Under the pieces are notes generated by a model, which saw only the letters and a list, made by a program, of their open reading frames with translations, made no database searches and had not been told where the DNA came from. A stretch of DNA of 64,000 nt from Pseudomonas sp. BSw22131 (GTDB lineage Bacteria; Pseudomonadota; Gammaproteobacteria; Pseudomonadales; Pseudomonadaceae): positions 4,960,001 through 5,024,000 of the forward strand of contig NZ_CP113949.1 of NCBI RefSeq assembly GCF_026810445.1. The letters are read 5' to 3'. Below are positions 1 through 64,000 of this stretch, piece after piece (position 1 is the first letter of the stretch; every line of letters starts with the position of its first letter). The position numbers and the translations under genes were made by a program.

Positions 1-374
1 CGGCGCAGCGCGTCTGGCTAGAAGCTTTGCTGCACCCGCTGATACGTGAGGAAATCGCTGCTTACCTCGCCAAAGCCCAATCGCCCTACGCCATTCTGGT
101 GTCACCGCTGCTGCTCGAAACCACTCAGCACGCGATGGTGAAACGCGTGCTGGTGATCGATGTGCCAGAGGCGATTCAGATTCAGCGCACGGTCGCACGC
201 GATGGCAGCAACGAAGAACAAGTCCGGGCGATCCTCAAGGCGCAGGCCACGCGGGAGCAACGCTTGAGCCGCGCCGATGACGTGATCGTCAATGACCGCG
301 ATCCCGCCTGGCTGAAAAGCGAGGTCGAGCGCTTGCATCACTTTTATTTAACTTTGTGTGGAGGCCAATCATGA
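1..374 (+). CDS. coaE: Dephospho-CoA kinase, 3' part
   Basis: This is the C-terminal part of dephospho-CoA kinase, which phosphorylates the 3'-hydroxyl of dephospho-CoA in the last step of coenzyme A synthesis in the cytoplasm. The open frame enters from the left edge (frame starts at base 3), so the P-loop half lies outside the window. About 123 codons remain. They carry the family's late segments: the VSPLLLET stretch, the RVLVIDVPE strand with the following RTVARDG, and the terminal ADDVIVND element. The TGA stop overlaps the ATG of yacG by four bases (ATGA), so the two are translationally coupled. In other pseudomonads coaE follows pilBCD, which fits the pilus genes further right. Confidence 0.95.
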
Positions 375-574
375 GCCAACCAATGACCGTCGATTGCCCA
401 ACCTGTGGAGCGCCGGTGGAATGGAAGCCCGAGAGCACCTTCCGGCCGTTCTGTTCTGACCGCTGCAAACTGATTGACCTGGGCGCCTGGGCGTCAGATG
501 AGCACTCAATACCGGTAGCGCCGGATGCCGAAGACGAGCTGTTTTCAGGTGACTTCGACCCCCGCCACCATTGA
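371..574 (+). CDS. yacG: DNA gyrase inhibitor YacG, zinc-binding
   Basis: A 67-residue protein of the YacG family, which binds GyrB and inhibits DNA gyrase in E. coli. Its zinc site is complete: Cys9 and Cys12 (CPTC), Cys28 and Cys32 (CSDRC). The C-terminal tail is acidic, as usual. I take the ATG at 371 because GGAGG sits at 360-364 and the start overlaps the coaE stop; an in-frame GTG at 356 would add five residues without homology. The coaE-yacG pairing is conserved in gammaproteobacteria. Confidence 0.93.
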
Positions 575-596
575 TCACGCCCTGTCACTCATTGAA

Positions 597-618
597 GTGG
601 CGTCCTTGCAGACGCCAC
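597..618. terminator. Stem-loop between convergent genes
   Basis: A perfect 8-bp stem (GTGGCGTC / GACGCCAC) with a 6-base loop lies between the convergent yacG and the thioredoxin-fold gene. There is no clear T tract on either side, so its role as a terminator is inferred from position. Confidence 0.45.
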
Positions 619-627
619 GAAGGTTCA

Positions 628-1098
628 TCAGCGCTTATCAAGCGCTTGGCGCAAATCGTGAGCCTGGGAAAACTGCTCCTGGCTGAACACCTTTCCGTCC
701 TGCAAACGCAGCAGCAAGACTTTCTCGGCATCACCGGGGTAACGCGGTACCACGCGCGCATCCCGATCCAGCATGACCCGGTACGAGTAAGCACGCATGG
801 CAGGCACGGCAAACATCTTGGCGATGATGGCCGGCATCTTTTGAATATCCGCCACGAACACCGCGTGGTGCTGTTCAAGGTAACCCTTCGGGCTGTCTTG
901 TAAGGCAGCGTTGACCAGTTTGGCCGCATCCATGCTGCGCGCCACTAATAAGGTCTGCGCGTCCCGGCTCAGGGTGTACGGCTGATCGTACTGGTCCAGC
1001 AATGTCCAGGGCGCAACGGGATCGCCCACCTCAAGCGCCGACGCAGTCAGGGGCACAAGTGCTAACAGCAATGCAGGGAAGATTTTCAATCCGATCAT
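628..1098 (-). CDS. Periplasmic thioredoxin-fold protein without CXXC
   Basis: A 156-residue protein with an N-terminal signal peptide (about residues 1-21, ending in TASA). What follows reads like a thioredoxin/peroxiredoxin-type fold: a VGDPVAPWTLLDQYDQPYTL opening, then a hydrophobic strand, and a late segment on a processed or redox partner (MLDRDARVVPRYPGD). There is no cysteine in the mature part, so thiol-disulfide chemistry is not possible. It most resembles the YtfJ-like group. Automated labels such as FAD/FMN dehydrogenase that I associate with Pseudomonas relatives have no support in the sequence. It converges on yacG and diverges from the DUF1780 gene. Function unknown. Confidence 0.8.
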   Translation of the reverse strand: MIGLKIFPALLLALVPLTASALEVGDPVAPWTLLDQYDQPYTLSRDAQTLLVARSMDAAKLVNAALQDSPKGYLEQHHAVFVADIQKMPAIIAKMFAVPAMRAYSYRVMLDRDARVVPRYPGDAEKVLLLRLQDGKVFSQEQFSQAHDLRQALDKR

Positions 1099-1232
1099 CC
1101 TGTGGCAGAAAAGGCGCTGAGCGCAGTTGCCAGCGATTCTAGCGCCAAGTCGCAGTCGACTCCGCGCTCGCCATTAACTTTAATCCAGCCAGACAGGTTT
1201 TTTCTGCGCCGTAGAACGCTAAGCTTGGGCGC

Positions 1233-1862
1233 ATGGATGACTCTGACTACCTGCGTCTTTTGACGACTCAAGCCGAACAAGCCAACGCGTTCCTTTCCAA
1301 TGCGCGCAAGTGGGAGCGTGAGCGTTGGGTTTGCCAGCGCTTGCTACAGGGTTTGAACATCCCGCATCGCAATGAAGACTTTCTGCCGGCAGGACAAGAG
1401 CCGCCGGACGTGCTGTTTCGCGATGCCTGTTTCGAGGTTTTTTTTGTGCTGGATGAAGGCCGTCGGTTGAATGATGAATGGCGTGAAGAATTGCAGCGCC
1501 GGCGCAGCGCGTTTTCGCTCAGCCAACTGGTGCGCCGCGAGGCCAAGCCCAAGCGCATTCCAGCGTCTGAACTGCTGCACCGCCTGGCGCCTACCCTGAA
1601 AAAGAAGGCCCATAACTACAAAGAACGCGGGCTGGACCTCGGCGAACTGGACATCATCGCCTTCGCCAGCCTCAAACGCGAAGTGCTTGACCTCAACAGC
1701 CACTTTCCGCCGCCCACCGAATACCTGCGCCAAGGCTGGCGCTCGTTGTCACTGGTCGGCCCCACCTTCGCACGCGTGCTTTTTGCCCATCCCGACGCGC
1801 CGGATTTTCTCAGGACCAACCTGGGCCGCAGCGTGGTGTTCGACGTAGGAATCAGTCTATGA
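1233..1862 (+). CDS. DUF1780 family protein
   Basis: A soluble 209-residue protein recognised as the DUF1780 family, which is common in Pseudomonas next to yacG. The N-terminal third is helical and rich in Arg, Glu and Trp (NARKWERERWVCQRLL), followed by a strand-rich part with acidic residues (PPDVLFRDACFEVFFVLDEGR) that could suit a nuclease-like fold; this is only a suggestion from composition. Its TGA overlaps the ATG of the MOSC gene (ATGA), so the two form one transcription unit. Start chosen at the first ATG. No biochemical function is known to me. Confidence 0.85.
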   Translation: MDDSDYLRLLTTQAEQANAFLSNARKWERERWVCQRLLQGLNIPHRNEDFLPAGQEPPDVLFRDACFEVFFVLDEGRRLNDEWREELQRRRSAFSLSQLVRREAKPKRIPASELLHRLAPTLKKKAHNYKERGLDLGELDIIAFASLKREVLDLNSHFPPPTEYLRQGWRSLSLVGPTFARVLFAHPDAPDFLRTNLGRSVVFDVGISL

Positions 1863-2398
1863 GTCCCTTGCAGGAATTGATCGCCGATGTGCCGCAGACA
1901 GGCCGCGTACGCTGGATTGGCGTGCGCCCGGAATCGCGTGGCGAGATGATTGAACTGGACGCGGTCGAGGCACGCCGTGAAGCCGGACTGACCGGCGATC
2001 ACGCACGCCCTGGCCCTCGCAATGCGCGGCAGGTCACGCTGATTCAGTGGGAGCACCTGGCGGTCGTCAGCTCGCTGATGGGTCGCGCCGCAGACAACCC
2101 TGTCATGCCCCAAGACTTGCGCCGCAATATCGTGATCAGCGGGATCAATCTGTTCAGCCTGAAAAACCGGCGCTTTCGCATCGGGCAGGCGATCTTCGAA
2201 ACCACCGGTTGGTGCCAGCCCTGCGCACGACTTGAGCAACGTCTCGGACACGGGACTTTTCAGGCCGTGCGCGGGCGTGGCGGAATCACCGTGCGGGTGC
2301 TACAAAGCGGAATCATCCGGCTCGATGACGAACTCTGCATCGAACCGCTGGACACCCTCGATAGCGCATTAAATTCACCCAGTCACGTAGCTTCCTGA
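1859..2398 (+). CDS. MOSC domain protein
   Basis: A 179-residue single-domain MOSC protein. MOSC domains bind sulfur or molybdenum cofactor intermediates and are related to the C-terminal part of eukaryotic Moco sulfurase and to YiiM. Visible marks are the GDHARPG turn near residue 41, the RRNIVISGINL strand, and the conserved cysteine region GWCQPCARLE near residues 118-127, which holds the likely sulfur-carrying cysteine. It is coupled to DUF1780 by a 4-base overlap and is followed by the broken DUF3094 gene. A role in Moco sulfur transfer or detoxification of N-hydroxylated compounds is family inference. Confidence 0.85.
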   Translation: MSPLQELIADVPQTGRVRWIGVRPESRGEMIELDAVEARREAGLTGDHARPGPRNARQVTLIQWEHLAVVSSLMGRAADNPVMPQDLRRNIVISGINLFSLKNRRFRIGQAIFETTGWCQPCARLEQRLGHGTFQAVRGRGGITVRVLQSGIIRLDDELCIEPLDTLDSALNSPSHVAS

Positions 2399-2427
2399 CA
2401 CAGACCGACGTCCATGAAGAGGCTCAC

Positions 2428-2600
2428 CTGAACAGCCGCCTGAACCCTGACGACCAAAGACGTGTCGAAGACTGCCTTCACCCCCCCCAACATCAGTCGA
2501 GCGCCGGGCCATTGAGCCAGGGCTGCTCCTTGTGGCGGGGTTTGTGGTCGTGATCGGCCCGGGCCTGTTTAGCCAATTACCGAGCTATCTGACGCTATGA
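2428..2600 (+). pseudogene. DUF3094 family small membrane protein, frameshifted
   Basis: Two adjacent frames join to give a DUF3094-like protein. The first (CTG at 2428 to about 2496) encodes SRLNPDDQRRVEDCL, the family's N-terminal signature. The second (from 2496 to the TGA at 2598-2600) encodes VERRAIEPG, a hydrophobic helix (LLLVAGFVVVIGPGLF) and the ending LPSYLTL. One G is missing at CAG|TCGAG (2494-2498); restoring it makes a single frame of about 57 codons. The start is CTG where family members have ATG, which is a second defect. It lies between the MOSC gene and ndh, where intact relatives sit in other pseudomonads. A sequencing error could explain the missing base but not the lost ATG. 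Confidence 0.75.
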
Positions 2601-2678
2601 GCTGCCTTGCGCTCGCGTCGGCCCGGAGAACAACGGGCGCGCTCAAACCGAATTCCTTAAGCCTTATGAGATATCCCC

Positions 2679-3977
2679 ATGACCCATCGTATTGTGATTG
2701 TCGGCGGAGGCGCTGGCGGTCTGGAGCTGGCCACCCGTCTTGGTAAAACCCTTGGCAAGAAAGGCACCGCCAGCGTAGTGCTGGTTGACGCCAATCTGAC
2801 GCACATCTGGAAACCGCTGCTGCACGAAGTGGCTGCCGGGTCGCTCAATTCCTATGAAGACGAGTTGAACTACGTGGCGCAGGCCAAGTGGAACAACTTC
2901 ACGTTTCAACTGGGCCGCATGATGGGCCTGGACCGTGAGAAAAAGCAGATTCACCTGTCGGCTACGCTGGACGAAAACGGCAACGAACTGGTGCCGGAAC
3001 GCAGCCTGGACTACGACTCGCTGGTGATCGCGGTCGGCAGCACCACCAACGATTTCGGCACCAAAGGCGCAGCGGAGCACTGTCTGTTTCTGGACACGCG
3101 AAAACAGGCCGAGCGCTTTCACCAGCAATTGCTCAATCGCTACCTGCGTGCTCACGCGAGCCAGACGGATGTCATTGAAGAGATCAACGTTGCCATCGTC
3201 GGTGCCGGTGCCACAGGCGTCGAACTGGCAGCAGAACTGCACAATGCCGCGCACGAGCTGGCCGCTTACGGCCTTGGCCACATCAAGCCGGAGAACCTGC
3301 GCATCACCGTGATCGAAGCCGGTCCGCGCGTGTTGCCAGCACTGCCGGAACGCATCGGCGGGCCGGTACACAAAACGCTGGAAAAGCTCGGCGTGACCGT
3401 GCTCACCAACTCGGCAGTGAGCGAAGTGACAGCCGATGCGCTGATCACAGCGTCAGGCCAGGTGATTCCCGCGACGTTGAAAGTCTGGGCGGCGGGGATA
3501 CGCGCGCCGGCTTTTCTGCAGGACATAGCGGGGCTTGAGACCAACCGGATCAATCAGTTGCAAGTGCGTCCGACGCTGCAAACCACGCGTGATGACAACA
3601 TTTTTGCGTTCGGCGATTGCGCGTCTTGCCCGATGAAGGGCACCGACCGCAACGTACCGCCACGCGCTCAGGCGGCGCATCAGCAAGCGTCGTTGCTGGT
3701 CAAATCGCTGAAGCTGCGTATCGAGGGCCAGAACCTGCCGGAGTACAGCTATAAGGATTACGGCTCGCTGATTTCCCTGTCGAAATTCTCGGCGGTGGGC
3801 AATTTGATGGGCAACCTGACCGGCAGCGTGATGCTGGAGGGCTGGCTGGCGCGGATGTTTTACGTCTCGCTGTACCGCATGCACCAGATGGCGCTGTACG
3901 GCGTATTCCGCACCGCCATGCTGATGCTCGGCAGCCGCATTGGCCGCGGGACAGAGCCGAGAATGAAACTGCACTGA
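2679..3977 (+). CDS. ndh: Type II NADH dehydrogenase (NAD(P)/FAD oxidoreductase)
   Basis: A 432-residue flavoprotein of the NDH-2 family, which passes electrons from NADH to quinone at the inner membrane without pumping protons. The FAD-binding GGGAGGLE motif is at residues 9-16. A second nucleotide fold for NADH (VAIVGAGATGVELA) is near residue 172, and the FAD-closing motif AFGDCA near 310. The last 50 residues are hydrophobic and amphipathic (MFYVSLYRMHQMALYG), the usual membrane anchor. Length fits the family. The gene stands alone after the broken DUF3094 gene and is followed by REP repeats. Confidence 0.93.
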   Translation: MTHRIVIVGGGAGGLELATRLGKTLGKKGTASVVLVDANLTHIWKPLLHEVAAGSLNSYEDELNYVAQAKWNNFTFQLGRMMGLDREKKQIHLSATLDENGNELVPERSLDYDSLVIAVGSTTNDFGTKGAAEHCLFLDTRKQAERFHQQLLNRYLRAHASQTDVIEEINVAIVGAGATGVELAAELHNAAHELAAYGLGHIKPENLRITVIEAGPRVLPALPERIGGPVHKTLEKLGVTVLTNSAVSEVTADALITASGQVIPATLKVWAAGIRAPAFLQDIAGLETNRINQLQVRPTLQTTRDDNIFAFGDCASCPMKGTDRNVPPRAQAAHQQASLLVKSLKLRIEGQNLPEYSYKDYGSLISLSKFSAVGNLMGNLTGSVMLEGWLARMFYVSLYRMHQMALYGVFRTAMLMLGSRIGRGTEPRMKLH

Positions 3978-4017
3978 TGCAACCAGACCGCATTTGCTCC
4001 GTTTCTGCCCGGAGGGC

Positions 4018-4178
4018 GTAGGAGCTTGGCTTGCCAGCGATCGGCCGGAAACCGGTCGCAAAACCTGAGAAAAGGGTCATTCTGACGCACCGCATTTATC
4101 CGGCTCACTGCTGCTTCGCAGCAGATCGTCGGCAAGCCAGACTCCCGCGGCCTTCGGCCAGACGCCCGCGCTCCTACA
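4018..4178. repeat. Inverted pair of REP-like elements
   Basis: A left arm (GTAGGAGCTTGGCTTGCC at 4018) and an inverted right arm ending GCGCTCCTAC at 4178 flank a hairpin (GCTGCTTCGCAGC). Arms of this form are the common extragenic palindromes of Pseudomonas. They sit between the convergent ndh and GGDEF genes and may also act in termination. Confidence 0.75.
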
Positions 4179-4203
4179 ACGACTGCGCATGCCGTGTGCC
4201 CCT

Positions 4204-5604
4204 CTAGGGTAAAACCTGGCCCTTGCCTGAGTGCTTGGCCTTGTACATCCAGCGGTCCGCTTCACGGATCAGTTCATCAGGCGCTTTGCCGGAATTGGGC
4301 TCGTAAATCGAAAAGCCGATGCTCGCTCGGGTCGCGATTGAATGACCCTTGATGGTCATCGGCTCGGCAATCGCCACCAGCAGCTTTTTGGCAACTTCAC
4401 GGGCTTCATCGGCGCCGGGAACGATGCCTTCCAGAATCACGATAAATTCATCTCCCGCCAACCGGATCAGGCTGTCGGTGCGCCGTACGTTGACCTTCAA
4501 GCGTTCAGCTATCGTGCGCAGCAATTCATCGCCTGCATCGTGACCGTAAGTATCGTTGATGCCTTTGAAGCCATCGAGATCGAGAAACAGCAATGCCAGC
4601 AGCGTCTCGGAACGATCAGAACGGGCTTGAGCAATCGGCAGCAACGCGTCCAGAGCCCGCCGATTCAGCAAGCCGGTCAGCGAGTCATGCTTGGCCTCTT
4701 GCTCCAGCTCCTTGCGGCCCTGAATGTTTTGGATGATAGAGATGAAGTATTCGAGTTCGCCTGTGGCCGAATGCTTTTTCGTAACGCTCAGGTCAACCCA
4801 GACCGGCTTTCCATCTTTATGCAGGAAGCGCTTTTCAAGCTGGTAATGATTTATGTCGCCAGCAACCAGACTGCCCAACAGGCCCATGTCGGCATAGAGG
4901 TCATCGGGAAAGGTGATGTCCTGAAACGTCAGGTGCTGAAGCTCATGCGCGCTATAGCCCACCAGATCACACAGTGCCTGATTGACACTGATCCAGCAGC
5001 CATCGGGCGCCACCAACGCAATACCCACTGAAGCCAGTTCGAACATCGAGCGGTAGGCCGCCTCGCTCGCCTCGAACAAATCGTCGGACTTCTTGGCCTG
5101 GGTATGGACCATTCTCAGGTTTTCACGCAGCTGGATCTCCCGGCTGACGATCTCGGCCAGATCACTCAACGTGTTGATTTCTTCCTGGGTCAGGATCCGT
5201 GGCTGCTGATCGATGGCGCACAGCGTACCGACAGCGAACCCCTTGCTGGTGCGGATCGGGACACCCGCATAAAAACGGATATGGGGGCCTCCGGTGACCA
5301 GTCGATTGTCGCTGAAGCGCGTATCCTGCAGGGCGTCAGGCACCACCATCGGCTCGTTTTCCAGGATAGCGTGCGCGCAGAAGGAATCGTCTCTGGACAT
5401 CTCTTGGGCCTCAAGCCCCACGCGGGATTTGAACCACTGGCGCTGCTCATCGACCAGCGTCACCAAAGCAACGGGTACGTGCAACACCGTGGCGACGAGC
5501 CGGGTGATGCGGTCCAGCGATGCTTCAGCAGGGGTGTCGAGAATCTCCAGCGCCCGGAGCGCTTGAAGTCGTTCAGTTTCGTACAGCGCAATGGGGGCTT
5601 TCAT
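4204..5604 (-). CDS. GAF-PAS-GGDEF diguanylate cyclase
   Basis: A 466-residue cytoplasmic signalling protein. A GAF domain covers about residues 24-160 (ITRLVATVLHVPVALVTLVDE, with DDSFCAHAI), a PAS domain about 180-300 (SVGIALVAPDGCWISVN to the PAC segment), and a GGDEF domain 305-466. The active-site loop reads AGDEF (383-387) rather than GGDEF; this Ala variant occurs in active cyclases. The inhibitory RxxD site is present (Arg374-Asp377), pointing to product feedback. It should make cyclic di-GMP in response to a ligand or redox signal sensed by GAF or PAS. There is no EAL domain. It is monocistronic, converging on ndh. Confidence 0.9.
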   Translation of the reverse strand: MKAPIALYETERLQALRALEILDTPAEASLDRITRLVATVLHVPVALVTLVDEQRQWFKSRVGLEAQEMSRDDSFCAHAILENEPMVVPDALQDTRFSDNRLVTGGPHIRFYAGVPIRTSKGFAVGTLCAIDQQPRILTQEEINTLSDLAEIVSREIQLRENLRMVHTQAKKSDDLFEASEAAYRSMFELASVGIALVAPDGCWISVNQALCDLVGYSAHELQHLTFQDITFPDDLYADMGLLGSLVAGDINHYQLEKRFLHKDGKPVWVDLSVTKKHSATGELEYFISIIQNIQGRKELEQEAKHDSLTGLLNRRALDALLPIAQARSDRSETLLALLFLDLDGFKGINDTYGHDAGDELLRTIAERLKVNVRRTDSLIRLAGDEFIVILEGIVPGADEAREVAKKLLVAIAEPMTIKGHSIATRASIGFSIYEPNSGKAPDELIREADRWMYKAKHSGKGQVLP

Positions 5605-5762
5605 AGGACCGACCGGACTGACAATACACTTGGGAGTTTATACCGCGTGCCCACAGACGCCACCCACCTGCTTGATGCAATCCTGCTGGCGCGCGAAGCT
5701 GAGGACGCAGAGAGTCAGGTGAAACCGGGCCACTCACTTCGTGGGCAAGCCTCCAAACAGGG

Positions 5763-6710
5763 TTAGTCGATTGCCTGAGCACTGCGGGCCCGCAGTAGCT
5801 CAGTGAACTGCGCCAACTCACGACTCATCGACTCGCCGTTGCGCGTCAGCAGACCAAACGGCGCCATGCGCTCCTCGATCTTGACCGGCAACGCTTTGAC
5901 CAGCCCCATCTTCAGGTAATCACGCAGCGCCGATTCGGACAGCACCATGATCGCGTCGGTCAACTGCACCAGTTGCTGCATCGAGTAGACCGAGCTGCAT
6001 TCAATGATGTCCGCAGGCAATGGCAGGGCCAACCGTTCGAGCGCTTGATCGAATGCGATGCGCGCCGGGCTGCTGTCCGGTTGCAGAATCCACGGCCAGT
6101 CGCTCACCAGTTCGGCCCAGTCCAGCTTGCGCCGTTTGGCCAGAGGATGACCCTGGTGCACGACCACCATCAAGCGCTCGTTGCCCAGCGGCTCAAAGGT
6201 GTAATGCTCCCGATCGGTGGCCGCATTGCGCCGGGCGATGGCCAGGTCGATGCGCCCCTGCTCAAGCAACTGAATCACCTGATCGCTGGTATCGCCCATG
6301 ATCCGGATGCGCAACTGCGGGTTGAGCGCCTTGATCTCGGCCACTGCGTTCATCACCAGATCGGGCGCTGCGCCCATGATCGTGCCGATGGCCAGATAAC
6401 CATAACCTCCGTGCTTACGCGCCTGCATATCTGCAGCGCAGCGGTCCAGGCCACTCAGCGCCGATTCGGCAAAGCGCAGCAGCTCCTTGCCCAGGGCCGT
6501 CGGCCGCATGCCGCGCGGCAGCCGCTCAAACAGTTCGCAGCCAAACATGTCTTCGATCTCATGCAGCATCCGCGTCGCCGCAGGTTGCGACATGTGCATG
6601 TTCATCGAGGCCCGGTGCAGGTTCATGCTGGAGCCAAGCACGACCAGCATCTGCAGATGCTTGTAACGCAGACGGCTGAAAAGGTGATGAGGGGAGCTGT
6701 TTTCGGACAT
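5763..6710 (-). CDS. LysR-family regulator of the rhamnonate operon
   Basis: A 315-residue LysR-type regulator. The winged helix-turn-helix is at about residues 18-77 (MNLHRASMNMHMSQPAATRMLHEIE), and the rest is the two-lobed effector-binding domain. The N-terminal region resembles the GbpR group of sugar-acid regulators. It is divergent from the MFS-rhmD-rhmA-aldA operon, with 145 bases between the two start codons that hold an ATAC-N7-GTAT dyad. This arrangement is typical for a local activator whose ligand is an intermediate of the pathway. In E. coli the equivalent operon has an IclR-type regulator, so the regulator class has been swapped here. Confidence 0.88.
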   Translation of the reverse strand: MSENSSPHHLFSRLRYKHLQMLVVLGSSMNLHRASMNMHMSQPAATRMLHEIEDMFGCELFERLPRGMRPTALGKELLRFAESALSGLDRCAADMQARKHGGYGYLAIGTIMGAAPDLVMNAVAEIKALNPQLRIRIMGDTSDQVIQLLEQGRIDLAIARRNAATDREHYTFEPLGNERLMVVVHQGHPLAKRRKLDWAELVSDWPWILQPDSSPARIAFDQALERLALPLPADIIECSSVYSMQQLVQLTDAIMVLSESALRDYLKMGLVKALPVKIEERMAPFGLLTRNGESMSRELAQFTELLRARSAQAID

Positions 6711-6727
6711 GAATTGCTTCCTGCCAA

Positions 6728-6746
6728 CGATACCGTGAGGGTATCG
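6728..6746. promoter_or_regulatory. Candidate LysR operator, ATAC-N7-GTAT
   Basis: A perfect 7-bp dyad (CGATACC-N5-GGTATCG) lies just upstream of the LysR start. Its core is ATAC-N7-GTAT, the classical LysR recognition form with T-N11-A. It is in the divergent region between the regulator and the catabolic operon, so it is the best candidate for both autoregulation and activation. Confidence 0.65.
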
Positions 6747-6855
6747 ATCTTAAGCTAAAAACGATTGGTCATGCATCGCATGGCGGCAGTACATTCGCAT
6801 CCACTCCAGCTTGACGCTGGCTGACGCAGTCAATAATTCCAAAAAGGAAACTGCC

Positions 6856-8154
6856 GTGAATACTCTCCCCGCGTCCCTGCTCGCCAAGGTTTCCTGGCGG
6901 CTTCTCCCCTTCTTGCTGCTGATGTACATCATGGCGTTTCTCGACCGCGCCAATGTCGGCTTCGCCAAACAGGCTTTTCAGGCAGACACCGGCATCGGTG
7001 ACGCCGCCTTCGCGTTTGGCGCTGGCGTATTTTTCGTCGGCTACGCGCTGCTCGAAGTGCCGAGCAACCTGATCATGCACAAGATAGGCGCCCGCCTCTG
7101 GATGTGCCGGATCATGGTGACGTGGGGGCTGGTGTCGGCTGCGATGGTGTTCGCCCATACCGAAACGACCTTCTACGTGCTGCGTTTTCTGCTGGGCGTG
7201 GCCGAAGCGGGCTTCTTCCCCGGCGTCATCCTCTATCTCACCTATTGGTTTCCTCAGGCTGCGCGCGGCAAAGCCATGGGCTTCTTTTACTTTGGCGCAC
7301 CGCTGGCGTTCATTTTTGGCAGCCCGTTGTCCGGCCTGCTGCTGGAACTGGATGGCGTGCTCGGCAGCCACGGTTGGCAGTGGCTATTCGCTGTTGAAGG
7401 TCTGATGGCGACGGTGGTCGGCGTCTGGGCGTACTTTTATCTCGACAATCGCCCCGCCGATGCCAAATGGCTGAGCGCCGATGAGCGTCAACAACTTCAG
7501 GCGGTACTCGACGCAGAAAACGCCAGCAAACAGGGCCACGGCAGCCTGATCAAAGCGATGTGCCAACCGGCGGTGTTGTACCTGTGCATGATTTATCTGC
7601 TGATCCAGGCCAGCGTCTACGGCGTCGTGTTTTACCTCCCGACCCAAGTCGCCGGACTGATGGGCAGCAAGGTCGGCTTCATGGTCGGGCTAGTCAGCGC
7701 TATTCCGTGGATCTGCGCGCTGATCGCCGCCTGGCGCGTCCCGGCCATTGCCGATCGCACAGGGCAACGCCGTCTGGTCGCCGCGCTGACGCTGGTGGTG
7801 TCGAGCATTGGCATCGCCGCTTCCGTTACTTTTTCCAATCCACTGCTGGGGATTCTGGCGCTGTGCTTTGCTGCCTCGGGCTTCATCGCCGTGCAACCTG
7901 TTTTCTGGACTTTCCCTGGCAGCTTTCTGGCTGGCAGCGCCGCAGCCGCTGCAATCGCGCTGATCAACTCATTCGGCGCACTGGGCGGCTTCATCGCTCC
8001 GATTCTCAAGAACTGGGCCGAGGGCGCGTTTCAATCTCCCACCGCCGGTCTGTATCTGCTGGCGTGCACAACGCTGATCGCCGCCGCATTGGTGATGGGC
8101 ATCCGACCGCCGAAGCAGGCAACACCTCACAAGCAGCCGACCTTTCAGCACTGA
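6856..8154 (+). CDS. MFS transporter, probable L-rhamnonate/acid-sugar importer
   Basis: A 432-residue major facilitator with 12 predicted membrane segments, of the anion:cation symporter group (MYIMAFLDRANVGFAKQ in the first segment, then a GYALLEVPSNLIMHKIGAR loop). Relatives import hexuronates, galactonate and other sugar acids. I take GTG 6856 because AAGGAAA lies at 6844-6850; an upstream TTG at 6811 in the same frame has no such site. It is first in the operon with rhmD 30 bases downstream, so the substrate is probably L-rhamnonate or a close epimer, and uptake of the free acid fits the absence of rhamnose dehydrogenase and lactonase genes here. Confidence 0.85.
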   Translation: MNTLPASLLAKVSWRLLPFLLLMYIMAFLDRANVGFAKQAFQADTGIGDAAFAFGAGVFFVGYALLEVPSNLIMHKIGARLWMCRIMVTWGLVSAAMVFAHTETTFYVLRFLLGVAEAGFFPGVILYLTYWFPQAARGKAMGFFYFGAPLAFIFGSPLSGLLLELDGVLGSHGWQWLFAVEGLMATVVGVWAYFYLDNRPADAKWLSADERQQLQAVLDAENASKQGHGSLIKAMCQPAVLYLCMIYLLIQASVYGVVFYLPTQVAGLMGSKVGFMVGLVSAIPWICALIAAWRVPAIADRTGQRRLVAALTLVVSSIGIAASVTFSNPLLGILALCFAASGFIAVQPVFWTFPGSFLAGSAAAAAIALINSFGALGGFIAPILKNWAEGAFQSPTAGLYLLACTTLIAAALVMGIRPPKQATPHKQPTFQH

Positions 8155-8184
8155 TTTCGATTTTTACGACGCAAGGAGTCCTCA

Positions 8185-9369
8185 ATGAGCACGCCCACCA
8201 TCAAACACGTCCGCGCGTTCGTCCTGCGGGGCGGCGGCGCCGATTACCACGACCAGGGCGACGGCCACTGGATCGACGATCACATCTCCACGCCCATGAG
8301 CAAATACCCGGAGTACCGCCAAAGCCGTCGCAGCTTCGGCATCAACGTGTTGGGCACCCTCGTGGTTGAGATCGAGGATTCGGCAGGCAACGTGGGCTTC
8401 TCAGTCACAACAGGCGGCGAGCCGGCGGCCTATATCGTCGAAAAACATCTGGCGCGCTTTCTGGAAGGCGCCAAGGTGACTGACATCGAGAAAATCTGGG
8501 ACCAGATGTATTTATCGTCCCAGTATTACGGGCGCAAAGGGCTGGTGATCAACACCATTTCCGGCATCGACCTGGCGCTATGGGACTTGCTCGGCAAGGT
8601 GCGCCAAGAGCCTGTTCATCAACTGCTCGGTGGCGCGGTGCGCGATGAATTGCAGTTTTATGCAACCGGTGCGCGGCCGGATCTCGCGCAGAAAATGGGC
8701 TTCATCGGTGGCAAGTTGCCGCTGCATCACAGCCCCTCCGAAGGTGAAGAAGGCTTGCGCAAGAACCTCGAAGAACTGGCGGTGATGCGTGAGCGTGTGG
8801 GCAAGGACTTCTGGCTGATGCTCGACTGCTGGATGAGCCTGGACCTTAACTACGCGACCAAACTGGCACACGGCGCTCATGAGTTCGGGCTGAAGTGGAT
8901 CGAAGAAGCGCTGTCCCCCGACGATTACTGGGGTTACGCGCAGCTGCGCAAGAACGTGCCAAAAGGCATGCTCGTGACCACTGGCGAGCACGAAGCCACG
9001 CGCTGGGGTTTTCGCATGCTGCTGGAAATGGGCTGCTGCGACATCATTCAGCCGGACGTCGGCTGGTGCGGCGGGATCACCGAGCTGATCAAGATTTCAG
9101 CGCTGGCGGACGCCCACAACGCCATGGTCGTGCCCCATGGATCGTCGGTCTACAGCTATCACTTCGTCGCCACGCGCACCAACAGCCCGTTCGCAGAATT
9201 TTTGATGATGGCGCCCAAGGCCGACGAGGTGGTGCCGATGTTCCACCCGCAACTGCTCGGCGAACCGGTGCCCGAGAACGGCCGGATGCGCTTGTCGAAA
9301 CTCGATCAACCGGGCTTTGGCGTGACGCTCAACCCCGAATGCCAGCTGCACCGTCCGTACACTCACTGA
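8185..9369 (+). CDS. rhmD: L-rhamnonate dehydratase
   Basis: A 394-residue enolase-superfamily enzyme that dehydrates L-rhamnonate to 2-keto-3-deoxy-L-rhamnonate. The Mg ligands are Asp214 (LMLDCWMS), Glu240 (WIEE) and Glu268 (GEHE); the catalytic dyad is His318 (VPHGSS) with Asp291 (QPDVGW). The N-terminal capping segment ([15 protein letters not shown]) closely matches E. coli RhmD, as does the ending RPYTH. Some family members also accept L-mannonate or L-lyxonate. It is 12 bases upstream of rhmA and preceded by AAGGAG. Confidence 0.92.
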
Positions 9370-9381
9370 CAGGAGCCGTTC

Positions 9382-10182
9382 ATGAAAATGCCTCACAACG
9401 CGTTCAAGGCGGCGCTGACTCAAAACGAGCCGCAGTACGGAATCTGGGCAGGTTTTGCCACCGGCTACGCGTCAGAAATCGTCGCCGGGCTGGGTTACGA
9501 CTGGATGCTGATCGACGGCGAGCACGCGCCCAATACCGTGCCGAGTATTTTGGCTCAGTTGCAGGCAGTGGCTCCCTACTCCACCGCGCCGGTTGTGCGC
9601 GCAGTGACCGGCGACGCGGTGCTGATCAAGCAACTGCTCGACGTCGGCGTACAGACGTTGATGGTACCAATGGTTGAATCCGCCGAGCAGGCCCGCGCGC
9701 TGGTGCATGCCATGCGCTACCCGCCTCACGGCATACGCGGCGTCGGCGGCGGTTTGACCCGCGCCACCCGCTGGGACGCCGTGCCCGACTACCTCAACAC
9801 CGCACATGAGGAGCTGTGCCTGATCGTGCAAGTGGAATCGCGCAAAGGCGTGGAAAACGTCGAAGCCATTGCGGCGGTCGAGGGCGTGCACGCAGTGTTT
9901 ATAGGCCCGGCTGACTTATCCACAGGGCTGGGCCACATCAACAATCCGTCACACCCTCAAGTGCAGGAAAAGATTCGCCACGCCGTAGAGGCCACGCTGG
10001 CCGCCGGCAAAATCTGCGGCATCCTCGCGCCCGCCGAAGACGACGCTCGACGCTATCTGAGCTGGGGCTGCCAGTTTGTCGCAGTCGGGATCGACATCAG
10101 TCTGCTGCGCCAGGCCGCGCAGGCCAATCTTGCGCGCTATCGCGACACCCCGAATGCACCTGCGCCGTCGCGCACTTATTAA
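9382..10182 (+). CDS. rhmA: 2-keto-3-deoxy-L-rhamnonate aldolase
   Basis: A 266-residue class II aldolase of the HpcH/HpaI family. It would split 2-keto-3-deoxy-L-rhamnonate into pyruvate and L-lactaldehyde. Marks are His48 (LIDGEHAPN), Arg73, and the metal ligands Glu152 (VQVES) and Asp178 (IGPADLS). These residues do not separate RhmA from HpaI, but the YPPHGIRGVGG and AVAPYSTAPVVR stretches and the operon context with rhmD and aldA favour RhmA. AGGAG precedes the start. Function in aromatic catabolism is the alternative and is unlikely here. Confidence 0.88.
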   Translation: MKMPHNAFKAALTQNEPQYGIWAGFATGYASEIVAGLGYDWMLIDGEHAPNTVPSILAQLQAVAPYSTAPVVRAVTGDAVLIKQLLDVGVQTLMVPMVESAEQARALVHAMRYPPHGIRGVGGGLTRATRWDAVPDYLNTAHEELCLIVQVESRKGVENVEAIAAVEGVHAVFIGPADLSTGLGHINNPSHPQVQEKIRHAVEATLAAGKICGILAPAEDDARRYLSWGCQFVAVGIDISLLRQAAQANLARYRDTPNAPAPSRTY

Positions 10183-10203
10183 CTGAAAGAAGGAGTCTGC
10201 CCA

Positions 10204-11637
10204 ATGTCCTCCATCCCGGTTTATCAGAACTACATCAACGGCCAGTTCAGCAGCAGTGCAGAGCATTTTGAAGTGACCAACCCGGCCACCGGCGCGGTGC
10301 TCTCAAAAGTCCCCGCAAGTGACAGCAACGAAGTCGACCGCGCACTGGGGTCCGCCCGCGCCGCTCAGCAAGACTGGGCGCGCAAACCCGCCATCGAACG
10401 CGCAGGCTATCTGCGCAAGATCGCCAGCAAGTTGCGTGAAAACGTCGCGCATCTGGCCCGCACCATTACCCTGGAGCAGGGCAAGATCAGCGGCCTGGCC
10501 GAAGTCGAAGTGAACTTCACCGCTGATTACCTGGATTACATGGCCGAGTGGGCGCGACGAATTGAAGGCGAAATCATCACCAGCGACCGCCCTGGCGAAA
10601 ATATTTTTCTGTTCCGCAAGCCGCTGGGTGTGGTCGCAGGGATTCTGCCGTGGAATTTCCCGTTCTTTTTGATCGCCCGCAAAATGGCGCCCGCGCTGAT
10701 CACCGGCAACACCATCGTGATCAAGCCGAGCGAAGAAACCCCGAACAACTGTTTTGAGTTCGCCAAACTGGTGGCAGAGATCGATTTGCCGCCAGGTGTG
10801 TTCAACGTGGTCAGTGGCGACGGGCGTGTGGGCGCAGCCTTGAGTGCGCACAAGCAAGTGAACATGATCAGCTTCACCGGGAGCGTCGAAACGGGTTCAC
10901 GCATTATGGCCGCCGCCGCCAGCAACATCACCAAACTCAATCTGGAGTTGGGCGGCAAGGCGCCCGCCATTGTGCTTGGGGACGCGGATATCGATCTGGC
11001 GGTCAAGGCCATCCGGGACTCACGCATCATCAACACCGGGCAAGTCTGCAACTGCGCCGAGCGCGTTTACGTTGAGCGGCGTGTGGCCGACGAATTCATC
11101 GGCAAGATCACCGCCGCGATGGCCGCAACTCGCTACGGCGACCCGCTGGCGCAAGGTGACGTGGAGATGGGGCCGTTGATCAACCGCCAGGGTCTGGACA
11201 GCGTTGCCGCCAAGGTCAGGACAGCTCTGGCCCAAGGCGCAGAGATCATGACGGGCGGTTCAGTAGCCGATCTGCCACAGGGTTTCCACTACCAGCCGAC
11301 CGTGCTGACCGGCTGCCGCGCCGACATGGAGATCATGCGCAAGGAGATCTTCGGCCCGGTGCTACCCATTCAGATCATCGACGATCTGGACGAAGCCATC
11401 ACACTGGCCAACGACTGCGAATACGGCCTGACGTCCTCGATCTACACACGGGATCTGAGCAAGGCGATGCACGCGATTCGCGAAATCGACTTCGGCGAGA
11501 CCTACGTCAATCGGGAGAACTTCGAAGCGATGCAAGGGTTCCATGCCGGTGTTCGCAAATCCGGGATCGGCGGCGCGGATGGTAAGCATGGGTTGTATGA
11601 GTACACGCATACGCATGCGGTTTACATACAGAGCTGA
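10204..11637 (+). CDS. aldA: Lactaldehyde (aldehyde) dehydrogenase A
   Basis: A 477-residue NAD-dependent aldehyde dehydrogenase. Catalytic Cys282 (TGQVC) and Glu248 (LELGGK) are present, with the NAD-binding GSVETG loop near residue 226. Overall it tracks E. coli AldA (AEWARRIEGEIITSDRPGE is shared almost entirely), which oxidises L-lactaldehyde to L-lactate. It closes the operon, so the aldehyde made by RhmA is turned into lactate for central metabolism. GAAGGAG precedes the ATG. A REP pair follows the stop. Confidence 0.92.
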   Translation: MSSIPVYQNYINGQFSSSAEHFEVTNPATGAVLSKVPASDSNEVDRALGSARAAQQDWARKPAIERAGYLRKIASKLRENVAHLARTITLEQGKISGLAEVEVNFTADYLDYMAEWARRIEGEIITSDRPGENIFLFRKPLGVVAGILPWNFPFFLIARKMAPALITGNTIVIKPSEETPNNCFEFAKLVAEIDLPPGVFNVVSGDGRVGAALSAHKQVNMISFTGSVETGSRIMAAAASNITKLNLELGGKAPAIVLGDADIDLAVKAIRDSRIINTGQVCNCAERVYVERRVADEFIGKITAAMAATRYGDPLAQGDVEMGPLINRQGLDSVAAKVRTALAQGAEIMTGGSVADLPQGFHYQPTVLTGCRADMEIMRKEIFGPVLPIQIIDDLDEAITLANDCEYGLTSSIYTRDLSKAMHAIREIDFGETYVNRENFEAMQGFHAGVRKSGIGGADGKHGLYEYTHTHAVYIQS

Positions 11638-11651
11638 TGGAGCGTGTGACC

Positions 11652-11742
11652 TGTAGGAGCGAATTTATTCGCGAGAAAACGGTTCAGACGACCCGCTTTC
11701 ATCGCCTGACAGATTGCTTCGCGAATGAATTCGCTCCTGCAG
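11652..11742. repeat. Inverted REP pair after aldA
   Basis: TGTAGGAGCGAATTTATTCGCGA at the left is mirrored by TCGCGAATGAATTCGCTCCTGCA at the right, about 45 bases apart. Both arms are Pseudomonas REP sequences and together can fold into a long hairpin after the rhamnonate operon. Confidence 0.85.
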
Positions 11743-11769
11743 ATAGTGCTAGCTGCCTATGTTCAGTTC

Positions 11770-11787
11770 CTGTCACAAAAACATGCT
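11770..11787 (+). promoter_or_regulatory. Weak Pho-box candidate upstream of pstS
   Basis: CTGTCAC AAAA ACATGCT has one perfect Pho-box half-site (CTGTCAC) and a poor second half at the right 11-base spacing, about 60 bases before the pstS start. The second half matches badly, so this is only a candidate. Confidence 0.3.
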
Positions 11788-11848
11788 GATTACTGTGATC
11801 CCATAAGAGCATCTCACTCGATGTCGTTCGATCACAGGAAGTCACTCC

Positions 11849-12886
11849 ATGCTTCAGCTTTCCCGAATGATGCTCAGCGCCGGTCTGGGCATCGCGCTTA
11901 ATCTGTCCTTTTGCATCAGCGCCCAGGCTGCCACCACCGAAGTGACGGGCGCGGGCTCGACGTTCATCTACCCGGTGCTGTTCAAGTGGGCCACTGATTA
12001 CAACCAGAAAACCGGCATCCGCGTTAATTACCAGTCCATTGGCTCCGGCGCTGGCATCGCTCAGATCAAAGAGGCTGCGGTGGACTTCGGCGCGAGCGAC
12101 ATGCCGATGAAGTCTGCGCAGTTGCAATCGTCAGGTCTTCAGCAATTCCCCTCAGTGATCGGCGGGGTCGTCCCCGTCATCAACATCGCGTCCGTCCAGC
12201 CTGGCAGCCTGAAGCTGACCGGGCCGGTACTGGCCGACATTTTCCTGGGCAATATCCGCAAGTGGAACGATCAGGCAATCGTTGCGCTGAACCCCGGCCA
12301 GAAGTTGCCCGATGCGGCCATTCAAGTGGTTTACCGCTCGGAAGATTCGGGCACCACATTTAACTTCACAGGTTACTTATCGCAAGTCAGCCCTGAGTGG
12401 AAAACCCGATTGGGCGAGGGAACGTCGGTGAAATGGCCCGTAGGATTGGGCAGCAAAGGCAGTGAAGGTGTGGCGTCTTACGTCAAGCAAATGCCCAACG
12501 CCATCGGCTATGTGGAATACGCCTACATCAAGCAGCAAAAGCTCAATTACGCACTGCTGCGCAATGCGGCTGGGGAATTCGTCGCGCCGAGCACGGAAAG
12601 CTTCCAGGCCGCTGCGGCAACCGCAGACTGGAAAAACGCCAAGGATTTTGATATCTCGATGCTGAATGCCCCGGGCGAGAAGGCGTATCCGATTACGGCC
12701 GCCACGTTCATCATCATGCACCGACAACCCAAGGACGCGGATCGCCAGAAAGCCGTGAATGACTTTTTCCGCTGGACATTGGACAACGGACAGGAACAAG
12801 CGCGATCTCTGGATTTCGCACCAATCCCTATGGATCTGAAGAATCAGATCGAAGCTTCGTGGGGCGATGCGCCGAAGGCGAATTAA
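11849..12886 (+). CDS. pstS: Phosphate ABC transporter substrate-binding protein
   Basis: A 345-residue periplasmic PstS. The signal peptide ends at about residue 28 (SAQAATTEVTG). The mature start GAGSTFIYPVLFKW and the GIAQIKEAAVDFGASDMPM segment form the phosphate-binding site, and SEDSGTTFNFTGYL is the second conserved loop. No pstC, pstA or pstB follows, so this is an orphan copy that would share a transporter encoded elsewhere or serve as a scavenging binding protein. AGGAAG precedes the ATG. It ends in a strong terminator directly before the tRNA cluster on the opposite strand. Confidence 0.9.
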   Translation: MLQLSRMMLSAGLGIALNLSFCISAQAATTEVTGAGSTFIYPVLFKWATDYNQKTGIRVNYQSIGSGAGIAQIKEAAVDFGASDMPMKSAQLQSSGLQQFPSVIGGVVPVINIASVQPGSLKLTGPVLADIFLGNIRKWNDQAIVALNPGQKLPDAAIQVVYRSEDSGTTFNFTGYLSQVSPEWKTRLGEGTSVKWPVGLGSKGSEGVASYVKQMPNAIGYVEYAYIKQQKLNYALLRNAAGEFVAPSTESFQAAAATADWKNAKDFDISMLNAPGEKAYPITAATFIIMHRQPKDADRQKAVNDFFRWTLDNGQEQARSLDFAPIPMDLKNQIEASWGDAPKAN

Positions 12887-12901
12887 GCTAAAAACAGGCA
12901 A

Positions 12902-12932
12902 TAAAAAAGGCGTCCCGAAGGACGCCTTTTTT
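12902..12932. terminator. Rho-independent terminator after pstS
   Basis: AAAAAAGGCGTCC-GAAG-GGACGCC-TTTTTT: a G+C-rich stem with a tight loop flanked by A and T tracts on both sides, so it can serve pstS and the facing tRNA operon alike. Confidence 0.9.
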
Positions 12933-12994
12933 AATTGCCTCAACGCGGTTGGCGTTGGGGCCAGTCTTCAACCCGGATACAGCTGGGCAGAAAA

Positions 12995-13071
12995 TGGTCG
13001 GGGTAAGGGGATTCGAACTCCTGACATCCTGCTCCCAAAGCAGGCGCGCTACCGGACTGCGCTATACCCCG
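12995..13071 (-). tRNA. tRNA-Pro (anticodon TGG)
   Basis: A 77-nt cloverleaf on the minus strand. The acceptor stem CGGGGTA pairs with TACCCCG, the anticodon loop is TTTGGGA, the T-arm holds GTTCGAATC, and CCA is encoded. It is identical to the tRNA at 13249-13325. It is last in the transcription order of the cluster. Confidence 0.95.
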
Positions 13072-13165
13072 ATGAAACGAGAACACACCTCTTGGGTGCA
13101 TTCTAAGCGGGTGACGCAACTGGCGTCACTCCCTAAGATTCAACCCGATGAAGCTGGGCAGAAAA

Positions 13166-13241
13166 TGGTGGGTCGTGTGGGATTCGAACCTACGACCAAT
13201 TGGTTAAAAGCCAACTGCTCTACCAACTGAGCTAACGACCC
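13166..13241 (-). tRNA. tRNA-Lys (anticodon TTT)
   Basis: A 76-nt tRNA. The acceptor begins GGGTCGTT, the D-arm is AGCTCAGTTGGTAGAGC, the anticodon loop is CTTTTAA, the T-arm has GTTCGAATC and CCA is encoded. It lies between the two identical tRNA-Pro copies. Confidence 0.95.
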
Positions 13242-13248
13242 AAAATAG

Positions 13249-13325
13249 TGGTCGGGGTAAGGGGATTCGAACTCCTGACATCCTGCTCCCAAAGCAGGCG
13301 CGCTACCGGACTGCGCTATACCCCG
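13249..13325 (-). tRNA. tRNA-Pro (anticodon TGG), second copy
   Basis: A 77-nt tRNA, base-for-base the same as that at 12995-13071, with encoded CCA. Seven bases separate it from tRNA-Lys, consistent with one polycistronic tRNA transcript. Confidence 0.95.
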
Positions 13326-13346
13326 ACAAAGCTACATTCTGAAAAT

Positions 13347-13422
13347 TGGCTCCGTGACCAGGACTCGAACCTGGGACCCAATGATTAACAGTCATTTGCT
13401 CTACCGACTGAGCTATCACGGA
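13347..13422 (-). tRNA. tRNA-Asn (anticodon GTT)
   Basis: A 76-nt tRNA starting TCCGTGATAGCTCAG, with anticodon loop TGTTAAT, T-arm GTTCGAGTC and encoded CCA. It is first in the transcript order Asn-Pro-Lys-Pro; the promoter should be just to the right of 13422. Confidence 0.95.
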
Positions 13423-13705
13423 ACTATTCAATTTCAGATGCAACGTTACAGCACTTTCAGCACAAAAAACTCAGTACATCCATGCAAAACAATGTCTTGC
13501 ATTTACTACCCTGAATCTCCTGCATTTTCAGTCTCTTCGGCCTGTCTGCATCGCTGCGTTCACGTCTCCGAGGCGCGCTATTCTACATTTCCAGAAACAG
13601 CTGTCAACCCTCTAAATTGCTTTTAAGACAATGATTTGCGACTTTTTCAAAGAAGACCCCTTCAGCCCTGTCATTCCAAGTGCGCCTTCAAAAGCGCCGC
13701 TCAGA
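13423..13705. other. Gene-free stretch, tRNA operon leader
   Basis: About 280 bases between the tRNA cluster and the clpB terminator. It is A+T-richer than the surroundings and should contain the tRNA promoter on the minus strand. I see no convincing gene or further repeat. Confidence 0.6.
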
Positions 13706-13738
13706 AAAAGGGCCTCCACGCAGGAAGCCCCTTTTCGC
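13706..13738 (-). terminator. Terminator after clpB
   Basis: On the minus strand GGGCTTCC-TGCG-TGGAGGCCC (one wobble pair) is followed by TTTTTCT, 25 bases after the clpB stop. Confidence 0.75.
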
Positions 13739-13762
13739 CACTCTATGAAACCAGACCCCGAA

Positions 13763-16327
13763 TCAGCCGAAAACGATCTCTTCGCCTTCGAGCCGGCCGG
13801 TGATGCTCGTGCCTGGCATGAAGCCACCGGACAGAATCAGCGTCGCCAGCGGGTTTTCGATCCAGCGCTGAATCGCACGCTTGAGAGGCCGCGCGCCATA
13901 CACCGGGTCGTAGCCGACGGCGATCAGCTTGTCCATCGATTCCGGGCTCAGTTCCAATGCCAGGTCGCGTTCAGCCAGGCGTTTACGCAGGCGTCCCAAC
14001 TGGATGTCGGCAATGCCGGCAATCTGGTTGCGGGCCAAAGGCTCGAACACCACCACCTCGTCGATGCGGTTGACGAACTCAGGACGGAAATGCGAGCTGA
14101 CCGCATCCATCACCGCTGCACGCTGGGCTTCGCGATCACCCTCAAGCTCCTGAATCCGCGCTGACCCAAGATTGGAAGTCATGACGATCACAGTATTGCG
14201 AAAGTCCACGGTGCGCCCATGACTGTCGGTCAGGCGTCCATCTTCAAGCACTTGCAGCAGCACGTTAAATACATCCGGGTGCGCCTTCTCCACCTCGTCC
14301 AGCAAGATAACCGAGTAGGGTTTGCGACGCACAGCCTCCGTCAGGTAACCGCCCTCTTCATAACCGACGTAGCCCGGAGGCGCGCCGATTAGCCGCGCCA
14401 CAGAATGCTTCTCCATGAACTCGGACATGTCGATCCGCACCATCGCCTCTTCGGTGTCGAACAGAAACTCCGCCAGCGCCTTGCACAGCTCGGTTTTACC
14501 GACACCGGTCGGGCCGAGGAACATGAACGAGCCGCTCGGACGATTCGGGTCGGACAACCCGGCGCGTGAACGACGCACCGCGTTCGCCACAGCCACCACC
14601 GCCTCGTTCTGACCAATCACGCGCTGGTGCAGCAGGCTTTCCATCTTCATCAGCTTGTCGCGCTCGCCTTCGAGCATTTTCGACACAGGGATGCCGGTCC
14701 ACTTGGACACGACTTCGGCGATCTCCTCCTCGGTCACTTTGCTGCGCAGCAACTGGTTCTCCGGCTTGCCGTGCTGATCGACCATTTGCAGGCTGCGTTC
14801 CAGGTCAGGAATGATCCCGTACTGCAATTCAGCCATGCGATTGAGGTCGCCCTTGCGACGTGCCGCTTCCAGCTCCTGGCGCGACTGCTCGATCTTTTGC
14901 TGGATCTGCGCAGACCCCGTGACCTCAGCCTTTTCCGACGTCCAGATTTCTTCCAGGTCCGCGTATTCGCGTTCCAGCCGTACGATTTCTTCCTTAAGTT
15001 TTTCCAGCCGCTTGATCGCCGCTTCGTCGTCTTCCTTCTTGAGCGCCTGGGCTTCTACCTTCAGTTGAATCAGGCGACGCTCAAGACGGTCGAGGACTTC
15101 AGGCTTGGAATCGATTTCCATGCGAATGCGGCTGGCCGCTTCGTCGATCAGATCAATGGCCTTGTCCGGCAACTGACGATCCGTGATGTAGCGATGGCTG
15201 AGCTTGGCCGCAGCGATAATCGCCCCATCGGTGATCGCAACTTTGTGGTGGACCTCGTAGCGCTCTTTAAGGCCGCGGAGAATGGCAATGGTGTCCTCTT
15301 CGCTCGGCTCCTCTACAAGGACTTTCTGGAACCGTCGCTCGAGCGCTGCGTCCTTCTCTATATATTGTCGGTATTCGTTGAGCGTGGTCGCACCGACGCA
15401 ATGCAACTCGCCTCGGGCCAGGGCGGGCTTGAGCATATTCCCAGCGTCCATCGAGCCTTCCGCCTTACCGGCGCCGACCATGGTGTGCAGCTCATCGATA
15501 AACAGAATGATCTGGCCTTCCTGCTTGGACAGCTCGTTCAGCAAGCTTTTTAGGCGCTCTTCAAACTCGCCGCGAAACTTGGCGCCGGCAATCAACGCAC
15601 CCATGTCCAGGGACAGCAATCGCTTGCCCTTCAAGCCATCCGGCACTTCGCCATTGATGATGCGCTGAGCCAGGCCTTCAGCAATCGCCGTTTTACCCAC
15701 GCCGGGCTCACCAATCAACACCGGGTTGTTTTTGGTCCGGCGTTGCAAAACCTGGATGGTGCGGCGAATTTCGTCGTCGCGACCAATCACCGGGTCCAGC
15801 TTGCCTTCTTCAGCACGCTTGGTCAGATCGACGGTGTATTTGTCCAGAGCCTGACGCGATTCCTCGACATTGGCGTCGTTGACCGCTCCGCCGCCCCGCA
15901 GGTTGAGAATTGCGTTTTCGAGCGCCTTTTTGCTGACACCCTGCCCGAGCAACAATTTGCCGAGCTTGCTGTTTTCGTCCATGGCCGCCAACAGCACCAG
16001 CTCGCTGGAGATGAACTGATCGGTTTTTTGCTGCGCCAGACGGTCAGCCTGATTGAGCAGGCGCGCCAGATCCTGCGACATGTTCACGTCACCGGTCGGG
16101 TTCTGAATTTTCGGCAGTTGGTCGAGTTCTTTGCTCAGTTCTTTTCGCAGGCTGTTGACGTCGAATCCTACTTGCAGCAGCAATGGCTTGATCGACCCGC
16201 CCTGTTGTTCAAGCAACGCCTGCATCAAGTGGGCAGGCTCGATGGCAGGATGATCCATGCCCACCGCCAGTGACTGGGCGTCAGACAGGGCTAACTGTAA
16301 TTTGCTGGTTAAACGATCGATACGCAT
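13763..16327 (-). CDS. clpB: ATP-dependent disaggregase ClpB
   Basis: An 854-residue Hsp104/ClpB hexameric disaggregase that works with DnaK to pull polypeptides out of aggregates. The N-domain with two Clp repeats covers about residues 1-145. The first AAA module has Walker [10 protein letters not shown] and Walker B ILFIDELH. The long coiled-coil middle domain (about 400-520) is rich in Glu, Lys and Arg. The second AAA module has GPTGVGKTE and [11 protein letters not shown]. Length is standard. The start ATG follows AGGAAGGTGACTA. A sigma32-like promoter lies 70-100 bases upstream, so heat induction is expected. Confidence 0.97.
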
Positions 16328-16398
16328 TAGTCACCTTCCTAATAGCCAGGCCGGAGCAATGAACACACCTGATAAAGAGAACCTGGCAGATGGTCCTT

Positions 16399-16427
16399 TA
16401 GATGCGGGCAATTACGCAGGATTCAAG
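16399..16427 (-). promoter_or_regulatory. Sigma32 (heat-shock) promoter of clpB
   Basis: Read on the minus strand: CTTGAAT (-35), a 12-base spacer, then CCCGCATCTA (-10). This matches the sigma32 consensus CTTGAAA / CCCCATNT closely and is about 72 bases before the clpB ATG. Confidence 0.75.
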
Positions 16428-16584
16428 CAAAGATTGATTGATGTGGATCAACGATAGCTGTCGCCAGTCAGTTTGATACACGGATGATGGGACATCTGAT
16501 TTTGATTTTGTCTGGAGCGAGAATGCCGAGCGCGAAGCGGCAATGAAACCTGCGCATGCGTTACGTCCGGCGGAACCCGATCAT

Positions 16585-16670
16585 TGTTGGAGCGAGGATT
16601 GCCCGCGAAGCTAACGACGCGCAGTGTCAGGACAAATCGAGGTCTCAGCTTCGTCGGCAAGCCGGAATCC
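16585..16670. repeat. Degenerate REP pair
   Basis: TGTTGGAGCGAGGATTGCCCGCGAAG and the inverted CTTCGTCGGCAAGCCGGAATCC flank about 30 bases. This is a worn version of the REP pairs found elsewhere in the window, between clpB and pgeF. Confidence 0.6.
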
Positions 16671-16693
16671 TGAGCCCTTCGGGCAGAAACGGC

Positions 16694-17434
16694 TCAGGCG
16701 AGTTCGATCCAGATAAGGGAAGCGAAGCGGCCCGTACGAGCGCTTCGGCGGTAGGAATAGAAACGTGAATCGTTGTAGGTCGACAGGCCGCCACCGTAAA
16801 CGGCCGTCACCCCATGCGCCGCCAGACGCAGGCGCGCCAGTGCATAGATGTCGGCCATGAACTTGCCTGCATTCACACTCGGCACAAATGCCTGAGCGGT
16901 TTCGGGGTGCGTACTGATGAAGGCTTCGCGCACCTCGGGACCCACTTCAAAGGCATCTGGCCCGATGGCAGGCCCGAGCCAGACGAGGATCTCGGACGGA
17001 TCATCGGAAAAACTTCCCACAGCCGCCTCAAGCACACCCGCCGCCAGCCCCCGCCAGCCCGCATGAGCCGCAGCGACCTGACTGCCTGAGCGATTGCAGA
17101 ACAGCGCGGGCAAACAGTCGGCAGTCATGATGGTGCAAGCGACACCGGGGGTGGCGGTCCAGCTGGCATCAGCTTCCATCACCGCGGTTGAGTTGGCAGC
17201 GACAACGTCGATGCCATGCACCTGACGCAACCAAGTTGGCTGAACATTGAGCTGTGACGTCAGTGCTGTGCGATTGCTGGCAACGGCAGCAGGATCGTCG
17301 TCGACGTGATCACCCAGATTGAAACTGTCGAACGGGGCGATGCTGACACCCCCCGCCCGCGTCGTGACACACGATCTGACGCCGACCGGCGCAGGCCAGT
17401 CCGGGATCAAAAAGTCCGTCACACCTTCGCTCAT
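16694..17434 (-). CDS. pgeF: Peptidoglycan editing factor PgeF (YfiH/laccase-domain)
   Basis: A 246-residue protein of the YfiH/LACC1 family. In E. coli PgeF keeps wrongly built (L-Ser-containing) precursors out of the cell wall; purine nucleoside phosphorylase or multicopper oxidase activity is reported for relatives. The conserved His/Cys metal-site segments are present: LRQVHGIDV, IMTADCLPALF and AAHAGWRGLAAG. It is cytoplasmic, without signal peptide. The start overlaps the rluD stop by four bases (ATGA), a pairing conserved in gammaproteobacteria. Confidence 0.93.
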   Translation of the reverse strand: MSEGVTDFLIPDWPAPVGVRSCVTTRAGGVSIAPFDSFNLGDHVDDDPAAVASNRTALTSQLNVQPTWLRQVHGIDVVAANSTAVMEADASWTATPGVACTIMTADCLPALFCNRSGSQVAAAHAGWRGLAAGVLEAAVGSFSDDPSEILVWLGPAIGPDAFEVGPEVREAFISTHPETAQAFVPSVNAGKFMADIYALARLRLAAHGVTAVYGGGLSTYNDSRFYSYRRSARTGRFASLIWIELA

Positions 17435-18393
17435 CCGATGAACGCCTCGCGGTCCTGCTTGAGCAGCGACAGTAACCAGACAAAGTCATCCGGAAGAGGC
17501 GATTCCCAGCTCATGCGCTGACCGGTAGTCGGATGATCCAGCTCCAGGAAGCGAGCGTGAAGCGCCTGACGCGGGAAATGCTTGAGTGATTCCACCATCG
17601 TGACACTGGCCGCAGGCGGAATCCGGAAACGGCCGCCGTACGCAGGATCACCGACAAGCGGGAAGTTGATGTGTGACATGTGCACGCGAATCTGGTGCGT
17701 ACGGCCTGTTTCAAGCTTGACGCGTACATGGGTGTGGGAGCGGAAACGCTCCAGCACACGGTAGTGACTGACAGCTGGCTTGCCGCCTTCCATCACGGCC
17801 ATGCGTTGACGCTGCTGCCCATGGCGACCAATCGGGGCGTTGATCTTGCCGCCCGCTGTTACCACACCGATCACGATGCATTCGTAGATGCGGCTGACGC
17901 TGCGGTTCTGCAATTGGGTGACCAGTTGCGTCTGCGCCTGAATGGTCTTGGCCACCACCATCAGACCGGTGGTGTCCTTGTCCAGACGGTGCACGATACC
18001 TGCACGCGGAACATTGACGATGTCCGGAATGTGGTGCAGCAATGCATTCAGCAACGTACCGTCGGCGTGACCCGCTGCCGGGTGAACCACCAGACCTGCC
18101 GGTTTGTTGATGACCAGGATCTGGTCGTCTTCATAGACGATGTCGAGTTCGATGTCCTGAGCGATCCATTCGCCCTGGGCTTCCTGTTCGGCGACCAAAG
18201 CCAGTACGGCACCACCATGCACGATGTCACGCGGGCGCAAAACGCCCCCGTCCACAGTCAGGCGGCCGTCTTTGATCCAGGCGGAAAGGCGCGAGCGTGA
18301 GTGCTCAGCGAAGAGTTGGGCGGCGACTTGGTCGAGGCGTTGACCGCCCAATTCGGACGGCACCTCTGCGCGGAGTTCTATGATCTCAGACAT
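17431..18393 (-). CDS. rluD: 23S rRNA pseudouridine synthase D
   Basis: A 320-residue RluD, which makes pseudouridines 1911, 1915 and 1917 in helix 69 of 23S rRNA. An N-terminal S4 domain (about residues 12-74) precedes the catalytic domain with HRLDKDTTG; Asp138 is the nucleophile. The RTHQIRVHM motif is also present. I start at the ATG giving MSEIIELRAEVP, matching relatives; an in-frame GTG 21 bases upstream is possible. It is divergent from bamD and overlaps pgeF. Confidence 0.93.
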   Translation of the reverse strand: MSEIIELRAEVPSELGGQRLDQVAAQLFAEHSRSRLSAWIKDGRLTVDGGVLRPRDIVHGGAVLALVAEQEAQGEWIAQDIELDIVYEDDQILVINKPAGLVVHPAAGHADGTLLNALLHHIPDIVNVPRAGIVHRLDKDTTGLMVVAKTIQAQTQLVTQLQNRSVSRIYECIVIGVVTAGGKINAPIGRHGQQRQRMAVMEGGKPAVSHYRVLERFRSHTHVRVKLETGRTHQIRVHMSHINFPLVGDPAYGGRFRIPPAASVTMVESLKHFPRQALHARFLELDHPTTGQRMSWESPLPDDFVWLLSLLKQDREAFIG

Positions 18394-18544
18394 GCTCAAA
18401 CTAGGAGGTGGCACTGGCCTTTGGTTTCGGCTGCGCGCTTGTGGTTAAATACGGCGTCTTTTGTCCCGGGGGTTCCACGGGGCGCTCATCATAACAGGAC
18501 GGTCCTGCGCAAGACAGCAGGCCGTTATAGGGACGCAAGCCGCC

Positions 18545-19561
18545 ATGCAAGTGAAACACCTGCTGCTGATCGCCATCCTCGCACTCACCGCTGCCTGTTC
18601 TTCGAAGAAAGAAGTCGTCGATGAAAACCTCAGCGAAGTCGAGCTGTACCAGCAGGCGCAGGCCGATCTGGACAACAACAGCTACAACAGCGCCACTGAA
18701 AAACTCAAGGCGCTGGAATCACGCTATCCGTTCGGTCGATACGCCGATCAGGCCCAGCTGGAGCTGATCTACGCCAACTACAAGAATGGCGAGCCTGAAG
18801 CTGCAAAATCGGCTGCAGAGCGTTTCATCCGCCTGCACCCTCAGCACCCGAACGTCGATTACGCCTATTACCTGAAGGGCCTGACTTCGTTCGACCAGGA
18901 CGTCGGCCTGCTGGCGCGCTTCCTGCCGCTGGACCAGACCAAGCGTGACCCTGGCGCTGCGCGTGACTCCTACAACGAATTCGCCCAGCTCACCAGCCGC
19001 TATCCAAACAGCCGCTACGCGCCCGACGCCAAGCAGCGCATGATTTACCTGCGCAACCTGTTGGCCGCTTATGAAATCCACGTTGCCGACTACTACCTGA
19101 CCCGTCAGGCCTATGTGGCCGCCGCTAACCGTGGCCGCTACGTCGTCGAGAACTTCCAGGAAACGCCAGCGGTAGGCGATGGCCTCGCCGTGATGGTCGA
19201 AGCGTATCAGCGCATGCACCTGGACGATCTGGCCAACACCAGCCTTGAAGTCCTGAAAGCCAACTACCCTGACCACCCGCAACTGGCGGACGGCAAGTTC
19301 GAACCAAGAGAGCAAGAGGCCGACAACCGCTCTTGGCTGTCGAAAGCGACACTGGGCCTGATCGAGAGCCGCCCTCCGCTGCCGCCAGGTCAGACCCGCG
19401 CCAACCAGGACGTCATCAAGCAGTATGAAGACGCCAAGGAAGCGATTCCTGCAGATCTGCTGCCGGAAAACCAGGCAGAACTCGACGAGCAGGAACACGA
19501 ATCCGAAGGCAACACCGATCGCTCGTGGTTCAGCTACGCGACGTTCGGTGTGTTTGACTGA
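18545..19561 (+). CDS. bamD: Outer membrane assembly lipoprotein BamD
   Basis: A 338-residue lipoprotein of the Bam complex that folds beta-barrel proteins into the outer membrane. The lipobox LTAAC places the acylated cysteine at residue 18, with Ser at +2 (outer-membrane sorting). The body is built of TPR-like helices ([24 protein letters not shown], then [16 protein letters not shown]). The tail of about 90 residues beyond the E. coli length is acidic and typical for Pseudomonas. I start at ATG 18545 because the signal peptide begins there. Confidence 0.95.
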
Positions 19562-19575
19562 TCATTCGGTCACTG

Positions 19576-19600
19576 AAAAAGGCCCTTCGGGGCCTTTTTT
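19576..19600 (+). terminator. Terminator after bamD
   Basis: AAAAAGGCCC-TTCG-GGGCCTTTTTT, 14 bases past the stop; a textbook tetraloop terminator. Confidence 0.93.
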
Positions 19601-19692
19601 CATGCCCGGACACTTTATAAGCACGTGCATCACTGTGCGGCTGGCAGCGCCTTGGCTACACTGCGAAATCTTCACTCATTAAGCTGGTAAAC

Positions 19693-19932
19693 ATGATTCG
19701 CTTGATTATGTGGATCGCCTTGATCATGGCGACCATCTGGTTTTTCAAACGCCTTGTCCGTGGCACTGTTTCGCGCGCAAAATCACAGCCGCCGGAACTC
19801 GCAGCCGCGCCAATGGTGCGCTGCGCTCAATGCGGCGTGCATGTTCCGCAGGATCGCGCGCTCAGTTCAGGGCAGCAATGGTATTGCAGCGAGCCGCACC
19901 GGCTTCAGGGCCCCGCGACACGTGAGCGCTGA
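19693..19932 (+). CDS. PP0621-type small zinc-ribbon membrane protein
   Basis: A 79-residue protein with an N-terminal membrane helix (LIMWIALIMATIWFF) and a C-terminal cytoplasmic ribbon with CAQC (about residues 44-47) and a later WYCSEPH, enough for one zinc. It belongs to the PP0621 family found beside pilS in pseudomonads. Its stop lies inside the start of pilS (11-base overlap), so it is translated with the two-component pair. The function is unknown; position suggests a link to PilS, but nothing in the sequence proves it. Confidence 0.85.
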   Translation: MIRLIMWIALIMATIWFFKRLVRGTVSRAKSQPPELAAAPMVRCAQCGVHVPQDRALSSGQQWYCSEPHRLQGPATRER

Positions 19933-21514
19933 AACGCTTTCTCTGGCTACCCCGCAGGCTCAGCGGATTCTTCGGCTGTATCACCTTTATCGGCTGACCA
20001 TTGGCGTGATGCTGGTACTGCTCATCTCCAGCAGCCTGGACGCAGAGCTGCTCGAGCTGGCCGATATCGAACTGTTTCGAACCGGCTGCTGGGTGTATCT
20101 GGTCCTCAACATTCTGGTCGTGGTACTGCTGGAACGCCCCAGCACCCAAGGCCCATTGGTGTTTATGGCATTGAGCGACGCGCTCATGCTGTCAGCACTG
20201 TTTTACGCAGGCGGTGGCGCCCCGAGCGGTATTGGCAATCTGATCATTGCCTCGGTGGCGATCAGCAATGTGCTGCTGCGCAAGCGTACCGGTTTGTTGA
20301 TCGCAGCCATTTCGGCGATCGGCATCATCTACCTGACGTTTTATATCAGCTACAACAAACCCTCCGCCGCCAGTCACTATGTGCAGGCAGGCTCGCTGGG
20401 CGCCTTGTGTTTCGCTGCGGCATTGCTCGTCCAGGCCCTGGTTCGACGCCAACAGGTCAGCGAGGGTATCGCCGAGCAACGCGCAGCGCACGTCAACAAT
20501 CTCGAAGAACTCAACGTACTGATCCTGCAACGCATGCGCACCGGCATCCTCGTGCTCGACGCCCGCCGCCAGGTGTTGCTGGCCAATCAGAGCGCATTGA
20601 CGCTGCTCGGCCATGAAGAACTGCTCGGCAAGACCATTGATGATTATTCGCCAGCACTGTTGGATCGCTTGCGCCAATGGCAGATCAATCCAATGCTTGC
20701 GCCGCGCAGCATTCCCACATCGGCGATAGGCCCGGTACTGCGCGCAGGATTTATTGCCCTGACCCGGCACAGCCATCATCACACGCTGATTTTTCTTGAA
20801 GACCTGTCGCAAATCTCGCAACAGGCGCAGCAGTTGAAACTGGCTGCGCTGGGCCGGCTGACCGCAGGCATTGCCCATGAAGTCCGTAATCCGCTGGGCG
20901 CCATCAGTCATGCCGCGCAGTTGCTGGGCGAGTCGGAGGAACTGGACGCGGCAGACCGGCGTCTCAGTCAGATCATCCAGGATCAGTCGCGACGGATGAA
21001 TCTGGTGATCGAAAACGTGTTGCAGCTTTCTCGCAGGCGCCAAACCGAGCCCCAATTGCTCGACCTCAAGCAATGGCTCCAGCAATTTGTCGCGGAACAT
21101 CACAGCGCCGTTACCGACGGTCGGCAAGTGCATCTTGAGGCAGGACCGGGCACCCTCACTACGCGCATGGATGCTGAGCAACTGCAGCAGGTGATGAGCA
21201 ATCTGGTGCAAAACGGCCTGCGCTACAGTGCGCAAAACAATGAGATTGGTCAGGTATGGCTCAAGCTTTATCACAACCCCATGAGCGAACTGCCTACTCT
21301 GGAAGTGCTGGATGACGGCCCTGGTGTTGCGCAGGAACACCTGACCAATATCTTCGAACCGTTTTTTACCACCGAAAGCAAAGGCACCGGCCTGGGTCTG
21401 TACCTCTCGCGCGAGCTGTGCGAGAGCAATCAGGCCAATCTGGATTACTCACCACGGGAAGGTGGCGGCAGTTGCATGCGAATTACCTTCGCCCATCCGT
21501 TCAAATTGAGTTGA
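19922..21514 (+). CDS. pilS: Sensor histidine kinase PilS
   Basis: A 530-residue membrane sensor kinase. Six membrane segments (about residues 25-175) are followed by a PAS-like region, a dimerisation/phosphoacceptor domain with His319 (GIAHEVRNPLG) and an ATPase domain (NLVQNGLRYSA, DDGPGV, GTGLGLYLSREL). PilS monitors PilA in the inner membrane and phosphorylates PilR to control major pilin transcription. I start at GTG 19922 (SAETLSLATPQAQRILRLYH), which puts His at 319 as in P. aeruginosa; an open frame continues further left without homology. Confidence 0.94.
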   Translation: MSAETLSLATPQAQRILRLYHLYRLTIGVMLVLLISSSLDAELLELADIELFRTGCWVYLVLNILVVVLLERPSTQGPLVFMALSDALMLSALFYAGGGAPSGIGNLIIASVAISNVLLRKRTGLLIAAISAIGIIYLTFYISYNKPSAASHYVQAGSLGALCFAAALLVQALVRRQQVSEGIAEQRAAHVNNLEELNVLILQRMRTGILVLDARRQVLLANQSALTLLGHEELLGKTIDDYSPALLDRLRQWQINPMLAPRSIPTSAIGPVLRAGFIALTRHSHHHTLIFLEDLSQISQQAQQLKLAALGRLTAGIAHEVRNPLGAISHAAQLLGESEELDAADRRLSQIIQDQSRRMNLVIENVLQLSRRRQTEPQLLDLKQWLQQFVAEHHSAVTDGRQVHLEAGPGTLTTRMDAEQLQQVMSNLVQNGLRYSAQNNEIGQVWLKLYHNPMSELPTLEVLDDGPGVAQEHLTNIFEPFFTTESKGTGLGLYLSRELCESNQANLDYSPREGGGSCMRITFAHPFKLS

Positions 21515-21516
21515 AC

Positions 21517-22857
21517 ATGAGCCCACGGCAAAAAATCCTGATCGTCGACGACGAGCCCGACATCCGCGAACTGCTGGAAATCACTCTAGGGCGCATGAAG
21601 CTCGACACGCGCAGTGCGCGCAATGTCAAAGAGGCGCATGAATGGCTGGCCCGTGAGCCGTTCGATTTGTGCCTCACTGACATGCGCCTACCAGATGGCA
21701 ACGGCCTTGAACTGGTGCAGCACATCCAGCAGCGGCACGCGCAAGTGCCGGTGGCGATGATTACCGCACACGGCAGCGTGGACACAGCGATCCACGCGCT
21801 CAAGGCGGGTGCTTTCGACTTTCTGACCAAACCGGTAGACCTCGGTCGCCTGCGTGAGCTGGTCAGCAGCGCGCTGCGACTGCGCCTTGCAACGCCAAGT
21901 GAGAGTCGACTTGAAAAGCGGCTTCTGGGCGAGTCTCCGCCCATGCAGGCGTTGCGCAAGCAGATCAGCAAACTCGCCAGAAGTCAGGCGCCGATCTATG
22001 TCAGCGGCGAGTCGGGCAGTGGCAAAGAACTCGTCGCCAGGCTGATTCACGAACAAGGACCGCGCGTGGATCAGCCGTTTGTGCCGGTCAACTGTGGCGC
22101 AATTCCGTCGGACCTGATGGAAAGCGAGTTTTTCGGCCACCGAAAAGGCAGCTTCACAGGCGCCCATGAAGACAAACCAGGCCTGTTTCAGGCCGCGAAC
22201 GGAGGAACGCTGTTTCTCGATGAGGTGGCGGATTTACCGCTGGCCATGCAGGTGAAACTGCTACGCGCCATCCAGGAGAAATCCATCCGCGCAGTAGGCG
22301 GCCAGCAAGAGCTGGTGGTGGATGTGCGCATACTCTGCGCTACGCATAAGGATCTGAGCGAAGAGGTCGCGGCCGGACGCTTCCGGCAAGATCTGTATTA
22401 CCGTCTGAATGTCATCGAACTGCGCGTGCCCTCGTTGCGCGAGCGTCGGGAAGACATTGAGGACCTGGCCAACGCTGTGCTGAAACGGCTTTCTATTGAT
22501 AGCGCTCAACCCCCTGCCCGCCTGCAACCCAAAGCATTGGATGCGCTGAAAAACTATCGCTTCCCCGGTAATGTGCGCGAGCTGGAAAACATGCTTGAAC
22601 GGGCGTACACGCTGTGCGAAGACGATCAGATCAATGCCGAAGACTTACGCCTCGCCGAGCCCGGCAATGCCCGCGAGCAAAGCGATCCAAACCTGGCAGA
22701 CATCGACAATCTGGAAGACTACCTGGAGAGCATCGAGCGCAAGCTTATCCTGCAAGCCCTCGAAGAAACGCGCTGGAACAGAACGGCGGCGGCACAGCGC
22801 CTGAACCTGTCGTTTCGGTCCATGCGGTATCGGTTGAAGAAACTGGGGCTGGACTGA
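21517..22857 (+). CDS. pilR: Sigma54-dependent response regulator PilR
   Basis: A 446-residue NtrC-type activator. The receiver domain has phospho-acceptor Asp55 (LCLTDMRLPD). The AAA+ core has Walker A GESGSGKE, the sigma54-contacting loop (here GSFTGAH, Ser in place of the common Ala) and DLYYRLNV. The C-terminal Fis-type helix-turn-helix ends LSFRSMRYRLKKLGL. PilR drives pilA from a sigma54 promoter. It begins two bases after the pilS stop. The pilA target is outside this window. Confidence 0.95.
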   Translation: MSPRQKILIVDDEPDIRELLEITLGRMKLDTRSARNVKEAHEWLAREPFDLCLTDMRLPDGNGLELVQHIQQRHAQVPVAMITAHGSVDTAIHALKAGAFDFLTKPVDLGRLRELVSSALRLRLATPSESRLEKRLLGESPPMQALRKQISKLARSQAPIYVSGESGSGKELVARLIHEQGPRVDQPFVPVNCGAIPSDLMESEFFGHRKGSFTGAHEDKPGLFQAANGGTLFLDEVADLPLAMQVKLLRAIQEKSIRAVGGQQELVVDVRILCATHKDLSEEVAAGRFRQDLYYRLNVIELRVPSLRERREDIEDLANAVLKRLSIDSAQPPARLQPKALDALKNYRFPGNVRELENMLERAYTLCEDDQINAEDLRLAEPGNAREQSDPNLADIDNLEDYLESIERKLILQALEETRWNRTAAAQRLNLSFRSMRYRLKKLGLD

Positions 22858-22965
22858 GAGCGTTTCGAATGCGGGGCGAGGCTTGTGGAGGCGGGGCGAT
22901 ATAGCGGCGGCTGACTTCAGCCAGCGCCGCCAAACAGCAGTCTTTAAGTCAGGTCTGTGCCTGGT

Positions 22966-23130
22966 TCAAGCCTGCTCGTCTTGTTCGTCTTGCTTGTCAT
23001 CGTCGTGCTTGAGCGCTGGTTTCATGCCTGGCTGGGGCGCGTGCTCGGCATTGGGCGCGATTTCTTCGCCGTGGTTCTTTTTCTCTTGCTGGACTTTTTT
23101 GTCGTGGGCGACGTTACGTGGGTCAGTCAT
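22966..23130 (-). CDS. Small highly charged protein, function unknown
   Basis: A 54-residue, very hydrophilic protein (MTDPRNVAHDKKVQ...), about half Asp, Glu, Lys, His and Gln, ending in a D/E/Q tail. No membrane helix, Cys or Trp. I take the ATG at 23130 because AAGGATTCCCC stands before it. I recall similar short proteins from other pseudomonads but no function. It is likely to be disordered or a stress-related hydrophilin; that is a guess from composition. It lies between pilR and thiO with its own spacing. Confidence 0.65.
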   Translation of the reverse strand: MTDPRNVAHDKKVQQEKKNHGEEIAPNAEHAPQPGMKPALKHDDDKQDEQDEQA

Positions 23131-23327
23131 GGGGAATCCTTGATTGGGCAGATTATTCAACACCCATCGACGCGACACGCTGTTTCTAAGCGCCTGGGCA
23201 AGATTTGGAGTCAGGCCAGGCTGAGGCGTTCAGTGAATCTCGACATGCTGCTGCCGAGTAACGCGCTTTTAGAGCTGCTTTCCAAAACAGGCCAATTGTG
23301 TCACCGCGTCGAGCAGGCGTTAAAACG

Positions 23328-24431
23328 TCAGCCCTGAAGGCGTCCCTCGGGCGCATACGGTGCGGGGTCGATAATCGGTGTGTGGCCTGTCAGCAAATCC
23401 GTCAGCAACTGACATGACGCTGGCGCCAAGACCAGGCCGTTGCGGTAATGACCGCAGTTGAGCCACAAACCTTCAAAACCCGGTACTTGCCCGATGAACG
23501 GAATGCCTTCCGGCGAGCCAGGCCGCAAACCTGCCCAATGCCCCACGACTTCGGCGTTCGCCAGCGCAGGAATCAGCTCCACAGCGGACGCTTTCAGACT
23601 GTCCGACGCGTTCCCGGTAGGCGTTTTGTCAAAGCCTTCGTGTTCCAGCGTACTGCCGATAAGAATGTGACCGTCACGGCGCGGGATGGCGTAGCGACCT
23701 TTGGCGAGGATCATGCTCGGTAAAAAGTCCGACGTGCATTTGTACAGAATCATCTGCCCCTTGACCGGCTCAATGGGCAGATTGATGCCCAGCGACTGCA
23801 ACAACTCCCCGCTCCAGGCACCGGCCGCCAGAACCACACGATCACCCAATACCTCTCCAGCAGCGGTGCTGACGCCGAGGATGCGGTCGCCATCACGCAC
23901 AAACCCGGTGACCGCGGACTGCTCAAGAAGCGTCACGTTCGGCAGCGCCAGCAGCGCGGCTTTCAACGATTTGACCAAGCGAGGATTTCGCACATTGGCG
24001 ATGTCGGCCATGTGGATCGCGCGACGATATCCGCCGCCCAGCACAGGCACTGCGTCGTACACCGACGAGATATCCACCGCATTAAGCGGACGATCTTGCT
24101 GAGCAGCCCACGCCAGCGCCTGCGGTTCGTCATCCAGGTCCAGCCAGTACAAACCCGTGGTGTGCACTTCTGGATCGATGCCGGTGGCAGCAAATAAACG
24201 CTGGGCCAGTTGTGGATAAAAATCCTGAGACCAGTGCGCCAGGGCCGTGACTGCCGGGCTGTAGCGCCACGGGTAAAGCGGCGAAACAATGCCACCGCCC
24301 GCCCATGAAGACTCTTGCCCGACGGCTGAGCGATCAAGCAAAACGACCTGGATACCGGTTGAAGCAAGGTTGAAAGCGGTCAGCAGGCCAATGACGCCGC
24401 CGCCGATGATGACCACCTGTTGCTTGGACAT
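23328..24431 (-). CDS. thiO: Glycine oxidase ThiO
   Basis: A 367-residue FAD enzyme of the D-amino-acid oxidase family. ThiO oxidises glycine to the imine used to build the thiazole ring of thiamine. The FAD-binding motif VVIIGGGVIGLLTA is at residues 5-18, with the GQESSWAGGGIVSPLYPW signature after it and the RPGSPEGIPFIG substrate-closing segment near the end. It lies directly downstream of pilE (28 bases) on the same strand, as in other Pseudomonas; the link to pili is positional only. Confidence 0.92.
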   Translation of the reverse strand: MSKQQVVIIGGGVIGLLTAFNLASTGIQVVLLDRSAVGQESSWAGGGIVSPLYPWRYSPAVTALAHWSQDFYPQLAQRLFAATGIDPEVHTTGLYWLDLDDEPQALAWAAQQDRPLNAVDISSVYDAVPVLGGGYRRAIHMADIANVRNPRLVKSLKAALLALPNVTLLEQSAVTGFVRDGDRILGVSTAAGEVLGDRVVLAAGAWSGELLQSLGINLPIEPVKGQMILYKCTSDFLPSMILAKGRYAIPRRDGHILIGSTLEHEGFDKTPTGNASDSLKASAVELIPALANAEVVGHWAGLRPGSPEGIPFIGQVPGFEGLWLNCGHYRNGLVLAPASCQLLTDLLTGHTPIIDPAPYAPEGRLQG

Positions 24432-24458
24432 AAGATGCTCAATACAGAAATTGAAGAC

Positions 24459-24887
24459 TCACCGGCTCCAGCATGTGGCCGTCGTTGCGTTTCCCGTCAT
24501 ACCGGTATTGCTGCGGGCTCCCGTATTGTCGATCACGAAACTGCCGCACCTATCTCCCACCATCGTGCCAGTCGGCGTGGCGGTAAGGGTGAATGCTTGG
24601 GGATTCGTACGATTGGCAGCAATCGTGTAGAAACCATTACCCGCAGGAATAGCGAGCGTCACTGCAGGTACCGATCCCGCAGCAGCGACATCCGCATAGG
24701 TCCCGTTTCGCGAATAAAACCGCTCAAGGCTTTGAGTGACTTCGGACAACAGTCCGGCGATTTCCGAACGGTGGGTGCGCCTGACGTATTCGGTGTAGCT
24801 GGGGTAGGCAATCGCCGCGAGGATACCGATGATAGCCACCACAATCATCAGCTCGATGAGGGTGAAGCCTGAAAATTTACGACGCAT
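24459..24887 (-). CDS. pilE: Type IV minor pilin PilE (cluster 1)
   Basis: A 142-residue prepilin. The class III leader is MRRKFSG, cut by PilD after Gly7; mature Phe8 is followed by TLIEL with Glu12 at the +5 position, then a hydrophobic helix. Two cysteines (GDRCGSF and TATCWSR) can close the C-terminal D-loop. PilE joins the minor pilins to the major pilin and primes assembly. It is last in the first minor-pilin cluster, 12 bases after pilY1. The copy at 30425-30859 is a clear paralog. Confidence 0.93.
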   Translation of the reverse strand: MRRKFSGFTLIELMIVVAIIGILAAIAYPSYTEYVRRTHRSEIAGLLSEVTQSLERFYSRNGTYADVAAAGSVPAVTLAIPAGNGFYTIAANRTNPQAFTLTATPTGTMVGDRCGSFVIDNTGARSNTGMTGNATTATCWSR

Positions 24888-24899
24888 GATTCACATTCC

Positions 24900-27800
24900 T
24901 TACTTGATTTGGCGCCACATGATGCGTCGGTTCAACAAGCCGCCTAACTCAAGCAGTTGCAGGGGCTTGGTAGGATCACCGCTCAAAATAAGACTCTGAT
25001 TTCCGTTTTCTTTATTCAGCGTTGCCGCCAGATACGGCACGCCGCCACTGACCAGCAAGCCGCTGGCGGTACCATCAGCACTGTTGATTACATTGTCACC
25101 GTTACTATCGAGAACAGGATAACTGAGCATTTTGCCGCTCAATGCATCCAGATCTACAAATCGGCCAGACCCCGAACTGGAACACAGGTCAGCCGTATCA
25201 ACGATGGCGGTGGTAAAGCGCACCCGGCCAAAGGCGAGATCTGCGGCGTAGATGACCCGTTCACCCGTTGCCACGTTGTTGTAGATCAACGGGAGATAGA
25301 AACCCTTCTTGGCGGCATAGTTGACGTCGTTCTGGGTTGTAGTGAAGAACTGGCCCGCCGAGCCGCTATAAACCCCGTTGATTGCCTGTGCTACCAGATC
25401 GCTTTCACGGTAGTTGGCAGTCGTGCCGTCATTGTCCCAAATAGCGTAGAAAGCCTGAGTCGTCTTCGTTGTTTTGTCAGCGACTTCCAGCAATTTCCCA
25501 GTACCGAAGTACACCATCTTGCCGCCATTTGGGTTATTACCCACAATCGGTTGCGCAGTGATGGGCTGGTTAGCACCACCTGATGCCACGAACAGCGGGC
25601 TGCCGCCCAAGCCAACTTTCCCGGTAGGCGCAGCGGTCGTAGTGAAATCGAACTTCCACATCTGCCCTTTCAGATCTCCGCCATAAGCGTACTGGACGAC
25701 GCTTTGCGCATTAACCCGCAGCCTCACCGAAGACAGGCCATTGTTACCGGTAATGTCGACGGGAATCTCCTTGATTAGCGACCCGTTACTGACATCGACA
25801 ACAAACAGCGACGCGACGCCATTGGTGCTTCCGTAGCCGTTGGCGATAAATGCAGCCCAGCGACCATCAGGTAATTGGGCGACTTCCGGTTTGGCATACG
25901 CATACCCCATGTTTGCGTAGCCCGTGGTAGTGCTGCTGATATCCCAAAGCGCATTTACTGCGTTTGAACCAGAAGCATTAAACAGCTGCAAAGCATAGAA
26001 ACCCTTGCCACCCGCACCCACACCACCCAGCGCCAAGGTCTTCCAGGAAGAGGAGAACTGAACATCGACGATGGACACCTGCCCGTCAGCCAGGAACTTG
26101 TGGGACACCCCATTCACGTAGGCGGTATCCGCTACATAGTGGAGGTTAGGCAGAACAGTGGATGGCATGTAGGCATACCGTCTATTACCATTTGATGGAT
26201 TGATCACATTGACCAAACCATCATTGGCGTTGACGACTATGTTTTGATCCATCGACGCCGCTTTGACGTCCAGATAGGTGGTGTAACTGTTATCGGCTGC
26301 CGGGTCCGAAGCCAGGATGTCCGATGGAGAGGCGAAAGCCAATGGGGAGTTGATCACATCGCCCAGTAAAACAGTACGAGTTTTAAGGCCGGTCTTGTTT
26401 GTGCCCTTGCTCCACTCCACCAGGTCAGAGCCAGTTATCCCTGAAGGGAGGTTCGAGTTGAGGACGGTCTTCTGCGCAAGTGAAAAACTGTTGTAGGAAA
26501 GGGGGATGACGCTACTGGTGGCAGCGTTCCAGGACTCATACGTCGCGCTCGCAGCAACGGTGCCGGGGACGATTTGTCTATCTGTCGTCCAGTTCGGGGA
26601 AGCCGTGTTGACCGTTCCGTCTGCTCCAATCGCCAGTGATTTGATCGTGCCCCGCCAGTCGGTCGGATCATATTGGGTTTGATAGAACACGCTGCTGCTG
26701 GACAACGAAGATGAGTCCGAAGCCGCGCCACCGCCGGTGCCCGCCCTGGAAGTAATGTCATTGAGTGCCGCCGATAGAGCGGTGTTCAAGCCAGCGCTGT
26801 CGGTGGCCTGATAGTAAATGCCCTTACCATTATTAGCCGCGTTCAAGAGCATTTTATTGGCGGCGGTGAAACCTACCGTGTAGGTGAACAGATTCTGTTT
26901 GGTGAAATCGGCGGCGTCCCAACTCTTGCTGGCAGCGTCGGTGCCTCCAATGCGCATATCAATGTCGTAAGCGAACTTTGCGATGTCGTCGAGATAGAGC
27001 GTATCGCCCTCACCGTCACCATTCAGATTATCGCCATCATCATCGTTCGGATCCCAGTTAGGTATGTTTGTGCCACCCAATGGATCATTGGCCGGGAACG
27101 TCCGGTCATAGGTTGGCAAGCCGTCGGTGATGACCACACCATAATTCTTCTGGCAGCGGTACTGGATGGGGCTGGTGTACGTAGTCGGCACTGTGTTGTA
27201 GTAAGGGGCCATACCGCGAAAGTAACGGGTGATCTCGTAGTAGGTTTCCGCCAGCGGGGTGTTGGCAATGGCTGCCAGACCCGAGATCGATGAGATCAAA
27301 TCGTTGTAGTTCTTTGTCGCCTGATCAGAGGTCGTGGTGGTCGTCTGGGTAAGGTCAGTGATGGCGCGCGCAATGTTGCCGCCCGGGCCCGGGTTACTGT
27401 TGGTCGGTGCGTTGAAGGTTGCAAGTCCGATACGCAGATTTCGATTGCTGGTCACGAGCGCCGAAGACACGTTACGCGCTACGTTGATTCGGTAATCATT
27501 GGGAATCGTGCTGTCGTTGGTGTAATCCTTTTTCGACAAGTTCGTCGCTGAAATCAGGTAACTGATGTAAGCGGTGGTGTAGCGGGTATTGCCATTCCCA
27601 ACCGGGTCCGGGAGCCGGAGACAGACAATACTATTGGTCGAGACCTTGTAAAAGCCGTCGTACCCCGAGGAACATCCGCCCCGCCTCAAATTGCCGACAA
27701 AGTAGTTAGTGTTATCCATGTCCAGTGCATTGATGAAGTCGCAGTCATTGTCAGAACTGCAGTTGTAAACCTGCACCGGAGTCGCATTAGGATTAAACCC

Positions 27801-28007
27801 GGCGGCCCAGATAATGCTGTTCATACTCCCGGAGTCGTCGACCAACAGCATCACGTTCGGTGTCACAGAACCGGCCGTCAACAGCGGCGAGTCTGAAGGG
27901 ACGAACGCCGCATAGGCCGTGGCTGCTCCGTATAGCCCGAAGAACACCCCGGCCCACAGTTTGGCAAACCATAGCCACTCATTGCGATATGACTTAACGC
28001 TTGGCAT
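24900..28007 (-). CDS. pilY1: Pilus tip adhesin/assembly protein PilY1
   Basis: A 1035-residue secreted protein. A signal peptide (to about residue 34) is followed by a von Willebrand A-like domain with the metal-binding DDSGSMN near residue 57. The middle holds acidic stretches (DPNDDDGDNLNGDGEGD) and the C-terminal half is the PilY1 beta-propeller, with an EF-type calcium loop DSNGDNVINSAD at about 967. The protein ends NRRIMWRQIK. PilY1 caps the pilus, promotes extension and adhesion, and acts in surface sensing. I start at ATG 28007, which overlaps the end of pilX by 14 bases. By eye the gene is lower in G+C than its neighbours. It is shorter than P. aeruginosa PilY1. Confidence 0.93.
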   Translation of the reverse strand: MPSVKSYRNEWLWFAKLWAGVFFGLYGAATAYAAFVPSDSPLLTAGSVTPNVMLLVDDSGSMNSIIWAAGFNPNATPVQVYNCSSDNDCDFINALDMDNTNYFVGNLRRGGCSSGYDGFYKVSTNSIVCLRLPDPVGNGNTRYTTAYISYLISATNLSKKDYTNDSTIPNDYRINVARNVSSALVTSNRNLRIGLATFNAPTNSNPGPGGNIARAITDLTQTTTTTSDQATKNYNDLISSISGLAAIANTPLAETYYEITRYFRGMAPYYNTVPTTYTSPIQYRCQKNYGVVITDGLPTYDRTFPANDPLGGTNIPNWDPNDDDGDNLNGDGEGDTLYLDDIAKFAYDIDMRIGGTDAASKSWDAADFTKQNLFTYTVGFTAANKMLLNAANNGKGIYYQATDSAGLNTALSAALNDITSRAGTGGGAASDSSSLSSSSVFYQTQYDPTDWRGTIKSLAIGADGTVNTASPNWTTDRQIVPGTVAASATYESWNAATSSVIPLSYNSFSLAQKTVLNSNLPSGITGSDLVEWSKGTNKTGLKTRTVLLGDVINSPLAFASPSDILASDPAADNSYTTYLDVKAASMDQNIVVNANDGLVNVINPSNGNRRYAYMPSTVLPNLHYVADTAYVNGVSHKFLADGQVSIVDVQFSSSWKTLALGGVGAGGKGFYALQLFNASGSNAVNALWDISSTTTGYANMGYAYAKPEVAQLPDGRWAAFIANGYGSTNGVASLFVVDVSNGSLIKEIPVDITGNNGLSSVRLRVNAQSVVQYAYGGDLKGQMWKFDFTTTAAPTGKVGLGGSPLFVASGGANQPITAQPIVGNNPNGGKMVYFGTGKLLEVADKTTKTTQAFYAIWDNDGTTANYRESDLVAQAINGVYSGSAGQFFTTTQNDVNYAAKKGFYLPLIYNNVATGERVIYAADLAFGRVRFTTAIVDTADLCSSSGSGRFVDLDALSGKMLSYPVLDSNGDNVINSADGTASGLLVSGGVPYLAATLNKENGNQSLILSGDPTKPLQLLELGGLLNRRIMWRQIK

Positions 28008-28521
28008 AAATACTTTCCACCACGGTTCGCGAGTTGCCCTGCAAGCCAACGCCGGTTATTCGATAAAGCGTCCAGGATTTACTTTCATCCGTACCCACCA
28101 GATTGATGTTGACGGGGTCCCTGGTTGTCGCAAATTTTTGAACGGCATAATAGCCAGTGATCCGAGATGCCCCTGCAACCGTAATACTACTTGCCACCCA
28201 CGTAACGCCAGAGACGCCGCTGGTTCCCGCTGCAACCACACTGCTCGCATCCGGTGGTGGCGCGCATTTGCTGCAGACAAGCAATTTGTAGCTGCTCAAT
28301 TGAACAACTGACTCGCCAGCGCGCACCGCCGCCTCCGCATACTGAAAGGACTCATTTCGCAGTTTTACGCTGCCCGACATTTTTTCCTGCAGGTTTGCGT
28401 TCTGCATTGATGAAATGCCAATCAATGTGAGCAGCAAAAGAAATATCAGGCTGACAATCAGCGCCATCCCTTTTTCGGCGCCCTTGATCGGCGCCCTCGG
28501 TTTGTTCCCGGATAAGCTCAT
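27994..28521 (-). CDS. pilX: Type IV minor pilin PilX (cluster 1)
   Basis: A 175-residue PilX. The leader MSLSGNKPRAPIKGAEKG is cut before Met19; the mature helix starts MALIVSLIFLLLL and, as usual for PilX/GspK-type tips, has no Glu at +5. The conserved SMQNANLQEKMSGS stretch follows. The C-terminus is ESIYAKR. It sits in the minor pilin tip complex with PilV, PilW and PilY1. Its end overlaps pilY1, so both are translated from one transcript. Confidence 0.92.
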   Translation of the reverse strand: MSLSGNKPRAPIKGAEKGMALIVSLIFLLLLTLIGISSMQNANLQEKMSGSVKLRNESFQYAEAAVRAGESVVQLSSYKLLVCSKCAPPPDASSVVAAGTSGVSGVTWVASSITVAGASRITGYYAVQKFATTRDPVNINLVGTDESKSWTLYRITGVGLQGNSRTVVESIYAKR

Positions 28522-28532
28522 TCGGACTTCAC

Positions 28533-29225
28533 CTAATTAATCAGATTGCGCAAAGCAGCCAGCACACTGAACGTCTGGTTTTCAACTTTCCCGGTCGCAT
28601 CTTTCAATTCAATGGTGAGTCGCACGCTGCGGACTGCATCGGTAGCGGCAAGGCTCGTCGCATACTTGGTAACGACGGTGTCCGAAGTCGTATTCGCCAA
28701 ACCGAACAGCACAGAAAAACTGTTGACGTTATTGACGATGACAGCGCCTCCCAGCGTTATCTGACCGTTTGCAAACTGGTAAACAAGCTGGCGCACCGGA
28801 AAAGCCAACTGACTGGCTGTGGGACTACCAACCCCGGAGACGGCGGTGGCCGAAGACTTGCAGTCGGACAGGACTGTCCAGGTCGGGATGCCGCCGTTGC
28901 TTCCGACATCCGCCGTTACCAGCGTGAGTGTTTTTGTCGAGCTGTCCCAGCGGATAGGCGTGCGCTCGGCAGCTGCAAAATCCGCGTTAGTGCTTGAGTC
29001 CTTCACGGTATCCAGACAACCAAACATGCCCACCATACGTATTTCCTGAGTCATCTTGGTCAGAATGAAACGAGCATCCTCTTGCATGACCGCTGCTGCG
29101 TTCTGCGAAGCGTATGTGTTCTTTGCGCTGATAAATATCTGAAGAATGCCAGCAACGACAATCAGCCCCAACACCAGAGAGATCATGATCTCGATCAGGC
29201 CAAACCCTTGGGCACTGCGCTTCAT
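28533..29225 (-). CDS. pilW: Type IV minor pilin PilW (cluster 1)
   Basis: A 230-residue prepilin with leader MKRSAQG, mature FGLIEIMISLVLGLIV and Glu at +5. The EDARFILTKMTQEIRMVGMFGC segment is the PilW family mark. It overlaps pilV by four bases (ATGA) and leads to pilX after 11 bases. The paralog at 31373-32065 has the same length. Confidence 0.92.
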   Translation of the reverse strand: MKRSAQGFGLIEIMISLVLGLIVVAGILQIFISAKNTYASQNAAAVMQEDARFILTKMTQEIRMVGMFGCLDTVKDSSTNADFAAAERTPIRWDSSTKTLTLVTADVGSNGGIPTWTVLSDCKSSATAVSGVGSPTASQLAFPVRQLVYQFANGQITLGGAVIVNNVNSFSVLFGLANTTSDTVVTKYATSLAATDAVRSVRLTIELKDATGKVENQTFSVLAALRNLIN

Positions 29226-29686
29226 GGCGTCACCACCTTGGCGTCGATGGCAACCCGGCTGGTAACGGTAAAGGTTTGCATCGTGCCCGCTTTATTAGTT
29301 GCACGAGAGTCATTCCAGATGACAGAAACAGTGACCTGCCTGTTGGTGACGGCAATGCTGCCGTCGCCCGAAGGGCCCGCGAACGTTTTTATGTTGTTGG
29401 AAAAGTCGAAAAGATCCTGAATCTTCGGGGTGTTCAAATTGCCGGCCGAAGGTGCCGAAGCCAGGGAAGCCAGACGGTAATCAGCATCGGGGTTGGCGCG
29501 TATACGGTCCATCATGTCGTAGGCGACAAAGCTGGCCTGGCTGCTCAGTGTGGAGCTGTCGGTGTATTTAAGCGCATTCAACTGAAGCGCGGCCGCTCCC
29601 AACAACCCAATCGCAAGGATCAGCACAGAGACCAGTATTTCGATCAGGGTCATCCCTGTTTGCCTGGCACATAATCCGTTGCGCAT
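29222..29686 (-). CDS. pilV: Type IV minor pilin PilV (cluster 1)
   Basis: A 154-residue prepilin with leader MRNGLCARQTG and mature MTLIEILVSVLILAIGLLGAA, Glu at +5. I start at ATG 29686, six bases after GGAGG; an upstream in-frame TTG would break that spacing. The ALQLNALKYTDSSTLSSQASFVAYDMMDRIRANPDA region is the PilV family mark. The start overlaps the fimT-like stop (ATGA). Confidence 0.91.
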   Translation of the reverse strand: MRNGLCARQTGMTLIEILVSVLILAIGLLGAAALQLNALKYTDSSTLSSQASFVAYDMMDRIRANPDADYRLASLASAPSAGNLNTPKIQDLFDFSNNIKTFAGPSGDGSIAVTNRQVTVSVIWNDSRATNKAGTMQTFTVTSRVAIDAKVVTP

Positions 29687-30153
29687 CAGCAACCTCCACC
29701 CAGCACAATACGACCGGTCAAGCAGATATTGATAAAGCGGATCGCGGTGCTGCGCGTGTAGTTGGCCGTCACAGCGCTGGCCGTGGTCAGGCCCCCGAGA
29801 TTATTGAAGTCCAGAGCCGTGGGCGTCCCGCTCAGCACCAACGCTGAACCCGTGTCCATCGCCGCCAGGTTACGGAGGATTTTTTCCGGTGTGACTGCGG
29901 GATCGATAACTTTCAGAGCGGTATTCCAGGCAGCACCCGCGACAGTCGGTGTGACGCGAATAGTTGTCCCGCTATTTATTGCTTCCTGCCGTGCGTAGTT
30001 CAACACGCGCTGGAAGTCGCTGATTTCTGTGTCGGCTTTGGTGTTGAGAATAGACGTCGTGAAGCTTGGGATTGCGATAGCCGCCAGGATCCCTATCAAC
30101 GTTATCGTCACTAATAATTCAACCAGCGTAAAACCTTCAAAACGCTTGGACAT
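29686..30153 (-). CDS. GspH/FimT-type minor pilin (FimU-like, cluster 1)
   Basis: A 155-residue prepilin with leader MSKRFEG and mature FTLVELLVTITLIGILAAIAIP. Two cysteines near the end (INICL and GGGC) could form a disulfide loop. It heads the first minor-pilin cluster (fimT-like, pilV, pilW, pilX, pilY1, pilE). The position matches fimU of P. aeruginosa. The 271 bases upstream (30154-30424) hold no gene and should contain the promoter; I see no clear sigma54 or AlgR site there. Confidence 0.9.
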   Translation of the reverse strand: MSKRFEGFTLVELLVTITLIGILAAIAIPSFTTSILNTKADTEISDFQRVLNYARQEAINSGTTIRVTPTVAGAAWNTALKVIDPAVTPEKILRNLAAMDTGSALVLSGTPTALDFNNLGGLTTASAVTANYTRSTAIRFINICLTGRIVLGGGC

Positions 30154-30424
30154 TGAGAGTCTCCTGAACGGCGCAACTATAGGTCAGCGCCGCTGCTGGA
30201 TCATGAGCAAAGGGATGTGCGGTTAATTTGTCTGGATGAGCGCCACGGTCTGGGCCGGGGCGGCGACTACAGGATCGCAGAGTACCTTAAATGGAGAAAT
30301 CCAAGGCTTATAAGCAGGTGGTATTTTTTGCGGGTATTAAGGCGGTGGATTAGAGCATAACCAAGCGCCTTGGGCGCAGGGAGTATCGCGTGAGATCAGG
30401 CTTCCAGTTGAACGAGAGTGAAAG

Positions 30425-30859
30425 TCACCGCCCCCAACACCCCAAAACGCTGGCATCCCCCGACAGTCCTGAGTTATCTCGTCTGCCCGTGTTTTCAAGC
30501 ACGAAACTTCCGCACGTATCCCCGCGCATCAGCGAGCCTTTTGGTGCGGCAGTGAGTACAAAGGTTTGCTCGGTTCGCTGCGACGCAACGGTATAAAACG
30601 CGTTGCCTTCCGAGACCTGATGCTCACGCGCAGGCGGTCCGGCGAAGTCGGTGTATTGCGCGGTTTTTGAGTAGAACCGCTCCAGCTTCTGCGCTTCTTC
30701 AGTCAACAGGGCGGCGATCTCGGCGCGGCGGGCTTTTTTGACGTACTCGGTGTAGATGGGATAGCCGACGGCGGCCAGGATGGCGATCACACCGATCACT
30801 ACCATGAGCTCGATCAAGGAAAAGCCTGCATTGCGCCCGCTGCTGGCGGCCACTTTCAC
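30425..30859 (-). CDS. Type IV minor pilin PilE (cluster 2)
   Basis: A 144-residue PilE paralog. The start is GTG 30859, overlapping the TGA of the preceding gene (GTGA). The leader is MKVAASSGRNAG, longer than in cluster 1, and the mature protein begins FSLIELMVVIGVIAILAAVGYP with Glu at +5. Cysteines GDTCGSF and LGCWGR match the disulfide of the first copy. It ends the second minor-pilin cluster. The two PilE proteins share the overall layout but differ at many positions. Confidence 0.9.
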   Translation of the reverse strand: MKVAASSGRNAGFSLIELMVVIGVIAILAAVGYPIYTEYVKKARRAEIAALLTEEAQKLERFYSKTAQYTDFAGPPAREHQVSEGNAFYTVASQRTEQTFVLTAAPKGSLMRGDTCGSFVLENTGRRDNSGLSGDASVLGCWGR

Positions 30860-31362
30860 TGCCGTTGACGCCACATAATGCGGCGTTGATCGGTATGCAC
30901 GCTTTCCAGCACTGTACGGGCATCGCCCTGAATCGCGACCGCTGTGACGCGATAAAGCACCCATGCCTCGTCCTCGCCCGCAGGACCGGCGTTGACCGGA
31001 TCGCGGGTGGTGGCGAAGTTTTGCAGTGCGTAGAAGCCTCCTTCGGCAGCGATCCACTTCACGACCTCACCCCCCGCACCTGCATGTTCCAGCGTCAACG
31101 CCTCAGGTGGCGGGCCACAAGTGGCAACCGAGCCGCAGCGCGGCAGCGCGACCCCCGCTGTTTTCACCTTGGCCTCTCCAGCCCTCAGCACACGTTCGGC
31201 CAACTGGAAAGATGCTTGCCGACGGTTGAGGCTGCCGGCCATTTTTTCCTGGAGCGTTGCGTTTTGCAGAGAAGACAGGCCGAGCATCGTCAGCAACAAC
31301 AAAAAAACCAGGCTGACGATCAGCGCAGTGCCGCGTTGATCGGTGGCGAAATGAGCAGTCAT
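30856..31362 (-). CDS. Minor pilin PilX with a PilY1-like C-terminal tail (cluster 2)
   Basis: A 168-residue PilX paralog (ATG 31362, preceded by GAGGTG). The leader is MTAHFATDQRG and the helix begins TALIVSLVFLLLL; the LQNATLQEKMAGS stretch matches cluster 1. Where cluster-1 PilX stops (ESIYAKR), this copy continues ESVHTDQ and then RRIMWRQRQ. That tail is nearly the same as the last residues of PilY1 (RRIMWRQIK), with 18 of 21 identical bases over RRIMWRQ and only third-position changes. I infer an in-frame deletion that removed pilY1 and fused its last codons to pilX. Confidence 0.88.
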   Translation of the reverse strand: MTAHFATDQRGTALIVSLVFLLLLTMLGLSSLQNATLQEKMAGSLNRRQASFQLAERVLRAGEAKVKTAGVALPRCGSVATCGPPPEALTLEHAGAGGEVVKWIAAEGGFYALQNFATTRDPVNAGPAGEDEAWVLYRVTAVAIQGDARTVLESVHTDQRRIMWRQRQ

Positions 31363-31372
31363 GAAAGGCACC

Positions 31373-32065
31373 TCAACCGAGCCGATTGCGTAAAGCGGCG
31401 ACCATACTGAACGTCTGTTCTTTGACCCGTTGCGCAGGGTCAGACAACGTCAATGTGATGCGTACGCTGCGTATCAGCGCAGGGTTGTCCGGGGCTTCGA
31501 CGTAGCGCGAAACGAGTCTTTGAGCAGGCGAGTCTGCGACACCAAAAAGCACACTGAAGGCGCTGACATTGCTGATAAGCGCTGCCCCGTTCAGCCTCAA
31601 GTCAGCCGCCCGTGCATTGAACGCATAAACGTGCCGCTGAACCGGAAAGCTCAGTTCTCCCACCCCAGCGCCTTGGGAATAGGCAGTTGCCGCCATGGCG
31701 CAATCGGTGCGGACGGTCCAGACCGGCTCGCCTTGTTGCCCGTCAACGCTGGCCGTGACCAGCGTCAGGCTCTGAGCGCTCGCCTGCCAGTGAATCGGGT
31801 TTTGGAATGCACCGGCGAAGTCGCCTTTATCACTGGCATCCCTCACCGACGCCAGACACCCAAACGTGCCCACCATGCGAATGTCCTGCGCCAGCTTGTT
31901 GAGCACAAACCGCGCATCCTCTTGCAGGTTCGCGGACGCCATCTGGCTCAGATACGTGTCCTTCGAGCTGATGAACATCTGCGTGAGCGCCACTGCCATC
32001 ACCAGACTCAGCGTCAACGCCACCATCAGCTCAATCAAGCCAAAGCCTCTCGAGCGACGACTCAC
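31373..32065 (-). CDS. Type IV minor pilin PilW (cluster 2)
   Basis: A 230-residue PilW paralog with leader MSRRSRG and mature FGLIELMVALTLSLVMAV. EDARFVLNKLAQDIRMVGTFGC aligns with the first copy (EDARFILTKMTQEIRMVGMFGC), and both end in an MVAALRNRLG / VLAALRNLIN type tail. It overlaps the pilV paralog by four bases, the same spacing as in cluster 1, so the whole block was duplicated or inherited as a unit. Confidence 0.91.
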   Translation of the reverse strand: MSRRSRGFGLIELMVALTLSLVMAVALTQMFISSKDTYLSQMASANLQEDARFVLNKLAQDIRMVGTFGCLASVRDASDKGDFAGAFQNPIHWQASAQSLTLVTASVDGQQGEPVWTVRTDCAMAATAYSQGAGVGELSFPVQRHVYAFNARAADLRLNGAALISNVSAFSVLFGVADSPAQRLVSRYVEAPDNPALIRSVRITLTLSDPAQRVKEQTFSMVAALRNRLG

Positions 32066-32523
32066 GGCGTGCCTCCCGCGCCGACCGATACAACGCTGCT
32101 GAGCGTGTACGTTTCCAGCTGACCGTTTTGCCCGGAGCCGCGGGCGTCGCTCCAGTCGATTGCGACTGTCACCGCGTCGCCGGCAACCGAGATTCGGCCA
32201 TCAGCAGTGTCGCCTGCCATCTGCCGGACATTCATGGCGAAATCGAACAGGTCTTGATGTCGAGGATTGTCGAGGTCCGCCGAGGTTGGCGCCTGGCTCA
32301 ACCCGGCAAGTGCATAGCTGGCATCCGGGTTCGCCCGCATGCGCTCAAGCATGTCCTGAGCGATGAAACCCGCTTGGGTGCGGCGTAACGCGCTGTCGGT
32401 ATATTTGAGGGCATTGATCTGCACCGCAGCCGCGCCCAGCACGCCGACGGACAGAATCAGCAACGCAACCATGACCTCAATCAGCGTCATCCCTGACTGA
32501 TCACTTCCCTGTTTTAGCGTCAT
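32062..32523 (-). CDS. Type IV minor pilin PilV (cluster 2)
   Basis: A 153-residue PilV paralog. The start ATG 32523 follows GGAGAC and gives leader MTLKQGSDQSG with mature MTLIEVMVALLILSVGVLGAA. The INALKYTDSALRRTQAGFIAQDMLERMRANPDA stretch tracks the first copy. It heads the second cluster; no fimT-like gene precedes it on this strand. An open frame runs on upstream without pilin features. Confidence 0.9.
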   Translation of the reverse strand: MTLKQGSDQSGMTLIEVMVALLILSVGVLGAAAVQINALKYTDSALRRTQAGFIAQDMLERMRANPDASYALAGLSQAPTSADLDNPRHQDLFDFAMNVRQMAGDTADGRISVAGDAVTVAIDWSDARGSGQNGQLETYTLSSVVSVGAGGTP

Positions 32524-32741
32524 CAACGACGTCTCCAAAGTCCATTTGCAGGACTCATTGAAGCCGGTTATCGCAAGACTGCCCGCGTTAAAGCAGTCGA
32601 GTGTGTAACCGCTATTTGCCGACACAACGGCTCACAACACAGCGACTCAAACCGCTTGCCCGCACAGCGAATTGCGGGTTTGCTTGGCGCCCTGCGCAAG
32701 GAGTGGCGCAGGTGTAAAACGCCCACAGGGAGGCCGCGCCG

Positions 32742-33251
32742 TTGAGACAGTCAGGGTTCACGTTGGTGGAGTTATTGGTGGTGTTGGTACTGATCGCGAT
32801 CATCGCAGGGATTGCGCTGCCAGCGTTCAACAGTCTGATTGAATCGCAACGCCGCCAGGATGCCGCTCAACAGTTGGTCAGTGGAATTCGCATGGCCCGG
32901 GCAGAGGCCATCGCGCGCAATCAGGTGGTGGTCATCGCGCCGATCAAAGGAGAATGGAGCCTTGGCTGGACGACCTTCGTTGACACCAATCGCAACGGAT
33001 TGATGGATGACGATGAACCCTCACTGGCAGAACGTTCGGGTTACCGAAACGTCAAGGTAGCCGCCAACAGCAAGGTGAAACACTCGATTGCCTTCGACAG
33101 CACAGGCGGTTCCACCAACAGTGGTACGGGTAACGGCACGTTGTTCATCTGCGAGAAAGGCCGAGCGGCCAGCCAGCATCGCGTGATATTGGCGCCGTCC
33201 GGGCGAACCCGGATTGCGAACGATGAGGTTATAACCGCGTTGTGCGGCTAA
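32742..33251 (+). CDS. GspH/FimT-type pseudopilin, divergent (cluster 2)
   Basis: A 169-residue prepilin with a five-residue leader (MRQSG) and mature FTLVELLVVLVLIAIIAGIALP. The body has ARAEAIARNQVVVIAPIKG and a WTTFVDTNRNGLMDDDEP loop that resembles a calcium-binding turn. Two cysteines (FICEKG and ALCG) may pair. The start is TTG 32742, eight bases after GGAGG. It is divergent from the cluster-2 pilV and converges on ispH, unlike the fimT/fimU arrangement of P. aeruginosa where all lie on one strand. Confidence 0.88.
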   Translation: MRQSGFTLVELLVVLVLIAIIAGIALPAFNSLIESQRRQDAAQQLVSGIRMARAEAIARNQVVVIAPIKGEWSLGWTTFVDTNRNGLMDDDEPSLAERSGYRNVKVAANSKVKHSIAFDSTGGSTNSGTGNGTLFICEKGRAASQHRVILAPSGRTRIANDEVITALCG

Positions 33252-33255
33252 GGCC

Positions 33256-34203
33256 TCACAGCAACGACTTGACCCGCAGTTCTTTAGGCATCGAGAACGT
33301 GATGTTCTCTTCACGGCCAGCCAGCTCATCAGCGCCGACCGCGCCCCACGCCTGCAGTTGTTGAATCACGCCACGCACCAATACTTCCGGGGCCGATGCG
33401 CCGGCCGTGATGCCAATGCGCTCGACACCGTCGAACCAGCTGCGCTGCATGTCTTCGGCGCCATCGATCAAATACGCAGGCGTTTCCATGCGCTCAGCAA
33501 GCTCGCGCAGACGGTTTGAGTTGGAGCTGTTCGGGCTGCCCACCACCAACACCACGTCGCACTCATCAGCCAGTTGCTTGACCGCGTCCTGGCGGTTTTG
33601 CGTGGCGTAGCAAATGTCGTCCTTGCGCGGCCCGCCAATGCTCGGAAAACGCACACGCAAGGCGTCAATCACTCGACTGGTGTCGTCCATCGAAAGCGTG
33701 GTCTGGGTCACGAATGCCAGCTTTTCAGGATTGACCACTTGCAGATTAGCGACGTCTTTTTCGTCCTCAACCAGATAGATGGCGCCACCACTGCTGGCGT
33801 CGTACTGGCCCATGGTGCCTTCGACTTCGGGATGCCCTGCGTGGCCTATCAAGATGCACTCATGGCCATCGCGGCTGTAGCGCGCCACCTCGATGTGTAC
33901 CTTGGTCACCAGCGGGCAGGTGGCGTCGAATACCTTGAGGCCACGGCCAGCTGCTTCTGTACGCACGGCCTGGGACACGCCGTGAGCACTGAAAATCACG
34001 ATGACGTCGTCCGGCACCTGATCGAGCTCCTCGACGAAGATCGCGCCGCGAGTACGCAGGTCTTCAACGACGAATTTGTTATGAACCACTTCGTGGCGCA
34101 CATAGATCGGCGGGCCAAACACTTCCAGTGCGCGATTGACGATTTCGATCGCGCGGTCCACCCCGGCGCAGAAGCCACGTGGGTTGGCGAGCTTGATTTG
34201 CAT
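33256..34203 (-). CDS. ispH: 4-hydroxy-3-methylbut-2-enyl diphosphate reductase
   Basis: A 315-residue iron-sulfur enzyme, the last step of the MEP isoprenoid pathway, giving IPP and DMAPP. The three cluster cysteines are Cys12 (RGFCAGV), one in DATCPLV and one in [10 protein letters not shown]; the HGVSQAV and [11 protein letters not shown] motifs bind the diphosphate. I start at ATG 34203 ([15 protein letters not shown]). It follows fkpB on the same strand, as in E. coli and P. aeruginosa. Confidence 0.96.
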
Positions 34204-34285
34204 GATGTGCCTCGTATCTACGCGCAGTGAAACATATAAACGAAAAGGCCCCGACCGAAGCCGAGGCCAAGTGCGCCGCGACTCG

Positions 34286-34753
34286 TCAGAGCGCTTTGAC
34301 CTCGAAGATTTCAACTTCGAAGGTCAATGTTTTGCCCGACAACGGATGGTTGAAGTCGATGGTCACTTGATCATCGTCAAACGCCTTCACCACGCCGGGC
34401 AGCTCGGTGTTGGCCGCGTCGTTGAAAATCACCAGCAGCCCTTCCGACAGTTCCATGTTCTGGAACTGAGAACGCGCGATGACCTGCACATTTTGTGGGT
34501 TTGGCTGGCCGAATGCGTTTTCAGGCAGTACTTCAAGGATACGTTTGTCGCCTGCCTTGAAACCGAACAACAGCGCTTCAAAGCCAGGCATCAGGTTGCC
34601 ATCGCCGACTTTGAAGGTGGCTGGAGCCTTATCGAACGTGCTGTCGACGGTATCGCCGTTCTCCAGACGCAGCGCAAAGTGCAACGTGACTTCCGTGTTC
34701 TGACCGATGCGTTGTTCCTGTGCAGCGGCTTCGGTCAATAACTGATCAGTCAT
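34286..34753 (-). CDS. fkpB: FKBP-type peptidyl-prolyl isomerase, SlyD/FkpB group
   Basis: A 155-residue isomerase of the SlpA/FkpB type. An FKBP core ([23 protein letters not shown]) is interrupted by the insert-in-flap domain ([17 protein letters not shown]). There is no signal peptide, so it is cytoplasmic. I start at ATG 34753, which overlaps the lspA end by eight bases. Genes ileS, lspA, fkpB and ispH form a conserved operon. Confidence 0.93.
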
Positions 34754-35252
34754 GAGCTGGCTCTCCGGTTTTCTTGCTCTTGAACATGTCCAGAGCAAGC
34801 ATGATCGCGCCTAAGGTGATGGAGCTATCGGCAATGTTGAACGCCGGAAATCCGTGTTCTTTCCAGTGCACGAAGATGAAGTCGATCACGTGCCCGATGG
34901 CGACGCGATCGTACAGATTTCCCAGCGCGCCACCGAGCACCAACGCCAGTGCAATCGCCAGCCAGGTGTCGTCACGGCCCAGCCGCTTGAGCCAGATGAC
35001 CAGTACAACGCTCACCACGAGGGCGATCAGGGCAAAAAACCAGCGCTGCCAGCCCGAACTGCCGGCCAGGAAGCTGAAAGCCGCACCTGTGTTGTATGCC
35101 AGCATCCAGCTGAAATAGTCAGGAATGATGACTATCTGCTCGTACAACTCCAACCGGTTCTCGAAGTAATACTTGGTGGCCTGATCAATAATCAGAACCA
35201 GCACACTCAGCCACAACCAGCTCAGGCGCCCGAATCGGCTTGCATTAGGCAT
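34746..35252 (-). CDS. lspA: Lipoprotein signal peptidase
   Basis: A 168-residue inner membrane aspartyl protease with four membrane helices. It removes signal peptides from prolipoproteins after lipidation. The catalytic aspartates are in GNLYDRV and [19 protein letters not shown] is the third family motif. ATG 35252 overlaps the ileS stop by eight bases. Confidence 0.95.
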
Positions 35253-38076
35253 AGTGACGAACCTCGCCAGCGCCATAGATGTTATCTACGCAACGGCCGC
35301 AGATTTCCGGATGCTCAGGGTTAACCCCAACGTCTTCGCGGTGATGCCAGCAGCGGGCGCACTTGGCGTGACCTGACTTGACCACTTTCAGCTTCAAGCC
35401 GCTGACTTCGGTGACTACCGCATCGGCAGGCGCGCTGACGAACGGGGCAACGCTGGCGGTTGAGGTGATCAACACAAAGCGCAGCTCGTTGCCGAGCTTC
35501 GCCAGATCCGCGACAAGCGCATCTTCGGCGTACAGCGTCACTTCGGCCTGGAGGTTGCCGCCGATGGCTTTCGCCGCCCGCAGGTTTTCCATTTCCTTGT
35601 TCACGGCAACCTTGACCGCCATGACGCGCTCCCAGTAGGCACGGTCTAGCTCGAAGTCTTGCGGCAACTCGCTCAGACCTTCGTACCAGGTGTTAAGCAT
35701 GACTGACTCATTACGCTCGCCCGGCAGGTATTGCCACAGCTCATCGGCAGTGAACGCCAGGATCGGCGCGATCCAGCGCACCAACGCTTCGGAGATTTGG
35801 AACAGCGCGGTCTGGCAAGAGCGCCTCGCCTTGCTGTCGGCGCCGGTGGTGTACTGGCGGTCCTTGATGATGTCGAGGTAGAAGCCGCCCAACTCCTGCA
35901 CACAGAAGTTGTGCACCTTGGAATAGACATTCCAGAAACGATATTCGCCGTAGTGCTCTTCAAGCTCGCGCTGAAGCAGCAACGCACGGTCAACCGCCCA
36001 ACGATCCAGCGCCAGCATTTCTTCGGCGGGCAGGATATCGGTGGCCGGGTTGAATCCGGTCAGGTTTGAAAGCAGGAAGCGCGCAGTGTTACGGATACGA
36101 CGGTACGCATCGGCGCTGCGCTGAAGGATGGTGTCGGAAACGGCCATCTCGCCAGAGTAATCCGTCGCCGAGACCCACAGCCGCATGATGTCGGCGCCGA
36201 GGGTGTCATTGACTTTCTGCGGCGCAATCACGTTGCCCAGCGATTTGGACATCTTGCGACCGTTCTCGTCGACCGTAAAACCATGGGTCAACAGTTCACG
36301 GTACGGTGCGTGATCGTCCAGCATGCAGCCGGTCAGCAAGGATGAGTGGAACCAGCCGCGATGCTGATCCGAGCCTTCCAGATACAGATCGGCACGTGGA
36401 CCACTTTCATGGCCCATTGGGTGCGAACCGCGCAGCACATGCCAGTGGGTAGTGCCGGAATCGAACCACACGTCCAGCGTGTCCGATATCTTGTCGTACT
36501 GCGGCGCTTCATCGCCCAGCAGCTCGGCGGCGTCCATCTTGAACCAGGCTTCAATGCCTTGCTGCTCAACGCGCAGCGCGACTTCTTCCATCAGCTCGAC
36601 GGTACGCGGATGCAGATCACCACTTTCCTTGTGCAGGAAGAAAGGGATCGGCACGCCCCAGTTGCGCTGACGCGAGATACACCAGTCCGGACGATTGGCG
36701 ATCATCGAGTGAAGGCGCGCCTGACCCCATGCCGGCACGAAATGGGTGTCTTCGATAGCTTTGACCGCGCGTTCACGCAGGGTAGCGCCTGACGTCGGCT
36801 GCTTATCCATGCCTACGAACCACTGTGCGGTGGCCCGGTAGATCAGCGGCGTCTTGTGGCGCCAGCAGTGCATGTAGCTGTGGGTGATGACTTCGGTGTC
36901 CATCAACGCGCCGACTTCAGCCAGCTTGTCGATGATGTTCTGGTTGGCCTTGAAGATGAACTGTCCGCCGAACAACTCCAGCGACTCGACGTACACGCCG
37001 TTGCTTTGCACGGGGCTGATGATGTCGTCGTTGGTCAGGCCATAGCTTTTGCTGATCACGAAATCGTCAACGCCATAAGCGGGCGAGCAGTGAACAACAC
37101 CGGTCCCTGCGCCCAACTCCACGTAGTCCGCCAGATAAACCGGGGACAGGCGGTCGTAGAACGGATGACGGAAGTTGATCAGTTCCAGGGCCGAGCCTTG
37201 AGCCGTGGCGATGACAGAACCTTCCAGTTTGTAGCGCTTGAGGCAGGACTCAACCAGCTCTTCGGCGAGGACGAGCAAACGATCACCGACATCGACCAGA
37301 GCGTAGGCGAACTCAGGATGAACGTTCAGCGCCTGGTTAGCCGGGATGGTCCACGGGGTGGTGGTCCAGATCACGACGGCGGTGGGCTTGCTCAGCGCAG
37401 ATACGCCGAACGCCGCTGCGAGTTTGTCTTCATCGGCAATCGGAAAGGCAACGTCGATGGTGGACGACTTCTTGTCCTGGTATTCGACCTCCGCTTCCGC
37501 CAGCGCTGAGCCGCAATCGAAACACCAGTTCACGGGCTTGAGGCCCTTGAACACGAAACCGCCCTTGACCATCTCGGCCAGCGCGCGGATTTCACCGGCT
37601 TCGTTAGCAAAATCCATGGTGCGATACGGGTTGGCCCAATCGCCCAGAACACCAAGACGGATGAACTCCGCCTTCTGCCCTTCGATCTGTTCGGCAGCAT
37701 AAGCGCGGCATAGCTCACGCGTCTTGTCGGCAGGCAGGTTCTTGCCGTGGGTGACTTCGACCTTGTGCTCGATTGGCAGGCCGTGGCAGTCCCAACCGGG
37801 TACGTAAGGCGCGTCGAATCCGGACAGCGTCTTGGACCGGACGATCATGTCCTTGAGGATCTTGTTGACCGCGTGACCGATGTGAATATTGCCGTTGGCG
37901 TAAGGAGGCCCGTCGTGCAGGACGAACTTTGGACGATCCTTGCCAATTTCGCGCAGCTTCTGGTACAGGCCAATGCTGTCCCAGCGCTGCAGAGTTTGCG
38001 GCTCGCGCTGGGGCAGGCCGGCCTTCATCGGGAAGGCGGTGTCCGGAAGATTTAACGTGGCTTTGTAATCGGTCAT
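35245..38076 (-). CDS. ileS: Isoleucyl-tRNA synthetase
   Basis: A 943-residue class I synthetase. The HIGH motif ([15 protein letters not shown]) is near residue 65, the KMSKS motif (KMSKSLGN) about 600, the CP1 editing domain between them ([16 protein letters not shown]), and a C-terminal zinc finger with CARCWHH and CGRC. Length is that of the bacterial type 1 enzyme, which is the mupirocin-sensitive kind. The ATG overlaps the ribF stop (ATGA). Confidence 0.97.
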
Positions 38077-39023
38077 TTCAGGCTCTTGGTTAGCGGTTGG
38101 CCATGCCAGTGGGCACGGGCGGCGGCGATATCCGCATCGATCGCTGTCTTCAACGCCTCCAGAGAGGCGAAACGCTGCTCATCACGCAGCTTGTGGTGGA
38201 ACACCACGGTCATGCGCCGGCCATAAATATCGCCGGTAAAATCCAGAAGATGCACTTCCAGGTGTGCACTGCCATCACCTGACACGGTCGGGCGCACGCC
38301 GATGTTGGCGACCCCGGGCCATGTCTTGCCGTCGAGCTCGGCACTCACCAGATACACGCCGGTCAACGGAACCCGACGACGCTTGAGCTGCACATTCGCA
38401 GTGGGCGCACCCAACTGCCGTGCCAGCTTCTGGCCATGCAGGATGCGACCGGATATCTCGAACGGTCGGCCCAGCAATTGCTCGGCCAGGGCAAAGTCTG
38501 CGGTGGCCAGAGCGGAACGTACCTTGGTGCTGCTGACACGCGCACCATCAATCTCGACGGTTTGCGCGGCTTCCACCGTAAAATCTTTGGAGAGCCCGGC
38601 TTGCTGAAGGAAATCGAAATCACCGATCCGGTCGCAGCCGAAACGGAAATCGTCTCCGACCTCCAGGTGCTTCACGTCCAGCCCGTCGATCAAGACGGTG
38701 TCGACAAACTCAGTGGCGCTCAGCTCGCAAAGGCGTTGATTGAAGGCCAGACACAGCACTTGATCCACGCCCTCATCGGCCAGCAATGCGAGCTTGTCGC
38801 GCAGGCGGGCCAAACGGGCCGGAGCCGTGAGTGGGGCAAAAAACTCCCGCGGCTGGGGTTCGAATATGACCACACAGCTGGGCAAACCCAACTCGAAGGC
38901 CCGCTCACGCAGACGCGCCAGGATAGCCTGGTGACCACGGTGGACACCGTCGAAGTTGCCAATAGTGGCGACACAGCCCCGATGCTGGGGGCGCAGATTG
39001 TGGAGGCCTCGGACCAGCTGCAT
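38073..39023 (-). CDS. ribF: Bifunctional riboflavin kinase/FAD synthetase
   Basis: A 316-residue enzyme that phosphorylates riboflavin to FMN and adenylates FMN to FAD. The nucleotidyl-transferase N-domain shows [16 protein letters not shown]; the C-domain has the kinase motif ([20 protein letters not shown]). I start at ATG 39023 ([13 protein letters not shown]), matching relatives, though an upstream ATG is in frame. The gene order murJ-ribF-ileS is conserved. Confidence 0.94.
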
Positions 39024-39141
39024 AACGCGCTTCTTGCTCATAAAGTAGCCGATTATAACCACACACCGCCGTCAACGACAGGCGACACATTCAGGCAAAA
39101 CACAACAATCGGCGTTAACAGCCAAAAACCGCCGACTGTTC

Positions 39142-40680
39142 TCACAGGATGGCGCTACGGGCGAAATCCCTCAGGCGAAACCCCAGCACCAGCAACATAC
39201 CGAAATAGGCCGCAATGCCAGCGGCCACCAGACCACCCAGGCGAATCATTCGCCCGAGCATTTGACCATCACTCCAGGCCGGCATGACATGCATCAGGCC
39301 CAGCAATACGGCAGACATCACCGCAACAGCGACGAGCAACTTGAATAAAAAAACCGCCCAGCCAGGCTGCGGCGTAAACAGGTCCTGCTTACGCAATTGC
39401 CAGAACAATAGACAGGCATTGATGCAGGCGCCGACGCTTATCGCCAACGCCAGACCCGCGTGCTGCAGCGGACCGATGAAAGCCAGGTTCAGCAACTGCG
39501 TAACAATGAGGGTGAAGATTGCGATTTTCACCGGGGTGCGAATATTTTGCTGCGCATAAAAACCCGGCGCGAGAACCTTGATCACGATGATCCCAAGAAG
39601 ACCCACCGAATAAGCCACCAGGGCTCGCTGAGTCATGGCGGCGTCCTCAGCGTCGAACTTGCCGTATTGAAACAGAGAAACCGTCAGCGGCTCAGCCAGC
39701 AATCCAAGCGCCAGCGTGCAAGGCAACACCAGCATGAAGCACAGCCTCAGCCCCCAGTCCAGAATGCGCGAGTACTCATGGCGGTCCTTGCTGGCGTAGG
39801 TTTTAGACAGGATCGGCAGCAAAATCGTACCCAGCGCAACACCTAAAACACCGGAAGGCAACTCCATCAAACGGTCGGCGTAGTACATCCACGAGACCGA
39901 CCCGGCGACGAGGAACGAGGCAAAAATGGTGTTGATTATCAGAGAAATCTGACTGACGGAGACGCCAAGGATGGCAGGAAGCATCTGCTTCATTACCCGC
40001 CATACCCCGCGATCACGCAGATTCAGTCGCGGCAGTACCAGCATCCCGATCTTTTTGAGGTGCGGCAGTTGGTAGAGCAACTGCAAAAGTCCACCTGCCA
40101 GCACCGCCCAGCCTAACGCCATGACGGGCGGATGGAAGTAAGGCGTCAGGAACAGTGCGAAAAAGATCATCGCCAGATTCAGCAATGTCGGCACAAACGC
40201 GGGCACCGAGAATCTGTTCCAGGTGTTGAGGATCGCCCCAGCGAGCGATGACAGTGAAATCAGCAATATATAAGGAAAGGTCACTCGCAACAGGTCGGAC
40301 GTCAGCTCGAACTTTTCCGGGGTGTCGGCAAAGCCTGGTGCCGTAGCCCAGATCACCCACGGGGCAAAGATGACCCCCAGCAACGTCACAAGCGCCAGCG
40401 CCAATGTCAGCAATCCGGTGACATACGCGACAAATGTGCGGGTCGCCTCTTCGCCCTGCTGGCTTTTATATTCTGCAAGGATCGGCACGAACGCCTGAGA
40501 GAACGCGCCTTCGGCAAATATCCGGCGCAACAGGTTCGGCAGTTTGAAGGCGATAAAGAAGGCGTCGGTGGCCATCCCCGCGCCGAATGCGCGAGCGATG
40601 ATGGTATCGCGAACGAAACCCAGCACCCTTGAAAGCATTGTGATAGAGCTTACGGCGGCAAGCGATTTGAGTAGATTCAT
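39142..40680 (-). CDS. murJ: Lipid II flippase MurJ
   Basis: A 512-residue MOP-superfamily membrane protein with about 14 helices, which moves lipid II across the inner membrane for peptidoglycan synthesis. The N-terminal [32 protein letters not shown] and the [14 protein letters not shown] segment are typical. I start at ATG 40680 ([15 protein letters not shown]). It is divergent from rpsT. Confidence 0.95.
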
Positions 40681-40931
40681 CGAGAGGTTTTGCGCCCAGA
40701 CCAAAGGATGCGAGATAACGCGATCCATTTATGCGATACTCCGCGCCGCAAAACAGCTCAGAGCCAAAGCCCGCGAGTTTACAGGTCGCACGCCGGAAAG
40801 AAATATCCACGGCAGTCCACGGCGACCACTCAGCGGAACGCATCAACTGCCCTTGACAAGACTTCAACTCATCGGCATGATTCGCGGCCTATTTTGTTAG
40901 CTATTTCCCAAGTCTTTCGAGGAGCTCGACG

Positions 40932-41210
40932 GTGGCCAACACACCTTCCGCCAAAAAACGTGCAAAACAGGCTGAGAAGCGTCGCAGCCACAACGCCAGC
41001 ATGCGTTCCATGGTTCGTACCTACATCAAGAACGTAGTGAAAGCCATCGACGCTAAAGACGCCGAAAAAGCGCAAGCTGCTTATATTCTGGCCGTGCCAG
41101 TTATCGACCGTATGGCCGATAAAGGCATCATCCACAAGAACAAAGCTGCTCGCCATAAAGGTCGTCTGAATGGCCACATCAAGGCCCTGAACCTTGCTGC
41201 TGCAGCCTAA
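40932..41210 (+). CDS. rpsT: 30S ribosomal protein S20
   Basis: A 92-residue, lysine- and alanine-rich three-helix protein that binds 16S rRNA ([17 protein letters not shown]). The start is GTG 40932, preceded by GAGGAG at nine bases, a weak start that also occurs in rpsT elsewhere and fits autoregulated translation. The murJ/rpsT intergenic region of 251 bases holds both promoters. Confidence 0.97.
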
Positions 41211-41224
41211 GCGATACGCTTGTT

Positions 41225-41251
41225 AAAAACCGACCTCAGGGTCGGTTTTTT
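41225..41251 (+). terminator. Terminator after rpsT
   Basis: AAAAACCGACC-TCAG-GGTCGGTTTTTTATT: a 7-bp stem and T run, 14 bases after the stop. Confidence 0.93.
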
Positions 41252-41322
41252 ATTAACTGAAATAAAGTTGCACACACCAGCCTCACCCCATAGAAGCGAG
41301 ACTTTCCAGGAGAGCCGTAACA

Positions 41323-41793
41323 TCAAGGCGCAGGGGCAGGCGACCACGGCAGAATAGGAATTGCCGTCACAGCATTTTGCGGACTGCCTTCAACGACCCG
41401 GTCGCTGTAGACCAGATACACCAGAGCGTTGCGCTTCTTATCAAAGAAACGCACCACCTGCATGGTTTTGAATACCAGCGAAGTGCGCTCTTTGAACACC
41501 TCATCGCCATCCTTGAGTTGCTCTTTGAAGTGGATCGGCCCGACCTGGCGACAAGCGATGGACGCCTCAGCCCGATCCTCAGCCAACCCCAGACCACCTT
41601 TCACGCCACCCGTCTTGGCGCGAGACAGGTAGCACGTCACGCCGTCAACTTTGGGATCATCAAAAGCTTCTACGACAATGCGGTCGTTCGGACCCACAAA
41701 TTTGAAGACCGTAGAGACTTCGCCGATCTGCTCTGCGGAAGCCAGCAAGGGCAGCATTAGCAGCGCCCCTAAAAACCCTTTCACCACTCGCAT
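41323..41793 (-). CDS. creA: CreA family periplasmic protein
   Basis: A 156-residue protein of the CreA family. It has a signal peptide ([20 protein letters not shown]) and the family sequence [31 protein letters not shown]. The ATG at 41793 follows AGGAAG. CreA is widely conserved in proteobacteria with no known activity; in E. coli it is encoded with the CreBC system, which is absent here. It follows proB on the same strand by 30 bases. Confidence 0.9.
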
Positions 41794-41822
41794 CGCACAC
41801 TTCCTCAAATAAAGACCAGCAT

Positions 41823-42941
41823 TCAGACCAGAATCAGATTGTCGCGATGCACCAGTTCAGGCTCGGCCATATAGCCCAGCACTTTGACAATCGCATCAGA
41901 AGGCTGACCTATTATTTTCTGGGCCTCCAGCGCGCTGTAATTACTTAGCCCGCGAGCAACCTCGCGACCATCAGGACCGACGCACACGACCATCTCGCCT
42001 CGCCTGAAGCTGCCCTGAACCAGCCTCACCCCTACCGGCAACAGACTTTTGTGCCCTTGAGCCAACGCCTTCACCGCACCATCATCCAGCACAAGCGTGC
42101 CACGGGTTTGCAGATGCCCAGCAAGCCACTGCTTGCGCGCCGCGAGCATTTCACGCTCGGGCGAAAGTAAAGTACCCAGACGCTCACCCGCCTTGAGCCG
42201 CGCCAGAACACGCTCGATGCGTCCACCCACGATGACCGTGTGCGCGCCGGACCGAGCAGCCAGCCGAGCAGCGCGCAGCTTGGTCTGCATACCGCCACGA
42301 CCCAACGCCCCACCAGTACCACCCGCCACCGCATCCAGCGCAGGATCATCAGCACGCGCTTCGTAGATCAACCGGGCTTCAGGGTTATTGCGGGGGTCGG
42401 CGTCGAACATGCCATCACGATCAGTGAGAATGACCAGAAGATCAGCCTCGACCAGGTTAGCTACCAACGCGGCGAGGGTGTCGTTGTCACCGAATCGGAT
42501 TTCGTCGGTGACCACGGTGTCGTTCTCATTGATGACCGGCACCACGCCCAGATCGACCAGCGTACGCAAGGTGCTGCGTGCATTCAGATAGCGCTTGCGA
42601 TCAGACAGGTCGTCATGGGTCAGCAGGATCTGCGCAGTATGGCGACCATGCTCGGCAAAGCTCGACTCCCACGCCTGCACCAGGCCCATCTGCCCAATCG
42701 CGGCCGCTGCCTGAAGCTCATGCATGGCACTCGGTCGCGCAGTCCAGCCAAGGCGACTCATACCGGCCGCAACTGCACCAGATGAAACCAGAACCAGCTC
42801 GACGCCCGCCTCATGCAGCGCCACCATCTGCTCAACCCAAACACCCATCGCATCGCGATCAAGACCCTTGCCATCCGCCGTCAACAGCGCACTACCGATC
42901 TTTATCACCCAACGCTGGGCACCCGTCACCTTGCTCCGCAT
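41823..42941 (-). CDS. proB: Glutamate 5-kinase
   Basis: A 372-residue enzyme, first step of proline synthesis from glutamate. The amino acid kinase domain covers about residues 10-260 ([36 protein letters not shown] GRGGMQTKL), and a PUA domain follows at about 280-360. ATG 42941 is preceded by AAGG; an in-frame TTG 9 bases upstream is less likely. Feedback inhibition by proline is family knowledge. It follows obgE across a terminator-like hairpin. Confidence 0.95.
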
Positions 42942-42982
42942 GTTCTTCAACCTTAAGCCAGAGAGTACAAATTCGACATACT

Positions 42983-43006
42983 AAAACGCCGCTATTAAGC
43001 GGCGCT
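42983..43006 (-). terminator. Hairpin between obgE and proB
   Basis: On the minus strand GCGCCGCT-TAA-TAGCGGCG-TTTTAG; a short T run follows. It may end part of the obgE transcript and reduce proB expression. Confidence 0.6.
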
Positions 43007-43024
43007 GTAGTTTACTTCACTGAA

Positions 43025-44263
<1,239 letters not shown>

Positions 44264-44451
44264 TCACAAAGACGAGCAGAACAACATAAATTCATAAGGC
44301 TCTTGCAAAGATGAGCGTTGCGATACCGATCAAAAACCAGCGACCTCAAAGGTCCACATCACAACGGCTCACACAAACAGCTTTGCAAGAGACTCACCAA
44401 AACAGATCCATCTGAAAACCGACTTATCTACAAACCGACTCACTTACAAAC

Positions 44452-44482
44452 AAAAAGGCCCTGTCGCGAGACAGGGCCTTTC
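44452..44482 (-). terminator. Terminator after rpmA
   Basis: On the minus strand AAAGGCCCTGTC-TCGC-GACAGGGCCTTTTTG, a 10-bp perfect stem with a T run. It separates rplU-rpmA from obgE, probably giving different expression levels. Confidence 0.92.
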
Positions 44483-44538
44483 GAGCTCAGGCAGCGTGGA
44501 GCCTGTTACACCTCCACGCAGACCAAGCTGCTGAGAGA

Positions 44539-44811
44539 TTATGCCGCGACTTCAGTCTTTGGCACGATGCTCACATAACGGCGGTTGAAAGCGCCTTTAA
44601 CCTGGAACTTGATCACGCCTTCCACTTTCGCGAACAGGGTGTGATCTTTGCCCATGCCAACGCCGTAACCGGCGTGGAACTGGGTACCGCGCTGACGCAC
44701 GATGATGTTACCTGGGATGATGGCCTGGCCGCCGTACATCTTCACGCCAAGACGTTTGGCTTCTGAGTCGCGACCGTTACGGGTACTACCACCAGCTTTT
44801 TTGTGTGCCAT
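44539..44811 (-). CDS. rpmA: 50S ribosomal protein L27
   Basis: A 90-residue L27, which reaches toward the peptidyl-transferase centre. It starts [24 protein letters not shown] without an N-terminal prosequence. [21 protein letters not shown] is the family core. The ATG follows AGGAGTATTGAACTC. It is the second gene after rplU. Confidence 0.97.
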
Positions 44812-44847
44812 GAGTTCAATACTCCTATTGGGCTAGCAGGCTGAAAT

Positions 44848-45159
44848 TCAGGCCTGAATAGCGGTGATTTTGATCTCGGTGAACCACTGGCGGTGGCCCA
44901 TACGCTTCATGTGGTGCTTACGACGACGGAACTTGATGATGCGGATTTTATCGTGACGGCCTTGGGCAATCACTTCAGCCACAACGGTAGCACCGACTAC
45001 AACTGGAGCACCGATATTGACGGTTTCGCCATCGGCGACCAGCAATACGCGGTCAAAAGTCACGGATTCGCCAGTGGCGATTTCCAGTTTTTCGATTTTC
45101 AGGTATTCACCTGGGGCGACTTTGTACTGCTTGCCACCGGTAACAATTACTGCGTACAT
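44848..45159 (-). CDS. rplU: 50S ribosomal protein L21
   Basis: A 103-residue L21 ([26 protein letters not shown]), which binds 23S rRNA with L20. The C-terminal [23 protein letters not shown] is the conserved RNA-binding end. ATG 45159 is chosen; an open frame extends upstream without homology. The promoter should be in 45160-45401, shared with the divergent ispB. Confidence 0.97.
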
Positions 45160-45401
45160 GGGTATTTCTCCGAAAATCCTGCTCACCCAGCTCTTTATAA
45201 GTAAGAGTATCGGCTGGCATGGCTGCATGAGGCTGGAACGGCTCACATGCAATTGCGTAAGGCAGGTGCTGCCCAGGAAAGTTAGGGTGCGCGATTGTAC
45301 GCAAGCAGCCTACGCCTTGCAAGCGGCGTAATGTCATACCTTGACAGGGTGGGGCCTGCAACCTAGCATGCCGCGCAACCCTTCCGGAGCACGTCTCGCT
45401 G

Positions 45402-46370
45402 ATGCAACCCCAAGCCTTCTACCGCGCTGTGGCGGACGACTTTATTGCCGTCGACCACATTATCAAGAAGCAGCTGACATCGCGCGTGCCGCTGGTCTCG
45501 AAAATCGGCGATTACATCACCTCCGCTGGCGGTAAACGTCTGCGTCCGTTGCTGGTTCTGCTGTGTGGCAAGGCCCTCGGCAAAGACGGCGACGATCTGA
45601 GGCTGCTCGCAGCGACAATCGAGTTTCTGCACACTGCCACCCTGCTGCATGACGATGTCGTCGACATGTCCGGCATGCGCCGTGGCCGCTCGACCGCCAA
45701 CGCCATGTGGGGCAATGCACCCAGCGTGCTGGTCGGCGACTTCCTCTATTCACGCTCCTTCGAAATGATGGTCGAGCTTGGATCGATGCCAGTGATGCAG
45801 ATCCTGTCCAAAGCCACGCGAATCATCGCCGAGGGCGAGGTTTTGCAGCTTTCGAAGATTCGCGACGCCAGCACCACAGAAGAAACCTACATGGAAGTGA
45901 TTCGCGGCAAAACAGCCATGCTGTTTGAAGCCTCGACTCACAGTGCAGCGTCGTTGGCGCAAGCTCCCCATGAGCAGACCGAAGCGCTGCGTATGTTCGG
46001 CGACAATCTGGGGATTGCCTTCCAACTGGTCGACGACCTGCTCGATTATCGTGGCGACGCCGAAACCCTCGGCAAAAACGTTGGCGACGATCTCGCTGAA
46101 GGCAAGCCGACGCTGCCGCTCATCTACGCCATGCGTGAAGGCACGCCTGAGCAAGCTGCTCTGGTGCGTCAGGCCATACAGAAAGGCGGTCTTGACGATC
46201 TCGAAAGCATTCGTGAAGCCGTCGAAAACGCAGGCGCTCTCGAGTACACCGCACAACTGGCCCGTGACTACGCCGCACGCGCAATTGCGTGCCTGGAAGC
46301 GTTGCCAGCCAGCGAGTACAAGGATGCACTGATCGAACTGAGTGAGTTTGCAGTGGCTCGCACCCACTGA
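45402..46370 (+). CDS. ispB: Polyprenyl (octaprenyl/nonaprenyl) diphosphate synthase
   Basis: A 322-residue trans-prenyltransferase that makes the side chain of ubiquinone; chain length in Pseudomonas is usually nine. The first Asp-rich motif is DDVVD (84-88) and the second DDLLD near 215. GGKRLRPLLVLL is the substrate-binding loop. It is divergent from rplU, the standard gammaproteobacterial arrangement. Confidence 0.95.
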   Translation: MQPQAFYRAVADDFIAVDHIIKKQLTSRVPLVSKIGDYITSAGGKRLRPLLVLLCGKALGKDGDDLRLLAATIEFLHTATLLHDDVVDMSGMRRGRSTANAMWGNAPSVLVGDFLYSRSFEMMVELGSMPVMQILSKATRIIAEGEVLQLSKIRDASTTEETYMEVIRGKTAMLFEASTHSAASLAQAPHEQTEALRMFGDNLGIAFQLVDDLLDYRGDAETLGKNVGDDLAEGKPTLPLIYAMREGTPEQAALVRQAIQKGGLDDLESIREAVENAGALEYTAQLARDYAARAIACLEALPASEYKDALIELSEFAVARTH

Positions 46371-46389
46371 TCACTGCCCTGCCTTACCG

Positions 46390-46416
46390 AAGCCCGTCCC
46401 TGTGACGGGCTTTTTG
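46390..46416 (+). terminator. Terminator after ispB
   Basis: AAGCCCGTCCC-TGTG-ACGGGCTTTTTG: a strong stem with T run 20 bases after the ispB stop. Confidence 0.88.
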
Positions 46417-46495
46417 TTGGCCGATGCAAACCTGACACAGATCAACAACGCAACTCAAATGCGAACAAATCTCAAATACATCCTTGCTATTTATC

Positions 46496-46517
46496 AGATA
46501 GGAATTATTCTCATTTA
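46496..46517 (+). promoter_or_regulatory. Candidate Fur box
   Basis: AGATAGGAATTATTCTCATTTA resembles a Fur site (NATWAT repeats with ATTCTCATT, as in ferric uptake operators) and lies about 20 bases before the ribosome site of the next gene. The P. aeruginosa relative of that gene, PA4570, is induced under iron limitation as far as I recall. The match was judged by eye. Confidence 0.5.
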
Positions 46518-46537
46518 ATACCTCAAGGAGAACGAAA

Positions 46538-46780
46538 ATGACTTATCTGATCGACGCATGGCTGGATCGGCCACACCCTTACTTGCGCATCCTGCACCGC
46601 GAGACAGGGGAAGTCTGCGCAGTGCTGCACGAGGAAGCGCTCGACGAATTGATGGATCAAGGGGATCTGGACGTCAACAGCCTGAGCTCAACGGAGCCCG
46701 GTGTTCAAAAAGAGATGGTGCGCAGCCTGTTCCTGTTCTGTTACGCCCGGGCATTGCGCCCCGGGCTGGAACTGCATTGA
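46538..46780 (+). CDS. PA4570-like small protein, probably iron-regulated
   Basis: An 80-residue soluble protein (MTYLIDAWLDRPHPYLRILHRETGEVCAVL...). It has an N-terminal strand region and a helical C-terminus (VQKEMVRSLFLFCYARALR). I recognise it as the PA4570 type found after ispB in pseudomonads; its function is unknown. AAGGAG stands eight bases before the ATG and a Fur-like site is upstream, so a role in iron starvation is suggested but not shown. Confidence 0.85.
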   Translation: MTYLIDAWLDRPHPYLRILHRETGEVCAVLHEEALDELMDQGDLDVNSLSSTEPGVQKEMVRSLFLFCYARALRPGLELH

Positions 46781-46843
46781 CTGCAAGCTGCAAGCTGCAA
46801 GCTGCAAGCTAACAGCCTGGAGCTTGAGCTTGAGCTTGAAGCT
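46781..46843. repeat. Tandem CTGCAAG repeats facing GAGCTT repeats
   Basis: Four 7-base units CTGCAAG (46781-46810) are followed after eight bases by three 6-base units GAGCTT (46819-46840) and GAAGCTT. The two arrays are partly complementary (AAGCT / AGCTT), so they can fold into a slipped hairpin between the convergent PA4570-like gene and fklB. It likely serves as a terminator, and short units of this kind vary in copy number. Confidence 0.8.
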
Positions 46844-46858
46844 TACCGCTGCAAAGCC

Positions 46859-47476
46859 TTACAGAACGTCCAGCAACTCGACATCAAACACCAGCACGCT
46901 GTGCGGCGGGATGCTGCCAACGCCCTGAGCGCCATATGCCAGTTCGCTTGGAACGTGCAGACGCCATTTGCTACCGGCGTTCATCAGTTGCAGAGCCTCG
47001 GTCCAGCCTGCGATCACGCCGCCAACCGGGAATTCAGCCGGCTCGCCACGATCATACGAGCTGTCGAACTTGGTGCCATCGATCAGGGTGCCGCTGTAGT
47101 GAACACGCACATTGCTTTCGCGCGAAGGCTTGGCGCCCTCGCCTGCGGTCAGCACTTCAAACTGCAGACCCGACGGCAAGGTGGTAATGCCTTCGCGCTT
47201 GCCGTTATCAGCCAGGTAAGCCGTGCCTTCACCCGCAGCCGCTTCAGCCTTGGAAGCCGCTTCAGCCTGCATGATCTCGCGGATCACTTTGAAGCTTGCA
47301 GCCATTTCTTCCTGGCTAACGCGGCTTGGCTTGCCGGCGAACGCGTCGGTCAGGCCTGCCAGAATGGCGTCCAGGCTAACGCCAGGCGGCGGGTTGTCGC
47401 GCAGCTGGTCGCCCAACTGACGGCCAATGCCGTAGCTGACGCGAGTTTCGTCGGTGGACAGATTGACTTCGGACAT
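46859..47476 (-). CDS. fklB: FKBP-type peptidyl-prolyl isomerase FklB
   Basis: A 205-residue FKBP22/FklB isomerase. The N-terminal helical dimerisation domain (about 1-100, STDETRVSYGIGRQLGDQL) is followed by an FKBP domain (FEVLTAGEGAKPSRESNVRVHYSGTL to LVFDVELLDVL). It has no signal peptide, so cytoplasmic. I use ATG 47476; GTG 47479 just before it is nearly as well placed relative to GGAG. Confidence 0.92.
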   Translation of the reverse strand: MSEVNLSTDETRVSYGIGRQLGDQLRDNPPPGVSLDAILAGLTDAFAGKPSRVSQEEMAASFKVIREIMQAEAASKAEAAAGEGTAYLADNGKREGITTLPSGLQFEVLTAGEGAKPSRESNVRVHYSGTLIDGTKFDSSYDRGEPAEFPVGGVIAGWTEALQLMNAGSKWRLHVPSELAYGAQGVGSIPPHSVLVFDVELLDVL

Positions 47477-47586
47477 CACAATGCTCCGCTTAGAGGACGC
47501 CAGCAGGCGCCCCGAACCAAAAGGCCGAGCAGCCTAGCACAGATGGTCAAGCACCCCTAGACGGGCATCGGCCTGAGGCTGAGCCG

Positions 47587-48075
47587 TCAATGCTTGGTCA
47601 GCTTGTCCAGGTAACCCATCGCAAACGCCGACACCACAAACGTCATGTGGATGATCACGTACCACATCAGGTATTGCGGTTCGATGTTCTTGGCGTCCAT
47701 AAACACGCGCAGCAAGTGGATCGAGGAAATGGCGACGATGGACGCTGCGACTTTCATCTTCAGCGAGGTGGAGTCCATCTTGCCCAGCCAGCTTAGCTTC
47801 TCTTTGCTGTCGTCGATGTCCAGCTGAGAAACGAAGTTCTCGTACCCGGAAATCATCACCATGACCAGCAAGCCACCCACCAGCGACATGTCGATCAAAG
47901 ACAACAAGACCAGAATCAGGTCCGATTCTGCCAGCGCGAACACGTTGGGGATGACGTGGAATATCTCTTGGAAAAACTTCAGCGCCAGCGCCAGAAGTCC
48001 AAGAGACAGGCCGAAATAGATAGGCGCCAGCAACCAGCGCGACGCGTACATAGCGTTTTCGAAAAAGCGTTCCAT
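47587..48075 (-). CDS. yqhA: YqhA/UPF0114 inner membrane protein
   Basis: A 162-residue membrane protein of the YqhA (UPF0114) family with three or four helices. The [20 protein letters not shown] start and the [20 protein letters not shown] segment are typical. Role unknown. Nothing in the neighbourhood suggests a partner; the gap 48076-48266 upstream holds no gene I can support. Confidence 0.9.
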
Positions 48076-48266
48076 TGAAACTCACACGTGATTAACAAAG
48101 CCCGCGAGTATAGGGCGTAGGCAATGACAGGCAACAAGCCAGGACAAAATTTGAAACAAAAGACGGGAGCGCAAGGATAATCAAGGCTCGACGAACAACG
48201 CATGGCTTTGCGGTTAGGCATGAAAGCCCGCGTCGAGCCGTTATGACGACAATCGATGCAGCATTC

Positions 48267-48599
48267 TCAGTACACAGGGGACGATCGCTGACAGAGGGCA
48301 GCATCCCCGTTCATCCTTCGCAGTTCACCTTGCAGATGAACACTCCAGATCGGGATTTCTTCTGCTGTTTGATAGCCGTGCAGCGTCAGGCTTTCAGCAA
48401 TTGCATCCAGCACCGTTTCAGCAGCAACGGGGCCATGAAACGGTCCCTGGGCCTTGAGGGCGGAGGGTTGCTCTCCGGACATTCCGGCAGCGAACAGCAG
48501 TGTCCACATACCTTTATCACCGGACAGCGGGCGAATAACACATTCGATTCGGGTCACCAGACCCAGGCATTGGCGAGTCAGACAGAGGCTACGCGACAT
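48267..48599 (-). CDS. Conserved Pseudomonas small protein (PA4575-like)
   Basis: A 110-residue soluble protein (MSRSLCLTRQCLGLVTRIECVIRPL). It has three or four Cys in the first 20-odd positions and a C-terminal QGELRRMNGD motif. I recall the same family between yqhA and the Lon-type protease in other pseudomonads (PA4575), without known function. AAAGGAG is seven bases before the ATG. The WTLLFAAGM and GPFHGPVAAETVLDAIAESL stretches suggest a small alpha/beta domain. Confidence 0.75.
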   Translation of the reverse strand: MSRSLCLTRQCLGLVTRIECVIRPLSGDKGMWTLLFAAGMSGEQPSALKAQGPFHGPVAAETVLDAIAESLTLHGYQTAEEIPIWSVHLQGELRRMNGDAALCQRSSPVY

Positions 48600-48778
48600 G
48601 GCGAGCTCCTTTTACCAGCTACAGTATTCACCTCACCGCAGAAGAGGTGCGTCAGTCCTTCTGACCACTGTGGTAACGAGACAATATAGAAAAAATGCCC
48701 CCTTAGAAAAGCCCGAAAAAAAATGGGCGCCGAATGGTCATTTAGCCATCAAGCGACCATTTTGTTGACGTCAAACCC

Positions 48779-51211
48779 TTAACTTTTCAGTTCTGGCTGT
48801 AATTGTGGCGGCTCTTTTTCCAGCTCTTTCAAGTCCTCTTCGCTGAGCATCTCGGCGATGTCACGAAGGCGTTCGACCACCCTTCCATTGACCGAATCGT
48901 CTGGGAATTGGCCATCATCGTCGGCCTCTCCCACCGGCTGCCCAACCAACAAACTCAACGCCTCGTCCACCTGACGCACCGCATAGACGTGGAACTTGCC
49001 GTCGCGAACCGCCTGCAAGACCTTTTCATCGAGCATGAGCGTGGCGACATTGGCCTGCGGAATGATTGCGCCCTGCTCGCCCGTCAGACCGCGCGCTTCA
49101 CAGAGTCGGAAGAAGCCTTCGATCTTTTCGTTGACACCACCCACTGCCTGCACTTCACCAAACTGGTTGATCGAGCCAGTGATGGCGAAACATTGCTTGA
49201 GCGGGGTTTTCGACAAGGCAGAAATCAGCGTGCAGACCTCGCCCAGCGACGCACTGTCGCCGTCCACATAACCGTAGGATTGCTCCAGCGCAATGCTCGC
49301 CGAAATCGCCAACGGGAATTCCTGCGCGTAACGGCTACCCAGGTAGCCGGTGAGGATCATCACGCCCTTGGAGTGAATCGGCTGGCCGAGGTTAACCTCG
49401 CGCTCGATGTCGACAATCCCGCTGCCACCTGGATATACCGTCGCTGAAATACGCGCCGGCACGCCAAAGGCGGAGTCGCCCACCTCAAGCACCGTCAGCC
49501 CATTGCACTTGCCGACTGCTGCGCCCGTGGTGTCAATCAGAATGATTCCGGCGAGCATGTCGTCGAGAATTCGCGCCGATACACGACCGGTGCGCGTGGC
49601 CTTGGCTTTAAGAGCTCGCTCGATATGGCCTGCGTCAGTACGCTCGTCGTTGGCCAGACTACGAATGAAATCCGCCTCGCTGACCAGCTGGAACAGGTCG
49701 CCAATGCGCGCCGACAGACGCCCCTGGTGTTCCGCCAGACGCGCGCTATAGGTTGCCAGCCGCGCTACAGCGTCCGCGGTCAGCGGCGCCATGCCTTCTT
49801 CAGACGTTCGGGTTTTCAGCAACTGGGCAAACTGCTCCAGGCTTTCATCGACCATCGGGATGTCTTCGTCGAAATCCACGAGCACCCGAAACATCTCCTG
49901 GAAGTCCGGATCAAGGTCCTGAAGCGTGTAATACAGCGAGCGCGCACCGATGATGATGACTTTGACCGCCAGCGGAATCACTTGCGGGGTCAGCGTCACG
50001 GTCGCCAGACGACCCAACTCGCCCAGCGGCGATTCCATCTTCAGCTTGCGCGACTGCAAGGCGCGCTTGAGTGCGTCCCACACGAACGGCTCGCTGAGCA
50101 TTTTTTCCGCTTCAAGCACCAGAAAACCGCCGTTGGCGCGATGGAGTGCACCCGGTCGCAGCTGACGATACGTGGTGTACAGCGCGCCTTGATCGGTGCT
50201 GTATTCGATACGGCCAAACAGATTGTCGTAAGTAGGGTGCGGCTCGAACACCACTGGCGCGCCGCCGCTGGATGAATGGCCCACCACCAGACTCGGCAGG
50301 TATTGCTCCTCAAGCAGCTTGCGCGCCTGGGCATCGGGCTTGCTGTCGTCAACCAGTTGCTCGACCACGGTCTTCAGCAGGTTGACTTGCATGGCCTGCA
50401 GGTACGCGCAAACGGCTGCGTTCTCGGCATATTGCTCGGACAACGGCGCCAGCAATGGCTGCAAAGCCAGGGTGATGGTCTCCTCATTGAGCTGACGCAA
50501 TTGGTTGCTGGATTCACGCTTCCACTGCGGCAGGCTGGCGAGTTCCTCGTTCAGGCGCTCTTCCAGCGCAGAAATATCCTCGTGGAATCGCTCGCGCTCG
50601 GCTTCCGGGAGTTGCGAAAATTCCGCTTCGTCCAGCGCCTTGCCGTCCGCCATGGGCGTGAACGCAATATTGGTGCTGTCTCGATAAAGCGCGATGCCTT
50701 TTTCCAGCGCCAGACGCTCGATCACGTCCAGAGCGCGGTCATAGCGCTGATTGAACGCACGGTCGATGCTGCTCTTTTTCTGCTGGTAGGACGGGTGCTC
50801 GAAAACGGCCGGAAACGTCGACAGCAAGTTATCGACCAGACCGTTGATATCGATGACGAACGCACTGGCGCTACCCGGCGGCAACTCCAGCGCCTTGGGC
50901 TCGCGCGGCTCATCGAAGTTGTTGACGTAGACCCAGTCGCAAGGGGTCTGCATGCGCTTGCCCTCGGCTTTGAGGTAGCGCTTGACGAAGGAGAAGCGGC
51001 CAGTGCCGGGTTCGCCCATGACGAAAACGTTGTAACCAGGGCGGGGCATGGCCACGCCGAATTGCAAAGCCTCAACCGCTCGTTCCTGGCCGAGCACACC
51101 GCGAAAGGGTTCGAGCTCGTTAGTTGTCGTGAAGCTGAACTGTTCAGCGGAAAAGGGACGGGTCAGCGCCTCAGGCGCAAGTCGCAAGCTGGCAGCAACA
51201 GGATCGGGCAT
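48779..51211 (-). CDS. Lon-family ATP-dependent protease (LonH/YcbZ type)
   Basis: An 810-residue protein with an N-terminal AAA+ part and a C-terminal S16 protease. The serine-lysine dyad is Ser653 (DGDSASLG) and Lys696 (GGVNEKIEGF). The Walker A-like loop reads GEPGTGRFS (66-74) with Arg72 where Lys is usual; I know this replacement from the LonH/YcbZ group, so it is a family trait. A coiled insert lies at about 170-290. Walker B is degenerate (GGFLVLEAEKML). Relatives of P. aeruginosa are PA4576-like. Substrates are unknown. The gene stands alone; a stem (48733-48761) after the stop may terminate it. Confidence 0.9.
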   Translation of the reverse strand: MPDPVAASLRLAPEALTRPFSAEQFSFTTTNELEPFRGVLGQERAVEALQFGVAMPRPGYNVFVMGEPGTGRFSFVKRYLKAEGKRMQTPCDWVYVNNFDEPREPKALELPPGSASAFVIDINGLVDNLLSTFPAVFEHPSYQQKKSSIDRAFNQRYDRALDVIERLALEKGIALYRDSTNIAFTPMADGKALDEAEFSQLPEAERERFHEDISALEERLNEELASLPQWKRESSNQLRQLNEETITLALQPLLAPLSEQYAENAAVCAYLQAMQVNLLKTVVEQLVDDSKPDAQARKLLEEQYLPSLVVGHSSSGGAPVVFEPHPTYDNLFGRIEYSTDQGALYTTYRQLRPGALHRANGGFLVLEAEKMLSEPFVWDALKRALQSRKLKMESPLGELGRLATVTLTPQVIPLAVKVIIIGARSLYYTLQDLDPDFQEMFRVLVDFDEDIPMVDESLEQFAQLLKTRTSEEGMAPLTADAVARLATYSARLAEHQGRLSARIGDLFQLVSEADFIRSLANDERTDAGHIERALKAKATRTGRVSARILDDMLAGIILIDTTGAAVGKCNGLTVLEVGDSAFGVPARISATVYPGGSGIVDIEREVNLGQPIHSKGVMILTGYLGSRYAQEFPLAISASIALEQSYGYVDGDSASLGEVCTLISALSKTPLKQCFAITGSINQFGEVQAVGGVNEKIEGFFRLCEARGLTGEQGAIIPQANVATLMLDEKVLQAVRDGKFHVYAVRQVDEALSLLVGQPVGEADDDGQFPDDSVNGRVVERLRDIAEMLSEEDLKELEKEPPQLQPELKS

Positions 51212-51487
51212 CGGACATCCTTACATCAGGCGGGGCAGATGGGCGCATTCTGGCGCCCGTCGCACCACACTGGCAAGGCACGAAAAGCCTGAATCCTGTT
51301 TCTTGAGTGATGTTGCCTTTCCGCGTGAGGGAAGCGTCCTACGTGCAACTTTATGTATTAACTGACGGAACGTTCAGTTCGTGCCTAAACTCCAACTTGC
51401 GCGGACAGCAAACACGTAGCTGCCCCGCCCTGGTGCTGTTGTCGGCCAGGATCCGACCCTTGGTTGAATACAAAAGAGAACAAAGCT

Positions 51488-51976
51488 ATGAAACGGATTC
51501 TTCTTGGTACTCTCTTCGCCGCTGTGTCCATCAACGCCATGGCCCAAGCGCCAGGCGGCCCGGACTGTGGCTGGGGCAACATGCTGTTTGAAGGTCAACG
51601 CGGTACTCCCGCTCACTTCCTGGCTTCCACCACCAACGGTACATCGGGCAACGCCACTTTCGGCATGACCTCCGGCACCAACGGCTGCTCCACCAACAGC
51701 GCGCTGACCTACGGCGGTAAATCCTGGCTGGCCACCAACGGCATGATGGACGAGCTGTCCAAAGACATGGCAATGGGCCAAGGTGAAGCACTGACCACTT
51801 ACGCGGTCGTGCTGGGCGTTGCACCGGAAGACCGTGCGCATTTCGCCGCAGTCACCCACGAGCACTATCAGCAAATCTTCTCTAAAGCCGACACCACTGC
51901 AGAAGATGTACACAGCAACACCATCAACGTACTGAAGAACGATCCGGCTCTGGCCAAATACGCCACTCAAGCTTAA
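51488..51976 (+). CDS. DUF3015 periplasmic protein
   Basis: A 162-residue protein with a clear signal peptide (MKRILLGTLFAAVSINAMAQA). The mature part has DCGWGNMLFEGQRGTPAHFLASTTNGTSGNATF, rich in Gly, Thr and Asn, and two cysteines (DCGWG and GCSTN) that may pair. It is the DUF3015 family. It precedes the DUF4105 gene by 81 bases with a strong hairpin between them. Function unknown. The gap 51212-51487 upstream holds no gene. Confidence 0.88.
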   Translation: MKRILLGTLFAAVSINAMAQAPGGPDCGWGNMLFEGQRGTPAHFLASTTNGTSGNATFGMTSGTNGCSTNSALTYGGKSWLATNGMMDELSKDMAMGQGEALTTYAVVLGVAPEDRAHFAAVTHEHYQQIFSKADTTAEDVHSNTINVLKNDPALAKYATQA

Positions 51977-51990
51977 ATTTGAACGGCCGT

Positions 51991-52022
51991 GCCTGCCTTC
52001 CGCCCGGAAGGCAGGCTTTAAA
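51991..52022 (+). terminator. Terminator after DUF3015 gene
   Basis: GCCTGCCTTCC-GCCC-GGAAGGCAGGC-TTTAAA: an 11-bp perfect stem with a short T run, which should lower read-through into the DUF4105 gene. Confidence 0.85.
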
Positions 52023-52057
52023 CTGCATTGTGTCTATCCCTGATTAGTTGCCTATCT

Positions 52058-53917
52058 ATGCTCAAACGCCTTGCCTGGCTGGCGCTCTGTGTGTGCGCCC
52101 CGCTGTATGCCGCGCCCCCTGTCGACAATGATCGTTTGCAGCAATTGGCCAAAGCGCCGTTCTGGATATCTCTGGGCCACTATGAAGCCGGCAAGCTGGG
52201 TGGCTGGCGCAGCTATGTCACTGATCAAAAATTCTTTCTCGCAGAAAACGGCGAGCGTGACCCGACGGCAGAATTGGGCGCGACGGTCGAGGCTATCTAT
52301 AAGCCTGTGATCGCCGGCCAGGAAAATGCCCACGCACAATGCGTCTATCCCTCACGCACCCGTTGGCTGCGAGATCAGCTCAAACTCACCGATTTGCCCG
52401 TCGTGGACTGCAAGGAGTTCAAGCAGTGGTTCAAGGATGTGGCGCCGGACAGCACCGTATTGATCTTCCCCGCAGCGTATTTGAACAGCCCTTCATCAAT
52501 GTTCGGCCACACGTTGCTGCGCATCGATCAGGCAGGTGTGCAGGCCAACAAGACCGCGCTGCTCAGTTACGCGATCAACTTTGGCGCCTACATTGAAGGC
52601 TCAGACAACAGCATTCTGTACGCATGGAAAGGCCTGATGGGGGGTTATCCAGGCCTGTTTGCACTGGTGCCGTATCAGGACAAATTGTCGGAATACCGCA
52701 GCCTCGAAAACCGTGATCTTTGGGAATACCGCCTGAACCTGACGCCGGTCGAAACCCAGCGCATGGTCGAGCACGTGTGGGAATTGAAACAAATACGCTT
52801 CGGCTACTTCTTCTTCGATGAAAACTGCTCTTACCGGCTGCTGGAGCTGCTACAAGTGGCCCGCCCCGGTCTGGACCTGACCAGCAAATTTCAGCTGACG
52901 GCGATCCCGACGGACACCGTGCGCGCCGTGAAGGACGCCGGGCTTGTGGAGAAGATCGACTATCGCCCTTCTCGCGAACGTGAACTGCTCAGCCGGGCGG
53001 AACCCCTGAGCGCCGATGAACAAGAATGGGTGCTGAAAGTCAGTGCCGATCAAAAGCAATTGCAGACGCCTGAATACAGGGCGCTACCGAAACAACGTCA
53101 GGCGCTGATTCAGGACGCTGCTTATCGCCTGGAGCGCTACCGAGCCAATGGTCAGGAGCGTGATCCGGTGGCTTCGCAGCGAAGCTTTGACCTGCTGCGG
53201 TCTATCAGCAAAAACCCGCCACCGCCGCTGAATATCGAGCGCCCCGGTTTGCCGGAAGACGGCCACGAATCGCGGACATGGCAGCTCGGTGCTGGCAGTC
53301 GCGACGGCAAGGCCTTCGGCGAATACGGCCTGCGCATGGCGTATCACGACCTGAACGACAACGCGTATGGGTTCCCGCTGGGCGCGCAGATCGAGATTCT
53401 TCAGCTCAAACTGCGTCAGTACGAAGACAGCCATTGGCAGGTGCAACAACTGGATCTGGCAACCATTCGCTCGCTGACGCCGCGCAACGAGCTGCTGCAA
53501 CCCTGGTCATGGCAAGTGCGTGGCGGTCTTGAGCGCGTGCTGGGCAAACATGGCGACGAGAACCTGGTGAGCCATGTGAACGGCGGCGCGGGCGGTACCT
53601 GGAAGTTGGGCGACGACGTGCTGGGCTTCGCGATGGGCACTGTGCGCATTGAACACAACAACGATTTTTCGGCGCTGGTATCACCTGCGGCGGGGTTCAA
53701 TACCGGGGTGCTGTGGCGCAACCCGCTGGGGAATTTCAGCCTGGAAACCCAAGGCGACTACTTCACCAACGGCGAAATCCGCCGCAACATCAGCCTCAAC
53801 CAGCAGTGGGAGTTATCGCGCAACCTCGGCCTGCGCCTCAGCGCACAGCGAGAGTTCAGCCAACTCACCTCGCCGGTGAACGAAGTGATGCTTGAGTTGA
53901 AGTGGTATCACTACTAG
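52058..53917 (+). CDS. DUF4105 envelope protein with predicted beta-barrel
   Basis: A 619-residue protein with signal peptide (MLKRLAWLALCVCAPLYA). The DUF4105 region (about 100-300) has SSMFGHTLLRID and ENCSYRLLELL. His151 followed by Cys257 in an Asn-Cys setting resembles the permuted papain-like folds (LRAT, NlpC/P60 relatives), so a cysteine hydrolase is possible; this is inference. The last 190 residues alternate polar and hydrophobic positions and end ...ELKWYHY, with a terminal aromatic as in outer membrane barrels. I start at ATG 52058; upstream in-frame codons do not extend the signal peptide. Confidence 0.85.
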   Translation: MLKRLAWLALCVCAPLYAAPPVDNDRLQQLAKAPFWISLGHYEAGKLGGWRSYVTDQKFFLAENGERDPTAELGATVEAIYKPVIAGQENAHAQCVYPSRTRWLRDQLKLTDLPVVDCKEFKQWFKDVAPDSTVLIFPAAYLNSPSSMFGHTLLRIDQAGVQANKTALLSYAINFGAYIEGSDNSILYAWKGLMGGYPGLFALVPYQDKLSEYRSLENRDLWEYRLNLTPVETQRMVEHVWELKQIRFGYFFFDENCSYRLLELLQVARPGLDLTSKFQLTAIPTDTVRAVKDAGLVEKIDYRPSRERELLSRAEPLSADEQEWVLKVSADQKQLQTPEYRALPKQRQALIQDAAYRLERYRANGQERDPVASQRSFDLLRSISKNPPPPLNIERPGLPEDGHESRTWQLGAGSRDGKAFGEYGLRMAYHDLNDNAYGFPLGAQIEILQLKLRQYEDSHWQVQQLDLATIRSLTPRNELLQPWSWQVRGGLERVLGKHGDENLVSHVNGGAGGTWKLGDDVLGFAMGTVRIEHNNDFSALVSPAAGFNTGVLWRNPLGNFSLETQGDYFTNGEIRRNISLNQQWELSRNLGLRLSAQREFSQLTSPVNEVMLELKWYHY

Positions 53918-53931
53918 GCCATTGCGTAACC

Positions 53932-54022
53932 GTGTAGAAGCGCGCTTGCCCGCGAAAGCAGTGTGACATTCGACGGATTCATCGCCGGAAGAAAGCATTC
54001 GCGGGCAAGCCGCGCTTCTACA
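53932..54022. repeat. Inverted REP pair after DUF4105 gene
   Basis: GTGTAGAAGCGCGCTTGCCCGCGAA mirrored by TTCGCGGGCAAGCCGCGCTTCTACA around about 40 bases. This is the best-conserved REP pair in the window and lies between convergent genes. Confidence 0.9.
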
Positions 54023-54031
54023 GATTGCTGC

Positions 54032-54229
54032 TCACGCGAGCTTCGCGCTGTAGCCCTCTTCCTTGATCAAGCCGATCACCTGCTCCGTTGCCAATACGCT
54101 TTGCACGCCAACCTCGCCTTTCGCCCGATCGATTTGAACATCAGCACTCGGGTCTTCGGTTTTGATCGCGTTGGTCACCGCTTTGACGCAATGCCCGCAC
54201 GTCATCCCTTGAACGTTGAATAGTTGCAT
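54032..54229 (-). CDS. copZ: Copper chaperone CopZ
   Basis: A 65-residue HMA-domain protein with MTCGHC (Cys11, Cys14) that binds Cu(I) and hands it to CopA or CueR. It is cytoplasmic. ATG 54229 follows AAGGAGCCATCAA. A CueR dyad lies 50-70 bases upstream on the minus strand with TTGACC as -35, so it should be copper-induced along with the divergent genes. Confidence 0.94.
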   Translation of the reverse strand: MQLFNVQGMTCGHCVKAVTNAIKTEDPSADVQIDRAKGEVGVQSVLATEQVIGLIKEEGYSAKLA

Positions 54230-54278
54230 TTGATGGCTCCTTACGCTGATTGAACACATTGATTCCCGGCAAGCTTCA

Positions 54279-54299
54279 ACCTTGCCACCACGGCAAGGT
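54279..54299 (-). promoter_or_regulatory. CueR operator of copZ
   Basis: ACCTTGCC-N5-GGCAAGGT is a perfect 8-bp dyad of the CueR/MerR type. On the minus strand it lies inside TTGACCTTGCC...GGCAAGGTTGA, so it overlaps the long spacer of the copZ promoter. The copA site is the same except in the five central bases. Confidence 0.9.
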
Positions 54300-54386
54300 C
54301 AAGTTTGTGGTTGAGCTGCCGGGCTGGTAATCGTTTTATCAGTGAGCCAAAGTGCGTCCACCACCGACACATCAGGAGAATCAGCC

Positions 54387-54767
54387 ATGCGCTGGTCAGC
54401 CCTTCGCCTTTTCAGTTTTATCGGCCTGTTGGCTTCCGCATCCCTGGCTCAGGCCGATCAGGATTACGGCGTGCTGATTATTTCGCGCGAGCGACTGGAA
54501 GTCGTGACGCCTTGCGAAATCGGCATCTTCATGGACGACCAACTGGTTGGCCGCCTGTTTCAGGAACAATCGACCTCCTTCAATCTGCCTGCGGGCGATA
54601 TCTCCTTGCGTTTGCGTGTCTTGCCAGGCCAGAGAGCTGGCTGCTCACCGGGAATGGAAGCTCAGAATAATTCGCGCCTGCACATCAACGCAGGCGACGT
54701 GCTCAAGTACCGCATCGCCTCTGGCCCCAACGGCATGTATTTGAAAAGGGCCGATCTGAACTATTGA
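54387..54767 (+). CDS. Periplasmic protein in the copper locus
   Basis: A 126-residue protein with signal peptide (MRWSALRLFSFIGLLASASLAQA). The mature part is beta-rich (DYGVLIISRERLEVVTPCEIGIFMDD, then SFNLPAGDISLRLRVLPG) and reads like a small PEGA- or DUF2846-like domain. Two cysteines (TPCEI and GCSPG) could form a disulfide. AGGAG precedes the ATG. The gene starts 88 bases past the copZ CueR dyad, heading the other way, and ends just before the copA dyad. No methionine- or histidine-rich copper motif is seen, so a copper role rests on position only. Confidence 0.8.
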   Translation: MRWSALRLFSFIGLLASASLAQADQDYGVLIISRERLEVVTPCEIGIFMDDQLVGRLFQEQSTSFNLPAGDISLRLRVLPGQRAGCSPGMEAQNNSRLHINAGDVLKYRIASGPNGMYLKRADLNY

Positions 54768-54783
54768 TCTGAACCCTGACTTG

Positions 54784-54804
54784 ACCTTGCCCATATGGCA
54801 AGGT
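54784..54804 (+). promoter_or_regulatory. CueR operator of copA
   Basis: ACCTTGCC-CATAT-GGCAAGGT, a perfect 8-bp dyad overlapping the TTGACC -35 at 54781-54786 and ending 40 bases before the copA ATG. It has the form CueR uses to twist a 19-bp spacer promoter. Confidence 0.92.
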
Positions 54805-54843
54805 TGATCCTTGCAGGCATCAGTCCTCAAGGAGCAACGTGAG

Positions 54844-57042
54844 ATGACCCGCCCCACCACGTTCGACCTGCCCATCACCGGCATGACCTGCGCCAGTTGC
54901 GCCGGCCGTGTGGAACGGGCGCTGCGCAAAGTCCCTGGCGTCAGCAGCGTGAGCGTCAATCTCGCCAACGAGCGCGCCCACGTTGAAGTGAGCGAGCCCA
55001 TTAACCCCAACACCCTGATCGCTGCCGTCGACAAGGCCGGTTATGGCGCAAGTCTTCAGCAAGACACAATCCAGCAGGCAGCCAACCAGCAGCAACGTCA
55101 TCTCGCAGAACGCCGGGCGCTGCTGGCGGCTGTCGCGCTGGCTCTACCGCTGGTAGTGCCGATGCTGCTCTCCCCGCTCGGCATCCACTGGATGCTGCCA
55201 ACCTGGGTGCAGTTTTTGTTGGCAACACCGGTGCAATTCATCCTGGGTGCACGTTTTTACGTCGCCGCGTGGAAAGCCGTGCGTGCGGGCGCAGGCAACA
55301 TGGATTTGCTTGTGGCACTGGGCACCAGTGCCGGTTATGGGCTGAGTATTTACCAATGGGCGATTGCGCCGTCGGGGACGATGCCGCATTTGTATTTCGA
55401 AGCATCGGCTGTGGTCATCACCCTGGTGCTGCTGGGCAAATACCTGGAGAGCGGCGCCAAACGGCAGACCGCCAGCGCGATTCGTGCACTCGAAGCCCTG
55501 CGTCCTGAACGTGCCATAAAGGTTGTGGACGGCCAGGAGCAAGACGTTGCCATCAGCACGTTGGCGTTGAACGACCGGGTGTTGGTTAAACCCGGCGAGC
55601 GCTTCCCGGTGGATGGTGAAGTAATAGAAGGCCAAAGCCATGCCGATGAAGCGCTGATCAGCGGCGAAAGCCTGCCGGTATCCAAACAGCCCGGCGACCG
55701 CGTCACCGGCGGCGCGATCAACGGAGAAGGCCGCCTGCTGATCGAAACCCGGGCACTGGGTGCCGAAACGGTCCTGGCGCGGATTATCCGTCTGGTCGAA
55801 GACGCGCAAGCGGCTAAAGCGCCGATTCAGAGGTTGGTGGACAAAGTCAGTCAGGTGTTCGTGCCGGTGGTGTTGATCATCGCTGTGATCACGTTATCTG
55901 GCTGGTGGCTGGCCGGGGCGCCGCTGGAAACCGCTCTGATCAATGCGGTCGCGGTGCTGGTCATCGCCTGCCCCTGCGCACTGGGTCTGGCGACGCCCAC
56001 CGCAATCATGGCCGGCACAGGCGTTGCGGCACGCTACGGGATTCTGATCAAAAACGCAGAAGCGCTGGAGCGTGCCCATGCCGTGACCGCCGTGGTGTTC
56101 GATAAGACTGGCACGCTGACCTCCGGCACGCCGCGCATCGTGCATCTGATTGCTGTTGATGAGGACGAAACTGCGCTGTTGCACAAAGCCGGCGCCTTGC
56201 AACGCGGCAGTGAGCACCCCCTGGCAAAGGCTGTGCTGGATGAATGCAAGGCGCGAGGGCTTGTGCTGGCAAACGTCCAGCACAGCCACGCACTGGCGGG
56301 TCGCGGCATCGCCGGCACGCTGAACGGTCAGCCGCTGGCGCTGGGCAACAGCCGTTTGCTGGAGGAAAACGGCCTACGTCCCGGCGCGCTGGCAGAGACC
56401 GCCCAAGCCTGGGAAGCCGAAGGCCGCACCTTGTCCTGGTTGATTGAATGCTCGGCCGAACCGAAAGTGCTGGGGCTGTACGCCTTTGGTGACACGCTTA
56501 AACCGGGCGCGCTGCAGGCCGTCGAGCAGCTGACGGCGCGTCGGATCAGCAGCCATTTATTGACCGGTGATAATCAAGGCAGCGCCAGGGCAGTTGCCGA
56601 TGCACTGGGGATCGCAGACGTCCATGCACAGGTCTTGCCCGCAGAGAAAGCGGCAGCAGTGATCGCGTTGAAACAGACGCACGTCGTCGCCATGGTGGGC
56701 GATGGCATCAACGATGCGCCAGCGCTGGCAGCAGCTGATATCGGCATTGCCATGGGCGGCGGCACGGACGTCGCTATGCATGCGTCAGACATCACGCTGA
56801 TGCGCGGCGACCCACGCTTGATCCCCGCTGCGTTGGACATCAGTCGCCGCACGTACGCAAAGATTAGGCAAAACCTGTTCTGGGCGTTCGTCTACAACCT
56901 GATTGGTATTCCTCTGGCAGCGTTCGGCGTACTCAATCCGGTGTTGGCTGGCGCGGCGATGGCGCTGTCTAGCGTGAGCGTCGTCAGTAACGCCCTGCTG
57001 CTCAAAACCTGGAAGCCCGACGACCAAGGAGACGCGCAATGA
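54844..57042 (+). CDS. copA: Cu(I)-exporting P1B-type ATPase
   Basis: A 732-residue heavy-metal ATPase that pumps Cu(I) to the periplasm. One N-terminal HMA domain has GMTCASC (Cys16, Cys19). The membrane CPC motif ([12 protein letters not shown]), phosphorylation motif DKTGTLT, the TGES-equivalent SGES, HP dipeptide (SEHPLAKA) and [10 protein letters not shown] hinge are all present, and [10 protein letters not shown] lies in a late helix. I start at ATG 54844 after AAGGAGCAACGTGAG. It overlaps cueR by four bases. Confidence 0.96.
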
Positions 57043-57440
57043 ACATTGGCCAAGCCGCCAGAAGCAGTGGTCTGAGTGCGAAGATGATTCGCTATTACGA
57101 ATCCATCGGATTGTTGCAGGCTGCCCATCGCACCGAAGCCGGATACAGGCTTTACGGACAAGATGACTTGCACACCCTGGCCTTCATCAAGCGCTCTAGG
57201 GATTTGGGATTTTCGCTGGAAGAAGTCGGCAGGCTGCTGACGTTGTGGCAAGACCGAGGCCGTGCCAGTGCGGACGTCAAAGCCCTTGCCCGCCATCACA
57301 TCGACGGGCTGAACCAGAAGATTCTTGAAATGACCGCACTGCGCGATACGTTGCAGGACCTGATGGAGCATTGTCAGGGAAATGACAGGCCGGACTGCCC
57401 GATTTTGAAGGACCTGGCGTCCGGTGGGTGTTGCAAGTGA
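57039..57440 (+). CDS. cueR: Copper-responsive MerR-family activator CueR
   Basis: A 133-residue MerR regulator. The helix-turn-helix is at the N-terminus ([25 protein letters not shown]). The Cu(I)-binding cysteines are Cys112 and Cys120 (CQGNDRPDC), exactly the E. coli spacing, and there is a further C-terminal GCCK. It overlaps the copA stop by four bases (ATGA), so it is made from the promoter it controls. The two CueR dyads upstream are its targets. Confidence 0.94.
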
Positions 57441-57468
57441 GGCAATCAGCCGCAACCTTGCTCCCATG

Positions 57469-57495
57469 AAAAAACCCGACCGAAGCCGGGTTTTG
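57469..57495. terminator. Bidirectional terminator between cueR and RIO kinase
   Basis: AAAAAACCCG-ACCGAAG-CCGGGTTTT, with A and T runs on both sides, between two convergent genes. Confidence 0.85.
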
Positions 57496-57505
57496 ACTCA
57501 CCGAT

Positions 57506-58399
57506 TCACTGCATCCACGGCGGAGGCGGCTCTTCGGTTTTGTTCGGTGGTGCCTCATCCGCCGCACGCACGGCCTGACGGCGATCTTCGTCCAGCCGCG
57601 CAGCTTCGATTTCTCGCAGTACGCCACCAACATCGGCGAGGTCTTCCGGCTCGTCGAACTCTCCGGTCAGCACTGTCGCGGGGGACAAAGTACCGGCCTC
57701 GTAGAACGACCACATTTCTTTCGCGTAACGCGTTGCCTTGAGCTCAGGCGCAAAGCGGCCGAAGTACGACGCCATGTTGCCCACGTCCCGCTCCAGCATG
57801 CTGAATGCATGGTTATTGCCTGCGGCGTCCACCGCCTGCGGCAAGTCGATGATGACCGGGCCTGTCGGCGTCAGCAGCACGTTGAACTCGGAGAGGTCTC
57901 CGTGCACCAGACCGGTACACAACATCAGCACGATTTGCTGAATCAGGAACGCGTGATACTCGCGCGCCTGATCCGGCTCCAGTGTCACGTCGTTCAGACG
58001 CGGCGCAGCATCACCGTACTCATCGGCCACCAACTCCATCAGCAACACGCCTTCGAGGAAGTCATACGGCTTGGGCACCCGCACGCCAGCGCCGGCTAGA
58101 CGAAACAGCGCCGCCACTTCGGCGTTCTGCCACGCGTCTTCGGTTTCCTTGCGTCCGAACTTCGAACCCTTGGCCATGGCGCGGGCCTGACGGCTGTTGC
58201 GCACCTTTCGGCCTTCCTGGTACTCCGCTGCCTGGCGGAAACTACGTTTATTCGCCTCCTTGTAAACCTTGGCACACCGCAGCTCATTGCCACAGCGCAC
58301 CACATAAACAGCTGCCTCTTTACCACTCATGAGCGGGCGCAGCACCTCGTCGACCAGACCGTCTTCGATCAGGGGTTCAATGCGTTTAGGAGTCTTCAT
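57506..58399 (-). CDS. RIO1-type atypical serine kinase
   Basis: A 297-residue protein kinase of the RIO1 family. The nucleotide loop has SGKEAAVYVVRCG and a catalytic Lys in RCAKVYK; the catalytic loop is LVHGDLSEFNVLL and the metal-binding loop VIIDLPQAVD. Archaeal and eukaryotic relatives act in small-subunit ribosome maturation; bacterial substrates are unknown. The C-terminus is acidic and proline-rich (NKTEEPPPPWMQ). It is common in Pseudomonas and is not linked to copper here. Confidence 0.9.
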   Translation of the reverse strand: MKTPKRIEPLIEDGLVDEVLRPLMSGKEAAVYVVRCGNELRCAKVYKEANKRSFRQAAEYQEGRKVRNSRQARAMAKGSKFGRKETEDAWQNAEVAALFRLAGAGVRVPKPYDFLEGVLLMELVADEYGDAAPRLNDVTLEPDQAREYHAFLIQQIVLMLCTGLVHGDLSEFNVLLTPTGPVIIDLPQAVDAAGNNHAFSMLERDVGNMASYFGRFAPELKATRYAKEMWSFYEAGTLSPATVLTGEFDEPEDLADVGGVLREIEAARLDEDRRQAVRAADEAPPNKTEEPPPPWMQ

Positions 58400-59159
58400 C
58401 AGCTTTTATTGGGGGTCCTTCGTTGCCAAACACGCGAATGTTGCTCGTTATACGGCAATCCTCTGCCAGCGAGTAGGGGGGTAGGCCGATTGAGTGCCGC
58501 ACGGCTGTCGCTCCTGGGTTGTTTAAGCAGAATTTGTGCCGTAAGAGAGACTGACAGACAGGCCGTTGCATGATCCAGCTGCGACTGAACAATTAATCGA
58601 CAGAAAGCCTACCCTGTTGACGGAGCAAAGGATGGCCCGTAGAGAAAGGGACGCATCGACATATCTCCTTTTCACATTCTTTAACGGCCCCACCGTTGAG
58701 CGCGGTGGTAGGTACGCCCCACCGACACTTAATGTTTTAGATATTTACCTGAGGATATACAACATAGATTCCACACTTCGTATCAACGCTAGACATTCGC
58801 GATCAAAAACGAGTTTTTATTGCGAAACAATATCAGCAAAAAACGCCAAATAGTCTTACGCCTGCCAGAATGAAACCAAGAGAGCGGCACGCCCTTTGGA
58901 AGAACTTCAGAACTACTGTTTTACCCTCTCTTTAATTCTTGGCGCTAAAATTTTACAGACCGACAATGAGATCACTTCGTATCACAAGCATGCAAACAGT
59001 AAAAACAGCCATTAAAACTTTCGCTCCGCTCAGGACATTGCCTGAGAATAAAGCGCACTCGAACTGATTAAAATCGATTAGCAACGCACGTCAAGACAGC
59101 ACTTGCGGCCTTGAAAAATACTTAAGTTTATCCAAAGCCCACTAAAAACGGAGCAACAC
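58400..59159. other. A+T-richer gene-free stretch
   Basis: About 760 bases without a gene I can support. By eye the right half (from about 58720) is clearly A+T-richer than the genome. A short open frame at 58566-58853 has no recognisable product, poor start context and atypical composition. A CCACCG-TTGAG-CGGTGG hairpin is near 58690. Together with the two decayed genes to the right it looks like an old insertion site in decay. Confidence 0.55.
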
Positions 59160-59595
59160 ATGAAGAACCTGACAAGGATGCTGACTTTAACAGGCGGGCT
59201 GTTTTTTCTTTATAGCCAGATGGGCCACAGTACCGAGCCTGCAAAGGCTCCATCGCCATGGCCACGGACCACTACAGAGCCCGTTTCCAACGGCTGCATC
59301 ATGCCCAACCTATTTTGAAAAGGGCGTTTGGGTCTACCGATTTAACGAATGGACACTTTCGCTTACGCCAACAGAGTGTGGGAGAAATACAACCGCGGAA
59401 AACACGCCCTATGCCGTCGATGAACTCATCCGCGTTTATTCATCAAGTCGCTATTGGAGCAATACGCATGGCATGCGCCATTAACTTATATGCGACTTCG
59501 CTATCGCTGACGCAAAGCTGGAGTGGAACCTGGATCCCTTTAGGCCAGATGTAGGTTATGCACTTACTGTTGAAGCGGGGTGCAATCCTGTATAA
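59160..59595 (+). pseudogene. DUF2599-like secreted protein, frameshift plus nonsense
   Basis: An ATG at 59160 opens a signal peptide-like start (MKNLTRMLTLTGGLFFLYSQ). The frame stops at 59316, but one base on, the next frame continues YFEKGVWVYRFNEWTLSLTP... to YWSNTHGMRH, hits TAA at 59482-59484 and runs on LICDFAIADAKLEWNLDPFRPDVGY to AGCNPV and the stop at 59593. The TAA stands where CAA (Gln) is expected. The restored product resembles the DUF2599 family as I remember it (EWTLSLTP, GMRHQL, WNLDPFRPDVGY, GCNP). Function unknown; secreted, possibly a toxin-like or inhibitor-like protein. Confidence 0.6.
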
Positions 59596-59781
59596 CCATT
59601 GCCGGAGACGACACCTTGACTGTAATGAACCCGGATGAATTTAAGAGCAGTGAAACAGCTTTGATAGAGTCGTCGGAGGCACTTTCCAACGGGTCTGGAT
59701 ATCCGAAATGTCCTGATAGATGTTGGACTCAGTCGCCTCGGCGGGGGTAGAAATACTGCTGGTACTTCTATTCACTCCAGA

Positions 59782-59807
59782 AGGGCCCCGTCCGGAGCCC
59801 TCTTTTT
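59782..59807 (+). terminator. Terminator downstream of the decayed genes
   Basis: AGGGC-CCCGTCCGG-AGCCCTCTTTTT: a short stem with a T run, on the plus strand, between the DUF2599-like remnant and the autotransporter remnant. Confidence 0.6.
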
Positions 59808-59831
59808 ACGCGATCATGAAAAGCTTCGCCG

Positions 59832-59998
59832 TTACCAGTTGTATCGCACGCCAACGTTGACGCCCCAAGGCTGCTCGATGTTTTTGCCATGCTGTACTCG
59901 ACATCCGCGTGCAACTGCAAGACATCCGACAACTGAGCGATGCCCGCTCCGATTTCCCCACGACTTCCGGATAGGTCGGACACTCTGTTAGCTCATCT
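59832..59998 (-). pseudogene. Autotransporter beta-barrel C-terminus, remnant
   Basis: On the minus strand one frame gives DLSGSRGEIGAGIAQLSDV and LQLHADVEYS; after a one-base deletion (near 59890) the next frame gives KNIEQPWGVNVGVRYNW and the stop at 59832. This is the last part of an autotransporter barrel, ending in the aromatic residue that barrels need. Restoring one C gives the usual YSHGKNIEQPW. The passenger and most of the barrel are missing; the neighbouring araC-type gene abuts the remnant. Confidence 0.75.
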
Positions 59999-60014
59999 GC
60001 CCGCCTTACATCCC

Positions 60015-60821
60015 TCATCCCCGAAACAACTCACCCGGCGTAAACCCAAACAACCCCTTGAACGCTGCAATAAACGCCGAGGTCGAGTCATAGCCGCAGG
60101 CGAGCGCCGTGCTCGTGACGCTCGCGCCCTCCTCCAGTGCATTGAGCGAGGACAACAACCGCGCTCTCTGCCGCCAGCCGCGAAAGCTCAGGCCGGTTTC
60201 GCGCTGAAACAAACGCATCAGGGTTTTCTCGGACATGTTCAGGCGCGCGGCCCAGTCGGTGAGGGTGACGCTTTGGCCCGGCTGTTCGACGAGTTCACTG
60301 CACAGCGCTAACAGCCGTGGATGCCGAGGCGATGGCAGTGAAAACCCGACTTCCGGCAGGTGACGAAGTTGATCGAGCAGTACCTGGACCAGACGCGCTT
60401 CGCTGCTGTCAGTCTGTTGATACTCGGCCGGCAGTTGGCAGAAGGTCTTGATCAACTCGCGCGCCAGCGGCGTAACCTCCAGCACCCGACAGCGATCCGG
60501 CGCCCAACCCGAATCTTCCGTACGCACATAAAGGCTGCGCATCTCCGCGCGCGTCGAAGTCACCACTTCATGATCAAGCCCCGCCGGAATCCACACACCC
60601 CACTGTGGCGGCGCGAAGAAGCTGCCGTGCGGGGTATTCACGCCGAGAACGCCGCTGATCGCGTAGGAAAACTGCACCCAGTCGTGACGATGGGTCGGCG
60701 TCCAAGAACCGGCGCTCAGGCTTTCGGCCCGGGCATAGAGCGGACGCGGCAAGTCCGTCAGTGTCGGGATTTGCCGTTCAGTTTCTGACCGGCGATTTGA
60801 AGAGTGTCCGTTAGTCGGCAT
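60015..60821 (-). CDS. AraC-family regulator
   Basis: A 268-residue regulator with an N-terminal cupin sensor (THRHDWVQFSYAISGVLGV, WVWIPAGLDHEV-like) and two C-terminal helix-turn-helices (LTDWAARLNMSEKTLMRLFQRETGLSFRGWRQ, then STALACGYDSTSAFIAAFKGLFGFTPGELF). It is of the NimR-like group. It is divergent from the SBF-like transporter gene, 97 bases apart, so regulating that gene is the simplest guess. Confidence 0.88.
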   Translation of the reverse strand: MPTNGHSSNRRSETERQIPTLTDLPRPLYARAESLSAGSWTPTHRHDWVQFSYAISGVLGVNTPHGSFFAPPQWGVWIPAGLDHEVVTSTRAEMRSLYVRTEDSGWAPDRCRVLEVTPLARELIKTFCQLPAEYQQTDSSEARLVQVLLDQLRHLPEVGFSLPSPRHPRLLALCSELVEQPGQSVTLTDWAARLNMSEKTLMRLFQRETGLSFRGWRQRARLLSSLNALEEGASVTSTALACGYDSTSAFIAAFKGLFGFTPGELFRG

Positions 60822-60918
60822 AGGTTGACCTTGTGTCGCAAGACGGCAGTCTACGATTGAGCTAGTCTGCGGGACATTACTTTTTACAAATCCGTCTCAC
60901 ACGAGCGAGAGCGTTCCT

Positions 60919-61947
60919 ATGCACGTATTCAAACACCTCAAGCGCGTCGTCACCGACTGGTTCCTGCTGGGGATGCTGGGCGCGACGCTGCTGGCGTATT
61001 TCATCCCTTCGTTCGGTGCATCCGGGGGCAGCATGCACGCGGAGATCGTGATCAAGGTCGGCGTGTTTGTGGTGTTTTTCCTGCATGGAGTCAACCTGTC
61101 CAGCGAGCAGATCAAGCATGGGCTGAAAAACTGGAAACTGCACACCATGGTGCAGCTGTTCACGTTTCTGGTGTTCCCGATACTGTGGCTCATCAGCAGC
61201 AAGTTGCTCGGCTCGTATGTGCCCGCGCTGTTAATGCTGGGCTTTTTGTATCTGTGTGCGCTGCCGTCGACGATTTCGTCATCGGTTGCGTTGACCGGCA
61301 GCGCAGGCGGTAACGTGCCAGCGGCCATTCTCAACGCCAGCATGTCCAGTGTGTTCGGTATTTTCATGACGCCGTGGCTGGTCAGCCTGGTGGTCGGCAC
61401 AGGCTCTGGCGGCATAGACCTCGGGTCGACTTTGCTGGACCTGTGCCTGATGTTGCTCCTGCCGCTGGTGCTGGGTCAGTTGCTCAGACCCCTGCTTGGC
61501 AAGTTTTTCGCGCGCCACAAGAAGTACACCAACCTGATCGACAAGATCGTCATCCTGCTATTGGTGTACGCAGCGTTTTGCAATTCTATGGTCTCGGGGA
61601 TGTGGCAAACCCAAGGCCATACCGTAATTCTGATGGCGTTCGCGGGCAGCGCGGTGTTGCTGATGGTCGTCCTGTTGATGACCACCGGCACGGCGAAGCT
61701 GCTGAAATTCAATCACGCAGACAAAGTGGCTGCGGTGTTTTGCGCCAGCAAGAAGTCATTGGCGGCAGGCGCACCGATGGCCGCGCTGATCTTCGGCGAC
61801 AACCCGGGGTTGGGACTGATTCTGCTGCCCATCATGATTTATCACCCCCTGCAGCTGATCGTCTGCTCGGTGATGGCTGAGGCCTATGCAAACCGCCATA
61901 AGCAGCAGTTGTCCAAAGAAGCGATTGAGGATGCGCAGGCCGCGTAG
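60919..61947 (+). CDS. SBF-like (bile acid:sodium symporter family) transporter
   Basis: A 342-residue inner membrane protein with about ten helices, of the PF13593-type YfeH group. LPSTISSSVALTGSAGGNVPAAILNASMSSVFGI is the crossover region with the conserved Gly and Asn. The substrate is unknown; relatives move organic anions. The start ATG follows GAGCGAGAGCG. It is divergent from the AraC-type regulator. Confidence 0.88.
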   Translation: MHVFKHLKRVVTDWFLLGMLGATLLAYFIPSFGASGGSMHAEIVIKVGVFVVFFLHGVNLSSEQIKHGLKNWKLHTMVQLFTFLVFPILWLISSKLLGSYVPALLMLGFLYLCALPSTISSSVALTGSAGGNVPAAILNASMSSVFGIFMTPWLVSLVVGTGSGGIDLGSTLLDLCLMLLLPLVLGQLLRPLLGKFFARHKKYTNLIDKIVILLLVYAAFCNSMVSGMWQTQGHTVILMAFAGSAVLLMVVLLMTTGTAKLLKFNHADKVAAVFCASKKSLAAGAPMAALIFGDNPGLGLILLPIMIYHPLQLIVCSVMAEAYANRHKQQLSKEAIEDAQAA

Positions 61948-61970
61948 CCGGAACCCGAGACAACGCACCC

Positions 61971-62047
61971 CTGTAGCCAACCTGTTGGCGAAATGACTGA
62001 CACGGATTTTCAGGAATGACGCTTCGCGAACAAGTTCGCTCCTACAG
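61971..62047. repeat. Degenerate inverted REP pair
   Basis: CTGTAGCCAACCTGTTGGCGAAA at left and TTCGCGAACAAGTTCGCTCCTACAG at right, about 30 bases apart, between the convergent transporter and thiolase genes. Confidence 0.75.
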
Positions 62048-62063
62048 GGAAGAGCATTGCCCT

Positions 62064-63341
62064 TCAACGCTCAATAATAGCCGTCACGCCCTGTCCACCC
62101 GCCGCGCAGATCGAGATCAATCCGCGCCCCTGCCCCGCCATGCTCAGCAGCTTCGCAAGATTGGCGACAATGCGCCCACCCGTGGCGGCAAACGGGTGTC
62201 CTGCTGCCAGCGAGCTGCCCTTCACATTAAGTTTGCTGCGATCAATCGAACCCAGCGGCGCATCCAGTCCAAGCCTTGTTTTGCAGTACTCAGGATCTTC
62301 CCACGCCTTCAACGTGCACAGCACCTGCGCCGCGAAGGCCTCGTGAATCTCGTAATAATCGAAGTCCTGTAGCGTCAAACCGTTACGTGCCAACAAGCGC
62401 GGAACGGCGTAGACCGGCGCCATCAACAAGCCTTCGGCGCCGTGCACGAAATCCACAGCCGCTGCCTCGCCATCGCGCAAATAGGCCAGCACCGGCAATC
62501 CACGCGCCTGCGCCCATTCCTCACTCGCCAACAGCACCACAGATGCACCGTCCGTCAGCGGCGTCGAGTTACCCGCTGTCAGCGTGCCTTTGGCGCTACG
62601 CTCGTAGGCGGGCTTAAGCGATGCGAGCTTCTTCAGGCTGGCATCGGGGCGCAGGTTGTTGTCGCGGTTCAGGCCGCGATAAGGCGTTAACAGGTCGTCG
62701 TGCCACCCTTCGGCATACGCTGCCACCATTTTTTGATGACTCTGCAGCGCCAGCTCATCCTGGGCTTCACGCGGGATCTGCCATGTTTGCGCCATCAGTT
62801 CGCAGTGCTGGCCCATGGACAAACCTGTGCGCGGTTCACCATTTCGCGGCAGTTCAGGCTTGAGATTGTGCGGGCGCAGTTGCAGCAGCGCTTTCATCTT
62901 TTCAGCGACGGTTTTGCTGCGATTGACCTGAAGCAGGATGTGCCGCAGATCTTCGTTGACCCCAATTGGCGCGTCAGACGTCGTGTCAACGCCGCCCGCG
63001 ATGCCACACTCGATCTGCCTCAACGCAATTTTGTTGGCGACCAAGAGCGCCGCTTCAAGCCCGGTGCCGCACGCTTGCTGAATGTCATACGCGGGTGTTT
63101 GCGGCGACAACCTTGAACCAAGTACGCACTCGCGCGTGAGGTTGAAATCCCGCGAATGCTTGAGCACCGCGCCAGCCGCGACTTCGCCCATGCGCAGCCC
63201 ATGCAGATTGAACCGCTCGATCAAACCTTCGAGCGCTGCGGTCAGCATTTCCTGATTACTGGCCGTGGCATAAGGCCCGTTGGAGCGCGCAAACGGAATG
63301 CGATTACCACCAATGATGGCGACGCGGCATGGCTGATTCAT
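62064..63341 (-). CDS. fadI: Acetyl-CoA C-acyltransferase (thiolase, FadI-like)
   Basis: A 425-residue thiolase. The acyl-accepting cysteine is Cys91 (QQACGTGLEA), the His is in YEIHEAFAAQ and the second catalytic Cys is Cys412 (ICAAGGQG), with GHPFAATGGR before it. The length and N-terminal RVAIIGGNRIPFARSNGPYA place it near FadI. It diverges from the large FabG-type reductase, an arrangement I recall from other Pseudomonas, where a MaoC-type hydratase follows. Beta-oxidation or short-chain acyl metabolism is likely. Confidence 0.88.
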   Translation of the reverse strand: MNQPCRVAIIGGNRIPFARSNGPYATASNQEMLTAALEGLIERFNLHGLRMGEVAAGAVLKHSRDFNLTRECVLGSRLSPQTPAYDIQQACGTGLEAALLVANKIALRQIECGIAGGVDTTSDAPIGVNEDLRHILLQVNRSKTVAEKMKALLQLRPHNLKPELPRNGEPRTGLSMGQHCELMAQTWQIPREAQDELALQSHQKMVAAYAEGWHDDLLTPYRGLNRDNNLRPDASLKKLASLKPAYERSAKGTLTAGNSTPLTDGASVVLLASEEWAQARGLPVLAYLRDGEAAAVDFVHGAEGLLMAPVYAVPRLLARNGLTLQDFDYYEIHEAFAAQVLCTLKAWEDPEYCKTRLGLDAPLGSIDRSKLNVKGSSLAAGHPFAATGGRIVANLAKLLSMAGQGRGLISICAAGGQGVTAIIER

Positions 63342-63459
63342 CGAAATCTCCCTTTCGTCTTCAGGATTGGCCTACGAAGCTTTGGCAGCTGACAGCGTAG
63401 GACTTATTGCAACTGCATGTGGTCCACTGATTTGAACCCCGACTCGAGGAGAGTGTTCC

Positions 63460-64000
63460 ATGGCATCTGATCGCTACATTGACTTCGCCAACTCGGACAT
63501 CGGTCGCCGACTTGTCGGGGCGGTCGGGCTTCCGGCGCCGGCGAGGCTGGAGCGTTGGCAGGCCGGACGTCTTCGCCCGGTCGAAGGTTCGTTGTTGATC
63601 AGCTCCGGTCCGCTGGCTGAACAAGTGCGCGGGTTCGCAGCGCGCATGACTGATCTGCTGTTCAGCTTTGCCGGCGATGTTCCGGGCGATAACCCATGGA
63701 TCGAAGGCCAGGGCCCCAAACTCAAAGCAGTGGTGTTTGACGCCAGCACGTTCACTTATACCGATCAGCTCGCCGCGCTCAGGTCGTTCTTTCAGCCAAT
63801 ACTGCGCAGCCTGGATGCCAGCGCGCGCATCGTGATTCTCGGTAAAACGCCAGGCACGCTGAGCGATCCGCTCGCTGCCAGCACCCAGCAAGCCATTGAG
63901 GGCTTCACGCGATCCCTCGCCAAAGAGCTGCGCAATGGCGCCACCGCGCAATTGCTGCAGGTGGACGATGGCGCAGAGAATCAGCTCGAAGGCGCGCTGC
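63460..64000 (+). CDS. High-molecular-weight FabG-type reductase, 5' part
   Basis: An open frame with ATG 63460 (MASDRYIDFANSDIGRRLVG), preceded by GAGGA, runs to the right edge; 180 codons are visible. It matches the N-terminal domain of the long FabG proteins (about 450 residues) with VGLPAPARLERWQAGRLRPVEG. This domain lacks the catalytic Tyr-Lys set; the active SDR domain should follow outside the window. Relatives act as 3-oxoacyl-ACP or -CoA reductases. It is divergent from the thiolase. Confidence 0.85.
   Translation, partial: MASDRYIDFANSDIGRRLVGAVGLPAPARLERWQAGRLRPVEGSLLISSGPLAEQVRGFAARMTDLLFSFAGDVPGDNPWIEGQGPKLKAVVFDASTFTYTDQLAALRSFFQPILRSLDASARIVILGKTPGTLSDPLAASTQQAIEGFTRSLAKELRNGATAQLLQVDDGAENQLEGAL

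Follow-up and report, generated by a model that had tools for sequence, protein, structure and literature searches.

PilY1 is a large adhesin and a proposed mechanosensor. In models from Myxococcus xanthus, a stretch of eight residues at the C-terminus of PilY1 forms a strand in the PilX sheet (PMC11046646), and four complexes, among them that of Neisseria gonorrhoeae, are predicted to show strand complementation (PMC13190605), as described in the accessible text of these two sources. PilX shares the absence of Glu5 with GspK (PMC7541494, available part). The PilA-PilC minor pilin pair of Streptococcus sanguinis consists of two chains without PilY1, and the available part of that report compares PilA with the I subunit of tip complexes rather than with the subunit at the very tip (PMC9934059). 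A literature search (titles and the beginnings of abstracts) gave, among the matches listed, no paper describing a PilX-PilY1 fusion or a mini-PilY1.

The window, i.e., the whole stretch of 64,000 nucleotides analysed here, lies in a genome of 5.74 Mb, and its relatives are Pseudomonas. It contains two adjacent minor-pilin clusters, both on the minus strand (Table 1). Cluster 1 (24459-30153) has the gene order fimT-pilV-pilW-pilX-pilY1-pilE, and the pilY1 ATG at 28007 overlaps the 3' end of pilX1. Cluster 2 (30425-32523) has the order pilV-pilW-pilX-pilE; next to it are a divergent fimT gene and ispH. The PilY1 beta-propeller domain (PF05567) is absent from cluster 2, and its only match in the genome is the cluster-1 pilY1. 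PilX2 was assigned by its PilX_N domain (PF14341, E=1.4e-9, 38.2 bits against a cut-off of 25.5) and by its place in the operon after pilV2-pilW2 and before pilE2, which fits PilX. The prepilin glycine is present (...QRG/TALIV), and position 5 of the mature protein is Val, not Glu (by eye). For the C-terminal PilX domain (PF13681), no match was listed for PilX2, and PilX1 was below the cut-off, too (21.9 of 27 bits). An in-frame GTG is found at 31371, 5' of the pilX2 ATG.

Table 1 Features of the two minor-pilin clusters and their surroundings (positions in the window)
Feature	Position	Strand	Remarks
pilX2	30856..31362	-	168 aa, ATG 31362; PilX minor pilin with in-frame, probably PilY1-derived tail; PF14341; AlphaFold2 model
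Tail RRIMWRQRQ of pilX2, probably PilY1-derived	30859..30885	-	RRIMWRQ = 30865-30885; stop TGA 30858-30856
pilX2 linker HTDQ	30886..30897	-	four residues; predicted turn between PilX C-terminal strand and tail strand
pilE2	30425..30859	-	PF16732 + PF07963; GTG start 30859
pilW2	31373..32065	-	cluster 2
pilV2	32062..32523	-	cluster 2
fimT-like gene, divergent	32742..33251	+	between cluster 2 and ispH
ispH	33256-34206	-	beside divergent fimT-like gene
pilY1	24900..28007	-	cluster 1; PF05567, E=4.6e-46; tail RRIMWRQ at 24909-24929
pilX1	27994..28521	-	cluster 1; C-terminus ESIYAKR, without tail
pilE1	24459..24887	-	cluster 1
pilW1, pilV1, fimT1	28533..30153	-	cluster 1

PilX2 ends with ...LESVHTDQRRIMWRQRQ (RRIMWRQRQ), PilX1 with ...ESIYAKR, and PilY1 with ...LLNRRIMWRQIK (RRIMWRQIK). 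At the DNA level, the two RRIMWRQ stretches are identical in 18 of 21 bases and the three differences are all silent, thus reproducing the shared tail described in the first-pass annotation. A degenerate DNA pattern for RRIMWRQ occurred at two places only in the 5.74 Mb, and the reversed control pattern gave no match in the whole genome; a chance match was therefore rejected. The tail of PilX2 fits the C-terminal pattern of cluster-1 type PilY1 in these Pseudomonas, which among the PilY1 proteins listed is [RQ]RIMWRQ with few exceptions (K or G in first position in L082 and L093, V for I in L111, and L for M in the mini-PilY1 of L118). The PilY1 of inverted clusters belongs to another type and has a different C-terminus, e.g., NGRQTWRAIPSP.

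To judge where the tail belongs, we compared the 98 distinct PilX genes found in the window and 100 loci. Fourteen of them have the tail, and in each case the next gene is pilE, without an intervening pilY1. The other 84 end with ESIYA or variants of it, 77 preceding a pilY1 match (two mini-PilY1 loci and four loci with a shortened PilY1 included) and seven preceding pilE. The 80 named loci were selected by similarity to PilX2 and do not represent an even sampling. The case that would speak for a tail native to PilX, a tailed PilX beside pilY1, was not encountered in any of the 77 pilY1-followed genes. Together with the single fused clade and the G079 junction described below, this supports the earlier proposal that the PilX2 tail originated in PilY1 and became part of PilX when pilY1 was lost. 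An operon of the cluster-2 type that still holds pilY1 was not found among the genomes examined. The explanation that we favour, and regard as quite probable, is a fusion made by deletion, in which PilX2 carries the PilY1 docking strand in cis and the cluster-2 tip works without a PilY1 of its own. An in-frame deletion would have removed nearly all of the adjacent pilY1, so that the pilX codons (...ESVHTDQ) run on into the final nine codons of pilY1.

In an IQ-TREE phylogeny of concatenated PilV, PilW and PilX from 97 clusters, the 14 tailed PilX formed one group requiring one change (SH-aLRT 99), and a FastTree run supported this split with just 0.487. Eleven loci were not in this tree: ten lie on the same contigs as named loci, and the other is L043. 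The fused clade, which includes P. graminis and P. petrae, fits a single fusion event as far as these sequences tell. The fused type was present in at least 12 of 398 genomes evenly sampled from the genus; this count and that of the mini-PilY1 genomes below are lower bounds, taken among the matches listed. In the midpoint-rooted tree, cluster 2 stood on a branch of its own, apart from the other clusters, and cluster 1 appeared in three places, which does not bear out the idea that cluster 2 was recently copied from cluster 1. A plasmid origin was rejected, as there was one weak plasmid match with 39.9% identity.

A further tailed PilX was detected in genome G079 by a PilX match reaching residue 166. 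This protein ends with ESIQANAGNPSEAGGGSRRIMWRQIQ, and pilE begins 12 nt past its stop. Its nearest loci on the tree are L110 (Pseudomonas sp. FEN) and L127 (P. gingeri), both with full pilY1 (SH-aLRT 100), and with G079 added the fused state requires two changes. G079 and these two loci are closely similar at the DNA level here: the G079 stretch that runs from the GGGS codons over the stop to the start of pilE corresponds to the 3' end of pilY1 and the start of pilE in L110 and L127. Since the junction matches the pilY1 3' end of the sister loci, the deletion route is directly seen in G079. Judged by sequence, G079 is a second fusion independent of the 14-member clade. The genome has PilB and one further PilY1, on a different contig.

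The AlphaFold2 model of PilX2 (pLDDT 88.0, pTM 0.74) predicts the tail as a strand (residues 161-167, pLDDT ~91) that follows the last PilX strand (148-156), with no strand at 157-160. In a weaker AlphaFold2 model of PilY1 alone, which includes two residues in front of the probable ATG, the tail was unstructured. Predicted PilX2 could be aligned with XcpX, which we take to be the GspK of P. aeruginosa, and with ComZ up to the last residue of PilX2; Foldseek gave no significant match for the PilX2 model. In a sequence search of solved structures, PilY1 matched only 3hx6 and PilX1 matched none; the best stretch of the PilY1 match covers residues 545-988 of 1044, and therefore the tail is not covered.

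The published type IVa PilX-PilY1 models, in the portions available, resemble the PilX2 model in that C-terminal PilY1 residues form a predicted extra strand on the PilX sheet (PMC11046646, PMC13190605). In position, the tail appears to match this predicted PilX-docking strand, a point missed in the first-pass annotation, and the simplest joint reading of the two sets of models would be that the PilX2 tail is that strand. The nine PilY1 residues would then be the C-terminal docking strand that completes the PilX beta-sheet at the pilus tip; after fusion, the strand would form a hairpin in cis with the last strand of PilX2. According to this prediction, PilX2 would supply its own complementing strand. 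A comparable case is that of donor-strand complemented chaperone-usher pilins, in which a strand fused to the subunit makes up for the missing one and gives a stable protein; those are laboratory constructs, and their pilus system is unrelated to that of PilX2. The type IVa models differ from PilX2 in that, in the text at hand, their strand comes from a separate large PilY1, whereas that of PilX2 lies in its own chain and in an operon without PilY1. Moreover, the sequences of the Myxococcus PilY1 strands given in the accessible text are unlike RRIMWRQ (PMC11046646). If the strand is indeed in cis, PilX2 could not take up a PilY1 by the strand-docking route, and the cluster-2 tip set PilV-PilW-PilX-PilE could work without a PilY1 of its own. 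We infer that the cluster-2 tip is free of PilY1 and that strand completion lets its minor-pilin set assemble.

The tail might instead stay free and act in trans, docking on an adjacent minor pilin or PilX1 and thus linking the two sets or competing with PilY1. All 14 fused loci adjoin another PilY1-bearing cluster (seven on the same strand, seven inverted), and the 12 fused genomes have exactly one PilY1 propeller match each, so contacts in trans are possible. We consider this explanation unlikely, however: the single-chain model places the tail as a strand in cis, and the linker is invariably four residues long in all 102 tail-ended homologues among the best 120 of 956. The linker of G079 is longer and could fit cis or trans. 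At L034, L037, L038, L053, L057, L059 and L063, an inverted minor-pilin cluster occupies the cluster 1 spot and the fused cluster 2 is kept; the PilY1 proteins of inverted neighbour clusters are ~30% identical and larger, with open frames of 1446-1557 in five genomes.

Slightly less probable still is the possibility that the tail codons are kept not for the protein but for pilE translation, through coupling or the RNA of the start region. Today, the GTG start of pilE2 does overlap the pilX2 stop (GTGA at 30859-30856; a second GTG is at 30853). The further claim that the deletion had left an ancestral overlap intact found no clear support: the window pilY1 has none and ends with TAA 12 nt before pilE1. 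Most of the pilY1 genes listed end with TAA or TAG, and therefore a GTGA- or ATGA-type overlap with pilE is impossible for them. By contrast, in three of four close relatives (L032, L033 and L039, but not L036) the cluster-1 pilY1 ends with ATGA in an in-frame pilE reading and could overlap pilE (by eye). In line with a role in pilE translation, all 14 fused genes end with TGA, and 12 of them permit an in-frame ATGA or GTGA start of pilE (by eye). In addition, pS of the tail codons of PilY1 and mini-PilY1 was 0.206-0.406, compared to 0.431-0.653 for the preceding codons (calculated for those 12 of 19 mini loci that yielded an ORF, of which L096 and L135 are identical, and for 20 of the 59 full PilY1). 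However, pS of the fused genes was similar in the tail (0.620) and in the rest (0.644) while the amino acids of the tail are fixed, which disfavours a tail kept only for pilE translation. Furthermore, two of the 14 fused loci (L057 and L063; by eye) have no overlap, and G079 retains the tail despite its spaced pilE start. The constraint on synonymous sites was thus observed in PilY1 and mini-PilY1 tails (24900-24929 in the window) and was absent in fused PilX; perhaps PilY1 tails are under a second constraint at the DNA or RNA level, for the pilE start.

In the 14 fused genes, pN/pS was 0.144 for the tail and 0.393 for the rest of the gene, and the selection analysis that the first-pass annotation had suggested for the fused gene thus turned out positive. 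Synonymous sites are about as variable in the tail as elsewhere in the gene, which means that the constraint acts on the protein. To judge from these substitutions, the tail is under purifying selection at the protein level. A neutral scar carried since the deletion, which the shortness of the tail and its place at the very end of the gene would allow, is very improbable in view of this difference, of the 12 of 149 nine-codon windows with pN equal to or below that of the tail, of the invariance of its second R and its W, R and Q in all 102 tailed homologues (best 120 of 956), and of its retention after two independent fusions. We give equally little credit to a tail native to PilX or acquired by gene conversion from the cluster-1 pilY1: the 18 of 21 identical bases in the two tails of the window would agree with this, but we rejected a native tail since 84 of 98 PilX lack it, including all 77 followed by a pilY1 match, and found no sign of conversion from the local pilY1, as a fused tail differs from its own pilY1 tail at a mean of 4.0 of 21 bases (seven loci), about as much as from pilY1 tails elsewhere (mean 4.36, 42 pairs).

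PilY1 has also been reduced in other ways in which these residues are kept, a second point missed in the first-pass annotation. Of the 80 named loci, nine have no more than a pilY1 remnant between pilX and pilE. Eight of these remnants are intact ORFs of 108-152 residues whose start coincides with the usual pilY1 start or lies close to it and which end with RRI[ML]WRQIQ (L056, L088, L096, L100, L109, L113, L118 and L120; the middle of pilY1 is deleted). At L094, the mini-PilY1 is frameshifted and the pilE match is in two pieces. PilY1 of L075, L078, L079 and L083 has 652-656 residues and lacks the N-terminal part; shortened PilY1 of ~650-670 residues also occurs in genomes G274 and G264. The main class of mini-PilY1 was present in at least 11 of the 398 genomes (open frames of 142-177), and G073 and G061 have another form. 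The 13 mini genomes, five of which were checked individually, are G151, G137, G232, G172, G021, G277, G128, G088, G246, G243, G275, G073 and G061. A protein search yielded 40 mini-PilY1, all of them ending exactly with RRIMWRQIQ; no Pfam domain was listed for any of the 40, and the names shown were hypothetical or uncharacterized protein. The pN of mini tails was 0.000 against 0.270 for the rest in the first type (eight sequences, two of them identical) and 0.029 against 0.391 in the second (four sequences). The mini state requires three changes on the tree.

No PilY1 propeller match was found anywhere in the 13 mini genomes, and PilB over the cut-off was absent from all 13 as well as from G274 and G264; PilQ was kept in all 15. 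PilB was present in all 29 full-PilY1 genomes, a set chosen by hand, and over the curated cut-off in all 12 fused genomes. Hence, mini-PilY1 occurs where the dedicated extension motor is lacking, and fused PilX in genomes that possess this motor. In G034 and G389, the PilY1 propeller match is split over two open frames, and PilB of G034 is in two pieces.

The preservation of the same tail across differing reductions of PilY1 suggests that it is the part that the pilus tip cannot do without. A broader proposal, which we make tentatively although we find it plausible, is that the strand is never lost in such operons, where it ends a full, N-truncated or mini-PilY1 or, on two occasions, PilX; fused PilX would be a self-licensed, adhesin-free tip initiator, and mini-PilY1 would serve a PilB-independent set. 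Read as a natural deletion series, these loci would mean that nearly all of PilY1 except nine residues is dispensable, and that these nine can be moved onto PilX. Such a series would separate a docking or licensing role of the tail from the adhesion and sensing carried out by the rest of PilY1, and the fused and mini forms may provide short natural constructs for tests of the tail in environmental Pseudomonas.
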